From Flavobacteriales bacterium UBA6770 (lineage in GTDB: Bacteria > Bacteroidota > Bacteroidia > Flavobacteriales_G > Salibacteraceae): a DNA stretch of 64,000 nt. This document shows, one piece after another, positions 1-64,000 of the stretch. The position numbers and the translations under genes were made by a program. A model generated the notes under the pieces. The model was not told where the DNA came from. It saw only the letters and a program-made list of their open reading frames with translations, and did not search any database. Location of the stretch: positions 62,001-126,000 of the forward strand of contig CAJIZH010000002.1 of NCBI GenBank assembly GCA_905181875.1. Reading direction: 5' to 3'. Every line of letters begins with the position of its first letter. The stretch's first letter is position 1.

Positions 1-1
1 C

Positions 2-1156
2 TTTCGCAATGCACTTAGAAAAACTAACGTTCAACACTTAATTTACTTAGGAGGCATAATAAATGAATCTGACCTTTCAAAGCACTTAAGCTCTAGAAAA
101 AATGTCGAAACAGAGCTAAGTAAAGGAGATTACAATTTTACAGCTTTACGGGCTGGAATAATTATTGGTTCAGGAAGTGCTTCTTTTGAAATCATAAGAG
201 ACCTAGTTGAAAAACTACCAATAATGATTACTCCAAAGTGGCTTACCACCAAATGCCAGCCAATTGGAGTGACTGATGTTATTGCATTTCTCTCCAAGTC
301 CATATTTAACCCAAAAACATTTAATCAGAATTTTGATATCGGTGGTCCTGATGTGTTATCCTACAAAAACATGCTTTTGGATTTTGGTAAAATGCGTAAC
401 TTAAAACGTACAATAATAATTATTCCAGTAATGACTCCAAAACTTTCATCATACTGGCTTTATTTTGTAACCTCGACTTCTTATAATCTTGCAACATCAC
501 TTGTAAGCAGCATGAAAGTTGAAGTGATTTGTCGTGATAATATGCTGAGTACTCTTCTTGGAGTTCAACCCTTGAGTTATAAGGAAGCTTTAAAAAAAGC
601 ATTTAATAAAATTGACAATGACCAGACGCTATCAAGTTGGAAAGACGCCTATGCTAGTAGCGGATTAACATTTAATATATCTGAATTTATTACTGTCCCC
701 TCTTTCGGTTGTTTTAAAGACAGCAGAATTCGGGTTATGGAAAATCGTAAAAATAGTATTGATAAAATTTGGAGTATAGGTGGAAAAACTGGCTGGTATT
801 ATGGCACCTGGTTGTGGAAAAGTAGAGGTGTTTTGGATAAATTTTTTGGTGGCGTTGGTCTTAGAAGAGGAAGAACGAACCAAGCTAAGATAAACGTTGG
901 TGACTCTATTGATTTCTGGCGTGTGCTCTACGCGAATAAAAAAGAAGGTCACCTGCTACTGTTTGCAGAAATGAAACTTCCCGGAGAAGCTTGGCTTGAG
1001 TTTAAGGTTGTAAACAATAAACTTACGCAAACCGCAACATTTAGACCTTTAGGTCTGGCAGGTAGATTATACTGGTACTCAGTATTACCATTTCATGGCT
1101 TTATCTTTAATGGAATGCTTAAGCAGATAACCAAGTATAAACGGCATAAAAACTAA
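2..1156 (+). CDS. SDR-family NAD(P)-binding oxidoreductase with DUF2867-like C-terminus (5' partial at window edge)
   Basis: Frame 2 is open from base 2 (FRNALRKTNVQHLIYLGGII...LRAGIIIGSGSASFEIIRDLVEKLPIM) into the listed 224..1156 ORF. The C-terminal SIGGKTGWYYGTWLWKSRGVLDKFFGGVGLRRGR is typical of DUF2867. Confidence 0.85.
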   Translation, partial: FRNALRKTNVQHLIYLGGIINESDLSKHLSSRKNVETELSKGDYNFTALRAGIIIGSGSASFEIIRDLVEKLPIMITPKWLTTKCQPIGVTDVIAFLSKSIFNPKTFNQNFDIGGPDVLSYKNMLLDFGKMRNLKRTIIIIPVMTPKLSSYWLYFVTSTSYNLATSLVSSMKVEVICRDNMLSTLLGVQPLSYKEALKKAFNKIDNDQTLSSWKDAYASSGLTFNISEFITVPSFGCFKDSRIRVMENRKNSIDKIWSIGGKTGWYYGTWLWKSRGVLDKFFGGVGLRRGRTNQAKINVGDSIDFWRVLYANKKEGHLLLFAEMKLPGEAWLEFKVVNNKLTQTATFRPLGLAGRLYWYSVLPFHGFIFNGMLKQITKYKRHKN

Positions 1157-1188
1157 CGTTTATTAAAACCTTATTCAAACTATATATT

Positions 1189-1719
1189 ATGAAATACTTT
1201 ATTTGTACTATGATATTATCTTCCTCAATGAGCCTAGCAGTAATTTTTGATTTCAACAAAAAATCCAACGTTGAAGATTGGGTAATTGTAGACGATGGAG
1301 TGATGGGTGGAAGGTCAAAAGGCAACTTTAAGTTAAGTAAAGATGGTTTTGGTGTTTTTGAAGGAAAAATCTCATTAGAAAATAACGGCGGATTCTCATC
1401 GCTGCGCTATAAATTCCCAAAAATTGAAACTAAGGAATACTCTAAAGTGGTTCTTAAACTTAAAGGTGATGGCAAACAATATCAGTTTAGAGTAAAAACT
1501 AATTCCGGAGATTACTATTCTTATATAACAACCTTTTCCACCTCTGGAAAATGGCAAGAAATAGAAATTCCGTTAAAAGATATGTACCCTGGTTATAGAG
1601 GGCGAAAGTTGGATCAACCGAACTTTTCTGGTGATTACATAGAAGAAATCATGTTTCTGATTGGAAACAAAAAAGAGGAAAACTTTAAATTATTATTAGA
1701 CAACTTAGAATTGAAGTAA
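1189..1719 (+). CDS. CIA30-family (NADH:ubiquinone oxidoreductase intermediate-associated protein 30-like) protein
   Basis: FDFNKKSNVEDWVIVDDGVMGGRSKGNF...GFSSLRYKF motif pattern; N-terminal signal-like segment. Confidence 0.85.
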   Translation: MKYFICTMILSSSMSLAVIFDFNKKSNVEDWVIVDDGVMGGRSKGNFKLSKDGFGVFEGKISLENNGGFSSLRYKFPKIETKEYSKVVLKLKGDGKQYQFRVKTNSGDYYSYITTFSTSGKWQEIEIPLKDMYPGYRGRKLDQPNFSGDYIEEIMFLIGNKKEENFKLLLDNLELK

Positions 1720-1888
1720 TACGAAATTCCCATTGAACCAAATGCGAGTTATTCGCAAATGGCTTAATGTAAAAAAACAAAAATCCTGAATCAAAGATTA
1801 TCTCGTCTCAAGCTGATTTATCTAGCATTTCCTTACTTAATCGACACAAACAATCAAACCAATCACACTGTAATCTGTCATTAACACT

Positions 1889-2167
1889 ATGATGGAATTT
1901 TCAGAAAGAGATCACGATCGAATTATTGAGATGGCCTGGGAAGATCGCACTCCTTTCGAAGCAATTGATTTTCAATTTGGATTAAAAGAAAACGAGATTA
2001 TCCAAGTAATGCGCAGCACGCTAAAACCAAAATCATTTCGGTTATGGAGAAAAAGAGTGAACAGCGGAATAAGCAGTAAACATCTAAAAAAGCGCAGTGC
2101 TGAAATGACTCGATTCAAATGTTCACGTCAGCGCGGTATTTCGAACAATAAAATTACCAAGCGATGA
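1889..2167 (+). CDS. TIGR03643/DUF2805 family protein
   Basis: FSERDHDRIIEMAWEDRTPFEAIDFQFGLKENEIIQVMR...LKPKSFRLWRKRV signature; 4-bp overlap with the next CDS. Confidence 0.85.
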   Translation: MMEFSERDHDRIIEMAWEDRTPFEAIDFQFGLKENEIIQVMRSTLKPKSFRLWRKRVNSGISSKHLKKRSAEMTRFKCSRQRGISNNKITKR

Positions 2168-3252
2168 ATTTTCCTGCAGATTTAAAATCAATCCAAGAGC
2201 GCGTTCTAGCTATCAACCCAAAAAAATACGGAGCATCTAGAAACCATAAATCTGGATCAGTAACTCGATTAAGTCCTTACATAGCAAGAGGAGTGATTTC
2301 CACTAGAATGGTATTCCAACATATTCTTGATTTGGACCTCCCCTATTTTCATTCAGTAAAATTGATTCAAGAATTAGCCTGGCGAGACTATTGGCAGCAA
2401 GTGTGGATTGTAAAAGGAAATGCAATCGATAGCGATTTAAAACACGAACAATCCGCAGTATCAAATCATGCAGTTCCAACTGCACTGATTCAAGCAAGAA
2501 CAGGAATCGAGGCTATAGACATAGCAACTCAAGAACTATACAACACTGGCTACATGCACAACCACATGCGCATGTATATAGCTTCTATTACTTGTAATAT
2601 TAGTCATTCGCATTGGTTTCAACCTGCCCAATGGATGTATGCCAATTTGTTAGACGGAGATTGGGCCAGTAATGCCTTAAGCTGGCAATGGGTTGCAGGT
2701 GCAAATGCTAACAAGAAATATTATGCCAATCAAGAAAACATAAACAACTTCTTTGAAAGCGATCAATCCGACACCTTTTTAGACGTTAGCTACGAACAAT
2801 TTGAAACGATGGAAACGCCACCTATACTTAAGGTAACAGAAAACTTCGAGTTAAAAACTGAGCTTCCAACAAACAAGAATTTAGTGCTAAATGCTCAACT
2901 GCCAACCTGTGTCTACAGCTACTATAATCTTGACCCTAAATGGAGACAAGACAAAACAGCTAACCGTGTTTTGATATTGGAACCTAGCTTTTTCACTAAA
3001 TATCCAGTTGCTCAAAAACCACTTGATTTTGCGCTTTCATTGTCTGAAAATATTGAAGGTATTCAAGTTTTTGTGGGTGAATTCGATGAGCTTCAGAAAT
3101 TAGCAGGAACATCAACCATGATTTTTAAAGAGCATCCTACTAATCTCCATTTTAAAGGAACTCAAGACGAACGAGATTGGATGTTTTCTGTCAAAGGATT
3201 CTTTCCTTCTTTTTTCGCCTTTTGGAAAAAGTGCAATAAAGAGCTCAAGTAA
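2164..3252 (+). CDS. Photolyase/cryptochrome-like FAD-binding domain protein lacking the N-terminal antenna domain
   Basis: TRLSPYIARGVIS, QELAWRDYWQQVW, LYNTGYMHNHMRMYIASI and DGDWASNALSWQWVAGANANKKYYA match photolyase FAD-domain motifs. The protein begins at this domain. Confidence 0.85.
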   Translation: MNFPADLKSIQERVLAINPKKYGASRNHKSGSVTRLSPYIARGVISTRMVFQHILDLDLPYFHSVKLIQELAWRDYWQQVWIVKGNAIDSDLKHEQSAVSNHAVPTALIQARTGIEAIDIATQELYNTGYMHNHMRMYIASITCNISHSHWFQPAQWMYANLLDGDWASNALSWQWVAGANANKKYYANQENINNFFESDQSDTFLDVSYEQFETMETPPILKVTENFELKTELPTNKNLVLNAQLPTCVYSYYNLDPKWRQDKTANRVLILEPSFFTKYPVAQKPLDFALSLSENIEGIQVFVGEFDELQKLAGTSTMIFKEHPTNLHFKGTQDERDWMFSVKGFFPSFFAFWKKCNKELK

Positions 3253-3617
3253 TTACAAAAATGAAATTGGGTTTTTTATAATCGTATCGATTGAGTAACT
3301 GACTTATTCTTATGAATAATTGAAAGTTCAACTTTGTTGATTAAAAATTCAGAAATGGAAATCCTGATTTTATAATTAATCCTCGGTTTCCCAATGCATG
3401 AGAACTAGCGGCAGCATAATAATGAATAAAGGATAAAATGCTATTTTCAATAAAGACTGTGGGCACTATTATTGGATTTGCTTAAACGCTTATTTTCAAT
3501 TCAAAACTCACCTAAAAATTGATACAAATTAAATATAAAATGAATCACAAGTTAAATCGTTGAAACGTATTTATTTTCGTTAAATTGCATTTTTTAAGAT
3601 ATGTAAATACTTTGTCT

Positions 3618-5957
3618 ATGAACCAACCTTTTGACGAGAAACGTCTTGAAGACCTAAATCAATTGCAACTTCTAGACTCTCTTCCCGAAAAAGAATACGA
3701 CAATATAACCAGTCTAGCCGCTCTAATATGTGACACTCCTATCTCTTTAGTTTCTCTTGTTTCTGACAAACGGCAGTTCTTCAAATCAAATCATGGATTA
3801 GATATCAACGAGACGCCAATCGAGCAGTCGTTTTGTACCCATGCTATTAACAATCCTCTGCAGTATTTTATTGTAGAAGATGCACGAGAGGATGATCGCT
3901 TCAAGAACAATCCACTCGTTACTGGAAACCCTGAAATTGTTTTTTATACAGGAATACCTTTAGTAAGTAATGAGGGTAATGCTTTAGGCACACTTTGCGT
4001 AATCGATACTAAACCCCGAAAGCTCGAGCCAAAACAATTGAAAGCTTTAAAATCACTGGCTTATCAGGTATTGCAGTTTTTTAAACATCGTAAGGAGCAC
4101 TTTGGTCTTAAAAAAATGACAGAGAACTTCACAATTAAATCACAGTACTTAAATAATATTATTGATGCAGCTGGAATTAATGTCGACATTACCCAAATCA
4201 GAAATACTGAAGCTCAATTTAAAACCATTACCAATAATATTCCCGGTGTAGTTTTTCGCTACAAGCTTCGCCCAGATGGCAGCGACGATTTGCTATTGGT
4301 AAGCGAAGGAGCTGTAAATCTTTGGGGTTTCTCTGCTGAAGAAGTCATGAAAAATAGCCAGCTTATTTGGGAGAATATTGAAGAAGAAGATATAGAAGTA
4401 CTCGTACAATCCATTCAGAAATCGGCGCAAGAACTTAGCTTTTGGGAGCACGTATGGCGCCATCGCCATACCGACGGTGCCATCCGTTGGTGCAGGGGTG
4501 CTGGAAATCCAATACGCGCAGAAGACGGGAGTACTATTTGGGACACGATTATTCTAGATATTACCATTGAAAAAGAAAACGAGTTGGAAGTTGAGCAAAG
4601 TGAAAGAAGATTTAAAGGCCTTGTTCAAAATGGATCTGATTTAATTACAATTATGGACTATGAAGGCAACAACAAATACATAAGCCCTTCTTCCACAAAA
4701 ATTTTAGGAATTAATCCGAAGGAATTAATCCCTAAAAATAACTTTGATATTATTCATCCAAATGATAAAAAAGCGGTTACTAAAAGTCTCCTAAAATTAA
4801 AAACTAAAAAACAGCTCACGCTTAAACCTTACAGAATTAAACATGGTAATGGATCTTGGCGCTGGCTAGAAAGCGATTTAACTGACCTTATGAATGATTC
4901 AGCTATAGTTGGAATAGTAGCAAACTCTAGAGATATAACAACGCGAGTCCTTATCGAAAAGAAACTAAAAAAGAGTAAATCATATTACAAAGGTTTATCC
5001 GAATCACAAACCAACTTTGTTATTCGAACTGATATAAATTTGATTTTCACCTATGTAAACAAAAAATTTATTAACGAATTTGGTTGGCTTTACCCTGATG
5101 GGAAAATATTAGGGAACAACTATTTTTCATCAATTTCGGAATACCATCATAAAAGAACAAAAGAAATAGTAGAAAAATGTATTGCAGAACCTAAAAAGGT
5201 GTTTAAAATTGAAATCAACAAACCAACCAGCGATGGAAAAACTCGCACTACTCTTTGGGACTTTGTATGTATTACAGATGCTCAAGGAAAACCTTCTGAA
5301 ATACAATGTATAGGGATGGACATATCAAAACGTATTAAATCCGAAAACGCTCTTAAAGAATCAGAACACCGCTATTCTGATCTATTTAACCTTAGCCCAC
5401 AGCCTCAGTATATTTTCGAAATAGCTACTTTAAAGTTTCTGGATGTTAATAAAGCTGCAATTGAGCGCTACGGATATTCTTACAAGGAATTCCTGAATAT
5501 GACATTAAGAGGAATAAGACCAAAATCTGAATACTCAAAATTAGATGAGGCTCTAAAATTTCCGGCACAAAAGGGAGCACGCCACTTCTTTGGCGAACAT
5601 GTGCATAAAAATAAAAACGGAAAAGAAATCATTGTCGATCTTCGAGCTCATAATATATTATACAAAGGAAAAGAGGCTAAAGTCGTATTAGTAACAGACA
5701 TTACGGAACGCTATAAGCATATAAAGGCCATTGAAGCTCAAAACGAAAAACTAAAACAAATTGCATGGACCCAATCGCATGAAGTGCGAGCACCATTAAC
5801 AAACATAATGGGATTGATAGATGTATTGAGTTCCGTGACCTTATCAGCTGATGAAAAAGAAGAGTTTTCAAAGCACCTAATGGCCTCAGCAAATGAATTG
5901 GATAGCGTTATTAAAAATATCGTTAAAACCACAGAACAAGTGTTGGTTACAAAATAA
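3618..5957 (+). CDS. GAF + multi-PAS sensor protein ending in a HisKA-like H-box, no HATPase_c domain
   Basis: N-terminal GAF (ITSLAALICDTPISLVSLVSDKRQFFKSNHGL); several PAS/PAC units; terminal QSHEVRAPLTNIMGLIDVL followed by only ~50 aa. Start placed at the internal Met of the 3585 ORF. Confidence 0.8.
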   Translation: MNQPFDEKRLEDLNQLQLLDSLPEKEYDNITSLAALICDTPISLVSLVSDKRQFFKSNHGLDINETPIEQSFCTHAINNPLQYFIVEDAREDDRFKNNPLVTGNPEIVFYTGIPLVSNEGNALGTLCVIDTKPRKLEPKQLKALKSLAYQVLQFFKHRKEHFGLKKMTENFTIKSQYLNNIIDAAGINVDITQIRNTEAQFKTITNNIPGVVFRYKLRPDGSDDLLLVSEGAVNLWGFSAEEVMKNSQLIWENIEEEDIEVLVQSIQKSAQELSFWEHVWRHRHTDGAIRWCRGAGNPIRAEDGSTIWDTIILDITIEKENELEVEQSERRFKGLVQNGSDLITIMDYEGNNKYISPSSTKILGINPKELIPKNNFDIIHPNDKKAVTKSLLKLKTKKQLTLKPYRIKHGNGSWRWLESDLTDLMNDSAIVGIVANSRDITTRVLIEKKLKKSKSYYKGLSESQTNFVIRTDINLIFTYVNKKFINEFGWLYPDGKILGNNYFSSISEYHHKRTKEIVEKCIAEPKKVFKIEINKPTSDGKTRTTLWDFVCITDAQGKPSEIQCIGMDISKRIKSENALKESEHRYSDLFNLSPQPQYIFEIATLKFLDVNKAAIERYGYSYKEFLNMTLRGIRPKSEYSKLDEALKFPAQKGARHFFGEHVHKNKNGKEIIVDLRAHNILYKGKEAKVVLVTDITERYKHIKAIEAQNEKLKQIAWTQSHEVRAPLTNIMGLIDVLSSVTLSADEKEEFSKHLMASANELDSVIKNIVKTTEQVLVTK

Positions 5958-6105
5958 AGTGAGTTCTTCTATTAATAAGCTACCCGTTCATTGCCAGAAA
6001 ACCGGCAGACTATAAAAAGAAATGATTCAACTTATTGATAACTAAAGGAAGTACAGCCAAAAATTTTATTTTCATTTTCAGTTATTAACTAAATATTGAT
6101 ATCTG

Positions 6106-7070
6106 ATGAAAAAAGCGGTCTTATTTACTGCCGTTGTATTCCTGTTAAGCTCTTCAATTTGGGCTCAAATAAACCTTGTTTTTGAAAACAAATCTTCAAA
6201 GGTTAATGACGAAATCGCTCAGCAAATTAAAGAGGCTTACTTAAACTTAAAGAATGGCGACGAATTATTGATTAGTGTTCTTTCTTCAAAAGAATTGAAG
6301 AAATTAGAGGATCAAGATAAAATTGGATTTAGTAGAAGTAGAAGTAACAAAATCATCAATTATTGCACGAATTCTTTAACGATACAGCCTCTTAATATTA
6401 AATATGTTTTTACCCCATTAGCCAGTCCTAAAAAGGTTATTTCATCTATAAATAAAGCATACAGAAACTTTACCAATAGAAGCGGTATTTACAATTTAGT
6501 TATTTATAGGCCAGATACTTACACGCATTCAGGAATAGTAGATACCTCTAGATTAAAATCAAAAATAACCACAATAAAAAAATCTGAAGAGGAATACATA
6601 TATGGCGAATTTGTTAAAATTCGTATTCCAGAAAACTCCTTCGATTGTTCTTGCGAAAAGATTGAATTTGAAATGAATGAAGAACAGTTTAATGAAATTG
6701 ATAAGATTTTTATTACTACTAATAAGTTAGGGTGTATCAACGCTGACAAATTCATTGAGTCAGAAGAAAATACCAATTTAATAGTAAAAATGAACACAAC
6801 TTCGCCTAGGCTATGTGCTCGACTCATTTTTAAAAATAACAAAAAGACTCTGCCAGGATATTTTACAAATCACGATAAAACTATCCTTGAATTCAACAAA
6901 ATTCCGAATGGAAAAAATCAAGTCTTTTAGTTTATGAATTTATAAATAAAACAACTATTAATTGGAACATTGTAGAGTTAACAACTGGAGATAAAAATGT
7001 AATTGAAAATCTTATTCTAAAAAAGTCTTCCATGGATGAGTTTAAAAATTCCACTAGGGTATTGTGGTAG
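6106..7070 (+). pseudogene. Secreted hypothetical protein, probably frameshifted in an A-run near 6912-6917
   Basis: The 274-aa ORF has a signal peptide and stops at 6930. The +1 frame continues ...KKSSLLVYEFINKTTINWNIVELTTGDKNVIENLILKKSSMDEFKNSTRVLW* to 7070. The switch falls at ggaaaaaatc. Confidence 0.55.
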
Positions 7071-7101
7071 AAGTCTTTCATCCATTTCAATACACAACCA
7101 A

Positions 7102-7983
7102 TTACCAAGCAATTCCTTTCTTCAATTTCTCCAAAGTCTGCTGCTCTTCGCTGTTTTCTTTTGGTTGAAAGTTATATGGCCAGCTAACATGTGTAGGCAA
7201 GGACATCAGAATAGATTCAATTCGTCCGTTCGTTTCCAAACCAAATTTGGTTCCTTTATCGTAAACCAAATTAAATTCCACGTAACGCCCTCTCCTGATC
7301 AGTTGCCAGTTCTTGTTCTCTTCGCTAAAGGGTTTGTTTGCATTTGCATTTACAATGGGCAAATACGCCTTTAAGAAAGTATCGCCTATGGCTTTGTTAT
7401 AATCGAAGAGTTCGCTCCAATCTCTGTCGTTTAATCGATCGTAGAAAATGCCACCTACTCCCCTCGTTTCGTTCCTGTGTTTTATAAAGAAATAATTATC
7501 TGCCCATTCTTTAAATTTCGGAAAATACTCAGCGTCAAATTGATCGCAAGTGGATTTTAGTTCCGAATGAAATCCTTTGGTTTCTTGGTCGTTAATATAA
7601 ATTGGAGTCAAATCAATTCCACCACCAAACCACCAAGTTTCTCCTTCAATCTCGAAGAAGCGTGTATTCATGTGAATAATAGGAACCCATGGATTTTTTG
7701 GATGCAAAACGATGGATACTCCTGCGGCAAAAAACTCGGATTTTGAAACACCCAAAGCCTTTTTAATAGTATCGGGCAGCACACCGTGAACTGCAGAAAA
7801 ATTAACCCCTCCTTTTTCAAAAACGTTTCCGTCTTGAATAACACGAGATCTTCCGCCTCCACCTTCTGGACGACTCCAATTATCTTCTTGAAACTTTGCT
7901 AATCCGTCGGCTTTTTCCAATCCTGCACAGATATTATCCTGCAAAGATTTATACCATTCAATTACTTGCTCTTGGTAACTCAT
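7102..7983 (-). CDS. hemF: Oxygen-dependent coproporphyrinogen III oxidase
   Basis: NWSRPEGGGGRSRVIQDGNVFEKGGVNFSAVHG, HMNTRFFEIEG and GRYVEFNLVYDKGTKFGLETNGRIESILMSLP motifs. Confidence 0.97.
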   Translation of the reverse strand: MSYQEQVIEWYKSLQDNICAGLEKADGLAKFQEDNWSRPEGGGGRSRVIQDGNVFEKGGVNFSAVHGVLPDTIKKALGVSKSEFFAAGVSIVLHPKNPWVPIIHMNTRFFEIEGETWWFGGGIDLTPIYINDQETKGFHSELKSTCDQFDAEYFPKFKEWADNYFFIKHRNETRGVGGIFYDRLNDRDWSELFDYNKAIGDTFLKAYLPIVNANANKPFSEENKNWQLIRRGRYVEFNLVYDKGTKFGLETNGRIESILMSLPTHVSWPYNFQPKENSEEQQTLEKLKKGIAW

Positions 7984-9807
7984 TTATTCAACCTCAACGT
8001 AAAAATAGTTTTCAATTTTCACCATTTTTAGAGCAGTATTTTCAAAACCGCCGTTTGGATTTAATCTTGAAAATTTGAAATCCTTACTCACTCCTCGGTA
8101 GGTGTCCGTTGGATAATTTTCATAGAAACCATTACCGTATTTCTGCAACGATTCTAAAAAGTACAACCCTATATCATAGCCTAAAAAGGTCCAGTCATTT
8201 GGATCCGATTTGTAGATTTTTCTATATTTCACAATAAACTCAGCGGTTGCACTGTAATTGTAATCTACAAACTGATTGTAAGGGATATGCACCTTTAGAT
8301 TATTCAAATATTTAATATCTAAATAACCGAAAGTGCTCCACGAATCCATTCCTACAACTGTAATATCATAATCTTTTGAATATCGGTTCAAAGCATTCAA
8401 CATTCTAGTTACAAAAGTCTTACTATTCAACGGCATCACCAATACATTTGGAATTGAATCGTCTAACAGGTATTTGATTTTTGCAGTGTCAAAATCCCAA
8501 ATCTTAAGACGTTGGAAGTTCGTATTCACTTCACTGAAAATTACTTCGTTTGTATCACCGTTGTAAATTCCTTTGAAGTGTTCCACTAACAAAACATCTT
8601 TTAATTCATTATTTTCAATCAAAACCAGGTTCTTATCTTTAAAATTAGTCAGAGCCATATTTCGAATAAAATCTACTTGAGCTTTACTTCCTGAGTTCAC
8701 TTTTATTGTTCTAAGATTCGTATCCAAAATGCTGTTACTCTGAGGTACTGGCGAAATACTCGCTGCCCCAATTGCATCTGCGTATTTCTGAACTACCTCA
8801 AAATTTGGACGATATAATGGCCCGATAAATAAATCCGTATTAACTAATTCCATGTCCAAAAGGATATCTTTAACTACTTGATTGCTTCTTGATTTCCGAT
8901 CGTATTTGCTATCATACACCAGCACTTTGAATTTATAGCCTTTAGTTCGTAAACTATCCAACGCAAGTTTAACTCCTGTATAAATTCCCATAGCAACTTC
9001 AGATGCTGGTAGAATTTTTTCGGGTTCAAAACTTCTCCGCTTTTGTTCTAAGGTATCGTTTAAATCAAAATAAAACGGAAGCATTATCACTATCTGGTAT
9101 TCTTCTTTAAAAACACTTGAGTCTTCCTTTAATGGAATAATATCTGCTAATGCATCAGAAACAGAAATCGATTTTGCTTTAGCAATGGGCAATCGAATGG
9201 TTGTACCCACTTTTAGACCATCAGCTAATCCATTATTTACGATTCGAATACTATCCATGTTCAAATCATATTCCTTGGCTAAAGAATAAAGTGTCTCTTT
9301 AGGTTCTACAAAATGCAATTCAAAAGAATCTTCAACTGCTGGTACAATTACATTTTCACTCACATTAGTAACAATATTTTGCTCTATTGGAATTCTTAGT
9401 TCCATCCCTTCTTTAAGGCCCTCCTTAGTTTGAGGATTGCTCTTTACGAGATTATCGGCACTTATCTCATACTTTCGAGATAAAGAATACATTGTTTCTT
9501 TAGCGATTACATTATGAACCAAGTATTTACCTTCGGCTTTAGGTGGATTATTTGCCGCTGCTTTAGTATCCACTTTTTTAACCGGAATTCGAATTACTTG
9601 TCCAATCTTCAGCCCTTCCTCCAATTGAGGATTTTCCCTAATTAAATCTTTAATCTTAACCGAATACATTTTACTTAAAGAATACAGCGTATTGCCTTTT
9701 TCAATCCTATGGAGGTAATACGTTTTACCATCAATCAACTGAACTTGCTTTTGATTAAACTGCTGAGCAATAGCACTTTCTGCAGTATAAAACACAGGTA
9801 AAAACAA
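7984..9807 (-). CDS. LysM-repeat protein with periplasmic-binding-protein-like C-terminal domain
   Basis: Three LysM-like repeats (YYLHRIEKGNTLYSLSKMYSVKIKDLIRENPQL...GLKIGQVIRIP). The C-terminal part resembles an ABC substrate-binding fold. The true start may lie near 9832 (see findings). Confidence 0.85.
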   Translation of the reverse strand: MFLPVFYTAESAIAQQFNQKQVQLIDGKTYYLHRIEKGNTLYSLSKMYSVKIKDLIRENPQLEEGLKIGQVIRIPVKKVDTKAAANNPPKAEGKYLVHNVIAKETMYSLSRKYEISADNLVKSNPQTKEGLKEGMELRIPIEQNIVTNVSENVIVPAVEDSFELHFVEPKETLYSLAKEYDLNMDSIRIVNNGLADGLKVGTTIRLPIAKAKSISVSDALADIIPLKEDSSVFKEEYQIVIMLPFYFDLNDTLEQKRRSFEPEKILPASEVAMGIYTGVKLALDSLRTKGYKFKVLVYDSKYDRKSRSNQVVKDILLDMELVNTDLFIGPLYRPNFEVVQKYADAIGAASISPVPQSNSILDTNLRTIKVNSGSKAQVDFIRNMALTNFKDKNLVLIENNELKDVLLVEHFKGIYNGDTNEVIFSEVNTNFQRLKIWDFDTAKIKYLLDDSIPNVLVMPLNSKTFVTRMLNALNRYSKDYDITVVGMDSWSTFGYLDIKYLNNLKVHIPYNQFVDYNYSATAEFIVKYRKIYKSDPNDWTFLGYDIGLYFLESLQKYGNGFYENYPTDTYRGVSKDFKFSRLNPNGGFENTALKMVKIENYFYVEVE

Positions 9808-9833
9808 AAATTATTCTTAGTAAAACTTTCAAA

Positions 9834-11363
9834 TTACTCCCATTCAATTGTAGCTGGTGGTTTAGAGCTAATGTCATAAACTACCCTGTTAATTCCTTTT
9901 ACTTTATTGATAACCTCAGACGAAATACGTGCCAAAAATTCATAAGGTAAATGACACCAATCTGCAGTCATTCCATCTGTAGAGGAAACTGCTCTCAAAG
10001 CTACTGCATTTTCATAAGTACGCTCATCACCCATTACCCCTACCGTTTGCACTGGCAAAAGTATTGCTCCTGCTTGCCATACCTCATCATACAAGCCTTC
10101 ATCTTTTAATCCTTGAATAAAAATATGATCGACTTCTTGCAGCGTTGCCACTTTTTCTGGAGTAATATCTCCTAAAATTCGAATTGCCAAGCCAGGACCG
10201 GGAAAAGGGTGTCTTCCTAGTAAATCTGCTGCTAATCCTAACTCTTTTCCAACTCTGCGAACCTCATCTTTAAACAATGACCGCAATGGCTCGACCACTT
10301 TTAGTTTCATATAATCAGGCAATCCACCAACGTTATGATGCGATTTTATAGTTGCCGATGGACCATTTACAGAAACTGATTCAATCACATCTGGATAAAT
10401 AGTTCCTTGACCAAGCCATTTTGCATCTTCTACCAAATGCGATTCTTCGTCAAATACTTCTATAAAAACTCGACCTATTATTTTTCGTTTCGTTTCTGGA
10501 TCAGATTCGCCCTCTAATTCCTTATAAAATTTCGATTTAGAATCTACTCCTTTAACGTTTAAGCCTAAGTGCTCATATTGTTTTAAAACGCTTTCAAATT
10601 CATATTTACGCAGCAATCCATTATCAACGAATATACAATACAAGTTTTCACCAATCGCTTTGCTTAAAAGTGTTGCAGCAACGGTAGAATCTACTCCACC
10701 CGAAAGGCCAAGAATCACTCTATCGTTTCCTATTTTTTCCTTGAGTTCGGCTACAGTTGTGTCAATATAAGAAGCAGGAGTCCAGTTTTGATCACAACCA
10801 CAAATTTTGACTACAAAGTTTTTTAGAAGGATAAGTCCGTCAGTTGTATGATAAACTTCTGGGTGGAATTGAATAGCGTAGGTTGTTTCATCTTCAATTT
10901 TAAAGGCCGCATTTTCAACAGCCTTTGAACTACCAATCCGCGAATAGTTTTCCGGTAATTTAGAAATGGTATCACCATGACTCATCCATACTTGAGATCC
11001 AGTTTCTATTCCGGAAAACAACTCAGATGCTTTATCGATATAGGTAAGATTAGCTCTTCCGTATTCTCGATGCCAAGAAGCTACTACCTCTCCTCCATAA
11101 TGATTCGCTAAAAACTGTGCGCCATAGCATACGCCTAGTAAAGGTAGTTTACCTTTAATTGCACTTAAATCTGGAATCGGAGATTTCTCATCTCTAACAG
11201 AGAAAGGTGACCCTGAAAGAATAACTCCTTTTATATCAGAAGTAATTTTAGGGAAATTATTAAAAGGATGAATTTCACAGTAAATGTTTAATTCTCTTAC
11301 CCGTCTAGCAATGAGTTGAGTGTACTGAGAACCAAAATCTAGAATGAGGATTGTATCTTGCAT
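9834..11363 (-). CDS. guaA: GMP synthase (glutamine-hydrolysing)
   Basis: [77 protein letters not shown]. Start trimmed from ORF 11447 to the canonical Met. Confidence 0.98.
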
Positions 11364-11559
11364 ACGCAAAAGTATCTTTACCCTAGAATGAGACCAATCA
11401 AAACGCTCCCTTTTTATAACAAAAACATAAACAATCCGCAATATCAATCAAATTACAAAAACATTAACTTAAATTGAGTAGGAAACCAAACATAAATCAA
11501 AGAATAACTCAACTAATCCTTCTCTCTTTTACTACTATATTTTTTTTTAATTCTTAAAG

Positions 11560-12145
11560 TCAGACGACTTTGTATGTCGAAAATTTCACGAGTCAAAACA
11601 ATAAGGACGTTCTTGGATCTCCATCTGTTATAACTATAGACACTGCTGGAGTAAATTAGAGTGCGGACACTTCACATATTAATTTACAAAATGCCTCAGG
11701 ATATATTTCAGTCGTAAATGAAAAAATAGAATTTAGAGATACTGAAGGAAATGCGAAATGGATTTCTCCTGCAATTTCTATAACTATCTATTCTCTCTCA
11801 CCCTTTACATTGATCTGAGTGGATCAAGAACTGTGGAAGGCTCTGATAGCTTATCGATATAATTCAAAATTGACAATGGCCATTCCGAAAACAGGAACCT
11901 TATCAGGAAAGTGAATATCAAACGATTTAAACAAGTACAGTTTAGTTGGATATCAAACTGATTTTGGTATAAATTACTACCGATTAAGTCAAATATATTG
12001 TAACTAGAAAAAAGATTGACTTTGTGATTGAAGAGGCTGGAGTTCAAATGATAACTATCCAACTAAGCCAGCTCGAAAGAGGTATACACTTTTTGGTATT
12101 GAGAAATGAAATTGCTGAGCTGAAGACCTTAAAATTCTTCCGCTA
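11560..12145 (+). pseudogene. Decayed T9SS type A cargo remnant
   Basis: Coding-like fragments in shifting frames: INLQNASGYISVVNEKIEFRDTEGNAKWISPAISITIYS, then VIEEAGVQMITIQLSQLERGIHFLVLRNEIAELKTLKFFR*, which resembles a T9SS sorting-domain C-terminus. In-frame stops and frameshifts. Confidence 0.55.
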
Positions 12146-12146
12146 A

Positions 12147-13730
12147 TTAAAACTCAAGCACTGTAATATCAGGCTGTAATGGATTAAATGCTTCAAATAG
12201 TTTATCGAAAAGTTCATCACCTATTCTTGGGTAAAACTCAGCAATATTGTAATAACGCTCTTGAAAATTTCCGCTAGGAAATACAGAACCTTTTACCCGA
12301 TACATCATTTCAAGATCAGTTTCTAAATTCAACTTTTCACCTCTAATTAGTTTTTTCTCTAAGCGATTAATAGATTTTAAAGAACGCGTTTTAGAAACTT
12401 CTGAAGATGGCTCTAAAGTAGTGTCAACAGAACCCGACAGTAATTTCAACTCTTTAAAAATTGACTCAATTTTGGAACGATAAGCATCGAGATTCAAGTT
12501 TTTATTTCCATGAATCTCCACAAGCATCTTTTCTATATCACTCTCAGACTTAAAAAGGTCTTCCCACTCCAGTTTTAATTTAGAAAGTCGCTCCGCATCT
12601 CTTTTAGAAACTAACACAGCAGAATTCCTAAGCATTAAAATCGGAAAATCAATTTCAAAATTCTCAAACATGGATTTAAGTTCGAACCAATAGCTCATTT
12701 CACCAGCTCCACCAATATAAGCTAGGTTAGGTAAAATGGTTTCTTGATAAAGTGGACGCAATAAAACGTTTGGACTAAATAATTCTGGACGCGATGTTAT
12801 TTCGTTTACAATCTCAACATTCGTCCATGTTTTGGATTTATCGGCCAATTCAAAGCCTGCCGCCTTCTTGGTAATCCTTATTCTCGATGTTTTTGATAAG
12901 TAAAACAAGTTGATATCTCGAGGTGAAACTTGCTCCTTATATCCAATTTTATTGAGTTGCTTTATCGTCTTTGCAACTGAATTAAAGCTAGTTTGATGCT
13001 CGATTTCTTGTTTCATTTTAGGAGCAAAAATTTGCTTCAACTGCGCATCATCGCCATCAATTATAACCACTCCAAATTTCCCTAAAAAACAATGCACCAA
13101 ATTACGTGTAGCACTTGCCAAATCCTTTTTAGAATAAGCTTCTTTAAGAAGTTCCAACCATTTTTTACTTGAAGTGTTTTTTTCAATATCATTTTCAAGT
13201 TCTAGAATAAGGTCATTAACCTCAGGTTCTTTCCATCCTACAGCAATGTCGTTTTCACCTCTCCACTCGTAGAGCTTTTTTGAAGTGTTAAAGTGATTGA
13301 TTTCTAAAAAATCATGATCTTCAGTTGCCATCCAGTAAATAGGAATAAAATCATTCTCAGGAAATTCTTTTTTAAGTTTTACAGAAAGCTTAACAACTGA
13401 TAAAATCTTATAAATAAAATACATTGGACCTGTCCCCAAACACAATTGATGTCCAGTCGTAACGGTAAAGGTTGTTGGTTTTTTTAGCAATTCAATTGCA
13501 GAAAGTTGCTGATTAGCATTATCAATTCCCAGATATTGACTTTTCAATACTTCACTTAAAACAGCTCTTTTATCGTCAGAAAATTGACGATTTTCAATTG
13601 TGCTTTTAAACCCTTTGAGGGTTGGAGGCTGATTAAACAAAGACCCAAGGTTTGGTTCTCTTTCTAAATAATCGGACATTAACTTGGGTAAAAAATCAAT
13701 GTCTTTGTAGCTAATACAGTCTAACTCCAT
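12147..13730 (-). CDS. bshC: Bacillithiol biosynthesis cysteine-adding enzyme BshC
   Basis: VTTGHQLCLGTGPMYFIYKILSVVKL, FIPIYWMATEDHDFLEINH, LRPLYQETILPNLAYIGGAGEMSYWFEL. Confidence 0.95.
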   Translation of the reverse strand: MELDCISYKDIDFLPKLMSDYLEREPNLGSLFNQPPTLKGFKSTIENRQFSDDKRAVLSEVLKSQYLGIDNANQQLSAIELLKKPTTFTVTTGHQLCLGTGPMYFIYKILSVVKLSVKLKKEFPENDFIPIYWMATEDHDFLEINHFNTSKKLYEWRGENDIAVGWKEPEVNDLILELENDIEKNTSSKKWLELLKEAYSKKDLASATRNLVHCFLGKFGVVIIDGDDAQLKQIFAPKMKQEIEHQTSFNSVAKTIKQLNKIGYKEQVSPRDINLFYLSKTSRIRITKKAAGFELADKSKTWTNVEIVNEITSRPELFSPNVLLRPLYQETILPNLAYIGGAGEMSYWFELKSMFENFEIDFPILMLRNSAVLVSKRDAERLSKLKLEWEDLFKSESDIEKMLVEIHGNKNLNLDAYRSKIESIFKELKLLSGSVDTTLEPSSEVSKTRSLKSINRLEKKLIRGEKLNLETDLEMMYRVKGSVFPSGNFQERYYNIAEFYPRIGDELFDKLFEAFNPLQPDITVLEF

Positions 13731-13813
13731 AGAACAAATGTAAATTATCTAAAATTTGAGAGTTTCTAAAATTGTTTAAATCCTTTTCTTGAAATAGAAT
13801 TTAGATTCGCAGT

Positions 13814-14440
13814 ATGAAAAAAGCAGAAAAAATTGACTTCGTACTTGAGACTTTGGAGAGGCTCTATCCCGAAACTCCCGTTCCATTAGATCATAAGGAC
13901 CCATACACGTTATTGATTGCTGTGCTTCTTTCTGCCCAATGCACGGATGTTAGAGTAAATACAGTCACTCCTGCCCTTTTTGAATTGGCGGATAATCCAA
14001 AAACAATGGCTAAACAGGACACTGAAGAGGTTAGAGTAATAATAAGGCCTTGCGGACTTTCTCCCACAAAATCAAAAGCAATAGTAAATCTTTCAAAGTT
14101 GCTGATGGAACATCATAATGGAGTTGTCCCCAAATCATTCGAAGAATTAGAAAAACTACCTGGAGTTGGTCATAAGACAGCTTCAGTTGTTATGGCTCAA
14201 GCTTTTGGAATACCGGCTTTTCCTGTAGATACGCACATACACCGATTAATGAAACGTTGGAAGCTCACGAATGGGAAGTCTGTTGAACAAACAGAGAAGG
14301 ATGCGAAACGATTGTTTCCGAGGGAATTGTGGAATAAACTCCATCTTCAAATTATTTTTTATGGAAGAGAATACAGTCCAGCGCGAGGTTTTAAACCCGA
14401 AAATAGTCCTATTGATTTTGCCTTTGGAGTAAAAGTTTAG
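13814..14440 (+). CDS. nth: Endonuclease III
   Basis: PYTLLIAVLLSAQCTDVRVN, LEKLPGVGHKTASVVMAQAFGIPAFPVDTHIHRLMKRW (HhH-GPD). The last Fe-S cysteines appear to be absent. Confidence 0.95.
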   Translation: MKKAEKIDFVLETLERLYPETPVPLDHKDPYTLLIAVLLSAQCTDVRVNTVTPALFELADNPKTMAKQDTEEVRVIIRPCGLSPTKSKAIVNLSKLLMEHHNGVVPKSFEELEKLPGVGHKTASVVMAQAFGIPAFPVDTHIHRLMKRWKLTNGKSVEQTEKDAKRLFPRELWNKLHLQIIFYGREYSPARGFKPENSPIDFAFGVKV

Positions 14441-15288
14441 TTAACTCCCTTTACTTTTCCAGTTATTTGATAAATTCCTCCAACGCGTTCAGGGTGAATC
14501 TTTTTTATTGAATATTTTTCGTCTTTTTCTTCGATAAACCCTTTTGCAGAGAAGAAAGTTGATTGTTTTTTAAAGCCAACTTTAGTAGCTTGGATTTCAT
14601 GAATATCACCGTATCTTGTAAATCGGAGAATTGCATTTTGCAGAGGATAGAAGTTTCCTTTCTTATTAATCTTCAGGCTATTATCTAACGTTTTTATTTC
14701 ACAATCATATGGTTTAAACACCTCAATTCCTTCGATGTATACATCCCCTTTCTTTAGGTCAATTTTTACTTTGTTTGCCAACCAAGTAGTACTATCCTGA
14801 TAACCATTATAATACACTAATTGACTTCTTTCAAAAATTAAAAATTCATCAGTTACCAATGGATTCATAAGCGCAGGTTGGTCGCTTCGAATATCAAAAT
14901 CCATTTCAATAATTTGAATTTTCAGTTTTGTAGGGATTATAAAAGTCTCCGTGTAACTTTTTCTGAAATAAACTTTAGCCGCATTAGTAGCTGGATTTAA
15001 TTCTAAATCAACTTCAGCTAAATCAATACCAATATTTCCTGTTTGGAAGAAGTATTTGCAGCTTTCACAGCGCATAATAGTGCTATCTTCATTAAAGGAA
15101 ACCTTTCCTTCGAATTGATGTTCATTACCTAAAATAAGATCCGCATGCATATACTTTGCACCGTCAATTAATCGAATGTTTTTGTTGACCGATAACACCG
15201 TGGTATCCTGAGCAACAGCAAACACAGATATTAATAAAAACATAAAAAAAGCAATCAAAAAATACATTTTATTGCTTTTCAAATTCAT
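14437..15288 (-). CDS. Secreted hypothetical protein
   Basis: ORF with hydrophobic signal peptide (MYFLIAFFMFLLISVFAVAQ); convergent with nth. Confidence 0.6.
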   Translation of the reverse strand: MNLKSNKMYFLIAFFMFLLISVFAVAQDTTVLSVNKNIRLIDGAKYMHADLILGNEHQFEGKVSFNEDSTIMRCESCKYFFQTGNIGIDLAEVDLELNPATNAAKVYFRKSYTETFIIPTKLKIQIIEMDFDIRSDQPALMNPLVTDEFLIFERSQLVYYNGYQDSTTWLANKVKIDLKKGDVYIEGIEVFKPYDCEIKTLDNSLKINKKGNFYPLQNAILRFTRYGDIHEIQATKVGFKKQSTFFSAKGFIEEKDEKYSIKKIHPERVGGIYQITGKVKGVN

Positions 15289-15311
15289 AAAAACTCGAGT
15301 TCTAATACGCT

Positions 15312-16496
15312 CTATTTTTTAAATTTCTTGAGAGTATCCTGATAGTCTTTTAACTCAATATCAGGCATGCCATTTTCTTTCCCTAGTTCAATTGCTTCGG
15401 TTTGAACTTTTATCACTTCTTCTTTCCTATCTAATTTAAAAAGTAAAGTCGCTTTAGTGTCTAATACTCCTAGATTTGGAAGCTTTGCAATAACGATATC
15501 AGTCCAGTTTATTGCCTCCAATAAACATTCCTTATTGTCCGTATTCTCAAACACTGTCCAAGCAAAACTATTTAAAGCTATTAGTCATCTGCAAAATACT
15601 GTCCCACATCGGCAGCAGCGATTTCACAAAATTAGCCATTCGCTTTTCTTTTTGTAACTCCTTTAAATCTAGAGTTAAAATAATTTTTTACCAACCTGTA
15701 ATGTTGCGTTTTTTAACAGCAATCATTCTTTTTTCCATTTCCTTTCTATTTGCCTGTTTCCCCGAAACGTGCTCCATTACCCATGACTCATGATTTCTGT
15801 ATAAAAATTCACCATCTTGCTCAGGATAAGCCGATTTAACTTCATCTCTATGCTCTAGAATATAGGTCATGGCTTTTGAGTCAACAGATTTGTCGTATAA
15901 AGTAATAATATCCGATGTTTCAGGGTTTAAAGACTGATTTTCAGAAAGGCCTTCATAATAGATATTCAAAACTTCATCGGTTGGTTCGTATGCTGATTTA
16001 AGCACCTTCAGATACTTCTCAATGGATTCCTGCGATTTTTCTCCTCCAGTAAATCGTTGATACATACCTAACAAATTTTCCTTTGGATTATTAGTATTCT
16101 TTCCTAAATCGACATAACTCTGAGAAGCTCTCATAGTGCCAACCTGCTTGTGAAAAAGCTCCCCATTTTTATTTATAAATAATAGGGTCGGATAAAACCG
16201 AATTGAATGCGTTTTCGCAAATTCTTTTCCATCGCCTTTCTCCATATTTAACTTTAAATTAATGAAGTTTTCATTGTGAAAATCAGCAACAGTGTAGTTC
16301 GTAAACATATTTGCTGCCATCCATTTACATGGACCACACCAAGCAGTATAAGTATCAAAAAAAATAAGCTTGTCTGTTTTTGTGCCTTTACGATTGCCTT
16401 GTCAATCGAATTATCAATAAATTTTATTGACCGATTTTGAGAAAAAGTGCTTACCAAAACTCCTATAAACAGAGTAGTTATGATTATTATTTTCAT
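15312..16496 (-). pseudogene. Thioredoxin-domain (TPR-tailed) secreted protein, disrupted by several lesions
   Basis: Three ORF fragments (16254..16496, 15688..16320, 15312..15554). Joining frames restores KAQKTDKLIFFDTYTAWCGPCKWMAANMF. An in-frame TAA follows RNITGW, before KIILTLDLKELQKEKRMANFVKSLLPMWDSILQMTNSF. A further frame change precedes NSFAWTVFENTDNKE. Confidence 0.85.
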
Positions 16497-16519
16497 GATT
16501 TATCCGTTCTTAATAACAA

Positions 16520-17071
16520 TCAAAATAATTTTCTAAAGGTAAGATTTATCCTAATTCCTTTTGATTTTAAAGTTTTTGGAAGAGTATGCTCGTATAAATC
16601 TTGACATCCTGGTTTCATCACAAACAGTGAATTATTGCGCAGTGCAATAGAAAAAGAACTCCCTTTTTCTCGCTTTGATCTAATGCGAAAATTTCGCTCA
16701 GCTCCAAATGAAAGTGATGACACTATTGGTGCTAAGCCCAGTTCTTTTTCATTATCTGAATGCCAACCCATACTATCTCGACCATCACGATAAAGATTTA
16801 ATAACACTCCGTTATAGATAGTTTCTGTTTCCAATTCGACAGCTTTTTTCAATAAATACACCGTTTCTGAAAATGGCGCAGCAGACCAGATACCACCGGA
16901 ATACTTATAGGGTAAATCACCTTGCCACGCAACTAATCTTGGCTGATTATATGTTTTTCCGAAAATTTTAATTTCTCTTTCTTCCCAGCTAACTTCATCA
17001 GTCAGTTTTTCGAGAATAGTATCACTATCTGATAGGAAATCATCAATTAATTCAAAATAGTTACTATTCAT
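16520..17071 (-). CDS. alkB: AlkB-like 2-oxoglutarate-dependent dioxygenase
   Basis: NQPRLVAWQGDLPYKYSG, LLNLYRDGRDSMGWHSDNEKELG, SLSFGAERNFRIR, HTLPK..KGIRINLTFR. Confidence 0.93.
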   Translation of the reverse strand: MNSNYFELIDDFLSDSDTILEKLTDEVSWEEREIKIFGKTYNQPRLVAWQGDLPYKYSGGIWSAAPFSETVYLLKKAVELETETIYNGVLLNLYRDGRDSMGWHSDNEKELGLAPIVSSLSFGAERNFRIRSKREKGSSFSIALRNNSLFVMKPGCQDLYEHTLPKTLKSKGIRINLTFRKLF

Positions 17072-18494
17072 AATCAGAAAAAAATGTAGGATTAAAATTA
17101 ACTAAAAACACTTTTTCTGTAGCCCTAGTTATGGCGGTATACAACCAACGTGTATATTCTACACCCATATGATCTGGATTTAAATACCCTTGATCTACAT
17201 AGATTTCTTTCCATTGCCCACCCTGAGCTTTGTGGCATGTTACGGCATATGCAAACTTTATTTGCAAAGCATTATAATAAGAATCCTCTTTAATTTTAAA
17301 ATGAATAGCCTTCTTATTTTTCAGGTGGCTATATTCTACCATAAGCTCGTTATATAACCTATCCAAATCTTTTTGGGGTAGCGATGGCGACTCAACGTAA
17401 AGTGTATCCAACAGCACTTTTACGTTTATTGGTTTTTCGTTAGGATAATCCACCATTCTGACCTCCACATTAGCGAATTCAAAACCATATTTATTTTCTA
17501 ATTGCCCAACACTCAGCACCTCCAATGCATCCCCATTGGCGATAAATCCAGGCTTACTAGTAGCTTCAATCCAGAAATAATTATTTTTCACCACCATCAA
17601 CATATCTCCACCTTCAATTCGTTCCTCACGAAATAAAATCCGGTGTCTAATTTCTTGATTGAACTTATTTGCTGATTTATTTGAACGACACAATAACAAC
17701 GTTTGCTCAATTCCAGATCGCCCGTATGAATCCTCTAAAAAATCTGATAATTCGCCACCTGAAATGGACTGAATATCTGAAAAATCATCCAAATCAAATT
17801 GAGGAGTAAACTGATTATCGAAGAGCTGATTTCGCAATTTTGTAGCATTAAACAAAATCCCTGAGTCCTTTGCCTGACGAAGGACCTCTCTTATTTCAAT
17901 CATTTCGCTGTCCATACCAAACTGTCCTCGCAACAACGATTTACTTAAGGCCGGACTAACCTTTTCATTTATTGGCGGTAACTGAGCAATATCACCAATA
18001 AATACAAGTTGACAGTTTTCACCATCTCGCACATAATCAATAAGATCAGACAGTAAATGCATTTGTCCAAATCCCTCTCCTTGATGCTGACTTTTTCCAT
18101 TAATCATACTCGCTTCATCAACAAAAAACACTGTATTTTTTGCAGTGTTTTTAGCCAATCTAAAACCAACAGTACCTCCGCCTCTATCTACTGTTTGATA
18201 AATTTTTCGGTGTATAGTACTTGCGCGTTTACTGGTATACAATGTGAGTACTTTGGCTGCGCGCCCTGTAGGAGCTAATAAAACTGAAAATAACTTTAGA
18301 TGCGGTAATGCTTTAACCAGAGTATTTACCATTGTGGTTTTACCGGTACCAGCATACCCACGTAAAATAAAAACCTGAACATTCAATTCTCCTGCAATAA
18401 AGTCACTGAAACTTTTAATAAATCTAAATTGATCCTGAGTAGGAGTTAGATTTAATTGTTTTAATATTTGATTGCGAACTTCTGTTCCTTGCAT
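17064..18494 (-). CDS. RecD-like SF1 AAA/ATP-dependent DNA helicase
   Basis: Walker A GYAGTGKTTMVNTL, VDEASMING, FIGDIAQLPPI, AYAVTCHKAQGGQWKEIYVDQ, YTRWLYTAITRATEKVFLVNF. Confidence 0.93.
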   Translation of the reverse strand: MQGTEVRNQILKQLNLTPTQDQFRFIKSFSDFIAGELNVQVFILRGYAGTGKTTMVNTLVKALPHLKLFSVLLAPTGRAAKVLTLYTSKRASTIHRKIYQTVDRGGGTVGFRLAKNTAKNTVFFVDEASMINGKSQHQGEGFGQMHLLSDLIDYVRDGENCQLVFIGDIAQLPPINEKVSPALSKSLLRGQFGMDSEMIEIREVLRQAKDSGILFNATKLRNQLFDNQFTPQFDLDDFSDIQSISGGELSDFLEDSYGRSGIEQTLLLCRSNKSANKFNQEIRHRILFREERIEGGDMLMVVKNNYFWIEATSKPGFIANGDALEVLSVGQLENKYGFEFANVEVRMVDYPNEKPINVKVLLDTLYVESPSLPQKDLDRLYNELMVEYSHLKNKKAIHFKIKEDSYYNALQIKFAYAVTCHKAQGGQWKEIYVDQGYLNPDHMGVEYTRWLYTAITRATEKVFLVNFNPTFFSDYE

Positions 18495-18599
18495 GTGTCA
18501 AAAATAGGTTAATTACTAGTTTTTGTATTTATGATTATGTCAATGTTTATAGGAGTTTTAAGGAATTATCATCCGTAATTTTTCGTTTAAAAAAAATTG

Positions 18600-18607
18600 T
18601 AAGTTTG
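18600..18607 (+). promoter_or_regulatory. Putative Bacteroidetes -7 element TAAGTTTG
   Basis: Matches TAnnTTTG about 30 bp upstream of the CDS at 18639, in an otherwise non-coding gap. Confidence 0.4.
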
Positions 18608-18638
18608 TGCGTTTCTTATAGTAAAAAATTAAAGATTT

Positions 18639-19382
18639 ATGCAAATTAAAAATGCCATTGCCCCTATAGTTTTAGCCTTCGCTGGATTAGCTATTTTGTT
18701 ATTTGGATTAACCAATACGCAAACTGGGTGGTTTAACTTTGGAGGTTCAGCCATTTTATTGGTTGGCATTATTGCAACCCTAAGCACTTTAGACCTCTTT
18801 TCTAAGTCTACTCGTTTGATAGTGTTTGCCCTTTTAGTTGTTGTTTCTATTGGATTAATGTTCGTCAATTACAAATCAATTAAAGATCCTCTGGATTTTC
18901 AAGCTGAAAAGAACAAGAGATACTCGTATGTAATTCAGAATTTGAAAGATATTCGTGAAGTTCAAATGAAATATAAAGAGAAGTACGGGAAATTTACATC
19001 TGAACTGGATACTATGATGACGTTTTTAAAAAACGACTCTATATTGGTAATCAAATCGGTAGGAACTGCACCAGATACTCTAACTGAAGCTCAAGCAATT
19101 GAATTGGGAATTATTAAACGCGATACCACTGCTATTCCAGCTGGAATATCAATCTTTAATACAGAATACTTAGGGGATAGAAAAGGTACTTTTCACATTG
19201 ATTCGCTTCCTTTTGTACCATTTTCTAGAATGGCTTTTAAGATGAATGCAGGACATGTTGAAAGAGGTAGAGTTAAAGTTCCTGTTTTTAAAGTAACAGA
19301 CGCTGCTCCATTTGATATTTACGATGTACTTCAAGTTGGGTCAATGGTTGATCCAAGTACCGCAGGTAATTGGGGAGAATAA
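18639..19382 (+). CDS. Conserved membrane protein of unknown function
   Basis: Three N-terminal hydrophobic segments, then a soluble region (LKDIREVQMKYKEKYGKFTSELDTMM). Confidence 0.75.
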   Translation: MQIKNAIAPIVLAFAGLAILLFGLTNTQTGWFNFGGSAILLVGIIATLSTLDLFSKSTRLIVFALLVVVSIGLMFVNYKSIKDPLDFQAEKNKRYSYVIQNLKDIREVQMKYKEKYGKFTSELDTMMTFLKNDSILVIKSVGTAPDTLTEAQAIELGIIKRDTTAIPAGISIFNTEYLGDRKGTFHIDSLPFVPFSRMAFKMNAGHVERGRVKVPVFKVTDAAPFDIYDVLQVGSMVDPSTAGNWGE

Positions 19383-19460
19383 ATCACAATCGCTATTTCT
19401 TCGCTCGCTCAATCGGATAACTATACAGTCGAAACTGTAAATTGGGATGACGAAACAAGT

Positions 19461-20222
19461 TTGTTGCTCCTTGTTTTCTTTTCTGAAAAATCGATTTCTT
19501 TCAGCACTTATTCAAAGAATGGAAGTCGTTTTCTTTCGCATCACAAATTCTCGTTACTGAGTTCCAAATCTGTAGATGAATCTTGCAATGAAGCTTTTGC
19601 AAAACTTCCTTATCAACGTGCAGATTTCTTAGAAACTAAAGTTGGATTTTACAGTCCCATAGTGACTCTTTTTCCAAGTGCACTTGATAATGAAACAATT
19701 CAAAAAATATTTGTGTTTGAGCATGGGTTACCTCAAGAGGATTGTAAAATGATGCGTATTAAATCTGCTTCATTTGGTAAACTAGCCTATATATTTCCTG
19801 AGGAAGAGGCAACGTGGGCTTCTCAAAAATTCAAAGCTCCAGAATTATTTTCTTCAAGAGAATTGTATGTCAATTTCACTATGCAGTCTATTTCCAAAGA
19901 TGTATTGCTTTTGATTGTGCTAGACGAAGCAATTGAGTTGATTATTAAATCTAACGGCGAACTCCAATTTCACAACCATTTTAAGGTAAATACAACAGAG
20001 GATATTCTTTACTACACGCTCTATACCCTGGAGCAAATAGGAATTAACAAAGATTTTATAGACTGTTATATTGGTGGAAATTTGATTTCTACTGAGTTCG
20101 ATCTTGCTGAAATTAAACGATTTATTAAAATCAAATCCTTACCACAGAAGGACAGTTTTCATAGTTCAAAAGAATTAAATGCAACATATTTCTCCTCATT
20201 TCAACTACTGCTTTGCGAGTAA
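19461..20222 (+). CDS. DUF3822 family protein
   Basis: Position immediately upstream of rsmD-coaD; KLPYQRADFLETKVGFYSPIVTLFPSALDN-like pattern; overlaps rsmD start. Confidence 0.75.
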   Translation: MLLLVFFSEKSISFSTYSKNGSRFLSHHKFSLLSSKSVDESCNEAFAKLPYQRADFLETKVGFYSPIVTLFPSALDNETIQKIFVFEHGLPQEDCKMMRIKSASFGKLAYIFPEEEATWASQKFKAPELFSSRELYVNFTMQSISKDVLLLIVLDEAIELIIKSNGELQFHNHFKVNTTEDILYYTLYTLEQIGINKDFIDCYIGGNLISTEFDLAEIKRFIKIKSLPQKDSFHSSKELNATYFSSFQLLLCE

Positions 20223-20758
20223 TTAAAGGAAAACATAAAGGGAGAAGATTGGTCGCTCCCAAAAACATCCCTACTAGACCTACTACCGATTTTGCGAAAG
20301 AAGGTCTCTTCAATATACTCGATCATAAAATATATTTTGAAGGTCTCCGTGTGTTAGACCTTTTTAGCGGAACTGGAAATATTGGATTAGAGTTTTCAAG
20401 CAGAGGCGCTGAAATGGTACTCTCCGTTGAACAAAACAGAAATTGTATTGCATTTCAAATTAGCACCATCAAGGATTTAAATTTAGAAATTCGTGTTTCT
20501 AAACAAAATGTTTTCAAATTCTTGAAGAAGGAAAATGAAAAATCCTTTGATTTAATTTTTGCAGATCCTCCTTATCAATCTCCAGAACTTACTGACCTGC
20601 CAGATTTAGTGTTTGCACATAATTGGCTCGATAGTGAAGGTTGGTTTATTTTAGAACATGGAAAAGAACACAACTTTGAAATGAAAACTCATTTTCGTTT
20701 TACTAGAAAGTTTGGTCATGTGAATTTTAGCTTCTTTAGCGCTAGCGAAGAGGATTAA
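20213..20758 (+). CDS. rsmD: 16S rRNA (guanine(966)-N(2))-methyltransferase
   Basis: MRVIKGKHKGRRLVAPKNIPTRPTTDFAKEGLFNIL, VLDLFSGTGNIGLE, LIFADPPYQ. Confidence 0.95.
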   Translation: MRVIKGKHKGRRLVAPKNIPTRPTTDFAKEGLFNILDHKIYFEGLRVLDLFSGTGNIGLEFSSRGAEMVLSVEQNRNCIAFQISTIKDLNLEIRVSKQNVFKFLKKENEKSFDLIFADPPYQSPELTDLPDLVFAHNWLDSEGWFILEHGKEHNFEMKTHFRFTRKFGHVNFSFFSASEED

Positions 20759-20771
20759 GTAAGTTTGTCGA

Positions 20772-21230
20772 ATGAAAAGGGCTGTTTTTCCAGGAAGTTT
20801 TGATCCCATTACCGTCGGACATGAAGCGATAATTAATCGCGCTCTACCGCTATTTGACGAAATAATACTCGCTATTGGTGTCAATAGTAACAAGAACTAC
20901 TTCTTCACACTTGAAGAAAGAATCTCGACACTGAAAAATTGCTTTAAAAATGAACCCAAAATCAGTGTTTCGTCCTACCAAGGATTGACAATTGAATATT
21001 GTAAATCCATAGGTGCTGATCATATATTGAGAGGGCTGAGAACTGCCAGTGATTTTGAGTTTGAAAGAACTATAGCACTTATGAATAAAAAAATGGCTCC
21101 AGAATTGGACACCGTATTTCTTATAAGTGAACCTGAACATTCTGCTATTAGTTCCACAGTAGTCAGAGAAATTTTAAAAAATGGCGGAGATATCTCTGAA
21201 TTTGTTCCTGCCAATTTTCTAAAAAAATGA
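20772..21230 (+). CDS. coaD: Pantetheine-phosphate adenylyltransferase
   Basis: KRAVFPGSFDPITVGHEAIINRALPLFDEIILAIGVN, HILRGLRTASDFEFE, SEHSAISSTVVREI. Confidence 0.97.
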   Translation: MKRAVFPGSFDPITVGHEAIINRALPLFDEIILAIGVNSNKNYFFTLEERISTLKNCFKNEPKISVSSYQGLTIEYCKSIGADHILRGLRTASDFEFERTIALMNKKMAPELDTVFLISEPEHSAISSTVVREILKNGGDISEFVPANFLKK

Positions 21231-22654
21231 GAGCATTAATTGTATTCACAATTCTTTGTAGTACCCTAAGTAATTTTGCTTCTACCTTCAGTGGTGTGGC
21301 GAAAAGTTATATCGGTGAACCGATAAAGTTAATTTTCTATACTGATTTATTTAGCCAACAACCAATTTTAGTGGGTGAGTCTGTCGTCGGAAATGATGGA
21401 AGTTTCTCGTTTGAACACCAGGTAAAGGAAACCCGCTTAATTGCAATTAAAATTAAGGATTATCGAAGTAATTTTTACGTCGCGCCCAACTCAAACTACA
21501 ATGTTCAATTGGGGGAATTTGATCCTTTATCCGCTCCACCTCTCAGTAAGGATAAATACTTACCTGCTAAACTGACTGCCCAAGATGATGATAAAATTAA
21601 TACAGCAAAAGGCCTATTGAATGTAAGCTTAGACTCTTTTGAACAAAAACATTATAAAGCATTTCTAAATCACAAGGCTAAGCCAGCAGTTCAGGAATTC
21701 ATTCTTGTTTTAACAAGAAATACGCTTTACGAAAAGAATGATTTTTTTAGAAAATATACAGATGCTGTTATTGGTTCGCTTTTATATAAAGCCCAATATA
21801 CCTTCAAAGAAGTTTATGAAAAAAGTTTAATGATTCCAGTTGATTATCAAAATGTTGGCTATAGAAATCTGATCACAGATTTTTATAATAAGTGGTTTAA
21901 TCGTTACAATATAACTAAAGAAAGTGAGCAATTAAAAACCGCTATTTCCACATCGAACTATAGCGAACTAAGTGCATTTTTAGCAACTAATGATTTCCTT
22001 AAAAATGATACACTTCGTGAGATTATTATTATTAGGGAGCTGTTCCGTTTAGCCGTAAATAATAATAATATTGACCCTGTAGCAGTTGATAAAATCTTAT
22101 TTAAAATTTCAACCATAGCAAAGACAAGAGAAAACAAACAGATAGCTAGATATTATTTAGAACGTTTAAGAAAACTAGGAATAGGAGCTGAGGCTCCCAA
22201 TTTTATCCTGTCCAATGTAAAAGGAGAAACGGTCCAATTAAAGGACTTTAGAGGAAAGTATGTGTATTTAGATTTTTGGGCAACATGGTGCAAACCTTGC
22301 ATAAAATCTATGCAGGTAATGAAGCAGATACACCCTAAGTACCAGGATAATGTCGAATTCATAAGCATCAATATTGATGAGCGAAAAAAACGTTTTAACG
22401 AACACATGGAAGTCTTTTCTTACCCATGGACTGTATTGTATGCAGGATCAAATGAAAGTATCATTGATGCCTACGATATCGTCTTAATTCCTTTGTACTA
22501 TTTAATCGACCCAAATGGTAAACTTATCCAATCTCCTGCATTCAGCCCCGGTGGTGGAATCGAGGCAACTTTTTCCAAGCTCTTCAACTCAGAAATAAAA
22601 GAAGAAATAAAGATCTGGGATTGGAATTTTGACCCAAAAAACAATGACAAATAA
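21227..22654 (+). CDS. TlpA-like thioredoxin-fold protein
   Basis: C-terminal APNFILSNVKGETVQLKDFRGKYVYLDFWATWCKPCIKSMQVM; signal peptide. Confidence 0.9.
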   Translation: MRALIVFTILCSTLSNFASTFSGVAKSYIGEPIKLIFYTDLFSQQPILVGESVVGNDGSFSFEHQVKETRLIAIKIKDYRSNFYVAPNSNYNVQLGEFDPLSAPPLSKDKYLPAKLTAQDDDKINTAKGLLNVSLDSFEQKHYKAFLNHKAKPAVQEFILVLTRNTLYEKNDFFRKYTDAVIGSLLYKAQYTFKEVYEKSLMIPVDYQNVGYRNLITDFYNKWFNRYNITKESEQLKTAISTSNYSELSAFLATNDFLKNDTLREIIIIRELFRLAVNNNNIDPVAVDKILFKISTIAKTRENKQIARYYLERLRKLGIGAEAPNFILSNVKGETVQLKDFRGKYVYLDFWATWCKPCIKSMQVMKQIHPKYQDNVEFISINIDERKKRFNEHMEVFSYPWTVLYAGSNESIIDAYDIVLIPLYYLIDPNGKLIQSPAFSPGGGIEATFSKLFNSEIKEEIKIWDWNFDPKNNDK

Positions 22655-22722
22655 TGTCTCTCGGATAAGGCTGGATGCTAATTGATTTTCATATTTTTGA
22701 AGGTAAGGTGCAAATCCATTAA

Positions 22723-25700
22723 ATGATTAATAAATTCCTATACAATAGCATTTTAGCTGTTTTTTTAATACTGCTTAGTAGTGCCATTATTATTCCTGAC
22801 ATCCCAGTTGATGTTGAGAAGGGAAAGCTTGAAATTTCAGGTAGGATTAAGAATGAAAAGAAAAAAAACTTAGATAGTGTACTAGTAACAGTTACAGATA
22901 GTTCAGGCCGCAAAACGCTTCATGAGTTCTATACTGATGAAAAAGGAAAATTCAAGTTTACTTTAGATTACAATGAAAAAGTTAGAGTATACTTCAAGGA
23001 CTCTGGTTACGTAACAATGTTTGGAACATTTGATACTAAAGTTCCTGGATCTAAAGCTTATAAAAACCTGTACTATGAAGCTTCCATTGTTTTATTAGGA
23101 GCATCTTCAAATTTCAACAAACAAACAGCTAAAATTGAGCCTTTTATGAAGGTTGCTTACAATTTTGGTTATGAGATTTTCATTGAAGACATTGATCACA
23201 CATTTGCCTTCTTGGAACAAGTTACTGAACCCAATGTAGGAAAACTTACCCTATCAGGAATGGTACAAGATTCCACCACTGATTCTTTAAGTGTTATAAT
23301 TGAAGCAATTGACACACTAGGTCGCGTAGTAGCTAATACTAAATCTGATGCTAAAGGCAGATACGAAATTGAAGTACCACTAATGAGTAAAACGAGACTT
23401 GCTCTTATTAGCGACCAACATCATCCTTCGAGTGCTTCTATCGAAGGACTTGTACCTAGTATTAATAAAGAGGATTATTACACATTAAAACACAATTTCA
23501 TATTGATTCCTGAAGAAGAGCGAATTACAGAAAGCGTAAAAATACTCCTAGAAGATAACATCCTTTTTGATCCAAAAAAACAAAGTTTTCGCGCAGATAC
23601 TTTGGTTAGAAAAAAATACGATTACGCTGTAGCGGTTTCAAAACGACGTTTATCACTTGCTGGATCGCTTGTCGATACGAGCGGAGGCAGAGTTCTACCG
23701 CTAGATATTGAAGTTTTTGATGGTAATGTTTTGTATGGTTCATATGAAATAGATTCTCCCAATTACAAAATAGAAATTCCCTACCAGTCCATGGTACGTA
23801 TTAATTATAAAGCGAAAGGATATCATCCAATTTTTGTAAGTATCAATACCAATATGGAACTTGATGAAATGGACAAAACTCCAGAATTCAATGTTCCTAT
23901 TGAAATGTTCAATAAGGATAATACAGCAAATAATGCGGATGCGTTTCTACTTCCGGTAAAAAAATTCTATTTCGAATCAGGCAAAGAATCGTTCATCTTG
24001 GATACTGCAGCATCCTCCGAGTTTGATAATATATTAACTAAAGAAGATTCGGAAATTTTTGATACAGTGGGAGTAAAAGGACTCCTTATGCTCTCTGCTA
24101 AACTAATCAACCCTATTACAAAGGATAAAATTTCTGAAGGAAGAGTTCATATTTTAAATGAAAATAAAGTTGAAGTAAGTTCAATTTTAACTGATAACAA
24201 GGGTAAATTTTCTACTCAATTGGATTTGAACAAATTGTACTTTTTAGAGTTTGAAAAGGAAGGCTATCATCTGACTCGTATAAAAATTGACACTAAAGTT
24301 CCTTTAGGAATGGAGAACACGGAGATTAGTCAAGGAGGACTCGTTGCAATTGCAGTGCATAAAGATGACGATATAAACGGGAAAATTGTACCCGTTGAAT
24401 TAATTGAAAATACAAACATAGCAGGATACTATTTTGATAAGGAAGAAGATGCATTCGTCGAAGATATTACGATTTATGATGCATTTATGGAATCTATTAA
24501 GGCATATGTGCCGCCGGTTACAGATTTAGTTCCTTTAGATACCGTTAAAGAAGATCCCTTACCTACCGTGATTGCAATGAAAGGTACGTTTGTAGATAAA
24601 CTCAATGCACCTATTTCAGACCTTGATATTGACTTCCTGCAAGAAGGAAAAAAAATCACGTCAACCGCTACCAACGAAAATGGGGAATATAGTGTTGAGC
24701 TGCCTTTAGATAGAGAGTTTACAGCTGAAATGAGTAAAAAAGGTTATTACACAACAACGGTTGCCCTAAATACTAAAGTAGGTGACAAACCTCAAATAGT
24801 AAATAAAGGATTATCTCTTCCTGCTTTAAAAATGTACCAAGAAGATGATCTTGACGCAAATCCAGCAGCATTTAATAAAGTGTCTTCTAAATTTGTATAT
24901 GATCCTGCTTCTGGAACTATGAAATCAGATCCTAAAATTGAACAAGAATTTGAAAAAACATTGGCTACAATTCCAGATAATCAAAAACTTGCTTTAAAAG
25001 GAAAAACAATAGACTCTAAAGGAAAACCAATTGGCTCTGCAATGGTTATGGTTTACGAAGGTGCTTCCCTCATTGACTCTGTAAGGTCTGACGAAAAGGG
25101 TAATTACGAACTGTTACTTTCTTATCAAAAGGATTATCGAGTGGTAGTAGAAGATGCTAGTTATTATCGATCTTATGCGGCAGTGAGTACTAAAACGACC
25201 GCGACAAATCAACGATTAGTTGATAGAAAAGTTAAAGGTTTAGATTTGGTTATCGTAAATAGAAAAGAAGCTAAAGTGAATGCCATGGCATTTTTAAAAC
25301 CATTCTCTAGAGTGAAATTTGATGCGGATAAAAATGAATTTGTTGAAATAAGCGAGGTTGAAGAAGCTTTTATGGCCAATTTGTTTATCAAACCACCTCC
25401 AGCTCCGGAAAAAGAAAAAAAAGAAAAGAAATCTGTTAAGTTAAAAACAGAAGTTCTTGCTGTTAAGACAATAATTGCCAGTCCCATTTTAGATAAAGAT
25501 TACGCCCCTTCAACCACGAGCACTGCTGGTGCAGAAAGACAAGCACAAAAGAAAACCAATAGAAACCTCGCAGCTAAGAGTGAACTTATGAATGATTTTC
25601 ATGATATGATGAAAGGCGTTCAAGGACGAAAAGTTACGAGCATGCGGAATGTAAACTTGGACATGAAACGAATCCTTAATACGGGTTATGCTGTATCTCA

Positions 25701-26061
25701 ACCTCCTGAAGCAGAGGTGAATGAAAATATGGTTAAAGCACTTGAGACACGTCAAATGCTGAATCAAATAGTAGCTGAAGCATTGGGATTTAGAAGAAGT
25801 GATATTCCCCCAATTTCTACAGATAGTATCTTTAAATTAGATTTCAATTATAGAATTGAGCACAGTAATTCAGGTAAAGGTGTATATCTAATTGAGTTAG
25901 ATCGAGTGCTTCAAAAAAGTAAAATCACTGAGTACATTAAAGAAACAGAGTGGTGGATATTTGACGATTATTACAAAGACGGAAAGTTAATTTCTGAAGT
26001 CGAATACGAAAAGGATATTGCAGCACTGAAGAAAAATGCTAGCTCTATAACAATGAACTAA
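22723..26061 (+). CDS. Large surface/periplasmic protein with repeated carboxypeptidase-regulatory-like (Ig-type) domains
   Basis: 1112 aa with repeated LxGxVxDxxGxPIxxAxVxV...DxxGxYxxxLxxxxxYxxxxxxxGYxxxxxxxxTKV units. Confidence 0.75.
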   Translation: MINKFLYNSILAVFLILLSSAIIIPDIPVDVEKGKLEISGRIKNEKKKNLDSVLVTVTDSSGRKTLHEFYTDEKGKFKFTLDYNEKVRVYFKDSGYVTMFGTFDTKVPGSKAYKNLYYEASIVLLGASSNFNKQTAKIEPFMKVAYNFGYEIFIEDIDHTFAFLEQVTEPNVGKLTLSGMVQDSTTDSLSVIIEAIDTLGRVVANTKSDAKGRYEIEVPLMSKTRLALISDQHHPSSASIEGLVPSINKEDYYTLKHNFILIPEEERITESVKILLEDNILFDPKKQSFRADTLVRKKYDYAVAVSKRRLSLAGSLVDTSGGRVLPLDIEVFDGNVLYGSYEIDSPNYKIEIPYQSMVRINYKAKGYHPIFVSINTNMELDEMDKTPEFNVPIEMFNKDNTANNADAFLLPVKKFYFESGKESFILDTAASSEFDNILTKEDSEIFDTVGVKGLLMLSAKLINPITKDKISEGRVHILNENKVEVSSILTDNKGKFSTQLDLNKLYFLEFEKEGYHLTRIKIDTKVPLGMENTEISQGGLVAIAVHKDDDINGKIVPVELIENTNIAGYYFDKEEDAFVEDITIYDAFMESIKAYVPPVTDLVPLDTVKEDPLPTVIAMKGTFVDKLNAPISDLDIDFLQEGKKITSTATNENGEYSVELPLDREFTAEMSKKGYYTTTVALNTKVGDKPQIVNKGLSLPALKMYQEDDLDANPAAFNKVSSKFVYDPASGTMKSDPKIEQEFEKTLATIPDNQKLALKGKTIDSKGKPIGSAMVMVYEGASLIDSVRSDEKGNYELLLSYQKDYRVVVEDASYYRSYAAVSTKTTATNQRLVDRKVKGLDLVIVNRKEAKVNAMAFLKPFSRVKFDADKNEFVEISEVEEAFMANLFIKPPPAPEKEKKEKKSVKLKTEVLAVKTIIASPILDKDYAPSTTSTAGAERQAQKKTNRNLAAKSELMNDFHDMMKGVQGRKVTSMRNVNLDMKRILNTGYAVSQPPEAEVNENMVKALETRQMLNQIVAEALGFRRSDIPPISTDSIFKLDFNYRIEHSNSGKGVYLIELDRVLQKSKITEYIKETEWWIFDDYYKDGKLISEVEYEKDIAALKKNASSITMN

Positions 26062-26064
26062 ATT

Positions 26065-26667
26065 GTGGCCAACCAAAGTCCACATAATTTCTGGAGTAGT
26101 TTAAAGGTTGAGCGCGATAAGGCGGTATTTGCTGATGAGTTCTACAGTAATGTCTTCGAAGTAGAAAATATTATCCGATTCGATACGGAAAGTGAACGAG
26201 ATATTGACTTTCAAAGGGCTGACATCGATGTTCAACTGCATGCATGGGAAAGACACTCCAATGTATCTGAAAAGTTTAGAGCTATCGACTATAACGATTT
26301 ATATATTGAATTGTACAGCATGTATCCCAATGTAAAAGGTTGGATGCAGAACAGTTCGGCTGATCATTTAGCCTACTTCTTCCCTACTCGTTTGATTTGG
26401 ATAGATAAAAAAGAACTTATCAGAGCTTTTGAAACTCATGTATTATCCAATATTAATGCTGCCAAGATTGAAGAGCTACAGACTAATTATCAGCAGCAAA
26501 ATGGGAGCTTAACAGATGAAATATCAATAAACTCAAGCAGTCACAAAGTGCGCTATATAAAAGCCTACAATAAGACAAAATCAAAAGATTGGGATACTAT
26601 TGGACTGAGTTTACCTTTTGATTTACTGGAAGCTATCGGAATGAAACTAAAAGTGTACGCACTATAA
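26065..26667 (+). CDS. Hypothetical protein, possible PD-(D/E)XK-like nuclease fold
   Basis: GTG start 3 bp after the upstream stop. ADIDVQL...SEKFR..DYNDLYIELYSMYPNVKGWM...ADHLAYFFPTRLIWI resembles phage/host endonuclease-fold families. Fold is an inference. Confidence 0.5.
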   Translation: MANQSPHNFWSSLKVERDKAVFADEFYSNVFEVENIIRFDTESERDIDFQRADIDVQLHAWERHSNVSEKFRAIDYNDLYIELYSMYPNVKGWMQNSSADHLAYFFPTRLIWIDKKELIRAFETHVLSNINAAKIEELQTNYQQQNGSLTDEISINSSSHKVRYIKAYNKTKSKDWDTIGLSLPFDLLEAIGMKLKVYAL

Positions 26668-26673
26668 AAGCAA

Positions 26674-27387
26674 CTATAATGCAGCTAACCTTCCCTCTGC
26701 AAATTCTAAATAAGTAGGATTCATTTCGAAACCAATAAAATCTCTTTTGAGCATTTTAGCTGCCACAGCAGTTGTACCTGAACCCATAAATGGATCCAAA
26801 ATTAGGTCACCTTCATTCGAGCTAATCTCTATATAGGGAACACAAACTTTCAATGGTTTTTGGGTTTTGTGTTTGGTTCTTTCTTTCCCCATGCAAATCG
26901 GAGTTTGAATAAAGTTGTGCATTTCATTCACATGTTTATGGTTCCATGTCTTTGGAGTTCCTTTACTAAAATGCACCATCATTTCCATGGAATTTGCATA
27001 CATTTTTCTGGTATAAATAGCTGGAAACGGATTCGTCTTGTGCCAGTGAATCACCTTTCTAAAGTTGAATCCTACTTTCTCGACAATTCTATTGATGTAC
27101 GAAACAAAATCATCCCCACAGAACAAGTATCCTGCACCTCCCGTTTTTGTGACTCTATAGCACTCCAACATCACCTCTTCTAAAAATTGCAAGTACTCTT
27201 CTTCAGATTTGTAACCGTCAAATTCAAATTCAGTAACTACATCCTTATGGTTTTTCAACGCTTTTAAGTTCTTGGCTCTAAACTGGTAATAAGGAGGATC
27301 AGTAAACACCAAGTCTACCGAATCATCATCAATTTTTTTCAAGCCTTCAAGGCAAGATTCCAAATATATTTTGTTGAGTTCAAGCAT
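26674..27387 (-). CDS. Site-specific DNA methyltransferase (N6-adenine/N4-cytosine, DPPY-first order)
   Basis: LVFTDPPYYQF, GYLFCGDDF, KTQKPLKVCVPYIEISSNEGDLILDPFMGSGTTAVAAKMLKRDFIGFE. Confidence 0.92.
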   Translation of the reverse strand: MLELNKIYLESCLEGLKKIDDDSVDLVFTDPPYYQFRAKNLKALKNHKDVVTEFEFDGYKSEEEYLQFLEEVMLECYRVTKTGGAGYLFCGDDFVSYINRIVEKVGFNFRKVIHWHKTNPFPAIYTRKMYANSMEMMVHFSKGTPKTWNHKHVNEMHNFIQTPICMGKERTKHKTQKPLKVCVPYIEISSNEGDLILDPFMGSGTTAVAAKMLKRDFIGFEMNPTYLEFAEGRLAAL

Positions 27388-27390
27388 TAA

Positions 27391-29805
27391 TTATTTCTTC
27401 GTTTCAACTAAAAACCGTTTGATCCTAGCTTTTTGTTCTTCTGATGTTTCAAACGAGTTTACTGTTTTCTCCACCAGCTCTTTGTAGTCTGAATTGTAAA
27501 AATGTCGAATTAAAATACCGCAAGACTTCGATAGTTTCCAGTTTGCTTTCTGAACTCCAAAACAAAGATTTATGATCAGCTGTTCGTTGCAAAAGCTCAA
27601 TCTTTTCAAAGCCGCTATAGCCTTCTGACGCGTTATAAAATCAAACGAATTAGAGGTGTAATCCACCAGTTCATCATACAGCACTTGTTCTTTACTTTTT
27701 CCAGCCTTTATTTCTAACCACTGAATTCTAACATTTTTACCTCGTGTACCAACAACGCCTTCGGTTTGCTCCAGATAGTAATCGGTGTTTTCCTTGAAAT
27801 TCATGACTCCGCGAACCAATGCGATTTGAATTACATCATACGATTTAGCATGCAGTAAAGCTGTTATTGCAGATTCATATTCACCGGATATACTTGCCCA
27901 ACTCGACAACACAGTCTTCTGCAATTGTGGTGTTCCTTTTTCCACCAGCCAATTCACTTCCTTTTTTACATTTACACCTGCTTTTATTAACTGATTCAAG
28001 GCCTCTGCTTGCGTATAATAATATTGTTCTTTAGAAAATACTGCTCGTAAAACTTGCTCTTTTTTCTTCATTGAAACCAATCGCAATGCAACTAAGGCCT
28101 CATAACGGTCTAACATGTTATTTGCATTACTGGCTTGAGTCAATAGCCATTCCAACGGACGCTCGAAGTTCATTTGCTTCAGGATTTCTTGATTCGGATC
28201 AAACAATACATAGCTTATTTTTTCCTTGCCCTTTATTTCTAGTTGAAAGGTGTCTTTGTGATTTTTCAACCAAAATTGCTTTCGTGCTTTTTTTCCAGAC
28301 TCAAAATAAATCTCCACCCATACCGGCATTTTAAAGGTCGCCACCAACGGAGTTGTGTCTTGGAGTTGCTCGACAAAAAGATCATAGGTTCCCGCTTTTT
28401 TATTGATGCTAAAATCTACCTGTAAATGAGGTTCTCCACCTTTGCTTACCCACTGATCTATAAACCAACCAATTTCTTGTCCGGTAGTATCGTGAAAAGC
28501 ATCAATCAAGTCTTGTGTGTTTGCATTTTGGAATTGATGGTCTTTCAGGTATTTCTGCAATCCCATTCTAAACTCCTCGTCTCCAACAACATAACGCAAC
28601 ATTTTAAGCACATAACTTCCTTTCAGATAATGCCGACTGCTGTTTGCCTGTGAATGCCCTACTCCTCGATGATCGCTGTGACCTGCCTTTAGGGAAGCAA
28701 CTTGATTTTCAAACATCATTCTGCGAAATTCATCATCACCAAAAACATGACCACTGGTCAAGCAATGAAAGTAAGTTGCAAAGCTTTCATGCAACCAATG
28801 GTGTGCTGGACTTCGACTAGTAACCAAATCTCCAAACCATTGGTGAGCCAATTCGTGTCCATTTACATAGACATAGTTTGCATCGTTAAAGGATTTATCA
28901 TCTACACAAAAGAAGTCGCCAAAAATGGTGGCAGAGGTGTTTTCCATTGCACCATACGGAAAATCTTGTACCGGAATTTGAGAATATTTACCCCAAGGAT
29001 AAGGAACACCAATCTCTGTTTCCAAGAAATCAAAAATCTTTTTCGAATATCTATAAGTAGGCTCTAGTGTCTCTTTTTGTTTGGGGTAATAATATTGGTT
29101 CAATAAAATTCCTGATGTGGATCGCTCTTGGTTTATAGCGTAATCCCCTATTCCAATCATCATTAAGTAAGGGGAATGCGGTTTTTCCATTTGGTACAAC
29201 CATATTAAATTTCCATCACCATCAGGCTCTGAAGCAAGTAAAAGCCCATTAGAAAGAACTTTATATTTTGAATTAAAATTAATTCCAATCGTGGTTGTAA
29301 TTTTATCCGTCATATCATCGAACAGCGGCACCCAGTTCCGATTATCAATTCCTTGACCTTGCGTCCAAATTTGTTTCCTACTCCTTCCTGTTGGATCATC
29401 CCAACCAATAAAGTACATTCCTCTTTTTGGTTTTGCCGAATAGCTAATGACTAACAGATGCACAGAGTTTAAGACCAGTGCAGAGTCAAATCGAAATACG
29501 ATTCCCTTTTTTGAAACTTCATATAATACTGGCTTTCCGTCAAATTGACAAGAGACAATAGTCATATTAATCCCGTCTAAAAACAAGGAATCTACATTTG
29601 ATCGAAGTACATTAAATCGATGCACTACATTACCGATAATCTTTCCTGAATCGGGCTGAAAGCTGACCATAAGATTCATATCCTCAAAATCGACAAATCG
29701 CTCTCTAGGAAAACGATTCATATCATCCAAGTAGCACAGTGTGTCTTGTGCGCTTATCGGAATACAACTGATTAAACCGATTACAATTACTAATAGTCTT
29801 TTCAA
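27391..29805 (-). CDS. M1-family metallopeptidase
   Basis: GAMENTSAT and GHELAHQWFGDLVTSRSPAHHWLHESFATYF (HExxH-18x-E); C-terminal HEAT-like region. Confidence 0.95.
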   Translation of the reverse strand: MKRLLVIVIGLISCIPISAQDTLCYLDDMNRFPRERFVDFEDMNLMVSFQPDSGKIIGNVVHRFNVLRSNVDSLFLDGINMTIVSCQFDGKPVLYEVSKKGIVFRFDSALVLNSVHLLVISYSAKPKRGMYFIGWDDPTGRSRKQIWTQGQGIDNRNWVPLFDDMTDKITTTIGINFNSKYKVLSNGLLLASEPDGDGNLIWLYQMEKPHSPYLMMIGIGDYAINQERSTSGILLNQYYYPKQKETLEPTYRYSKKIFDFLETEIGVPYPWGKYSQIPVQDFPYGAMENTSATIFGDFFCVDDKSFNDANYVYVNGHELAHQWFGDLVTSRSPAHHWLHESFATYFHCLTSGHVFGDDEFRRMMFENQVASLKAGHSDHRGVGHSQANSSRHYLKGSYVLKMLRYVVGDEEFRMGLQKYLKDHQFQNANTQDLIDAFHDTTGQEIGWFIDQWVSKGGEPHLQVDFSINKKAGTYDLFVEQLQDTTPLVATFKMPVWVEIYFESGKKARKQFWLKNHKDTFQLEIKGKEKISYVLFDPNQEILKQMNFERPLEWLLTQASNANNMLDRYEALVALRLVSMKKKEQVLRAVFSKEQYYYTQAEALNQLIKAGVNVKKEVNWLVEKGTPQLQKTVLSSWASISGEYESAITALLHAKSYDVIQIALVRGVMNFKENTDYYLEQTEGVVGTRGKNVRIQWLEIKAGKSKEQVLYDELVDYTSNSFDFITRQKAIAALKRLSFCNEQLIINLCFGVQKANWKLSKSCGILIRHFYNSDYKELVEKTVNSFETSEEQKARIKRFLVETKK

Positions 29806-30161
29806 TTTAATGCTTGTTTATTTTTAGATGTGCCTTTATTTCCCATCAGACTATTTAATACTGAAAGTAGAAAACTTAATAATATCGCCCACCAAAAACT
29901 GTCAATTTCAAAACCGTCAACGGCATAATCAGCTAAAAGGAGTATTAGCGCATTGATAGCAAATAAGAACAGTCCAAATGTTATTATAGTAGCAGGAAGC
30001 GTAAGAATAATCAATAGGGGCTTAACAATCACATTAAAAATCGACAATACAATTGCCACAACAATAGCAGTCCAAAAATTATCTACCTCAACTCCAGGAA
30101 GAATGTAAGCAGCAATAACTACTGCAACTGAAGAAATTATTGTTCGAGTAAACCAGTTCAT
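29802..30161 (-). CDS. Phage holin family (DUF/4TMS, PF04020-like) membrane protein
   Basis: TAIVVAIVLSIFNVIVKPLLIILTLPATIITFGLFLFAINALILLLAD. Confidence 0.85.
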   Translation of the reverse strand: MNWFTRTIISSVAVVIAAYILPGVEVDNFWTAIVVAIVLSIFNVIVKPLLIILTLPATIITFGLFLFAINALILLLADYAVDGFEIDSFWWAILLSFLLSVLNSLMGNKGTSKNKQALN

Positions 30162-30170
30162 AATGTCAAT

Positions 30171-31523
30171 TTAGCTTGCCGCAGCAAGTTCTAAGAGTAT
30201 TGTGCATGCAATTGCTGCAACTGTTCCAACGGCGTAGCCCACAACTGCCAATAACACACCTACTGTGGCTAAAGAAGGATGAAACGCCGATGCTACAATC
30301 GGCGCCGAAGCGGCTCCACCAACATTTGCTTGACTTCCAACTGCTAAGAAAAAATAAGGTGCTTTTATCAATTTAGCCACCAGTATCAATAATCCAGCAT
30401 GTATGGTCATCCAAACCAATCCAATGGCAATCAATCCCACGTTATCAAATATCATAGCTAGGTCCATTTTCATTCCAATGGTTGCTACCAAAATGTAGAT
30501 AAATACACTTCCAAACTTACTGGCACCTGCACCTTCATAGTTTTTGGCTTTTGTAAATGATAATAGCACAGCAATTATAGTCGAGATACTAATCATCCAA
30601 AAGAAACTAGAAGAAAGAAAGGTAAACATGTTTCTTGTAGTAATCGATTCTATACCCGCAACCAAGTCACCAAAAAATGGAGCCAAAAAGCCTGACCCAA
30701 TATGTGCAAAGCTGACTGTTCCAAAACCAATTGCGGCAATAATCATCATATCTGTAAGCGTTGGAGTGCGTTTTACACCTTCAGAAAATTTTGACATTTT
30801 CTCTTTCAATTCTTCAATCGAAGAATTATCGGCATTTAACCATTTGTCAATTTTGTCAGATTTTCCAATTCCAATAAGGAGGATAGCCATCCAGATATTA
30901 GCTATAACAATATCCACGAATACCATTCCTCCATACAGTTTTTGATTGTAACCATAAATCTCAAGCATTGCCGTTTGATTTGCACCACCACCAATCCAGC
31001 TTCCTGCAAGGGTTGACAAACCTCTCCAAACTGCATCAGGACCAACCCCTCCAACAGTTTCTGGAGAAACCATAGATATCAAAAGAATGGCTATTGGACC
31101 GCCAATTACAATCCCTAAAGTTCCTGTAAAAAACATGACCAATGCTTTCCAACCTAAATTAAAAACTGCTTTTAAATCAATGCTCAATGTCATGAGTACC
31201 AAAGCTGCTGGTAGTAAATATCGGCTAGCCATAAAGTAAAGCTTACCCCCAGTCATTATTGGCTCACCTTTCGAGTCCAACATTGGTTCCCCTAATTCAT
31301 TGAGTACATTCCATTCCGGAGCTATTATGCCCATTGTGGTGAATACTGCAGGCACCATGTAGGCAATAAATAGACCTGGAACTATTTTATAAAATTTACT
31401 CCAAAATCCAGATTTGATAGACTCACTATAGAAAATGAGGCCTAGAGCCAACATTAGGAGTCCAAAAGCCTGTGTATCCTTTAATAAAAATGGTTCTGCT
31501 ATTATTGAAATTTCTTCACCCAT
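30171..31523 (-). CDS. DUF819 family membrane protein
   Basis: Polytopic; YLLPAALVLMTLSIDLKAV, GTLGIVIGGP, SWIGGGANQTAM, GSQANVGGAASAPIVASAFHPSLATVGVLLAVVGYAVGT. Confidence 0.9.
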   Translation of the reverse strand: MGEEISIIAEPFLLKDTQAFGLLMLALGLIFYSESIKSGFWSKFYKIVPGLFIAYMVPAVFTTMGIIAPEWNVLNELGEPMLDSKGEPIMTGGKLYFMASRYLLPAALVLMTLSIDLKAVFNLGWKALVMFFTGTLGIVIGGPIAILLISMVSPETVGGVGPDAVWRGLSTLAGSWIGGGANQTAMLEIYGYNQKLYGGMVFVDIVIANIWMAILLIGIGKSDKIDKWLNADNSSIEELKEKMSKFSEGVKRTPTLTDMMIIAAIGFGTVSFAHIGSGFLAPFFGDLVAGIESITTRNMFTFLSSSFFWMISISTIIAVLLSFTKAKNYEGAGASKFGSVFIYILVATIGMKMDLAMIFDNVGLIAIGLVWMTIHAGLLILVAKLIKAPYFFLAVGSQANVGGAASAPIVASAFHPSLATVGVLLAVVGYAVGTVAAIACTILLELAAAS

Positions 31524-31840
31524 TGCGAAACTCTAAAGTTTAAAAAATGAAATCGTCCTTAAGCCGTAAAGAAATAAAATTCTAGGGAGAATAGTGCAGT
31601 TGTACACTTCCATTCTTCAACGCTTTGTTAACGTTCGCTGCAACAGATTTTATTGTTGCGCTATTAATGATTTTTAGCTTTATGACTAAATAGGTAATTA
31701 CAAAATGAACATTGAATGTAGAAGAGTATTCCTAACAACGGAATTTAAAGAAAGGCACCTGTCACAAGTAATTCATGCAGCGATGGAAAGCAAAATTACT
31801 AGCTCTTTAGATTAAATATATTTGTGTTTGCTATAAGCCT

Positions 31841-31864
31841 GATATATCTACCGGTAGATATATC
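31841..31864. repeat. 24-bp perfect palindrome GATATATCTACCGGTAGATATATC
   Basis: Self reverse-complementary over all 24 bases, 67 bp upstream of the CDS at 31932. Confidence 0.95.
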
Positions 31865-31931
31865 CAATTGTTTGTGTATAATATCGATTAAGAAAATGCG
31901 TTGACAAACTTTTAACCTAAGATTAGAAAAC

Positions 31932-32300
31932 ATGAAGAAGATTCTAAAATTATCATTTATAGCAATTTGTCTCTTATCACTTACGAACTGTAACAAAGAA
32001 GAAATAGAGAATGTAGTCAGTAAGGTAGACGTAACTATCAATAATTTTGATGACTATGAACTTGATTTAATGTTCTCAGGGGATGAAGAAGGGGCAACTA
32101 TCAAGACTCAAGCGCAACATTTTCAAAAAAGTGAATTGATTAGAGACTCAAGCACAAATTGGAGTGTAGTTTATAAATATGAGCCTCTTCCAAACTATGC
32201 TGGAATGGACTTTGTTGAAATTGAAACTTGCACTGGAGGTGAGTCAACTGGATGTTCCAATGTTGAAATTGTGAGAATTAATTTCACAATAACTAATTGA
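31932..32300 (+). CDS. Small secreted lipoprotein-like hypothetical
   Basis: MKKILKLSFIAICLLSLTNCNKEE: lipobox-like signal peptide. Confidence 0.65.
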   Translation: MKKILKLSFIAICLLSLTNCNKEEIENVVSKVDVTINNFDDYELDLMFSGDEEGATIKTQAQHFQKSELIRDSSTNWSVVYKYEPLPNYAGMDFVEIETCTGGESTGCSNVEIVRINFTITN

Positions 32301-32322
32301 AAACTACACAAAACAAAACCTA

Positions 32323-32354
32323 TACGCAATACCCTTCGGGATACTGCGCATAGC
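32323..32354. repeat. Hairpin repeat copy 1 (core ACCCTTCGGGATACTG)
   Basis: CTATACGCA...TGCGCATAG arms (one mismatch) around a CCTTCGGG tetraloop-like core. The 16-bp core is identical at 39082. Confidence 0.7.
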
Positions 32355-32383
32355 CAAACCGCAGCGTACGTAGGCAATTAAAA

Positions 32384-33265
32384 ATGAACACCGTTAAAAC
32401 ATATCAAAAAGTTAATTCTTCAAATGAAAATGTAAGTTTTGGAATTGCCAAAATGGAGGATGTTTTTATTAGAGGAAGTGGAAAAGTTGATGAGCCCCAC
32501 AGACACGATTTTTTCACGGTATTAGTGGTCAATAAAGCTAAAGGGATACATAAAATTGATTTTAACGCCTATGATTTGGGTAATAATCAAATTTATTTTG
32601 TGTCTCCCGGTCAAGTACACCAAGTAATTGAGGAGGAGCCTAGCATAGGTTATGCTATGACATTTTCCTCACAATTCTTAATTGAGAATTCTATTCAATT
32701 GTCGTTTATTGAGGGGCTCAATCTTTTTCATGATTACGGACAAAGCCCACCCTTATCACCCAATAATGAGCAGTTTAAGAAGTTAGATACCTATGCTAGT
32801 GAAGTACTAAACTTATTCAATAACTCATCAAAAATGAAAGAACTCTCAATTGGTTCTTTTTTAAAATTATTTTTAATTGAGTGCAACAATCTATCTTCTA
32901 TTAACCCGGTAGAATCAAATTCTGACACCACAGAAAATTACATTATCACTGAGTTTAAGAAACAAGTCAATGAATCTTATAAAACGGAACATTCGATAAG
33001 CTATTATGCAAATCAATTACATGTTACACCAGATCATTTAAACCGAATAATTAAAAGTACGATTGGTAAAACAGCAAAAGAATACATTCAATCCAGAATT
33101 ATAACTGAAGCCAAAAGACTTTTGTATTTCTCAAAGCTCTCTAATAAAGAAATTGGATTTGAACTAAGTTTTAACGAACCAGCAAACTTCAGTGCATTTT
33201 TTAAAAAATGCACTGGTTTATCTCCTTCAAATTTCCAAAAAAAAGAGGTTTTACCTTCGGAATAA
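32384..33265 (+). CDS. AraC-family transcriptional regulator
   Basis: Cupin-like N-terminus; C-terminal HTH: ISYYANQLHVTPDHLNRIIKSTIGKTAKEYIQSRIITEAKRLLYFSKLSNKEIGFELSFNEPANFSAFFKKCTGLSPSNFQ. Confidence 0.95.
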   Translation: MNTVKTYQKVNSSNENVSFGIAKMEDVFIRGSGKVDEPHRHDFFTVLVVNKAKGIHKIDFNAYDLGNNQIYFVSPGQVHQVIEEEPSIGYAMTFSSQFLIENSIQLSFIEGLNLFHDYGQSPPLSPNNEQFKKLDTYASEVLNLFNNSSKMKELSIGSFLKLFLIECNNLSSINPVESNSDTTENYIITEFKKQVNESYKTEHSISYYANQLHVTPDHLNRIIKSTIGKTAKEYIQSRIITEAKRLLYFSKLSNKEIGFELSFNEPANFSAFFKKCTGLSPSNFQKKEVLPSE

Positions 33266-33359
33266 ACCCATATCGGATTTTCATAAGTTAATCCCGATTT
33301 CTTATATCCCCCACCTGTTTATGTTGTGAGAGATTCGTACTGTAATAAAAAACAAGTTT

Positions 33360-34238
33360 ATGGACCGCAAAGATTTTATCACAAAGTCAATTTTAGCCAG
33401 TGCAATTGGAGCTATAGCTCCTCATTTATTGATCGCAGCTAATGTTAAACAAGCAGAATCGACTTATGATAAGTTGATTAAAAAAGTAGGTTTTAATCAT
33501 TTACCTAATAAAGAATATAAAACTATGAATACTGTAATTCACAAAGCAGAAACAAGAGGAAATGCGAATCACGGTTGGTTAAACTCGAACCATACCTTCA
33601 GTTTTGCTAATTACCACAATCCTGAAAGAATGAATTTCGGCGTACTTCGAGTCTTAAATGACGATAGAGTGCAAGCAGGTATGGGATTTGGAACGCACCC
33701 TCACGACAATATGGAAATTATCTCTATTCCACTAGAAGGTGATTTGGAGCATAAAGACAGTATAGGAAATGTCGCAGTAATCAAAGAAGGAGACGTTCAA
33801 GTATTAAGTGCAGGAACTGGTATAACACATTCCGAATACAATAAAAATAAAGACAAAGAAGTGAAATTTCTTCAAATTTGGGTATTTCCGAAAGAGAAAA
33901 ACGTAAGCCCACGTTATGATCAGATTTCGATAAGAGATATAGAAAAGGAAAACAAATTTTACCAAGTACTCTCTCCTAGTAAAGAAGACCAAGGTGTATG
34001 GATAAATCAAGATGCATGGTTTAACCTTGGAAAGTTCACAAAAGGAAGTAGAGATCAATATAAAATTCAAAAACCTGGAAATGGGGTTTATGTTTTTGTA
34101 CTAGAAGGAGACGTTGAAATAAACGGGGAGCAACTTTCGCTGAGAGATGGAATGGGCATCTGGGACGCTGAAAGCATAAATTTAATGGCCAATAGCGATG
34201 CTCGTGTATTATTAATGGATGTACCAATGAACTTATAA
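33360..34238 (+). CDS. Pirin family protein with N-terminal leader
   Basis: NHGWLNSNHTFSFANYHNPERMNFGVLRVLNDDRVQAGMGFGTHPHDNMEIISIPLEGDLEHKDS...VQVLSAGTGITHSEYN; ~55-aa extension upstream of the canonical start. Confidence 0.93.
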   Translation: MDRKDFITKSILASAIGAIAPHLLIAANVKQAESTYDKLIKKVGFNHLPNKEYKTMNTVIHKAETRGNANHGWLNSNHTFSFANYHNPERMNFGVLRVLNDDRVQAGMGFGTHPHDNMEIISIPLEGDLEHKDSIGNVAVIKEGDVQVLSAGTGITHSEYNKNKDKEVKFLQIWVFPKEKNVSPRYDQISIRDIEKENKFYQVLSPSKEDQGVWINQDAWFNLGKFTKGSRDQYKIQKPGNGVYVFVLEGDVEINGEQLSLRDGMGIWDAESINLMANSDARVLLMDVPMNL

Positions 34239-34254
34239 ACTCAAAAAATAAATA

Positions 34255-34884
34255 ATGGAATTGATAGAAAATTTAAAATGGAGATATGCCACTAAGCAGT
34301 ATGACATTTCAAAAAAAGTAAAAGACACAGACCTAGAAAAAATAAAAGAAGCCATTCAACTGTCTGCGTCTTCTTATGGACTGCAGTTATTCAAAGTATT
34401 GAATATAGAAAACAAGTCTATCAGGGAAAAACTGAAACCAGCATCTTGGGGACAATCTCCAATAACTGATGCATCGCACCTTTTGGTATTCTGCAATTAC
34501 ACTGATACACAAGAAAAGCACATAGATGATTTCCTCAATTTAAAAGCTGAAGTACAAGGGTTAGAAATATCTGATTTAAAAGGATATGGAGACTTCATGA
34601 AGTCTAAAATGAAGGAAAAAAGCAGCGACGAAATAAGTAATTGGACGTCCAAGCAAACCTATTTGGCCCTGGCTAATGCTTTAAATGCTTGTGCGGAATT
34701 AAAAATTGACAGTACTCCCATCGAGGGCTTTGAACAGGATAAATACAATGAAATCTTAGGACTCAATGAAAAAGGTTTAGCAGCAAGTGTAGTTGTTGCA
34801 ATTGGTTATCGGAGCAACGATGATAACACCCAAAACGCTAAAAAAGTTAGAAAGCCATTAGCAGTTCTCTTTGAGGAAATCTAA
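34255..34884 (+). CDS. NAD(P)H-dependent nitroreductase family oxidoreductase
   Basis: WRYATKQYD, SASSYGLQLFKV, KQTYLALANALNACAELKIDSTPIEGFE...GLNEKGLAASVVVAIGYRS. Confidence 0.93.
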   Translation: MELIENLKWRYATKQYDISKKVKDTDLEKIKEAIQLSASSYGLQLFKVLNIENKSIREKLKPASWGQSPITDASHLLVFCNYTDTQEKHIDDFLNLKAEVQGLEISDLKGYGDFMKSKMKEKSSDEISNWTSKQTYLALANALNACAELKIDSTPIEGFEQDKYNEILGLNEKGLAASVVVAIGYRSNDDNTQNAKKVRKPLAVLFEEI

Positions 34885-35180
34885 GTTCTACTAATAAATA
34901 ACTACTATGAGGAGTATAAGTAGTTGCACCCTCGTCACAAGTTGATTTACTATCCTATATAGTTGGAACTAGACTTAGTTATAAATTTACGGATTCAAAA
35001 GAGTAGCCACTTTTTAATTTAAATACCTACTTAAGAGTAGAAAAATTATTGAATGTAAGCTGTCGAGGTTATTTAAATCGGCAAAGGTGCTTACTGATGA
35101 ACAAGAAATGAAGTTATGGAAATGATGGAAATCACTTACAGACAAGACAGCATAATTCTGTTCTTTGGTATAATTTACTT

Positions 35181-36806
35181 ATGAAAAACACACTATTCGT
35201 ATTACTATTTCTCCTTTTCACAAGTACACCAGCATCCTATGCTCAGATTAGTATCGATTCTTTAAGAGTTGTCTGGGAGGATGAAACTCAAACTGACTCT
35301 GCACGATTTGATGCGTTAAGAAAATACACTAAGGTAAATAGCCCCGTGCAGCCAGATTCAACATTAATTCATTTGGATTATTACTATCAGCTCGCTAAAA
35401 AGAAAGGTGCCAATCGCCATGTTTATCGGGCATTAAATCAAAAAGCAAATATTTATAGAAATAAAGGTGAACTTGAAAAAGCTTTGAACCTTTATAAGGA
35501 AGCTGAAGTTGTCGCAAAACAACTAGAGAATCGCGAATTACAGGCTATTATAACTGGAAATATTGGTAATGTATTTCTTTTTCAACAACAATATTTGGAA
35601 GCTAATAGAAGGTATACTACCGCTTTAAAGTTTTATCAAGAGCAACAAAATAAAGAAGGCGAAGCGCGTATATTATCAGCGTTAGGAAGTGTCTATCTAG
35701 AAATTGGCAATTACGATTTAGGTTTAGAATATTATCAAAAGTCTTCAATCATCTACAAAGAAATTAAAGCAGTTGAATCAGCTATAGCTGTTGTTGAGAT
35801 GAATATAGGTTTGTTGCAGTTTAGGATTAAAGCCTACAGTGAAGCTAAATCATCTTTCGAAAAAGCGCTTGACTTGCTCCAAGTTGATAACAATAAATTT
35901 CTTACTGCCGGTTGCTACTCCCTTTTAGCCAAAATACACCTTGAGTTAAATCAATTAGAAGAAGCAAATGTTTATGCAAAAAAAAACCTATACCTAAATA
36001 AAGAATTGGATATTGAAAGTGGCATATTGGAGTCCGAAATTATTATTGCTCAAATCACTTATAAAATCAATATAGACAGTGCAACTAAAAAAGGAAAATT
36101 AATTCTAACTCACCTTCCGAAAAAAACATCAAAAGAATTAAAAAAAGAACTGTATGAGTTGCTCTACATGTGTTATAAATCTCAAAATAATTTAGGATTA
36201 TCACTTAAAATGCATGAAAATTTTACACTCTATCAAGACAGTATTCAAATTGAAAAAAATAGTTACGCTGTTATCAGAGAAACTGTTAAAACAGATTATG
36301 AGCTAAGAATAGCTGAGAACAAATTAGAAAGCCAAAAAAGAAAAGCAGAGCTTGAGGTTAGACAACTCAAAAGAACATTTGGTATTATTTCAATTTCCGC
36401 AATTATTATTTCACTACTTATCTTCTTCCTCTTCTCCATGAGTAGAAAGAATAAAAAAAGAAGAAACCAATTACTTGACGAAATAAAAAAACTAAAGAGA
36501 AATACTAACAACGAATTAGTTTTAGACTCTAATAAGTTTGATTTATCGCGAGAAAAAATAGAATCAAAATTAGATCGAAAATTAAATGAAACAGATTGGA
36601 AAGTCTTAAATTTATTGCTCGATGATCCTTCAATAACGAATAAAGAAATAGCCGAAAAAGCTTTTTTGAGTTTAGATGGAATAGGGTCAACCCTGCGAAG
36701 AATGTATGAATACTTCGAAATAAAAGAATCCAAATACAAAAAAATACTATTACTGCTGGAAGCCATTAAGGTTTCTAATGTCCCCGCCCCGAACTCGGAT
36801 ATTTAA
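35181..36806 (+). CDS. TPR sensor-regulator with TM helix and LuxR-like HTH C-terminus
   Basis: Signal peptide; repeated TPRs; TM (FGIISISAIIISLLIFFLFSM); C-terminal LLLDDPSITNKEIAEKAFLSLDGIGSTLRRMYEYFEI. Confidence 0.85.
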   Translation: MKNTLFVLLFLLFTSTPASYAQISIDSLRVVWEDETQTDSARFDALRKYTKVNSPVQPDSTLIHLDYYYQLAKKKGANRHVYRALNQKANIYRNKGELEKALNLYKEAEVVAKQLENRELQAIITGNIGNVFLFQQQYLEANRRYTTALKFYQEQQNKEGEARILSALGSVYLEIGNYDLGLEYYQKSSIIYKEIKAVESAIAVVEMNIGLLQFRIKAYSEAKSSFEKALDLLQVDNNKFLTAGCYSLLAKIHLELNQLEEANVYAKKNLYLNKELDIESGILESEIIIAQITYKINIDSATKKGKLILTHLPKKTSKELKKELYELLYMCYKSQNNLGLSLKMHENFTLYQDSIQIEKNSYAVIRETVKTDYELRIAENKLESQKRKAELEVRQLKRTFGIISISAIIISLLIFFLFSMSRKNKKRRNQLLDEIKKLKRNTNNELVLDSNKFDLSREKIESKLDRKLNETDWKVLNLLLDDPSITNKEIAEKAFLSLDGIGSTLRRMYEYFEIKESKYKKILLLLEAIKVSNVPAPNSDI

Positions 36807-36917
36807 AATTCACTTATAAGGGTAATTACTGCGTTTTCACGGTTAGGCGTGAAGGTCTTCTGCCCTTTTATCACCATTTTCGCAGTTAAATTAAAAAATA
36901 AAATAGCTAATTCTAAG

Positions 36918-39044
36918 ATGAACAAAATGACATATTTAAAAGCTCTTTTCTCCATAATTGCAGTGTTTTCATTACTAACAACACACGCTCAAGTATGGAT
37001 TCCCCACCAAAGCCCACAAAAAATTAATGATCTGGTTGATAATGGCAGTGAATTGATTTTGGCAACAGATAATGGTCTTGTTGTTATGGATAAAACTACG
37101 CTTGAAAAGACCACTTTCACTAACCGAAATTCTAAACTTGCTAATAATCACATCAGCTCAATAACCGAAGCACCAAATGGCGATATTTATTTGAGCATGG
37201 TCCAAACTATTGGAATATTTGATGGTTCAGATGTAATAGATGTGCAAGTTCCTGCATCTGTAAAAGTCAATATTAATACACTTGAATTTTTGGATGTAGA
37301 AGTAGCTTCAAATGGCGATTTATGGATCGGGACTTCGGAAGGGATCATACGAAGACAAGGTCAGAATTGGACAAAATATGATAAGACTGAGCTTGGAGCA
37401 TTTTTTAGAGTGTGGGATATTGAAATTGATAGCGATGGTGATGTCTTTGCAGGTGCTCAAAACGGTGTTCATAAATTCGAAAAAGGTTCTTGGTCTAATA
37501 TTTCAAAAAACGATTCACTCCAAGGTTACCGCAATGCAGAACTGTTTTTTAGCAAGTCAGGGGATTTATTTTTTGGTGGTGACTTAACTAAAACTGCCCG
37601 GTATGATGGAAGTAATTGGGAAGTATACAATCAAACAAGCGGAAGTGATCGTGTGCAGTTTGTGGAAGATAAAGACAGCAACATTTTCATGAATTATGAA
37701 TCTAAAATTTTTCAATTACAAAACAGTACTTGGAAACCCTACACCGATGCACAAACAGTGGCAGTGGATCTTAACGTTTTTGATGATTCTTACTACTACA
37801 TAGATGCTCAAAACCAACGTTGGTTTTGCAACAATATCTATCTATCTGTAAATGATAAGGGTACTATTCGATCAACAAGTATTTCCTCAAACACCATAGA
37901 GGTTAACAACATTACTGGATTGCACAAGGGCAGCAATGGACAACTGTTTTTTACAATGGGTAGAACAACAACATGGTCTATTGCCGCAGTTGACCCAAAA
38001 GGTAATTGGTCTTCTCTTGAATTGCCAGACAGTCTCAATTGGAGATTCGGGATAAATGACATTCTTTTTATAGCAGATGATGATATATGGTTAACTTCAT
38101 ATGAAGGGCTAACTCATTATGATGGTAAAAAATGGTCAACGAATAAATTGGTGATTGGTGGTCAGCAGATGGTTTCAGATTCACAAGGGAAAATCTATGT
38201 GTTAGCTTCGAAACGTATGTATATTGTTGAGAATGGTATTGTTTCAGAGTTTGATACAACTAATTCACCAATATCTAATTTAGAAGCAACTTCGGGCCTT
38301 GGTATTGATGCTAATAATAACTTGTGGATTGCATCTTTCAGTTGGAGTGGAGACGCTTCTATACAAAAAGTAGATACCAAAGGAAATTGGACAACTTTTG
38401 ACCAGACAAATCATCCCGTCTTAGATCAACCACAAGGAGCATTTCATTTTGATAAAAATGGAAATGTTTGGATACCAGCAAAAATCGGCGCAATTAAATA
38501 TGATGGTGAAAATTTCACGAATCCGATAAAGGAAAACATAAGTAATATAAATAATTACCGCGCAAAATCAATTGAAAGCGACTCAGAAGGAAGAATGTAT
38601 TTTGCACATCAATACGGGGTAACTACATTGCTTGACAGTGTTTGGGGAGAGTTGCTCATCGATGATGTCCCAAATAGAAAAACATCTGCTAGTACAATTA
38701 TCAAATTTGACGACGCTGGAATCTTATGGTGGGCAAGTAACTTCTCCGGATTATACTCTTATAAACCAGAAACACCTGCTACCCCTACTGCTATATTCAA
38801 TAGAGATGAGATGGTTTCCATTTTCTCAATTTACCCTAACCCTTCCAATGGGTATATTAATATTGAAATGGACTCAAAGTCACAAAAGGATATAGAGATC
38901 TTTGATTTGACAGGAAGAATTGTTTTAAGTGAAAGTTTATCTGAATCAAAATGGGAAGTCTATTTAAACGAAGTACCCGGAATCTACCTAGTGCGTTTAA
39001 CAATCGATAATAGTGTATATACAAGGAAAATTCAATTGAAGTAA
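36918..39044 (+). CDS. Secreted beta-propeller (two-component-propeller-like) protein with T9SS type A sorting domain
   Basis: Repeated W-G-I/F-G...G-blades (NGDLWIGTSEGIIRRQGQNWTKY, NNLWIASF); C-terminal FSIYPNPSNGYINIEMDSKSQKDIEIFDLTGRIV...VYTRKIQLK. ORF track start 36849. Confidence 0.88.
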   Translation: MNKMTYLKALFSIIAVFSLLTTHAQVWIPHQSPQKINDLVDNGSELILATDNGLVVMDKTTLEKTTFTNRNSKLANNHISSITEAPNGDIYLSMVQTIGIFDGSDVIDVQVPASVKVNINTLEFLDVEVASNGDLWIGTSEGIIRRQGQNWTKYDKTELGAFFRVWDIEIDSDGDVFAGAQNGVHKFEKGSWSNISKNDSLQGYRNAELFFSKSGDLFFGGDLTKTARYDGSNWEVYNQTSGSDRVQFVEDKDSNIFMNYESKIFQLQNSTWKPYTDAQTVAVDLNVFDDSYYYIDAQNQRWFCNNIYLSVNDKGTIRSTSISSNTIEVNNITGLHKGSNGQLFFTMGRTTTWSIAAVDPKGNWSSLELPDSLNWRFGINDILFIADDDIWLTSYEGLTHYDGKKWSTNKLVIGGQQMVSDSQGKIYVLASKRMYIVENGIVSEFDTTNSPISNLEATSGLGIDANNNLWIASFSWSGDASIQKVDTKGNWTTFDQTNHPVLDQPQGAFHFDKNGNVWIPAKIGAIKYDGENFTNPIKENISNINNYRAKSIESDSEGRMYFAHQYGVTTLLDSVWGELLIDDVPNRKTSASTIIKFDDAGILWWASNFSGLYSYKPETPATPTAIFNRDEMVSIFSIYPNPSNGYINIEMDSKSQKDIEIFDLTGRIVLSESLSESKWEVYLNEVPGIYLVRLTIDNSVYTRKIQLK

Positions 39045-39076
39045 TGCAATATATTCGCTAACAATGTGTATGATGC

Positions 39077-39106
39077 ATGGCACCCTTCGGGATACTGAGG
39101 TACCAT
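39077..39106. repeat. Hairpin repeat copy 2 (core ACCCTTCGGGATACTG)
   Basis: ATGGCACC...GGTACCAT arms (one mismatch) around the same core as copy 1, directly after the 39044 stop. Confidence 0.65.
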
Positions 39107-39178
39107 AGACTTAAGGTTGTGCTCAATATATCACTCCTGAAATAGTTAGGTTTAATTTTTAAACCTTGATATACTGAA

Positions 39179-40801
39179 ATGAAAATAAACTTGATAAAAC
39201 AAATTTTATTCTTGATGTTATTTGCATCCTTCTATGGTGAACTAAATGCGCAAGTATGGAGTAAATCTTTCACCGCAGGAGGCTATGATTCAAATAAAAA
39301 ATTACTAGGGGGATCGGAAGTGTTGCAATTAATTGGTCACAAAGACATGTTGTTTGCATCTGTTGGTTACTGGGAAGATGCTAACAATATTTGGTATGGA
39401 GGTTCAAACAGAAATATTGGTTGGGGCCAAATTAACCGTTTGGATAATCCTTTAGCAAATTGGCAGGAAGATTTTTTTCTTGGTTCAAGTTATCTTCGTC
39501 CTGAAGTTCTTAAACAAATCATTTTTACTAAAGATCCATCTGGTAATGCACTCTCATCTCCAGATACAGTTTTGATTTGCGCGGGTTACTCATCAAACTT
39601 TGTCACTAGATCTGTTATTGTAAAAAGTTTTGTGCGAAACGATGCGAATGGTTCTTGGGGAGAAAGTCAAATTGTGCAAGGAAGTTTCCCAGCTGGGGAA
39701 AACTATTCCATTAGAGATATTGAAATTCATGTCGACCAACAAACTGGTTTAGAATATGTATTTGCTACTGTTGGAACCCAAGGGATTTATAAAGGGAAAT
39801 ACAATGCGTCAAATCCTGGAAAAATCGATTGGATTTCGACAGCAGAATTTGGTCCATTAGATATTAGACCTTTAGGAATTGAAGTCGCAAATGGTGCACT
39901 CCATTTTTCATCTGGAAGTAAACTCTATAGACGTATTGACGGAATTTCACCAAATTATGTCATAGATCATGATTTCAGTGATCTTGGCGCTAAAATCAAT
40001 TCTGCTGTTGGTGGGATTAGAGGTTTAACAAAAATCGATAATCCAAGTGGGATTAATGATGCCTTACTATTGATGTGGTGCCCGAATGGTCAGTCTCAAG
40101 GAATCATTTATCGCCTCGAACCTGATGGTGTTGGAGGTTTTAATCGCATTTATGAAACTGAATTAGCCTCATTGATAGAAGGTTTTTTACCAGGGGCAAT
40201 TACAAGTTATGTACTTGGAGGATACAATGAGTTTTACAATTATATTGATCCTTTAAGTTCTGATACTTTTCATTTGGTAGGATTTGAAGCAAATATATCT
40301 GGAGGTGGTCACCCAACATGGAACGGCTACTATAAAGGCGCTTTGTTTGCTAAACGATTTTCTAATGGTCTGTATTCGATAGAAGAAATAAATGGAACTA
40401 TCAATATAAATAGTGAGTCTTTGGTTGCCAACAGGTGCTATGTGTCATCTCCATTTTCGGATGAAAATGCACTTTATTTTGGCGGTTTTGATCCAAACAG
40501 TAATACAGCAACAAACATGGCTTGGGTATATAAGAAAGACTATCAATTAAATGCTGTAAATGAGTTTACTGAAAATGAAAGTAACTTTGTTATTTATCCA
40601 AACCCAGCTAGCAATCAACTTTTTATTGAAAGTAAAACCCAAGTAGGTCAAGCGTTCAGTATTATTAATCTTTTAGGAGAAACAATAATCTCAGCTCAGT
40701 TAAATGGACAAATTGAAGCTCTTGACATTTCATCGCTACCTCCAAATATTTACTTTATTAGGATAGATAATGAGTCAATTAAATTTGTCAAAACAGAGTG
40801 A
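39179..40801 (+). CDS. Secreted protein with T9SS type A sorting domain
   Basis: Signal peptide; C-terminal FVIYPNPASNQLFIESKTQVGQAFSIINLLGETIISAQL...NIYFIRIDNESIKFVKTE. Confidence 0.85.
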   Translation: MKINLIKQILFLMLFASFYGELNAQVWSKSFTAGGYDSNKKLLGGSEVLQLIGHKDMLFASVGYWEDANNIWYGGSNRNIGWGQINRLDNPLANWQEDFFLGSSYLRPEVLKQIIFTKDPSGNALSSPDTVLICAGYSSNFVTRSVIVKSFVRNDANGSWGESQIVQGSFPAGENYSIRDIEIHVDQQTGLEYVFATVGTQGIYKGKYNASNPGKIDWISTAEFGPLDIRPLGIEVANGALHFSSGSKLYRRIDGISPNYVIDHDFSDLGAKINSAVGGIRGLTKIDNPSGINDALLLMWCPNGQSQGIIYRLEPDGVGGFNRIYETELASLIEGFLPGAITSYVLGGYNEFYNYIDPLSSDTFHLVGFEANISGGGHPTWNGYYKGALFAKRFSNGLYSIEEINGTININSESLVANRCYVSSPFSDENALYFGGFDPNSNTATNMAWVYKKDYQLNAVNEFTENESNFVIYPNPASNQLFIESKTQVGQAFSIINLLGETIISAQLNGQIEALDISSLPPNIYFIRIDNESIKFVKTE

Positions 40802-41128
40802 TGTACACACCTAAACTGCAGTAAAACGCAGTTTATACTATCCGTTTTAAGAAATTGAGAAAATGCAGGAGGACAAATCAAGCTTTTTCTGCACTTAATG
40901 CTCGCAGGTAGAAATTATAGGAATGGTAATACTGTGGATTGTGTACATTCCTGCTCTTCCATTTTAGAACTGACAAAGGGAATCAACATCGTTTAAAGAA
41001 TCATAGAGCCCTTAGTTTGTTCGAGACTCTAAGCAAACATCTAACGAACATTTCATCATGGAAATATGACCCAAATAAAAGACGGATTATTCGATGCAAT
41101 TGATTCTTGAAAACCAAGACATAAACTA

Positions 41129-41136
41129 TAATTTTG
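41129..41136 (+). promoter_or_regulatory. Putative Bacteroidetes promoter: CTTG (41106-41109), 19-bp spacer, TAATTTTG
   Basis: Matches the TTTG/TTG-N17-20-TAnnTTTG pattern upstream of the CDS at 41197. Confidence 0.45.
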
Positions 41137-41196
41137 CAAATTCTTAAACTTAGTACAGTTCGGTATATTCCCAAATACGTATTTCTATGATATTAG

Positions 41197-41961
41197 ATGT
41201 CCAAATTACCAAGAGAGCATAAATTTCTTGATCTTTCAGATTATGGAAGACCAATTGCAAAAATTATAGCGAACTCCTTAAAGCATAGCACTTTCACTCC
41301 AATTCACGTTACTATTGGTTTTATAATATCTGGACTAATAGCCACTTATTGTATCCTGAAAGGACACTTCTTGCTAGCAGCATTTTTTTTGATTCTTAAG
41401 TCTATTTTGGATGCTGCCGATGGAGAATTGGCTCGTGTAAAAGAAAAGCCTTCGTATACTGGTCGTTATTTAGATTCGGTAGCAGACATTGTATTAAACG
41501 CAATATTCTTTATTTCTATCTGGTACATTACCAACACTGCATTCCTTATTTGCCTATTGGCATTCCTAGGCATGCAATTACAAGGCACGCTTTACAATTA
41601 CTACTATGTTATTCTAAGAAATAAATTTGGTGGCGATACAACTAGTCGCGTCTTTGAATACAAAACACCCATCGCATTAGAAGGGGAAAAACAAAAGCAT
41701 GTGAACATTCTTTTTGCATTATATAAAACACTTTATGGTGCTTTTGATAAAACCATTTACGTCTTAGATAGCAATGCAGATAAGGGAAAGATATTACCAA
41801 ACTGGCTAATGACGAGTGTTTCTACGTTTGGCTTGGGCTTTCAGTTGCTCATTATTTCAGTCCTACTTGTGGCAGGCTTAAAATCAATCATTCTGCCTTT
41901 CTTTTTAGGTTATACCGTAATGATTTTTGTGTTTATTGGAATCCGAAAGGTGTTCTATTAA
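41197..41961 (+). CDS. CDP-alcohol phosphatidyltransferase family protein
   Basis: DAADGELARVKEKPSYTGRYLDSVADIVLN matches D-x2-DG-x2-AR-x8-G-x3-D-x3-D. Confidence 0.93.
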   Translation: MSKLPREHKFLDLSDYGRPIAKIIANSLKHSTFTPIHVTIGFIISGLIATYCILKGHFLLAAFFLILKSILDAADGELARVKEKPSYTGRYLDSVADIVLNAIFFISIWYITNTAFLICLLAFLGMQLQGTLYNYYYVILRNKFGGDTTSRVFEYKTPIALEGEKQKHVNILFALYKTLYGAFDKTIYVLDSNADKGKILPNWLMTSVSTFGLGFQLLIISVLLVAGLKSIILPFFLGYTVMIFVFIGIRKVFY

Positions 41962-42459
41962 CAGGCAATATCAGCGCCGTTTGAATAGTGACAAATACAC
42001 CGCTACCAAGTACACGACATCTAAGCAACTCTAACTCTGCCCTTGATACATTTAGTGCTTTGCAAATGCTAAATGAAGCCAAAAACCAATAAACACCATG
42101 GTTCAATTAAATTAACACAGGACCACTTCATTTTAAGTATAAAACCTTAACAAGGAAAATTTGATTCAAAAAACAGCCAATACCGTCAAGCAAAAAGTAT
42201 CCGAATAAAACTACCTCAGAAAACTGGAGTTGAGTGCAACCCTTTCAAAATTGCATTTGAATGTAACCACACAGTTTTGAACGAATTTATTTTTCTAAAG
42301 CTTTTTACCGAAAAATGACCTAAAACAACGAATTTTATCAATAACTCGGGTAAAAAAGGGCAAAAACGTGTAAAAGTGCCTTCTTTTCGCTAAATCTTCA
42401 TAAAAAAGGTGCTCAGTCTATTCTCTCTTGTTATAATGGGGCTAAATAAACTGAAGAAT

Positions 42460-42900
42460 ATGACTGAAACAAGAGTTTTCGACCCATTTAATAAGCCATC
42501 ATCGATTGAAAAGTCAGAAATCGTCAATTTTCTATTTGAAAATTTAGAGGAATATGGCGATCCAAAAACAGACATTGAAAAGGCGATAGATTATTCTCTT
42601 AAAGAGTTCACCTCCTTCGGCGGTTTTGTTCTCTGTCTCTATTCAGACGATCAGATAAAAGGAGCAGTTGTAATAAACTGCACAGGTATGGGAGGATACA
42701 TTCCTGAGAATATTTTGGTTTATGTAGCCATTGACAAAAAACACAGAGGAGAAGGACTTGGTAAAAAAATAATGAAACAAACAATAGAGCACACTGATGG
42801 TGACATCGCCTTGCATGTAGAAGCTAATAACCCAGCAAAGTTCTTGTACGAATTAATGGGATTTACAACTCCTTATTTAGAAATGCGATTGAAGAAATAA
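42460..42900 (+). CDS. GNAT family N-acetyltransferase
   Basis: LVYVAIDKKHRGEGLGKKIMKQTIEHTDGDIALHVEANNPAKFLYELMGF. ORF track start 42409; internal Met preferred. Confidence 0.9.
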   Translation: MTETRVFDPFNKPSSIEKSEIVNFLFENLEEYGDPKTDIEKAIDYSLKEFTSFGGFVLCLYSDDQIKGAVVINCTGMGGYIPENILVYVAIDKKHRGEGLGKKIMKQTIEHTDGDIALHVEANNPAKFLYELMGFTTPYLEMRLKK

Positions 42901-42903
42901 ACT

Positions 42904-44355
42904 ATGGGAATTCATATCGTCGATTTATCGATTTTTATTGGTTACCTCGTTTTTATGCTCGGCATTGGATTTTACTTCCTTCGCAAAAACAAATCAAAAG
43001 AAGATTATTTTGTTGGAGGTCGCTCTATGTCGGCAGGTCATATTGGTCTCTCAGTAGTCGCAACCGACGTTGGTGGAGGCTTTTCTATTGGTTTGGGTGG
43101 TCTTGGTTTTGCTATGGGAATTTCGGGAAGTTGGATGCTACTTACCGGGTTAATCGGGGCCTGGCTGAGTGCGGTGTTTTTAATTCCTAAGATTTATCCC
43201 ATAGCTAAAAAACACCACTTTCTTACCTTTCCAGAAACACTCTCTTTTCATTATAATGCCACCGTTGCGTTAGTGGCAGGCATCATTTCCTTAATTGGCT
43301 ATGTAGGTTTTACAAGCTCCCAAATATTAGCTGGTGCAAAATTGGCTTCAGCTACCTTCCCTGAGCTTTCTATTCATCATGCAGCGATATTGATGGGAAT
43401 AATTGCAGTAGTCTATACTGTAATTGGGGGTATAAAAGCAGTGATTTATACCGATACCATTCAGTGGATAATTTTAATGGTTGGGCTCATTTTTATAGGC
43501 ATTCCGCTAAGTTATGTCCACATTGGAGGCTGGGATGCACTCCAGAATCATCTACCGCAAAGTTTCCTTTCATTGGGAAACGTTGGATTTATTCAGTTTT
43601 TTAATTGGCTCATTACTATTGTGCCCATATGGTTTATCGGTATGACGTTATATCAGCGAATTTATGCCTGTAAAGACGTTGAAACAGCAAAAAAAGCGTG
43701 GCGAATTGCCGGCCTATTTGAATGGCCAATAATGGCTTTTATGGGTGTTTTGTTGGGCTTGTTTTCTAGAGTTGCTTTTGAGCAAGGAATGTTCGCCGAT
43801 ATAGGTTTTGCAGCTAATACTGCTTTCGATCCAGAACTAGGTCTCCCCTTATTGTTGAGTCATATTTTACCGGTTGGTTTAATGGGTTTAATGATGTCGG
43901 CCTATTTCTCAGCAATTATGTCAACCGCTGATAGTTGTTTGATGGCTGCTAGTGGAAATTTAATCACCGATATTTTAGATAAAATAAGGCCTACCAAAGA
44001 ACAGCATAGCATATTAAAATCACAACTCATTACGTTTATTATTGGAGTAATTGCAATCGCTCTATCTACAGTAATGACGAGTGTATTAGATCTCATGTTG
44101 TACTCATATGCCTTTATGGTTTCTGGCTTATTTGTGCCTGTATTGGGCACTTTGATTTATAAAAAGCCCGACTCCTCTGCCGCGCTGTTATCGATGATAT
44201 TTGGCGGCAGTACTACTCTTCTACTAATTCTGTTCGAGACCCAATTGCCCTGGGAAATTGATGCCAATTTTTTCGGAATTTCTATTTCAGCAATTATTTT
44301 TTTAATCGTTCAAAATACCCCAAAAACGAATGCTCAGTTCAAAACAGTTGGATAA
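42904..44355 (+). CDS. Sodium:solute symporter (SSS) family transporter
   Basis: Polytopic; KSKEDYFVGGRSMSAGHIGLSVVATDVGGGFSIGLGGLGF, GIIAVVYTVIGGIKAVIYTDTIQWIILMVG, STADSCLMAASGNLITDI. Confidence 0.93.
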   Translation: MGIHIVDLSIFIGYLVFMLGIGFYFLRKNKSKEDYFVGGRSMSAGHIGLSVVATDVGGGFSIGLGGLGFAMGISGSWMLLTGLIGAWLSAVFLIPKIYPIAKKHHFLTFPETLSFHYNATVALVAGIISLIGYVGFTSSQILAGAKLASATFPELSIHHAAILMGIIAVVYTVIGGIKAVIYTDTIQWIILMVGLIFIGIPLSYVHIGGWDALQNHLPQSFLSLGNVGFIQFFNWLITIVPIWFIGMTLYQRIYACKDVETAKKAWRIAGLFEWPIMAFMGVLLGLFSRVAFEQGMFADIGFAANTAFDPELGLPLLLSHILPVGLMGLMMSAYFSAIMSTADSCLMAASGNLITDILDKIRPTKEQHSILKSQLITFIIGVIAIALSTVMTSVLDLMLYSYAFMVSGLFVPVLGTLIYKKPDSSAALLSMIFGGSTTLLLILFETQLPWEIDANFFGISISAIIFLIVQNTPKTNAQFKTVG

Positions 44356-45469
44356 ATTAGCACAGGTACGGCGGACGTTGCATGCAAACCCAGAGGTTTC
44401 TGAGCAGGAATTCGAAACTCAAAAACGTATTCTTCAATTCTTAGAAAAAGAAACTGAAAGCGATTTTAAAAAAGTGGGGAAAACAGGTGTAATCTCCACT
44501 TTTCAAAGCAATAAGCCAGGACCAACCGTAATGATTCGAGGCGATATCGATGCCTTACCCATTGTTGAAATAAATGACTTTGAGCACAAATCAAAAACCG
44601 AAGGAGTTTCTCACAAATGTGGGCACGATGGACATACTACTATTTTATTAGGCTTAGCTATACTCCTATCAGAAAGACCTATAGCTAAAGGAAAGGTACT
44701 CCTACTTTTTCAGCCTGCAGAAGAAAATGGTATGGGTGCCAAAGCGGTATTAGAAGATAAAGAATTCCAAAAAGAAAAAATAGATTTCGTATTCGCATTG
44801 CACAATTTACCAGGTTATAAAACTCACCAAATAGTAGTAAAAGAAAATGAGTTTACCGGAAATGTAAAGAGCATCATTCTAAAAATGACAGGTAAAACTG
44901 CCCATGCAGCAGAACCAGAAAAAGGATACAACCCAAGTATGGCTATATCTCAAATATTTGCCTTTGCCAATGATATTACGCACAACAAACCTGAAGAGCA
45001 GGATTTTTTCTTAATGACTCCCATATTCGCCACTTTGGGCGATTTAGCTTATGGAATTTCTGCTGGTTATGGCGAAGTACATTTTACGATAAGAAGTTGG
45101 TCAACGGATTTGATGACACAGAGGAGCAAAGAGATTGTAGCTTTTATAGAAAAAACTTGTAAAACCAATCAACTATTGGCCGACGTTTCGTGGACACAAA
45201 TCTTCCATGCCAACAACAATCATCCAGATGCAGTGCAACTGATTAGAACTGCAGCCGAAAAAAACAGTTATGAACTTGACGAAAGAGCATACCCCTTTAG
45301 ATGGGGTGAAGATTTCGGCCTTTTTACGCAACAATATATGGGAGCCATGTTTGGAATAGGATCAGGAACAAGCACCCCTGCCCTGCACAATCCGGATTAT
45401 GATTATCCAGATGAGATTACAGAAACTGGAATTGGAATGTTTTACCAAATAATTAATCAAATTCTATAA
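44330..45469 (+). CDS. M20-family amidohydrolase/N-acyl amino acid hydrolase
   Basis: RRTLHANPEVSEQEFET, IRGDIDALPI, HKCGHDGHTTILLGLA, LLFQPAEENGMGAKAVLED, GKTAHAAEPEKGYNP. Confidence 0.93.
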   Translation: MLSSKQLDKLAQVRRTLHANPEVSEQEFETQKRILQFLEKETESDFKKVGKTGVISTFQSNKPGPTVMIRGDIDALPIVEINDFEHKSKTEGVSHKCGHDGHTTILLGLAILLSERPIAKGKVLLLFQPAEENGMGAKAVLEDKEFQKEKIDFVFALHNLPGYKTHQIVVKENEFTGNVKSIILKMTGKTAHAAEPEKGYNPSMAISQIFAFANDITHNKPEEQDFFLMTPIFATLGDLAYGISAGYGEVHFTIRSWSTDLMTQRSKEIVAFIEKTCKTNQLLADVSWTQIFHANNNHPDAVQLIRTAAEKNSYELDERAYPFRWGEDFGLFTQQYMGAMFGIGSGTSTPALHNPDYDYPDEITETGIGMFYQIINQIL

Positions 45470-45472
45470 ACT

Positions 45473-46627
45473 ATGTTTCAAACTTCGTACATAGAACTTT
45501 CTGAAACTGCTGTAAAAAACAACATTGATTTCATTCATAATTTCATAGGTGAAGATGTTACATTTTCTTCAGTTGTAAAGGGAAATGCATATGGACATGG
45601 AATTGCAAATTATTGCCCTATAGCCTACAAGTATGGTGTACGTCATTTTAGTGTGTTTAGTGCACAAGAAGCCTTTAATGTATCGGCTGCACTGCCAAAT
45701 CATGAACAAGCGGTTATGATTATGGGTCAGATCGAAAATGAGGAATTAGAATGGGCTATTGAGCACAACATTGAGTTTTATGTTTTTGAAGCAGACCGAC
45801 TAGAGCACGCTATTGGTATTGCCAAAAAAATGAATAAAAAGGCACTCATTCATGTTGAATTAGAAACTGGAATGAACCGAACAGGTTTTCCTCAAAAAGG
45901 ACTGCCTGAAGTTTTAAAAAGTATAGAAAACAACCTACAGTGCCTAGAGGTAAAAGGAGTTTGCACGCATTTAGCAGGAGCTGAGAGCATAGCTAATTAT
46001 AAACGCATAAAAGATCAATTGAATCGTTTTAAGCGCTATCAACTCAAGCTAAAAGATACGCCTTGGAATACTGCAAAAAAACACATTGCCAGTTCCTCTG
46101 CTACTATGCGATACACCAATTCACAGCTAGACATGGTGCGTATTGGCATCCTTCAATTTGGTTTTTTTCCAACAGAAGAAATATTTGTGCATTACTGCGC
46201 CAAAAAGAAAACCAGTATCGACCCAATGAAACGTATCTTGAGTTGGAAAGCGAGTGTAATGGACACAAAAACAGTAAAAGCTGGTGAATTTATCGGTTAT
46301 GGCACCTCCTATTTAACGAATCAAACCTCCAAGATTGCGTTGATCCCAATTGGTTATTCCTTTGGATACAGTCGCTCGCTTAGCAATCAAGGTAAAGTGC
46401 TTATCAATGGAGGTCGTTTTGATGTGGTTGGTACCGTAAATATGAGCATGCTCGCGGTTAATATTACCTCAGACCCAGCCATAAAAAAAGGAGACGAAGT
46501 TGTTTTGATTGGAAGCCAAGGAGACCAAGAGCTTTCGGTATCATCCTTCAGCGATTTTAGTCAACTTATAAATTACGAATTACTTACTAGATTACCTCAA
46601 GATATTCCAAGAATAATAACTAAATAA
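45473..46627 (+). CDS. Alanine racemase-type PLP enzyme
   Basis: SSVVKGNAYGHGI, HVELETGMNRTGF, CTHLAGAES, PIGYSFGYSRSLSNQGKVLINGGRFDVVGTVNMSMLAVNIT. Confidence 0.93.
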   Translation: MFQTSYIELSETAVKNNIDFIHNFIGEDVTFSSVVKGNAYGHGIANYCPIAYKYGVRHFSVFSAQEAFNVSAALPNHEQAVMIMGQIENEELEWAIEHNIEFYVFEADRLEHAIGIAKKMNKKALIHVELETGMNRTGFPQKGLPEVLKSIENNLQCLEVKGVCTHLAGAESIANYKRIKDQLNRFKRYQLKLKDTPWNTAKKHIASSSATMRYTNSQLDMVRIGILQFGFFPTEEIFVHYCAKKKTSIDPMKRILSWKASVMDTKTVKAGEFIGYGTSYLTNQTSKIALIPIGYSFGYSRSLSNQGKVLINGGRFDVVGTVNMSMLAVNITSDPAIKKGDEVVLIGSQGDQELSVSSFSDFSQLINYELLTRLPQDIPRIITK

Positions 46628-46629
46628 CT

Positions 46630-47727
46630 ATGGCTGAATTAATTATACAAACAGAAAAGATTAAAGACAATATAAAAACGCTAAGCAGCTATTTTAATAA
46701 GCACGGCATACATTGGAGTTTGATTACCAAAGTATTTTCTGGTGATCAAGAGTTTTTGAAAAACTTACTGACCGATGATGTTATTGAAAAAATAGATGCC
46801 GTTGGAGATTCGCGTTTAACAAGCTTAAAAAATTTAAAAGCTGTGAATCCAAAAATGCGCACCATATACATTAAACCACCTGCTAAAATTTACGCAGATG
46901 ATTTAGTAAAATATGCAGATATTTCATTAAACAGTTCCTTTAGTACCATAATAGCTCTGAATGAAGCCGCAAAAAAAGCTAAAAAAACACATGACATTAT
47001 TATCATGGTCGAGTTGGGCGAATTGAGAGAAGGTGTGAAACGATCAGATATTATGAATTTCTATGAAAAGGTGTTTAACCTTTCCAATATTGACGTAATT
47101 GGCATTGGATCCAACTTAGGTTGTATGTACGGAGTAGAACCTTCCTACGACAAACTGTTGCAATTGGTTCTTTACAAGGAGTTGATCTCTGCTAAATTCA
47201 ATAAAGAATTAAAGTACATTTCTGGTGGTACATCTATCACGTTACCACTTATTGAAATGGGAACACTGCCGAAAGAAATAAACCATTTCAGAATAGGTGA
47301 GGCTGCTTTTTTTGGACTGAGTCCTTTAGAAAACAAGCAGTTTAAAGAACTCCATACCGATACCTTCGAATTTTCAGCCAATATTATTGAGCTAGAAGAA
47401 AAAAAGATTGTTCCAGAAGGAATTATAAGTGACGCAAATATTGGTCATACAGCAGAAATTGATGAAGACGATTTAAACGAAACAACGGTTAAAGCCATTT
47501 TAGATTTTGGTCTACTTGACGTAGCTAAGGAAGATATAGAAGCTCAAGATTCGAGTTTATCTTTTGTAGGTATTACCTCAGATATGCTAGTTATGGATTT
47601 AGGTAAAAACCGTACCAAGCAAGGAAAGCAGAAGTACAATATTGGAGACCAAGTTATGTTCACACCTAATTACATGGCTGTTGCTCGTCTGCTTAACTCT
47701 AAGTTTATTGCAAAGCGTTTTGAATAA
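46630..47727 (+). CDS. Alanine/ornithine racemase-like PLP enzyme (Orr/YhfX type)
   Basis: WSLITKVFSGDQEFL, DSRLTSLKNLK, MVELGELREGVKRSDI, IGIGSNLGCMYGVEPSYDKL, ISGGTSITLPLI. Confidence 0.85.
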   Translation: MAELIIQTEKIKDNIKTLSSYFNKHGIHWSLITKVFSGDQEFLKNLLTDDVIEKIDAVGDSRLTSLKNLKAVNPKMRTIYIKPPAKIYADDLVKYADISLNSSFSTIIALNEAAKKAKKTHDIIIMVELGELREGVKRSDIMNFYEKVFNLSNIDVIGIGSNLGCMYGVEPSYDKLLQLVLYKELISAKFNKELKYISGGTSITLPLIEMGTLPKEINHFRIGEAAFFGLSPLENKQFKELHTDTFEFSANIIELEEKKIVPEGIISDANIGHTAEIDEDDLNETTVKAILDFGLLDVAKEDIEAQDSSLSFVGITSDMLVMDLGKNRTKQGKQKYNIGDQVMFTPNYMAVARLLNSKFIAKRFE

Positions 47728-48358
47728 CATTTATCCAATCGGCTGACGTGCTGAATAAGTAGTTATTGTTTTACACAAAGGAATAAGTTTGGAATAGTAA
47801 CCCTAATTAGGTTGAAATTGCTGCATTTAAACTGCAGAGTTGTCTGCACATGCTAAAACCCAATTCAACAGTATAAAAAAATCTGCATAAGAGCTATTTG
47901 GTAAATAATCTGAGCATTTTTTCCAAAAAAATGATGCGTGTGTTTGGCTTAAAAATCCATAAATGCACTGGAACAGATGATGAAAGAACTTGCGGAAAAA
48001 GGTTAACAGCTCAACAGAATCTACTAGTATTCTTAATTGAATTGGAAACCATAACAGCAGTATTACTGCAGACCGCAATTAGCGTACTATTTTAGTTGAA
48101 CTTGGGTAAGCAGAACATCAGTTATCATTTTTTATCCTGAATAGCTTATTACTGTATAATACAAGTAAAACTAAAACGTCTAAATTCAGTTTAATACAAT
48201 TCACAGAACGCATGAAGTCCATTAATGCTGATTAGATTCAAACGCAGAAAAATCGCACGCAAATCACTGACTATATGCGCAGTAAATAACGCAAACAGGC
48301 ACACGTTGACCTATAATTAAAGCAATAGATGCAACAACTATTTAGGTAATTTAGAGAC

Positions 48359-49426
48359 TTACTTATTTGTTAGCACCCAAAGCTCTACCTCTTCCGAAGA
48401 GCGCCAATGTGGATCTCTTTTTGTTTTATTAGACGATGGTTTCACTGATTTTTTGTAACACTTTTCCAATTCAAATCTACCACCTTCGGCCAATTCTTTT
48501 TCTACGGGATGCACCTTTGCTGCATTTGTAATTTGTGCTAAGTTGGAGAAGAATACTACCAATTTCCCATCAGGCAAAAGTCTTTTTTTTGCTTCAGCAA
48601 AAAAATCTGGAAACAGCTGCTCGTTGTAGTAAATAGCTTTATCAATGCTACTTAAATCATGCGTTTTAGGCAACCAAGGAGGATTAAAAACAATCAGTTC
48701 AGTCTCCTTTTCCCACTTGCCAAAAAGGTGTCCTGCATCCAACTCAATCTTTCGAGAAAGTTTTGTTGTTCCCATAAACTCCTGCAAGCCAACAATTGCA
48801 TTAGGATTTATATCCGTTGCAAATACCTTTTGAAAACCATATTGTACCATTTGAAAAGACAGCACTCCGCAGCCAGTTCCAACATCGATTGCCGATTTTT
48901 TTGGTCCTTTGTAACGCTTCAACCAATTATCAAATACCTCTAAATGCTCAAAACGCGTTGGAAAATAGGTGCCGTAATAAGGATGAATTTTGTTGCGCAA
49001 TACCGGTATCGAAATTCCATTTTGGTACCATTGCCAAGCACTATTCATTCCCTGAATTTGAGGGAATGTCAAAAAGAAATGATTGTTTTCTGGATACAGT
49101 TTTTCTAACCAGCCAATACTAGGAGCTTTCTTTGCACTAAGTTGTTGGTCAAGCACTTCTATTAAAACCCGGTTGGAAAGTTTAAAGAACTCTGAACGAT
49201 ACTTTTGCTGTTCTTTAAAAGATTTATTAGGCAGTTTTAGATTTAGATAACTGTGTATTTCCTTAAGTAGAGAAACCCCATCACTATAATAGTCCTGAAT
49301 TAAAATGGATTTACCCTCGACTAAGTCCTTGATGGTAAGCTCAACATCATTTCCGTCTTTGTAGGATTGTAGGTCCTCACTAACTGGAATTGGCTCTGGC
49401 TTATGTGTTTTTATTTGAGTAATCAT
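48359..49426 (-). CDS. Class I SAM-dependent methyltransferase (HemK/PrmC-like NPPW)
   Basis: SAIDVGTGCGVLSFQMVQYGFQKVFATDINPNAI...ELIVFNPPWLPKT. Confidence 0.88.
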   Translation of the reverse strand: MITQIKTHKPEPIPVSEDLQSYKDGNDVELTIKDLVEGKSILIQDYYSDGVSLLKEIHSYLNLKLPNKSFKEQQKYRSEFFKLSNRVLIEVLDQQLSAKKAPSIGWLEKLYPENNHFFLTFPQIQGMNSAWQWYQNGISIPVLRNKIHPYYGTYFPTRFEHLEVFDNWLKRYKGPKKSAIDVGTGCGVLSFQMVQYGFQKVFATDINPNAIVGLQEFMGTTKLSRKIELDAGHLFGKWEKETELIVFNPPWLPKTHDLSSIDKAIYYNEQLFPDFFAEAKKRLLPDGKLVVFFSNLAQITNAAKVHPVEKELAEGGRFELEKCYKKSVKPSSNKTKRDPHWRSSEEVELWVLTNK

Positions 49427-49909
49427 ATACTGATTTCCTTTTTTGATAATAATAGGTAATCCTTTCTGTCTAGGGCATTGATTTGGGGATTATTTAAAAA
49501 ATAACTTAAGTAGCACTAAATTACAGATTCCTATTGATGCAGATAAGTAGTATACAGTTGCATAACGGGTCACCATAAATCGCTTCATCACCTAACTCGT
49601 TTCGGTCTTCTATTGGCGTTATGGTAATTCTATTTTTATTAGACTGTTTGATTCCATAAATGGAAAACTGTCGGTTTTCCTAATTTGAGCTTTTGGTCTT
49701 TGTATTCCCATCCTTTTTCACGTCGTCCAATGTTTTGGGAATAGCAATGTCACGGATTGAAGCTGCGGCGATTGATTGAATCGTCGATTGTACAACGGTT
49801 AGCCCTGATAAGAAGCCTAGGAACGGTATTGGTAGGTCAGGCTCTTTTTTGCAATAGCATTGATACTTCAAAAAACGCTGTCAAATAAGAGTCGAACAAT
49901 GAAGAGAAA

Positions 49910-50043
49910 AATGGACGGATCAAGCAGATGCTATTATAATTGGTCTTTTTAAATCTGATGTGAGTAGCAATGAAATCGCTGCTCAACAAAAGCGAAAAAG
50001 AGGTTCAATTCGAAGTCGTTTGGGAATAGTTCTGAGTTATCAT
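49910..50043 (+). pseudogene. Isolated C-terminal HTH-like fragment
   Basis: KWTDQADAIIIGLFKSDVSSNEIAAQQKRKRGSIRSRLGIVLSY resembles the W-T-x-E-E-D...IA...R..GAI.SRL tail found on various proteins; no intact ORF upstream. Confidence 0.4.
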
Positions 50044-50943
50044 TTTTGCAATTTCCTTCATGGTAGCAGTACGGGTCATCAATATTGTTTCCCGCTTGAA
50101 TGAAAGAATCCTTGTGCGGTGCAAAATATTAAATAGTATGCCTGAGGGTTAGACCATTGTAAAGCGACAAAATTATTCGTCTGAAGTTCAAATTAAGGAA
50201 TTGGTGCGAAGTATTCGTTCTGTATTCCTGCCGTTTTTCAAGCCGTTTAGAAGGACCAGACCAGTCATATTCTCACTACCTTTTGGATTGTAGTTTCATC
50301 TCACCGCCTGCCTTTCTTTCCGTCTTTGGTCAAGTGCGCATTACGGTCGGCCTGTTTATAAATCCAACCTCTTGAAGCCTAGGTGCTTTGAATAATGCTT
50401 TCGAGTCTATGTCTCTTTGACTTGTGCTCCAGCTGAAGTTGATCGTTGCTTCATTTATGGTTTTGTAAGTGCTTACAACTAGTCGCTAAGGTAAACTTTC
50501 CTTTAAAAGTTTCGCTTATTTCGCATATAGCTTCTATCGGTAAATAATGCATAACGCACTAGTATTCAATTCTTTAGTTATTTTTAAACGCTTTCAATCA
50601 TTTACCAACAGTAAATGCTTGCATAGAAAAACTGCTTGTTTTACGAAATTAAATTTTTGGACTTTTCTTCTGATGGCTCTACGTAGTAACACGGGCAAAA
50701 TTCAGTAGTAACACGTAGTGGAAATATCCATTGTTCTCAATATTAACTATCAATCAAAACTCTCGAAAGAATAACTTTCTAAGTCAGTTTTTGTGTGAAT
50801 TAAAGTGGGTGTTTACCAATTATTGATTTCTTTTGACAGCGTTTTAGGATAAAAAAAATTACGAATTGCTAGGATTAAAGTACTTGCCGTTTTTTTACCG
50901 ATTGCTCACAAATAACTCATAATTAGTAATTTAGATTTTAAAT

Positions 50944-51130
50944 TTAGACATAGTAATAATTGGCGCTGGCCCTGCGGGTTGTATTAGCGCATTTCAGTTA
51001 GCGGATACTCAGCTAAAGACTGCCCTAATCGACAAGGCAACTTTCACCTGGGAAAGGAAACGATCATGCTCCAGAAACGGATTAAAAGAACAACTAATAT
51101 TCTGAAAAACAAAGCGCTTGGTAAGCATCT
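50944..51130 (+). pseudogene. N-terminal remnant of a geranylgeranyl-reductase-like FAD oxidoreductase
   Basis: LDIVIIGAGPAGCISAFQLADTQLKTALIDKATFTW (GxGxxG dinucleotide-binding motif), then frame loss and stop codons. Confidence 0.7.
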
Positions 51131-51296
51131 ACTTTGTGGAATTTCTTGTGTTTTAAGACAAAAAAAAGTGGGTAATAAAACAATTTTGAATTTTTAAAAG
51201 AACAATTCCATCTCTCTCAGCTTTTCAGTAAATTTACCAATTGCCTGCGCCAATAGATAAAAGGCAACGCAGAAGTCAATTCTGCATATTATTATT

Positions 51297-54200
51297 GTGA
51301 ACTTTATGAATCAATTGCACCGCTTTGTTCTTTGCGTTTCTATGCTCCTTGCTGGCATTACGCTGGATGCGCACAACGACGGGTTTGCAGAGTTTGAATT
51401 CATAAAAAACCAAGGCCAGTGGCACAACAATATTGCTTACAAAGTCCAACTTCCCGAAGGCAATATCTATCTAGAACAAGGCCGACTTAAATTTCACTTA
51501 GCCGATATGAGTGTAATTTCTCAAATCCACGTGGGTATTTTTAAAGGAAATACAAAGCATGCAAAAATCAAAAACCACGTTTACAACGCCAACTTTATTG
51601 GCTGTAATACCAATTGTGAAATTGTACAAGAAGATATCCAAGATAATTACTACAATTACTACTTAGGTAATGATAAAACGAAGTGGTCAAGAGAGACTCC
51701 AGTTAGTCATGCTGTGCGATACAAGAGCCTTTACAATGGAGTCGATCTGCTGATTTTCTCCAAAGATGGTGGAATTAAATACGAGTTTCATTGCAAGGAT
51801 TATGCTGCCTCTCAACAGATTAAAATTGAATACGAGGGTCAAGATGATTTAAAATTAAAAGATGGCATTTTTACGGTTTACACCAGTTTAGGAGATGTAA
51901 GTGAAAGTGCTCCTATTGTTTTTCATTCATCCGAATCCAATCAGGATACGGTTTCTGCAAAGTATTCGCTTTCAAAAAACATACTATCCTATGATTTTAA
52001 AGTAAAAGAGCAACACAAAAATATCCCTATCGTAATTGATCCAGATCTTATTTTTTCTACCTATTCTGGTAGCACTACTACCAATTTTGGCGCTACGGCA
52101 ACCTATGATTCAGAAGGATTTTTATATTCTGGAAGTATCATTTTTGGTACTGGATACCCGACTACAATTGGAGCATTTGACAGAATATTTAATGGCGGTT
52201 CTGGTGTATTTGGATTACCGGGATGCGATGTAGCTATAACGAAATACGATACCAATGGAAGGACTGCACTTTTCTCTACTTATCTAGGCGGATCAGGTGA
52301 TGAAATGCCACATTCCATTGTAGTTAATAGTCGCGACCAATTGTACGTTTACGGAACTACCGGCTCACAAAACTTCCCAACCACAGCGCGTTCTTATCAA
52401 GATACACTGACACGGCCAAATGCGGCAAATGCTCGAACTTTGGAAGTTGCAGTTAGCTATCACTTTTGGTTCTGACATGTTCGTGACAGCATTTCAATCT
52501 GACGGGAAAAAGCTATTGGCAAGCACCTATATTGGAGGAAGTGAAAATGATGGTTTAAACAACCCTAGCCCATTTGGGTTTGGAAACCCCAGAGTATTAA
52601 ATTACAACTATGCGGATGTTGCTCGCGGAGAAATAGATATTGATAAAGATGATAATATTTATGTGGTGACCTCCACCCAATCTACAGATTTTCCAATAAA
52701 AGGAAACCCTGTTTATCCGAACTATCGCGGAGGAACTCAAGACGGAATTATTGTAAAATTCAAACCACTATTAGACACGCTAATTTGGAGTAGTTATTTT
52801 GGAGGTGCATTTTCTGATGCTATCTACTCTCTGGCATTTCGAAAGAATGGAAACATCACCATTGCTGGCGGAACCACATCATCTGTTCTATTTCCTTCAG
52901 GTGCCCTTCCAGGATATACTGGATTTCAAGGAGGAAGAGCTGATGGATTTGTAGCAGAAATAAGTAACGATGGACAAACAGTTGTTGCTTCAACCTATTT
53001 TGGAACCAGTGAATACGATCAAATCTATTTTGTAGAACGCGATCGCTTTGAGAATGTATATGTGTTTGGCCAAACTGAAGACGCATCAAGCAAACTCGTC
53101 CAAAATGCTCAATATTCCGTTCCAACTGCAGGACAATTCGTAACCAAATTCACTCCATCCATCGATTCTATAATCTGGTCAACCAAATTTGGCACACCAG
53201 TTACTACTGGAAACGCAACACCGAATATCTCTCCTACTGCCTTTTTAGTTGATTTATGCAATTCCGTGTATTTATCTGGCTGGGGAGGAACTACAAATTC
53301 TGGAAAAGGCAACAATTCAACCTTAGTAACTGGCATGGACACTACCAGTGATGCTTTTCAAGCTACTACGACAGGCAGCGATTTGTATTTAATGGTTTTG
53401 GCAGATGATGCGAGTAGAAAAATTTACGGCTCCTTTTTTGGCGGTACGTTTGCCGCAGAGCATGTCGATGGGGGGACTTCACGATTTGATCGCAAAGGAA
53501 AAATTTATCAGGCAGTTTGCGCGGGTTGCCCAACCGCTGCTAGACCATCTGGATCAAGTGATTTTCCAACCAAACCTAATCCCGGAGCAGTTTCAAATCA
53601 AAACAGAGCCAATGGAGGTTGCAACAACGCAATTTTTAAAATGGATTTCTTATTACCTGCAGTTGTAGCTGAATTCCAGTTGCCACGCACTATTTGCACC
53701 AACGACAGTATTCTTTTGCGGAATCTATCGCTGGAACAAAAGGCAACAAACTACAAATGGTATTTTGGGAATGGTGATTCTTCAGAATTAAAAAACCCAA
53801 AGGTCAATTACGACTCTGTAGGAACCTTTGAAATATTATTAGTGGTTTACGATTCTGGATCCTGCAACCTCAACGATAGTATAACTAAGAAAGTAACCCT
53901 AATAAATCCAACTGCATTGACATTGCCTAACGATAGTATTTGCATTGGAGATACGGTGCTGTTAGGAAAATCAAATCCAAGTGAATACGATTACAGCTGG
54001 TCGCCTGGAATCCTTTTGGATGATTCAACCAAAAGAAACCCTTTAACCTCACCTAATGCCCCCACCCAATTTACGTTGCTTATCGATAACGGTATTTGTA
54101 TAGACTCTAATTTTCAATTCATTCAAGTAGATTCTTTCATTAGAGCCGATTTTACGATTCCTGATTCGATTTGCACTCCTGATACTATTAAACTTGCTAA

Positions 54201-55647
54201 CCGCAGCGATATCCTTATTGAAACTATTTTACGTTGGGATTTAGCCGGAGGCACAACGGATACAGTGCTTTCTCCAAATTATACGATAACAAAACCAGGA
54301 ACTTACAAATTTCTTTTGGTGCTAAGTGACTCTAATTCATGCAATGAATCAGATTCCATTCAGAAAACAATTCAAGCCAACTCCGATACTACTTTTAAAT
54401 TGAAGGATATTTTAATTTGCAATGAGGATGCATTGCCGATCGGACTTCCTAACGATACGAACTACGTTTACAATTGGAATACCTCTTTTGGAATAAGTGA
54501 TTCTACAACTTCAAATCCTTTTGGTAGCACGAGAGTAGATACTACCTTCAAATTATTCATAAATAAAGGCGTTTGTGTTGATACAGCTTTGCAATTACTA
54601 CAGGCTGACAGCATTCGGATTTTTACACATGGAGATACGATCATCTGTTCCAATGTTCCTTCGTTGGTTCTTGATGGAAACCATTTTGGAACGGGAACCC
54701 TGTACCAATGGAGTTCAAATAAAAGATTTGATGACCAACTAAACACCTCCATTCTAGATAGTTCAGCAAGGGTGTTTTATGGTTCTTTATTTGAAAACAC
54801 CTACTACATGCGTTCCGTTTCTTCAAGGGGATGTAACGCATATGACTCAACAAAAATATTCCTCAATGATTTTGGAATTCGAGTTTCCGACTCGGTTAAT
54901 TTGTGTTTAAACGACACAACATTCCTTAACATTGTTAGCCTAATAAAAGATGACACCCTTAGTGTATTATGGACACCATTCAAAGATATTTATGGTCCAA
55001 ATGACACAACGACAATCAAAGTAAACCCAAGCGAAAGCCGCACCTATTTTGTAGATGTTGAGACAGCATTCAACTGCCGTGCTTCCAGAGAAGTATTTGT
55101 TTTTGTATCGGATATGGACTCTTCTACTGCCCTACTAACTGGAACTAGAGACACCATAGTTAAAGTCTTAAATTCAGAACTGAATGTTGAGCCAAAAGGC
55201 TATGCTTACTTGTGGTCTCCGACTATTGGCTTGAGCGATCCAAACTCAGATAATCCAATTGCTAAACCTGCAGAAACTACAACATACACCGTCACGGTTT
55301 TCGATCCTGAAGTACCGAAATGCAATGTTGAACGAAGTTTTATAGTGCACGTTGAAGAATTGTTCTGCGAACCTCCTTACATCTTTTTGCCGAATACCTT
55401 CACTCCAAATGGAGATGGAATAAATGACGAATTAGAGTTGTTGGGGAAATATGTTGAGAAAATGAATCTTCAAATTTTCAACCGGTGGGGTGAGTTGGTT
55501 TTTGAGGCAAATGATCAATCGGAAACTTGGGATGGATCGTACAAAGGAAATGAAAATTGGCCCGAAGTATTCGTTTACACATTATATGTTAAGTGTATTG
55601 ACGGTCAGGAATATAAAAGTAAAGGTGATATAACTTTAGTTAAATAA
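51297..55647 (+). CDS. Giant T9SS type B (gliding-associated C-terminal domain) surface protein, interrupted by one frameshift
   Basis: ORFs 51297..52475 and 52420..55647 join around 52440-52475 (frame 0 to +1). N-terminal FIKNQGQWHNNIAYKVQLPEGNIYLE module, SBBP/PKD-like repeats, C-terminal PNTFTPNGDGINDELELLGKYVEKMNLQIFNRWGELVFEA. Confidence 0.85.
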
Positions 55648-55649
55648 AA

Positions 55650-56663
55650 TTGAAACTAAAAAAACTCATATTACTTACTCTTTTAGGTGGTTTTTTACAG
55701 CTTACCTCCTACAGTCAGGACCTTCATTTCAGTCAGTTTTTATACTCCCCACACAACCTAAACCCCGGCATGACGGGAAACTTTGATGGACGATATCGCG
55801 TTGCTTTTAACCACCGTCAACAGTGGCAATCATTTATTAATCCCTTCCAAACCACCTCTATTGGAGTTGATGCTAGAGACTTTCTGAATCTCAAGAATTT
55901 TGGTTTGGGATTAAACTTCAATTACGATCAAGTTGGCACTACTAATTTCAAAACCATTCAATTTAGCATACCCGTTTCCTACCGCATAGGTATTACCAAA
56001 GACAGCGTTCATAGCATTACACTTGGCGCTCAGGCTGGACTCGAAAGTCAATCGCTTGATGGTAGTCAGTCTACCTTTGGGTCTCAATTCAATGGCAACC
56101 GATACGATGGGGATAACGCTGGTGAAAACGTATCGGGTAGCAGCGGAGTCAATCCGGTATTTGCAGCTGGCGCGGTTTACAATTTAGACATCAGTCGTAG
56201 CTTAAGATTCAAAGCTGGAGTAGGTATTTACAACCTGAATCAACCTGCAATTGAATTCACTAACGGAGCTGGAGGCCAATTGGATAGACGATTTAACTAT
56301 CATTTAGGCGCAACAGTTTATTTAACGCCAAATTGGTTTCTTACTCCGGGTATGATTCACTCTAGGCAAGGACTATTCCAAGAAACGGTTTTTGGAACAG
56401 AAATCAATTATGAATTTGACGCAGCACTTTATCGCTACCGCGCAGTGTTTGTAGGGGCATGGAACAGAAACGATGACGCTGCCATTGCTGATGTTGGGTT
56501 TTATTACAACTCATGGCGCGTTGGATTCAGTTATGATGTTAATTATTCTCAGCTAGAAACTGCCTCTCGAAACCGTGGCGGTTGGGAAGTTTCAGTTATT
56601 TATATCTTGCGCGAATTGCTTCCAAAACGAAGCAATTACAAGTATTGTCCAAACTTTTTATAG
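55650..56663 (+). CDS. PorP/SprF family T9SS-associated outer-membrane protein
   Basis: DLHFSQFLYSPHNLNPGMTGNFDGRYRVAFNHRQQWQSFINPFQTTSIGVD...GLGLNFNYDQVGTTNF. Confidence 0.95.
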   Translation: MKLKKLILLTLLGGFLQLTSYSQDLHFSQFLYSPHNLNPGMTGNFDGRYRVAFNHRQQWQSFINPFQTTSIGVDARDFLNLKNFGLGLNFNYDQVGTTNFKTIQFSIPVSYRIGITKDSVHSITLGAQAGLESQSLDGSQSTFGSQFNGNRYDGDNAGENVSGSSGVNPVFAAGAVYNLDISRSLRFKAGVGIYNLNQPAIEFTNGAGGQLDRRFNYHLGATVYLTPNWFLTPGMIHSRQGLFQETVFGTEINYEFDAALYRYRAVFVGAWNRNDDAAIADVGFYYNSWRVGFSYDVNYSQLETASRNRGGWEVSVIYILRELLPKRSNYKYCPNFL

Positions 56664-56664
56664 C

Positions 56665-58665
56665 GTGAATTTCAAAAAAGGCATACTCCTTTCCTGTTGC
56701 ACTTTTTGGATAGCATTAAGCTTTGCACAATCCCCTATTCAATGGGCTAAATTCGGCAATATCGCTTTTGAAGAAGGAGACCTTTATGCTGCGATTGACT
56801 ATTTCGGAAAAGCATACAGAGCAGACACCACACAACTCCAGAACCTTATGAAACTGGGCGATTCGTATCGTTTAAACAACAACTACGTAATGGCCGAAAA
56901 ATCTTACCAAGAAGTATATTCGAGACCAACACCAATGCTTTCTAGAGCTAATTATGGAATGAGCGCTTATTGGCTCGCTCGCATGCAACAGTCGCAAGGC
57001 AAGTACGACACTGCAGGTCAAAATTTTGAACGGTACGCGAATTACGAAGCAACCCCTGGATCCTTCTTCTGGAAAGATGCGAAGCAGCAAATCAAGTCTT
57101 GCGCATGGGCACAAAGTAATATCAAAGACTCTACAGACATATCCTTCAATAACACCAATTTTGCTAGTAATTACACCGATTTCGGAGGCACCTTAATCAA
57201 CGATACAACCCTACTGTATTCTTCTTTACGTTTTCTAAAAAAGGACAGTACACTTGCGCTTGCGAAGTCAGAACGCAGCAAAAAAGTACAGACTATTGGC
57301 GCTAGACAGCAAGAGTCAAATTGGACACGCGAGCCAAGCTGGGACACGCTGTTCACCGAAACGGAACTGCACATTGGGAATGCTAGTTATTTTGCGGACA
57401 GCAATTGGCTGCTCTACTCCGAATGTCCCGATTATAACAATTGTAAAATCAAATACCGAAAGTTTAAAGATGGAATATGGAGCGCAGCCATTGAGTTACC
57501 TGCTACCGTAAATCTTGAAGGCTTTTCAGCCACACAACCTGTTATGGCCATTATAAAAGGTAAGCCCACCTTATTCTTCGTATCAAACAGACCGCAAGGT
57601 CGAGGTAAATTGGATATCTGGTACTCTACCTTCGAAAAGCGTTTAAACGACTTTAAATACCCTAGGAACATGGGCAGAAAAGTGAATTCTGCAGGAAATG
57701 AGGTAACTCCATTCTACTCATCAGATAGTAACCAACTCTACTTCAGCTCTGACTGGTGGGAAGGTTATGGCGGATATGATGTTTTTAAAGTTGGTGTAAC
57801 CAATCTTAGATCAACCAGTAAATCGCAAAATGCCTCACAGCCAATCAACACTCCTACAAACGACTTATACTTTTGGGAATCGCCAAAACAAACCATTTTC
57901 GTCAGCTCCAATAGACCTGGTGGAACTAAAATGGTTGGCCAAACTTGCTGCAACGATATTTATTTTGCAGGAATTCAACCACCACAGGAACTCGTCGAGC
58001 CTATTCCAATTATAGATACGATAGCCCCTTCTTTAGATACCTTAAAGGATACGCTTCCATTAATTGTCACAATTCCAGAACTGAACAATTATTTACCTGT
58101 TTTGTATTTCGAAAACGACCAACCCAACCCAGGTAGTTTTAACACTACAACCAATGCGGATTATGCTGATTTACTGAAACAGTTTACGGAAAATAAAAAC
58201 ACTTACTTATCTGAATTTATATCAGTTGCAGAATCTAACGAAAGTGATAGTTTAAAACAATTAGTTAATAATTTATTCAATAAAAAAGTCAAAAATGGAC
58301 TCACTGATTTGAATCGATTTATCGATTTGATGTTACCCGAACTTAAGGCAGGAAAAAAGATAAAAGTCACGATAAAAGGTTATGCGTCTCCGCTTGCGGG
58401 CCCAACATATAACCTCAAACTTTCGCAGCGAAGAATTTCGTCTATCATTAATTACCTCAACAGTTATCAAGAGGGTGTTTTAAAGCCGTTTTTAAGCGAC
58501 ACATCAACTTCGGGAAGGATTATCATAGAACAAGCTTCCTTTGGAGAATCAGAAGCCTCAAACACAGTTAGCGATAATCGCAGAAACAAAGCCTTATCGG
58601 TTTATAGTCCTGCTGCGATATTAGAAAGACGAATTGAGGTGATTAAGGTAACCGAAGAGGAATAA
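56665..58665 (+). CDS. OmpA-family protein with TPR and WD40-like PD40 repeats (PorE-like architecture)
   Basis: Signal peptide after GTG start 2 bp past the PorP stop; TPR region; PTLFFVSNRPQGRGKLDIWYS (PD40); C-terminal IKVTIKGYASPLAGPTYNLKLSQRRISSIINYL. ORF track start 56575. Confidence 0.88.
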   Translation: MNFKKGILLSCCTFWIALSFAQSPIQWAKFGNIAFEEGDLYAAIDYFGKAYRADTTQLQNLMKLGDSYRLNNNYVMAEKSYQEVYSRPTPMLSRANYGMSAYWLARMQQSQGKYDTAGQNFERYANYEATPGSFFWKDAKQQIKSCAWAQSNIKDSTDISFNNTNFASNYTDFGGTLINDTTLLYSSLRFLKKDSTLALAKSERSKKVQTIGARQQESNWTREPSWDTLFTETELHIGNASYFADSNWLLYSECPDYNNCKIKYRKFKDGIWSAAIELPATVNLEGFSATQPVMAIIKGKPTLFFVSNRPQGRGKLDIWYSTFEKRLNDFKYPRNMGRKVNSAGNEVTPFYSSDSNQLYFSSDWWEGYGGYDVFKVGVTNLRSTSKSQNASQPINTPTNDLYFWESPKQTIFVSSNRPGGTKMVGQTCCNDIYFAGIQPPQELVEPIPIIDTIAPSLDTLKDTLPLIVTIPELNNYLPVLYFENDQPNPGSFNTTTNADYADLLKQFTENKNTYLSEFISVAESNESDSLKQLVNNLFNKKVKNGLTDLNRFIDLMLPELKAGKKIKVTIKGYASPLAGPTYNLKLSQRRISSIINYLNSYQEGVLKPFLSDTSTSGRIIIEQASFGESEASNTVSDNRRNKALSVYSPAAILERRIEVIKVTEEE

Positions 58666-58895
58666 TTCGATTTTGAAGTTGAGGCTCATTGGTTTCGAAA
58701 GGTAAGGTTGTTCCATCAACACTATTTCCGCAAACGCGATCTAAATTCATCTGCTGTTCAGCTGAATTAACTCCACGATGAAATTGTACGATCGCTCCTA
58801 GCAGGCTCAAATAGAAAAGACATCCTAAACTAAAACTCAATAATGTTGAAATGATAATAACAACGAAACCGTAATTCTTGTACTTTCGAATTATC

Positions 58896-59697
58896 ATGCA
58901 AGTCGCAATTCCCGTAGTCGTTTTAATAGTAGTGGTTTTAATAGCCTTGGGCATGCTGCTATTCTTGTATCTGCGTCAAGAGAAAATGATTTTCTTAGCA
59001 GAGAAACTTCCTAGAAATCATGTCTTTAATTTCCCAGGTGATGTAGAAGAACGTTTCATGAAATTAGAATCAGGAGAAACGGTTCATGCATTACAATTCA
59101 GAGTAAAAGAACCAAAAGGTATCGTTTTTTACTTTCATGGAAATGCGCGGATCGCTTGCAAGTTGGGGACAATGGGCAAGTGTTTTTCAAGAGCACGACT
59201 GGGATGTGCTGATGTACGATTATCGAGGTTATGGAAAGTCAACGGGTTGGATTCACAATGAAACACAACTCCATGTAGAAGCGGAAGAAGTATACAAAAA
59301 GATTATTCCCGAATACCATGAAAAGCGAGTGGTGCTTTATGGACGAAGCCTTGGGACCGGCATTGCGGCTAAATTAGCTACTCTGCACCAACCAGAATCG
59401 CTGGTGTTGTGCACCCCCTATTTCAATTTTGACGATGTGGTTAAATACACCTACCCACTGGTTCCTGTATCGGTATTACTGAAGTATAAATTTAGAACCA
59501 ATGAATACCTAAAGCAACTCAATTGCCATATTTACCTATTGCATGGAACGGAGGATGAATTAGTACCCTACGAATCCAGCGTTAAGTTGAATAAATTGGG
59601 CGATAACATTGAACTGACCACCATTGCAGGTGCAACGCATTCTGACCTTATCGACTACCCTGAATTCCGAGAAAAAATAGAAAAGATACTGGTATAA
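58896..59697 (+). pseudogene. Alpha/beta hydrolase (BEM46/Bud emergence-like), frameshifted at ~59149
   Basis: ORFs 58878..59261 and 59137..59697. Removing one base at 59149 restores GIVFYFHGNAGSLASWGQWASVFQEHDWDVLMYDYRGYGKSTG. VLYGRSLGTGIAAKLA nucleophile elbow. Confidence 0.85.
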
Positions 59698-60141
59698 CCA
59701 AAGAGTTATTTAAGAAAGGCGGTATTAAAAGCTAGTGATCTATTGAACTTTTAAAGTAGCTATCTGAAAGTTAAAAATCTCATTACTTATACTTAAAGCG
59801 ACAATCTATATTAATATATAATTGAATTTTTCCGCGTATTAATTATTTTGATACATCTAAACTTTACATGCTTTAGAGAGTCGAAACTATTCTATTCGTG
59901 GCGTTTTAATTTATTCCAAACTGTCTGTTTGCACCAACAGATTTAAAACTTAAGTTCCTTAAATAATTCTGCTGTGGATTTACTAACAAACGGAAACGAC
60001 CCAATAAAACTTGGCCAAATAAAACAACTACAAATTCAGTTGAATACCTCTGCAATAAATAACCATGGTTAAAGGTTGTTGATTAAGAAGTTGTTCTTCT
60101 TTCAAAGTGATAAATGTAACCTTGAATTCTTAAAGGTTCAC

Positions 60142-60149
60142 TACTTTTG
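60142..60149 (+). promoter_or_regulatory. Putative Bacteroidetes promoter: CTTG (60121-60124), 17-bp spacer, TACTTTTG
   Basis: TAnnTTTG match 11 bp before the ATG at 60160, implying a very short leader. Confidence 0.5.
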
Positions 60150-60159
60150 CACCACACTT

Positions 60160-60513
60160 ATGGATTCCAGCAGATTAAAAACAATTATTGGTGCTAGCTT
60201 TATTGCTATGTTAATGCATTCCTTTTGCTGCGTATTACCTCTTGTTGTAGTTTTAGGGGGATTATCTGGTGCGGCTTCTACCCTATCTTGGATAGAACCT
60301 GCCGAGCCTTATTTAATTGGCTTTTCAATTTTAGCTTTAGGCTTTTCTTTTTATCAAGTGTATAAGCCCCAACCAGAAATAGATTGTGAATGTGAAACAC
60401 ACAGTCACACAAACAAACTCACTTCAAAAGTGTTTTTATGGAGTACAACGATTTTTACTATCGCAATGTATTCACTGCATCATTTTACTGATGTATTTGG
60501 ACATACTCACTGA
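60160..60513 (+). CDS. Small MerC/MerT-like membrane protein
   Basis: IGASFIAMLMHSFCCVLPLVVVLGGLSGAASTLSWIEP (Cys-Cys in TM1); three or four TMs; His-rich tail. ORF track start 60076. Confidence 0.75.
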   Translation: MDSSRLKTIIGASFIAMLMHSFCCVLPLVVVLGGLSGAASTLSWIEPAEPYLIGFSILALGFSFYQVYKPQPEIDCECETHSHTNKLTSKVFLWSTTIFTIAMYSLHHFTDVFGHTH

Positions 60514-61272
60514 CCAACAAAATTGTAAGAAATTGTTCCATCTTGCTTGGTTTCCGAAGTTAGATCTTCATTAAAAGTAGAAGTCAAAGCTGCATTCTTA
60601 GCGGCTTCTTGAAGACACTTATCTTTTGTATTGGTTTTTACTGAATTAACACTTGCTGATATTACTTCTCCAAAACGATTGACAGAAATATTTACAACGA
60701 CCGTGCCTCCACCTTGACAAACATATACCGGATTATTGATGCCTATAATACCCTCTATCCTATTCTTTAGATAATAGGTAATATTGGTTACCTCATCGTG
60801 TTTGTTGCCTAAGTCAGACTTACCCTTTGCTCCAATTGAAGTTTTCTTTTTGCTTTTCTTTTTATCAGAAATTTCGCCCTCCAAGCTTCCAGCCCCTTTT
60901 CGACCTAGATCAGTAGTGCTTTCACTCCTGAGCCATATCAGATACTTGTTTGGTAATCTCTTGGTCAATTTTAGCCTTCTGAGCTTTACTCAGTTCATTG
61001 GTAGCTTCATTAATTGCCTGATTGGTTTTTACTACCGAATATTTTTTGGCATTCAGCCCCTTTTCTTCGAAATTCTCTGGAATCTTAACCTTTTCAATTT
61101 CACGTAATTTAGATAGTGGTTTAATTTCCTGCAAACTCATATTGATGTACGACCAAGCTTTATTCTTGTCAAAATCAATTTGTGTAAAAGCAAAAAACAA
61201 TATCGTGACCAAATGAATGGCTGCTGTTGTAATTATTGCCCAATATGATGATTTAGATATTCGCACACCCAA
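60507..61272 (-). pseudogene. TonB-family energy transducer-like protein, frameshifted at ~60925
   Basis: N-terminal TM anchor (SYWAIITTAAIHLVTILFFAF) in 60922..61272 and C-terminal GGGTVVVNISVNRFGEVISASVN in 60507..60968. Frames join at cag-g-agt gaa agc (MAQ/SESTTDLGRKG). Confidence 0.75.
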
Positions 61273-61288
61273 TAGTATGAAATAAAAA

Positions 61289-61322
61289 AAGCCTTAATCC
61301 CAAGAGTTTGAGATTAAGGCTT
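61289..61322 (-). terminator. Rho-independent terminator downstream of the YceI gene
   Basis: Perfect 11-bp stem AAGCCTTAATC/GATTAAGGCTT with an A-run on + (U-run on the - strand transcript). Confidence 0.85.
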
Positions 61323-61346
61323 CCAAATATTGTTAACGAGAATCGT

Positions 61347-61973
61347 TTACATTGCTGGCATCAAAGAAATAGTCAACTCGATATCATCACTAAGAACCAT
61401 ATCTTTCATAGTAGCCGCGTAAGCAACTTCATAATTCTGACGATTGAAAGTCAATACACCAGTAGCTGCTCCTGTAGCTTCATCAAATACTACATTACTT
61501 ACTGTTTCTGCGTTTGTTTTTCCTCTAACTGTAAGATTTCCCATAACTGTTCCTGCTGTCATATCAGAACCAGTAATTTCGAAAGATGCTGTTGGATTAT
61601 TCGCAACATCAAAGAAATCAGCAGTTGCTAAATGACCCACCAATTGCTCTACAGTATTCTCTTCGCTATAGTTGCTGTCTGTTGGAGTAATTGAACCCAT
61701 ATCAATAACAAAATTGCCACCAACAAGATCCTTTCCTTTCCAATCTAAATTTCCTTCTTTTACTACAACAGTTCCCGTGTGTGAGTACATTCCAGCCATA
61801 GTTCCTTTCCATGCTACTGAGCTAGCAGCTGCATCAACCGTAAATGACTTCATCTCAACTTCAGCAGTATCTTTTGCTGTAGCTACTTCTTCAGTTTTCT
61901 TTTCGCCACCGCCACATGCTGTCATTGCAAATGTAAATGCTGCAGTTGCAGCTAATAATGTAATTTTTTTCAT
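61347..61973 (-). CDS. YceI family lipoprotein
   Basis: Lipobox FAMTACGGG; FTVDAAASSVAWKGTMAGMYSHTGTVVVKEGNLDWKGKDLVGGNFVIDMGSI...GNLTVRGKTN. Confidence 0.95.
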   Translation of the reverse strand: MKKITLLAATAAFTFAMTACGGGEKKTEEVATAKDTAEVEMKSFTVDAAASSVAWKGTMAGMYSHTGTVVVKEGNLDWKGKDLVGGNFVIDMGSITPTDSNYSEENTVEQLVGHLATADFFDVANNPTASFEITGSDMTAGTVMGNLTVRGKTNAETVSNVVFDEATGAATGVLTFNRQNYEVAYAATMKDMVLSDDIELTISLMPAM

Positions 61974-62073
61974 CTATTTATAATTTTGTTATTTAACTTA
62001 TTGGTTGGCGAAGGTATAATTATAAAAAGGATAATTAATGTATGTACATCTATATTTTACGACTTTTTAATGC

Positions 62074-62325
62074 TCAGCTTTTTAGTAATAAGCATTTAAA
62101 TATCAATTCGTATAGGTCTTCCAGCGCTTTTCTAGCTTTGTTGTAGTGTTGAATAGCATCTTTAAGTGATAATAACCCACAGCTGATAATACAATTGGTT
62201 CCAAACCTTTTAGTTTCAATTCTAATAAATCAGAACATTGATTTGACTCTACCTCTGCATAGGAGTAGTCTATATGCAATGATGTCGCAGCAATAACTGA
62301 AATCCAAATGGTGTATGTTTTAACT
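62074..62325 (-). pseudogene. C-terminal remnant of a nitroreductase-family gene
   Basis: Minus-strand KTYTIWISVIAATSLHIDYSYAEVESNQCSDLLELKLKGLEPIVLSAVGYYH, frame change, LKDAIQHYNKARKALEDLYELIFK. Aligns by eye with the intact nitroreductase at 34255. Confidence 0.65.
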
Positions 62326-62497
62326 GAATTCTTCTTTTATCGTCACTTATATCCCGCTGAAATATTTGGTTAGAAGACATTTACTTCGAACATAAGAATT
62401 ACTACATCTTGATGATCAATTCGAGGGTTATATTGAAAAATCGGCCTTTCAGATTGCGAAAAGATCGTTTTTAACTAAAGACAAACCAAATAAAAGT

Positions 62498-63781
62498 TTA
62501 ATTCTTTATAAGTCTTTCTCGAACAATTACACCTTCATTATCAATTTGAACAATATAGATTCCTGGGTCCAATTCAATCAGAGAAATAGTTGACTCAGAT
62601 TTAGAAATTGTTTGTTTTGTAATAAGTTTTCCATTTAAGTCAAACAAGCAAACCGAAGTTTCTGAATCTGAGTCAATCTGAAAGTTAAGAACATCAGATG
62701 CTGGGTTGGGAAACATTTGAAAATTACTTTCACCAAATAAACTTTCTACTCCAACAGTTAAATTTGGGTCAGTTTCTTCCTCTTCTATTGTAGATAAATC
62801 GAAAGATAGCATTTGATTTAAACGCAATCCAGAAGCGTCTTCTCCTCCTACTAAATAAACCATATTATCAATAACAAAAGTACCTGTAGCCCATCTGCTT
62901 CCATTTCCAGGATGCGACTCTTGTTTTATCCAAGAGTCTAAATCTGGTGTATACTGATAAAAATATCCAGAATCAAAGTTTTGATGTTGTTCATTCTCTC
63001 CACTTATTATGTAACCGTATTTACCGTTATTAAATTGACTTCCAGCCACTCTTCCTTCTCCAGGAAAATCACTCAGTTTTGTCCATGAATTATTTACTGT
63101 GTTAAATTTATAAAAGTCATTATAAATATTTGTTGAAGTCAATCTAAAACCAGGAACAAAAGTTGTTCCGTGTCCCATGCCAACGTATGCATCCGTACCA
63201 ATACCAAAGAAATACGGGTGATGTCTTGTATCTCCCGGCAAATCAGGATGTTTCAACCAAGAATTTGAAGAAATGTTGTATTCGTACCAGTCTTTGCGAT
63301 TTCCTGTAGCGCTGCCACCTGCACCAACAAAGAGCTTTCCGTTCGCAGTAGAAACAAAAGCTGGATGAAAACGACCAACACAAGAACAAGAAGCAAGTTG
63401 CTTCCAAGTATTGGCAATTGGATCATACTCCCACAAATCATTTAAATATTGATTTGTTGAACTTATCCCAAAACCTACATAAGCTTTTCCATTATTTGTT
63501 ACAGCGTATGAGAAGCTTCTGGCTACTCCAGGAAAATCGGCCATTTTTGTCCAAGTATTGGAAACAGGATCATATCTGTAAAAATCCTTAACATAAGTAT
63601 CTGCGCCACCTGCTTGTGCTCCAGCTGTACCTGCTAAAACATAACCGTTGCCAATTAATGAAAAAGCGATAGGATGATGCCTTGCTACGCCAGGAAACGG
63701 GGCTTTAGTTTTCCAATTTGATTGACCGATAGCAAACAAACAGCTTATTAAAAAAATAAAAGAAATATGTAGATTTTTCAT
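62498..63781 (-). CDS. Kelch-repeat secreted protein with T9SS type A sorting domain
   Basis: Repeated FPGVARxxxxAF...NGYVxAGT...DFYRYDPxSNTWTKMADFPG; C-terminal FQMFPNPASDVLNFQIDSDSETSVCLFDLNGKLI...GIYIVQIDNEGVIVRERLIKN. Confidence 0.93.
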   Translation of the reverse strand: MKNLHISFIFLISCLFAIGQSNWKTKAPFPGVARHHPIAFSLIGNGYVLAGTAGAQAGGADTYVKDFYRYDPVSNTWTKMADFPGVARSFSYAVTNNGKAYVGFGISSTNQYLNDLWEYDPIANTWKQLASCSCVGRFHPAFVSTANGKLFVGAGGSATGNRKDWYEYNISSNSWLKHPDLPGDTRHHPYFFGIGTDAYVGMGHGTTFVPGFRLTSTNIYNDFYKFNTVNNSWTKLSDFPGEGRVAGSQFNNGKYGYIISGENEQHQNFDSGYFYQYTPDLDSWIKQESHPGNGSRWATGTFVIDNMVYLVGGEDASGLRLNQMLSFDLSTIEEEETDPNLTVGVESLFGESNFQMFPNPASDVLNFQIDSDSETSVCLFDLNGKLITKQTISKSESTISLIELDPGIYIVQIDNEGVIVRERLIKN

Positions 63782-64000
63782 GTATTTATCTTTGTACTTA
63801 ATATGAACAATCAAAAAAGTTAATGGTTTGACACTATAATCAAACAGTCATTTAACTGACAAAAAACAGTTCATAAACCTGAGTTCTTACGTTAATCAAA
63901 GGTAATACAAGAACTGCTGTTTCACTTAAACCGTTGATTTACTTCTTTAAATTTCTCATTGAGTAATATAAAATCTAACTCTCCTTTATATTCGATGAGA

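Follow-up and report, generated by a model that had tools for sequence, protein, structure and literature searches.

A gene of Flavobacteriales bacterium UBA6770 encodes a photolyase-family protein of 362 amino acids in which the FAD domain comes first and an antenna-type domain comes last (Table 1). It lies in the 64,000-nucleotide stretch analysed here (the window), forward positions 62,001–126,000 of contig CAJIZH010000002.1 (C2) in assembly GCA_905181875.1. The inverted order is real, and such a layout is already published for the NewPHL/SPL proteins and the picocyanobacterial Phr4–7. Judged from its sequence, the protein is probably a FAD-first photolyase of cyclobutane pyrimidine dimers (CPDs) in a Bacteroidota clade of the NewPHL/SPL type, most likely replacing the DASH enzyme.

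Table 1. Positions of the genes and protein features in the window
Feature	Position	Strand	Basis
CIA30 protein gene, recurrent neighbour	1189..1719	+	Pfam; 8 loci of 80
TIGR03643/DUF2805 gene, 92 aa	1889..2167	+	ORF, profile match; 4-base overlap with photolyase start (ATGA)
FAD-first photolyase-family gene, 362 aa, ATG start	2164..3252	+	ORF; Pfam FAD_binding_7; 80 full-length relatives
N-terminal all-helical FAD/catalytic domain, residues ~1–200	2164..2763	+	Foldseek PDB; AlphaFold2 helices
QELAWRDYWQQVW, residues 69–81, equivalents of S. elongatus E283, W286, R287	2368..2406	+	E70, W73, R74 in 88/88
TGYMHNHMRM, residues 128–137, N349 and M353 equivalents kept	2545..2574	+	Family alignment
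DGDWASNALSWQW, residues 164–176, equivalents of D380, D382, N386, W390, W392	2653..2691	+	All 88/88
ANKKYYANQENINNFF region, residues 181–196, FAD-first signature replacing PYFRIFNP	2704..2751	+	Family alignment
Putative trimmed antenna-type alpha/beta domain, residues 241–362	2884..3249	+	AlphaFold2; profile match to Deinococcus; collinearity

Domain order and the C-terminal domain

An earlier note, made from the letters of the DNA, had read the protein as a FAD domain followed by a Rossmann-like one with no antenna domain in front, and Pfam and AlphaFold2 bear this order out. FAD_binding_7 is the sole Pfam match (residues 68–191, E 4.5e-23). The PDB sequence matches span residues 9–196 at most, and their target is always the C-terminal half of photolyases or cryptochromes. 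With the whole AlphaFold2 model, the top Foldseek matches in the PDB are again photolyases and cryptochromes over roughly 184–232 columns, the best being a Thermus enzyme (E 9.9e-8, 228 columns). The antenna domain PF00875 is absent from the window, and its two matches in a whole-genome profile search are on contigs C1 and C6. None occurs in any frame 5′ of the gene, where the ORFs encode TIGR03643/DUF2805, CIA30 and an SDR-like/DUF2867 protein.

At least 242 loci encode relatives in a GTDB genome scan. The best 80 of the 242 were fetched and are nearly all from Bacteroidota; the few labelled as other phyla are mostly metagenome bins, perhaps misbinned. The architecture is not a chance one, since all 80 have it at full length, with 54–82% identity. 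That a normal photolyase gene was recently rearranged or truncated in the UBA6770 genome is scarcely credible against this sharing and the monophyly of the clade, and nothing but the unusual layout speaks for it. The idea of a circularly permuted or re-assembled protein thus holds loosely, in that the order of two domains is inverted, but not as a recent cut-and-rejoin, as a large group shares the order.

Both halves of the protein are strongly kept, with a mean column identity of 64% in the family alignment. Profile search of 297 Bacteroidota genomes finds a family protein in 17 at E < 1e-100. After a gap comes one FAD-first relative of the Cys type (E 6e-45), and the matches below it are mostly ordinary photolyases (E > 1e-27). 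A 264-aa match in genome G273 was rejected as a FAD-first protein, being a split class I gene.

AlphaFold2 run on the single sequence gave a model of no use (pLDDT 32), and on 34 aligned family members it gave a pLDDT of 95.4 and a pTM of 0.92, with ten-residue block means of 80–98 in the C-terminal domain. This region is modelled as alpha/beta and not as a helical tail, with strands at 248–252, 267–272, 300–304, 319–322 and 333–335 and helices at 274–279, 284–294, 307–314 and 350–361. The order over residues 245–361 (~115 aa) is b-b-a-a-b-a-b-b-a, and that of the classical antenna domain is b1-a1-b2-a2-b3-a3-b4-a4-b5. The modelled order would fit the classical one if a1 and a4 were reduced to loops. 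The Rossmann-like character suggested earlier therefore stands, but a half-domain from about residue 265 does not: the start is nearer residue 245 (strand CVYSY), and so the model reads as a trimmed whole domain with a beta1-like strand present and two helices gone.

Taken alone, the C-terminal profile matches nothing relevant among the PDB sequences (best E 1.4, unrelated) and no consistent family in Pfam. Whole-chain Foldseek does not superpose this domain on the classical N-terminal one, the domain order differing. Its direct comparison with classical antenna domains is not significant, with 7/150 permutations as good, so homology to the antenna domain rests on a bridge through Deinococcus. 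On three Deinococcus plasmids, single chains of 456–472 aa have the FAD domain first and ...AVVWVHGDRLSPTNEAL...PAVFVWDD... last, and in a fourth Deinococcus and in genome G281 the two parts are adjacent ORFs. The separate Deinococcus second ORF matches PF00875 with E 2.3e-4 and 21.6 bits (curated cut-off 26.6), and the Deinococcus-group profile gives E 1.1e-4 against the antenna domains that the operon-partner photolyases carry.

The full-length profile of the UBA6770 family in turn aligns with that of the Deinococcus set collinearly through both domains (prob 100, E 7.9e-50, 366 columns; the two split cases entered as concatenated ORF products), and with six alphaproteobacterial NewPHL-like FAD-first proteins likewise (E 1e-38, 348 columns), the FAD domain contributing most to these scores. 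Between the C-terminal domains alone, the score against Deinococcus is 25.4 and the permutation maximum is 19.0 (0/150 as good). This bridge and the predicted topology, not a direct match, support homology of the C-terminal domain to the antenna domain.

In the two split cases, Deinococcus sp. QL22 (L086:3863-5154) and G281 (L107:947-2181), a FAD ORF with a Cys cluster is followed by an overlapping antenna ORF, which recalls the reported picocyanobacterial phr4/phr5. A search for further split antenna ORFs in the class of G281 turned up only G281 itself.

The active site and the predicted reaction

Residues below follow the numbering of the S. elongatus photolyase, mapped through the PDB sequence alignment, and its FAD contacts are those given in PMC9426592. 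Most are kept, namely Y228, L243, S244, R287, N349, D380, D382 and N386; the altered ones are S241 (Thr/Ser), A385 (Ser), T240 (Val) and W280 (Ile), and position 346 is Tyr. The FAD-domain motif TRLSPYIARGVIS is present at residues 34–46, as the earlier note had it. So is the replacement of PYFRIFNP: WQWVAG is followed by NKKYYANQENINNF, which at the columns examined is kept in 86–88 of the 88 proteins of the family, and the ANKKYYANQENINNFF region is collinear with the Deinococcus and alphaproteobacterial FAD-first proteins. Two further changes mark the FAD-first rows and occur in none of the class I and DASH rows: His for R350 (31/32), which other FAD-first groups have as well, and Val/Ile for T240 (32/32).

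The N5-proximal Asn, N170 (the N386 equivalent), is found in 88/88 family members. Equally invariant are the equivalents of E283, W286, N349, M353 and W392, which we take to be the dimer contacts in the class I complex. W174 and W151, the Trp dyad, are also invariant in the family. No distal Trp is found before TG in the 19 proteins of the clade and six alphaproteobacterial proteins scored, and at least one Trp is at the distal position in all 16 class I, DASH and other proteins scored. The Dinoroseobacter shibae NewPHL has merely a Trp dyad (PMC8948257), and the N5 Asn is kept in NewPHL (PMC12083526).

Light-driven CPD repair is most likely the job of the protein. The FAD would be housed in the N-terminal helical domain, where blue light would excite its reduced form to pass an electron to a dimer flipped into a pocket of E70, W73, N133, M137 and W176. 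Photoreduction would go through the dyad W174–W151, because the distal Trp is absent. The C-terminal domain, putatively a classical antenna relic minus two helices, most likely closes the FAD site like a lid instead of holding an antenna pigment.

The earlier note had favoured a light sensor or redox protein over a repair enzyme, and this part of it fares badly. A blue-light sensor of the cryptochrome type, or a redox flavoprotein, that has lost its repair activity would be in keeping with the replaced PYFRIFNP and with the missing distal Trp, but the latter is reported as missing also in one NewPHL, and the NewPHLs reportedly repair CPDs. Such a protein would also suit a PAS/GAF histidine-kinase-like gene downstream, yet this gene is absent from the recurrent neighbours in 80 loci, and the operon partners are photolyases with no signalling genes among them. 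Moreover, neither the dimer-contact residues nor the N5 Asn vary, most FAD contacts are kept, and the C-terminus is a folded alpha/beta domain with no signalling extension. The sensor role is therefore unlikely, and we consider the loss of repair improbable.

The downstream gene (window 3585-5957) is peculiar in itself. Its GAF and PAS sensor protein stops just past HisKA with no ATPase domain found, and either a frameshift or a shortened kinase is possible.

Place among the known inverted photolyases

A tree built on 197 columns and 57 rows of the FAD core has the UBA6770 family as one clade (100/99), and in it a single branch (100/100) parts all the FAD-first rows from all the class I, DASH and operon-partner photolyase rows. 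With FeS-BCP as the root, the FAD-first groups form a paraphyletic set at the base, and the UBA6770 family is a clade of its own. This rooting is given little weight, as the FeS-BCP branch is very long, with a warning of long-branch attraction, and the bootstrap not fully settled. The basal paraphyly agrees with the proposal that SPL-like proteins lie near the origin of the photolyase/cryptochrome family (PMC9649867).

Whether as a true member or as a functional counterpart, the protein goes with the inverted photolyases that the literature calls NewPHL (Emmerich et al. 2020, NAR 48:12845, as cited in PMC9426592, PMC13274461 and PMC8948257) or SPL, short photolyase-like (Xu et al. 2021, MBE 38:4505, as cited in PMC9178010 and PMC9649867). 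Hence the guess at a known but uncharacterised family was close to the mark: the family is known, thinly characterised and of inverted topology (PMC13274461, PMC9426592). The passage of PMC13274461 drawn on here summarises NewPHL/SPL proteins as repairers of CPDs in single-stranded DNA.

With NewPHL the clade shares the leading FAD domain, the small C-terminal domain, the Trp dyad and the N5 Asn. It differs in splitting from the alphaproteobacterial FAD-first proteins, our proxies for NewPHL, in a C-terminal domain of ~115 aa against ~150, and in its coupling to TIGR03643. With SPL it shares the lack of an N-terminal alpha/beta domain and a FAD domain close to class I/III. However, the Cys cluster after WQW, which the FAD-first proteins of Deinococcus and G281 have, is absent from the UBA6770 protein; in the citing papers, as far as they describe SPLs, the four Fe-S cysteines occur in only some members and are not strictly defining. 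The same descriptions give SPLs no alpha/beta domain, whereas the UBA6770 protein has an equivalent at the C-terminus.

Compared by description, the picocyanobacterial Phr4/Phr5, Phr6 and Phr7 are alike in their inverted order, Phr7 being a FAD domain plus a Z-domain, but Phr4/5/6 have Fe-S cysteines and belong to another phylum (PMC9426592). A distinct Bacteroidota branch of inverted photolyases is new here with respect to the literature compared, namely papers that cite the founding ones (Emmerich 2020, Xu 2021).

The operon and the probable exchange with DASH

Genes that recur near the FAD-first gene in the 80 loci encode a DPRP/FeS-BCP-type photolyase (53 loci), TIGR03643 (47), a further photolyase-like protein (36), flavin reductase (31), DUF2452 (19) and CIA30 (Table 1). 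The end of TIGR03643 is mostly no more than 4 bases from the FAD-first start, and the photolyase-like gene downstream usually has a 4-base overlap with the FAD-first stop. With such short overlaps at both gene ends, the TIGR03643, FAD-first and photolyase-like genes have the look of a single operon with translational coupling. In the genome of the window, the FeS-BCP and photolyase-like genes are together elsewhere, on C6.

Two of the genes deserve a remark of their own. In the second photolyase-like protein (L001:1393-2904 (-); 36 copies, e.g. L006:7098-8576), FDPGIHYPQFQMQAG replaces DGDxASNxxxWQW, so that the N5 Asn and both Trp are altered, and its tree branch is very long; it is possibly a cryptochrome-like or non-repair member. 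By its sequence, TIGR03643/DUF2805 resembles a small helix-turn-helix protein.

Of the 297 Bacteroidota genomes, 17 carry the FAD-first protein, 71 carry DASH and 210 have neither. TIGR03643 is present in 14/17, 55/71 and 8/210 of them, respectively, and is thus nearly confined to genomes with DASH or a FAD-first protein (68/76). Within these 76, DASH occurs in 1/14 carriers against 54/62 non-carriers (Fisher p 1.6e-8, which overstates independence because genomes share ancestry). By genus, DASH is found in a carrier genome of 1/12 carrier genera against 26/31 others. The single carrier that also has DASH is G080. When not conditioned on TIGR03643, the depletion is weak (1/17 carriers against 70/280, p 0.08).

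Stronger evidence for replacement than the co-occurrence statistics is the swap in the operon slot. A distance of at most 6 kb separates TIGR03643 from the FAD-first gene in 8/14 genomes and from DASH in 11/55. In three DASH genomes picked for a nearby TIGR03643, the gene orders are DASH/photolyase-like/TIGR03643 (L131), TIGR03643/photolyase-like/FeS-BCP/DASH (L132) and DASH/FeS-BCP/TIGR03643 (L133). DASH itself differs in having the antenna domain first and the distal Trp present and in forming a separate clade, and the UBA6770 protein reaches only 74 bits with the DASH model TIGR02765 (cut-off 317).

The swap suggests a preference of the UBA6770 protein for single-stranded DNA, and its cellular role would most likely be that of DASH, i.e. 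CPD repair in such DNA. Partners in this may be TIGR03643, the prokaryotic 6-4 type (FeS-BCP/DPRP) photolyase, the other photolyase-like protein and flavin reductase. Alternatively, the CPD repair of the protein may act chiefly on double-stranded DNA, as that of class I does, the exclusion of DASH being lineage history. This is rather unlikely, as the slot and the TIGR03643 partner are common to DASH in the genomes checked and the NewPHLs are single-strand CPD repairers according to the same passage of PMC13274461, although the M353 and W392 positions are nearer class I than DASH (Gln/Val and Tyr/Met there) and the class I gene of the genome itself is frameshifted in the assembly.

That class I CPD photolyase gene (C1 41254-41616; L002 ~1780-1880) breaks its frame just past WQWVAG and resumes with DAAPYFRVFNP in another frame, by assembly error or as a pseudogene.

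DASH replacement in single-strand repair, our preferred reading, can be extended. We put forward only tentatively that the clade is a third, Bacteroidota-centred inverted one with a stripped antenna relic, which replaces DASH one-for-one in a multi-photolyase operon and has, as DASH would, DUF2805 as a dedicated partner. No link of DUF2805/TIGR03643 to photolyases appears in the open literature searched. If the extension is true, DUF2805 would be an unrecognised factor of single-strand photorepair.

Inverted photolyases are proposed to be near the ancestral photolyase/cryptochrome form, and few members are tested. The Bacteroidota clade supplies many compact, clearly kept homologues of them. 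Its apparent interchange with DASH in a single operon context, next to TIGR03643/DUF2805, suggests the same job for both enzyme types and points to DUF2805 as their putative partner, which is directly testable.
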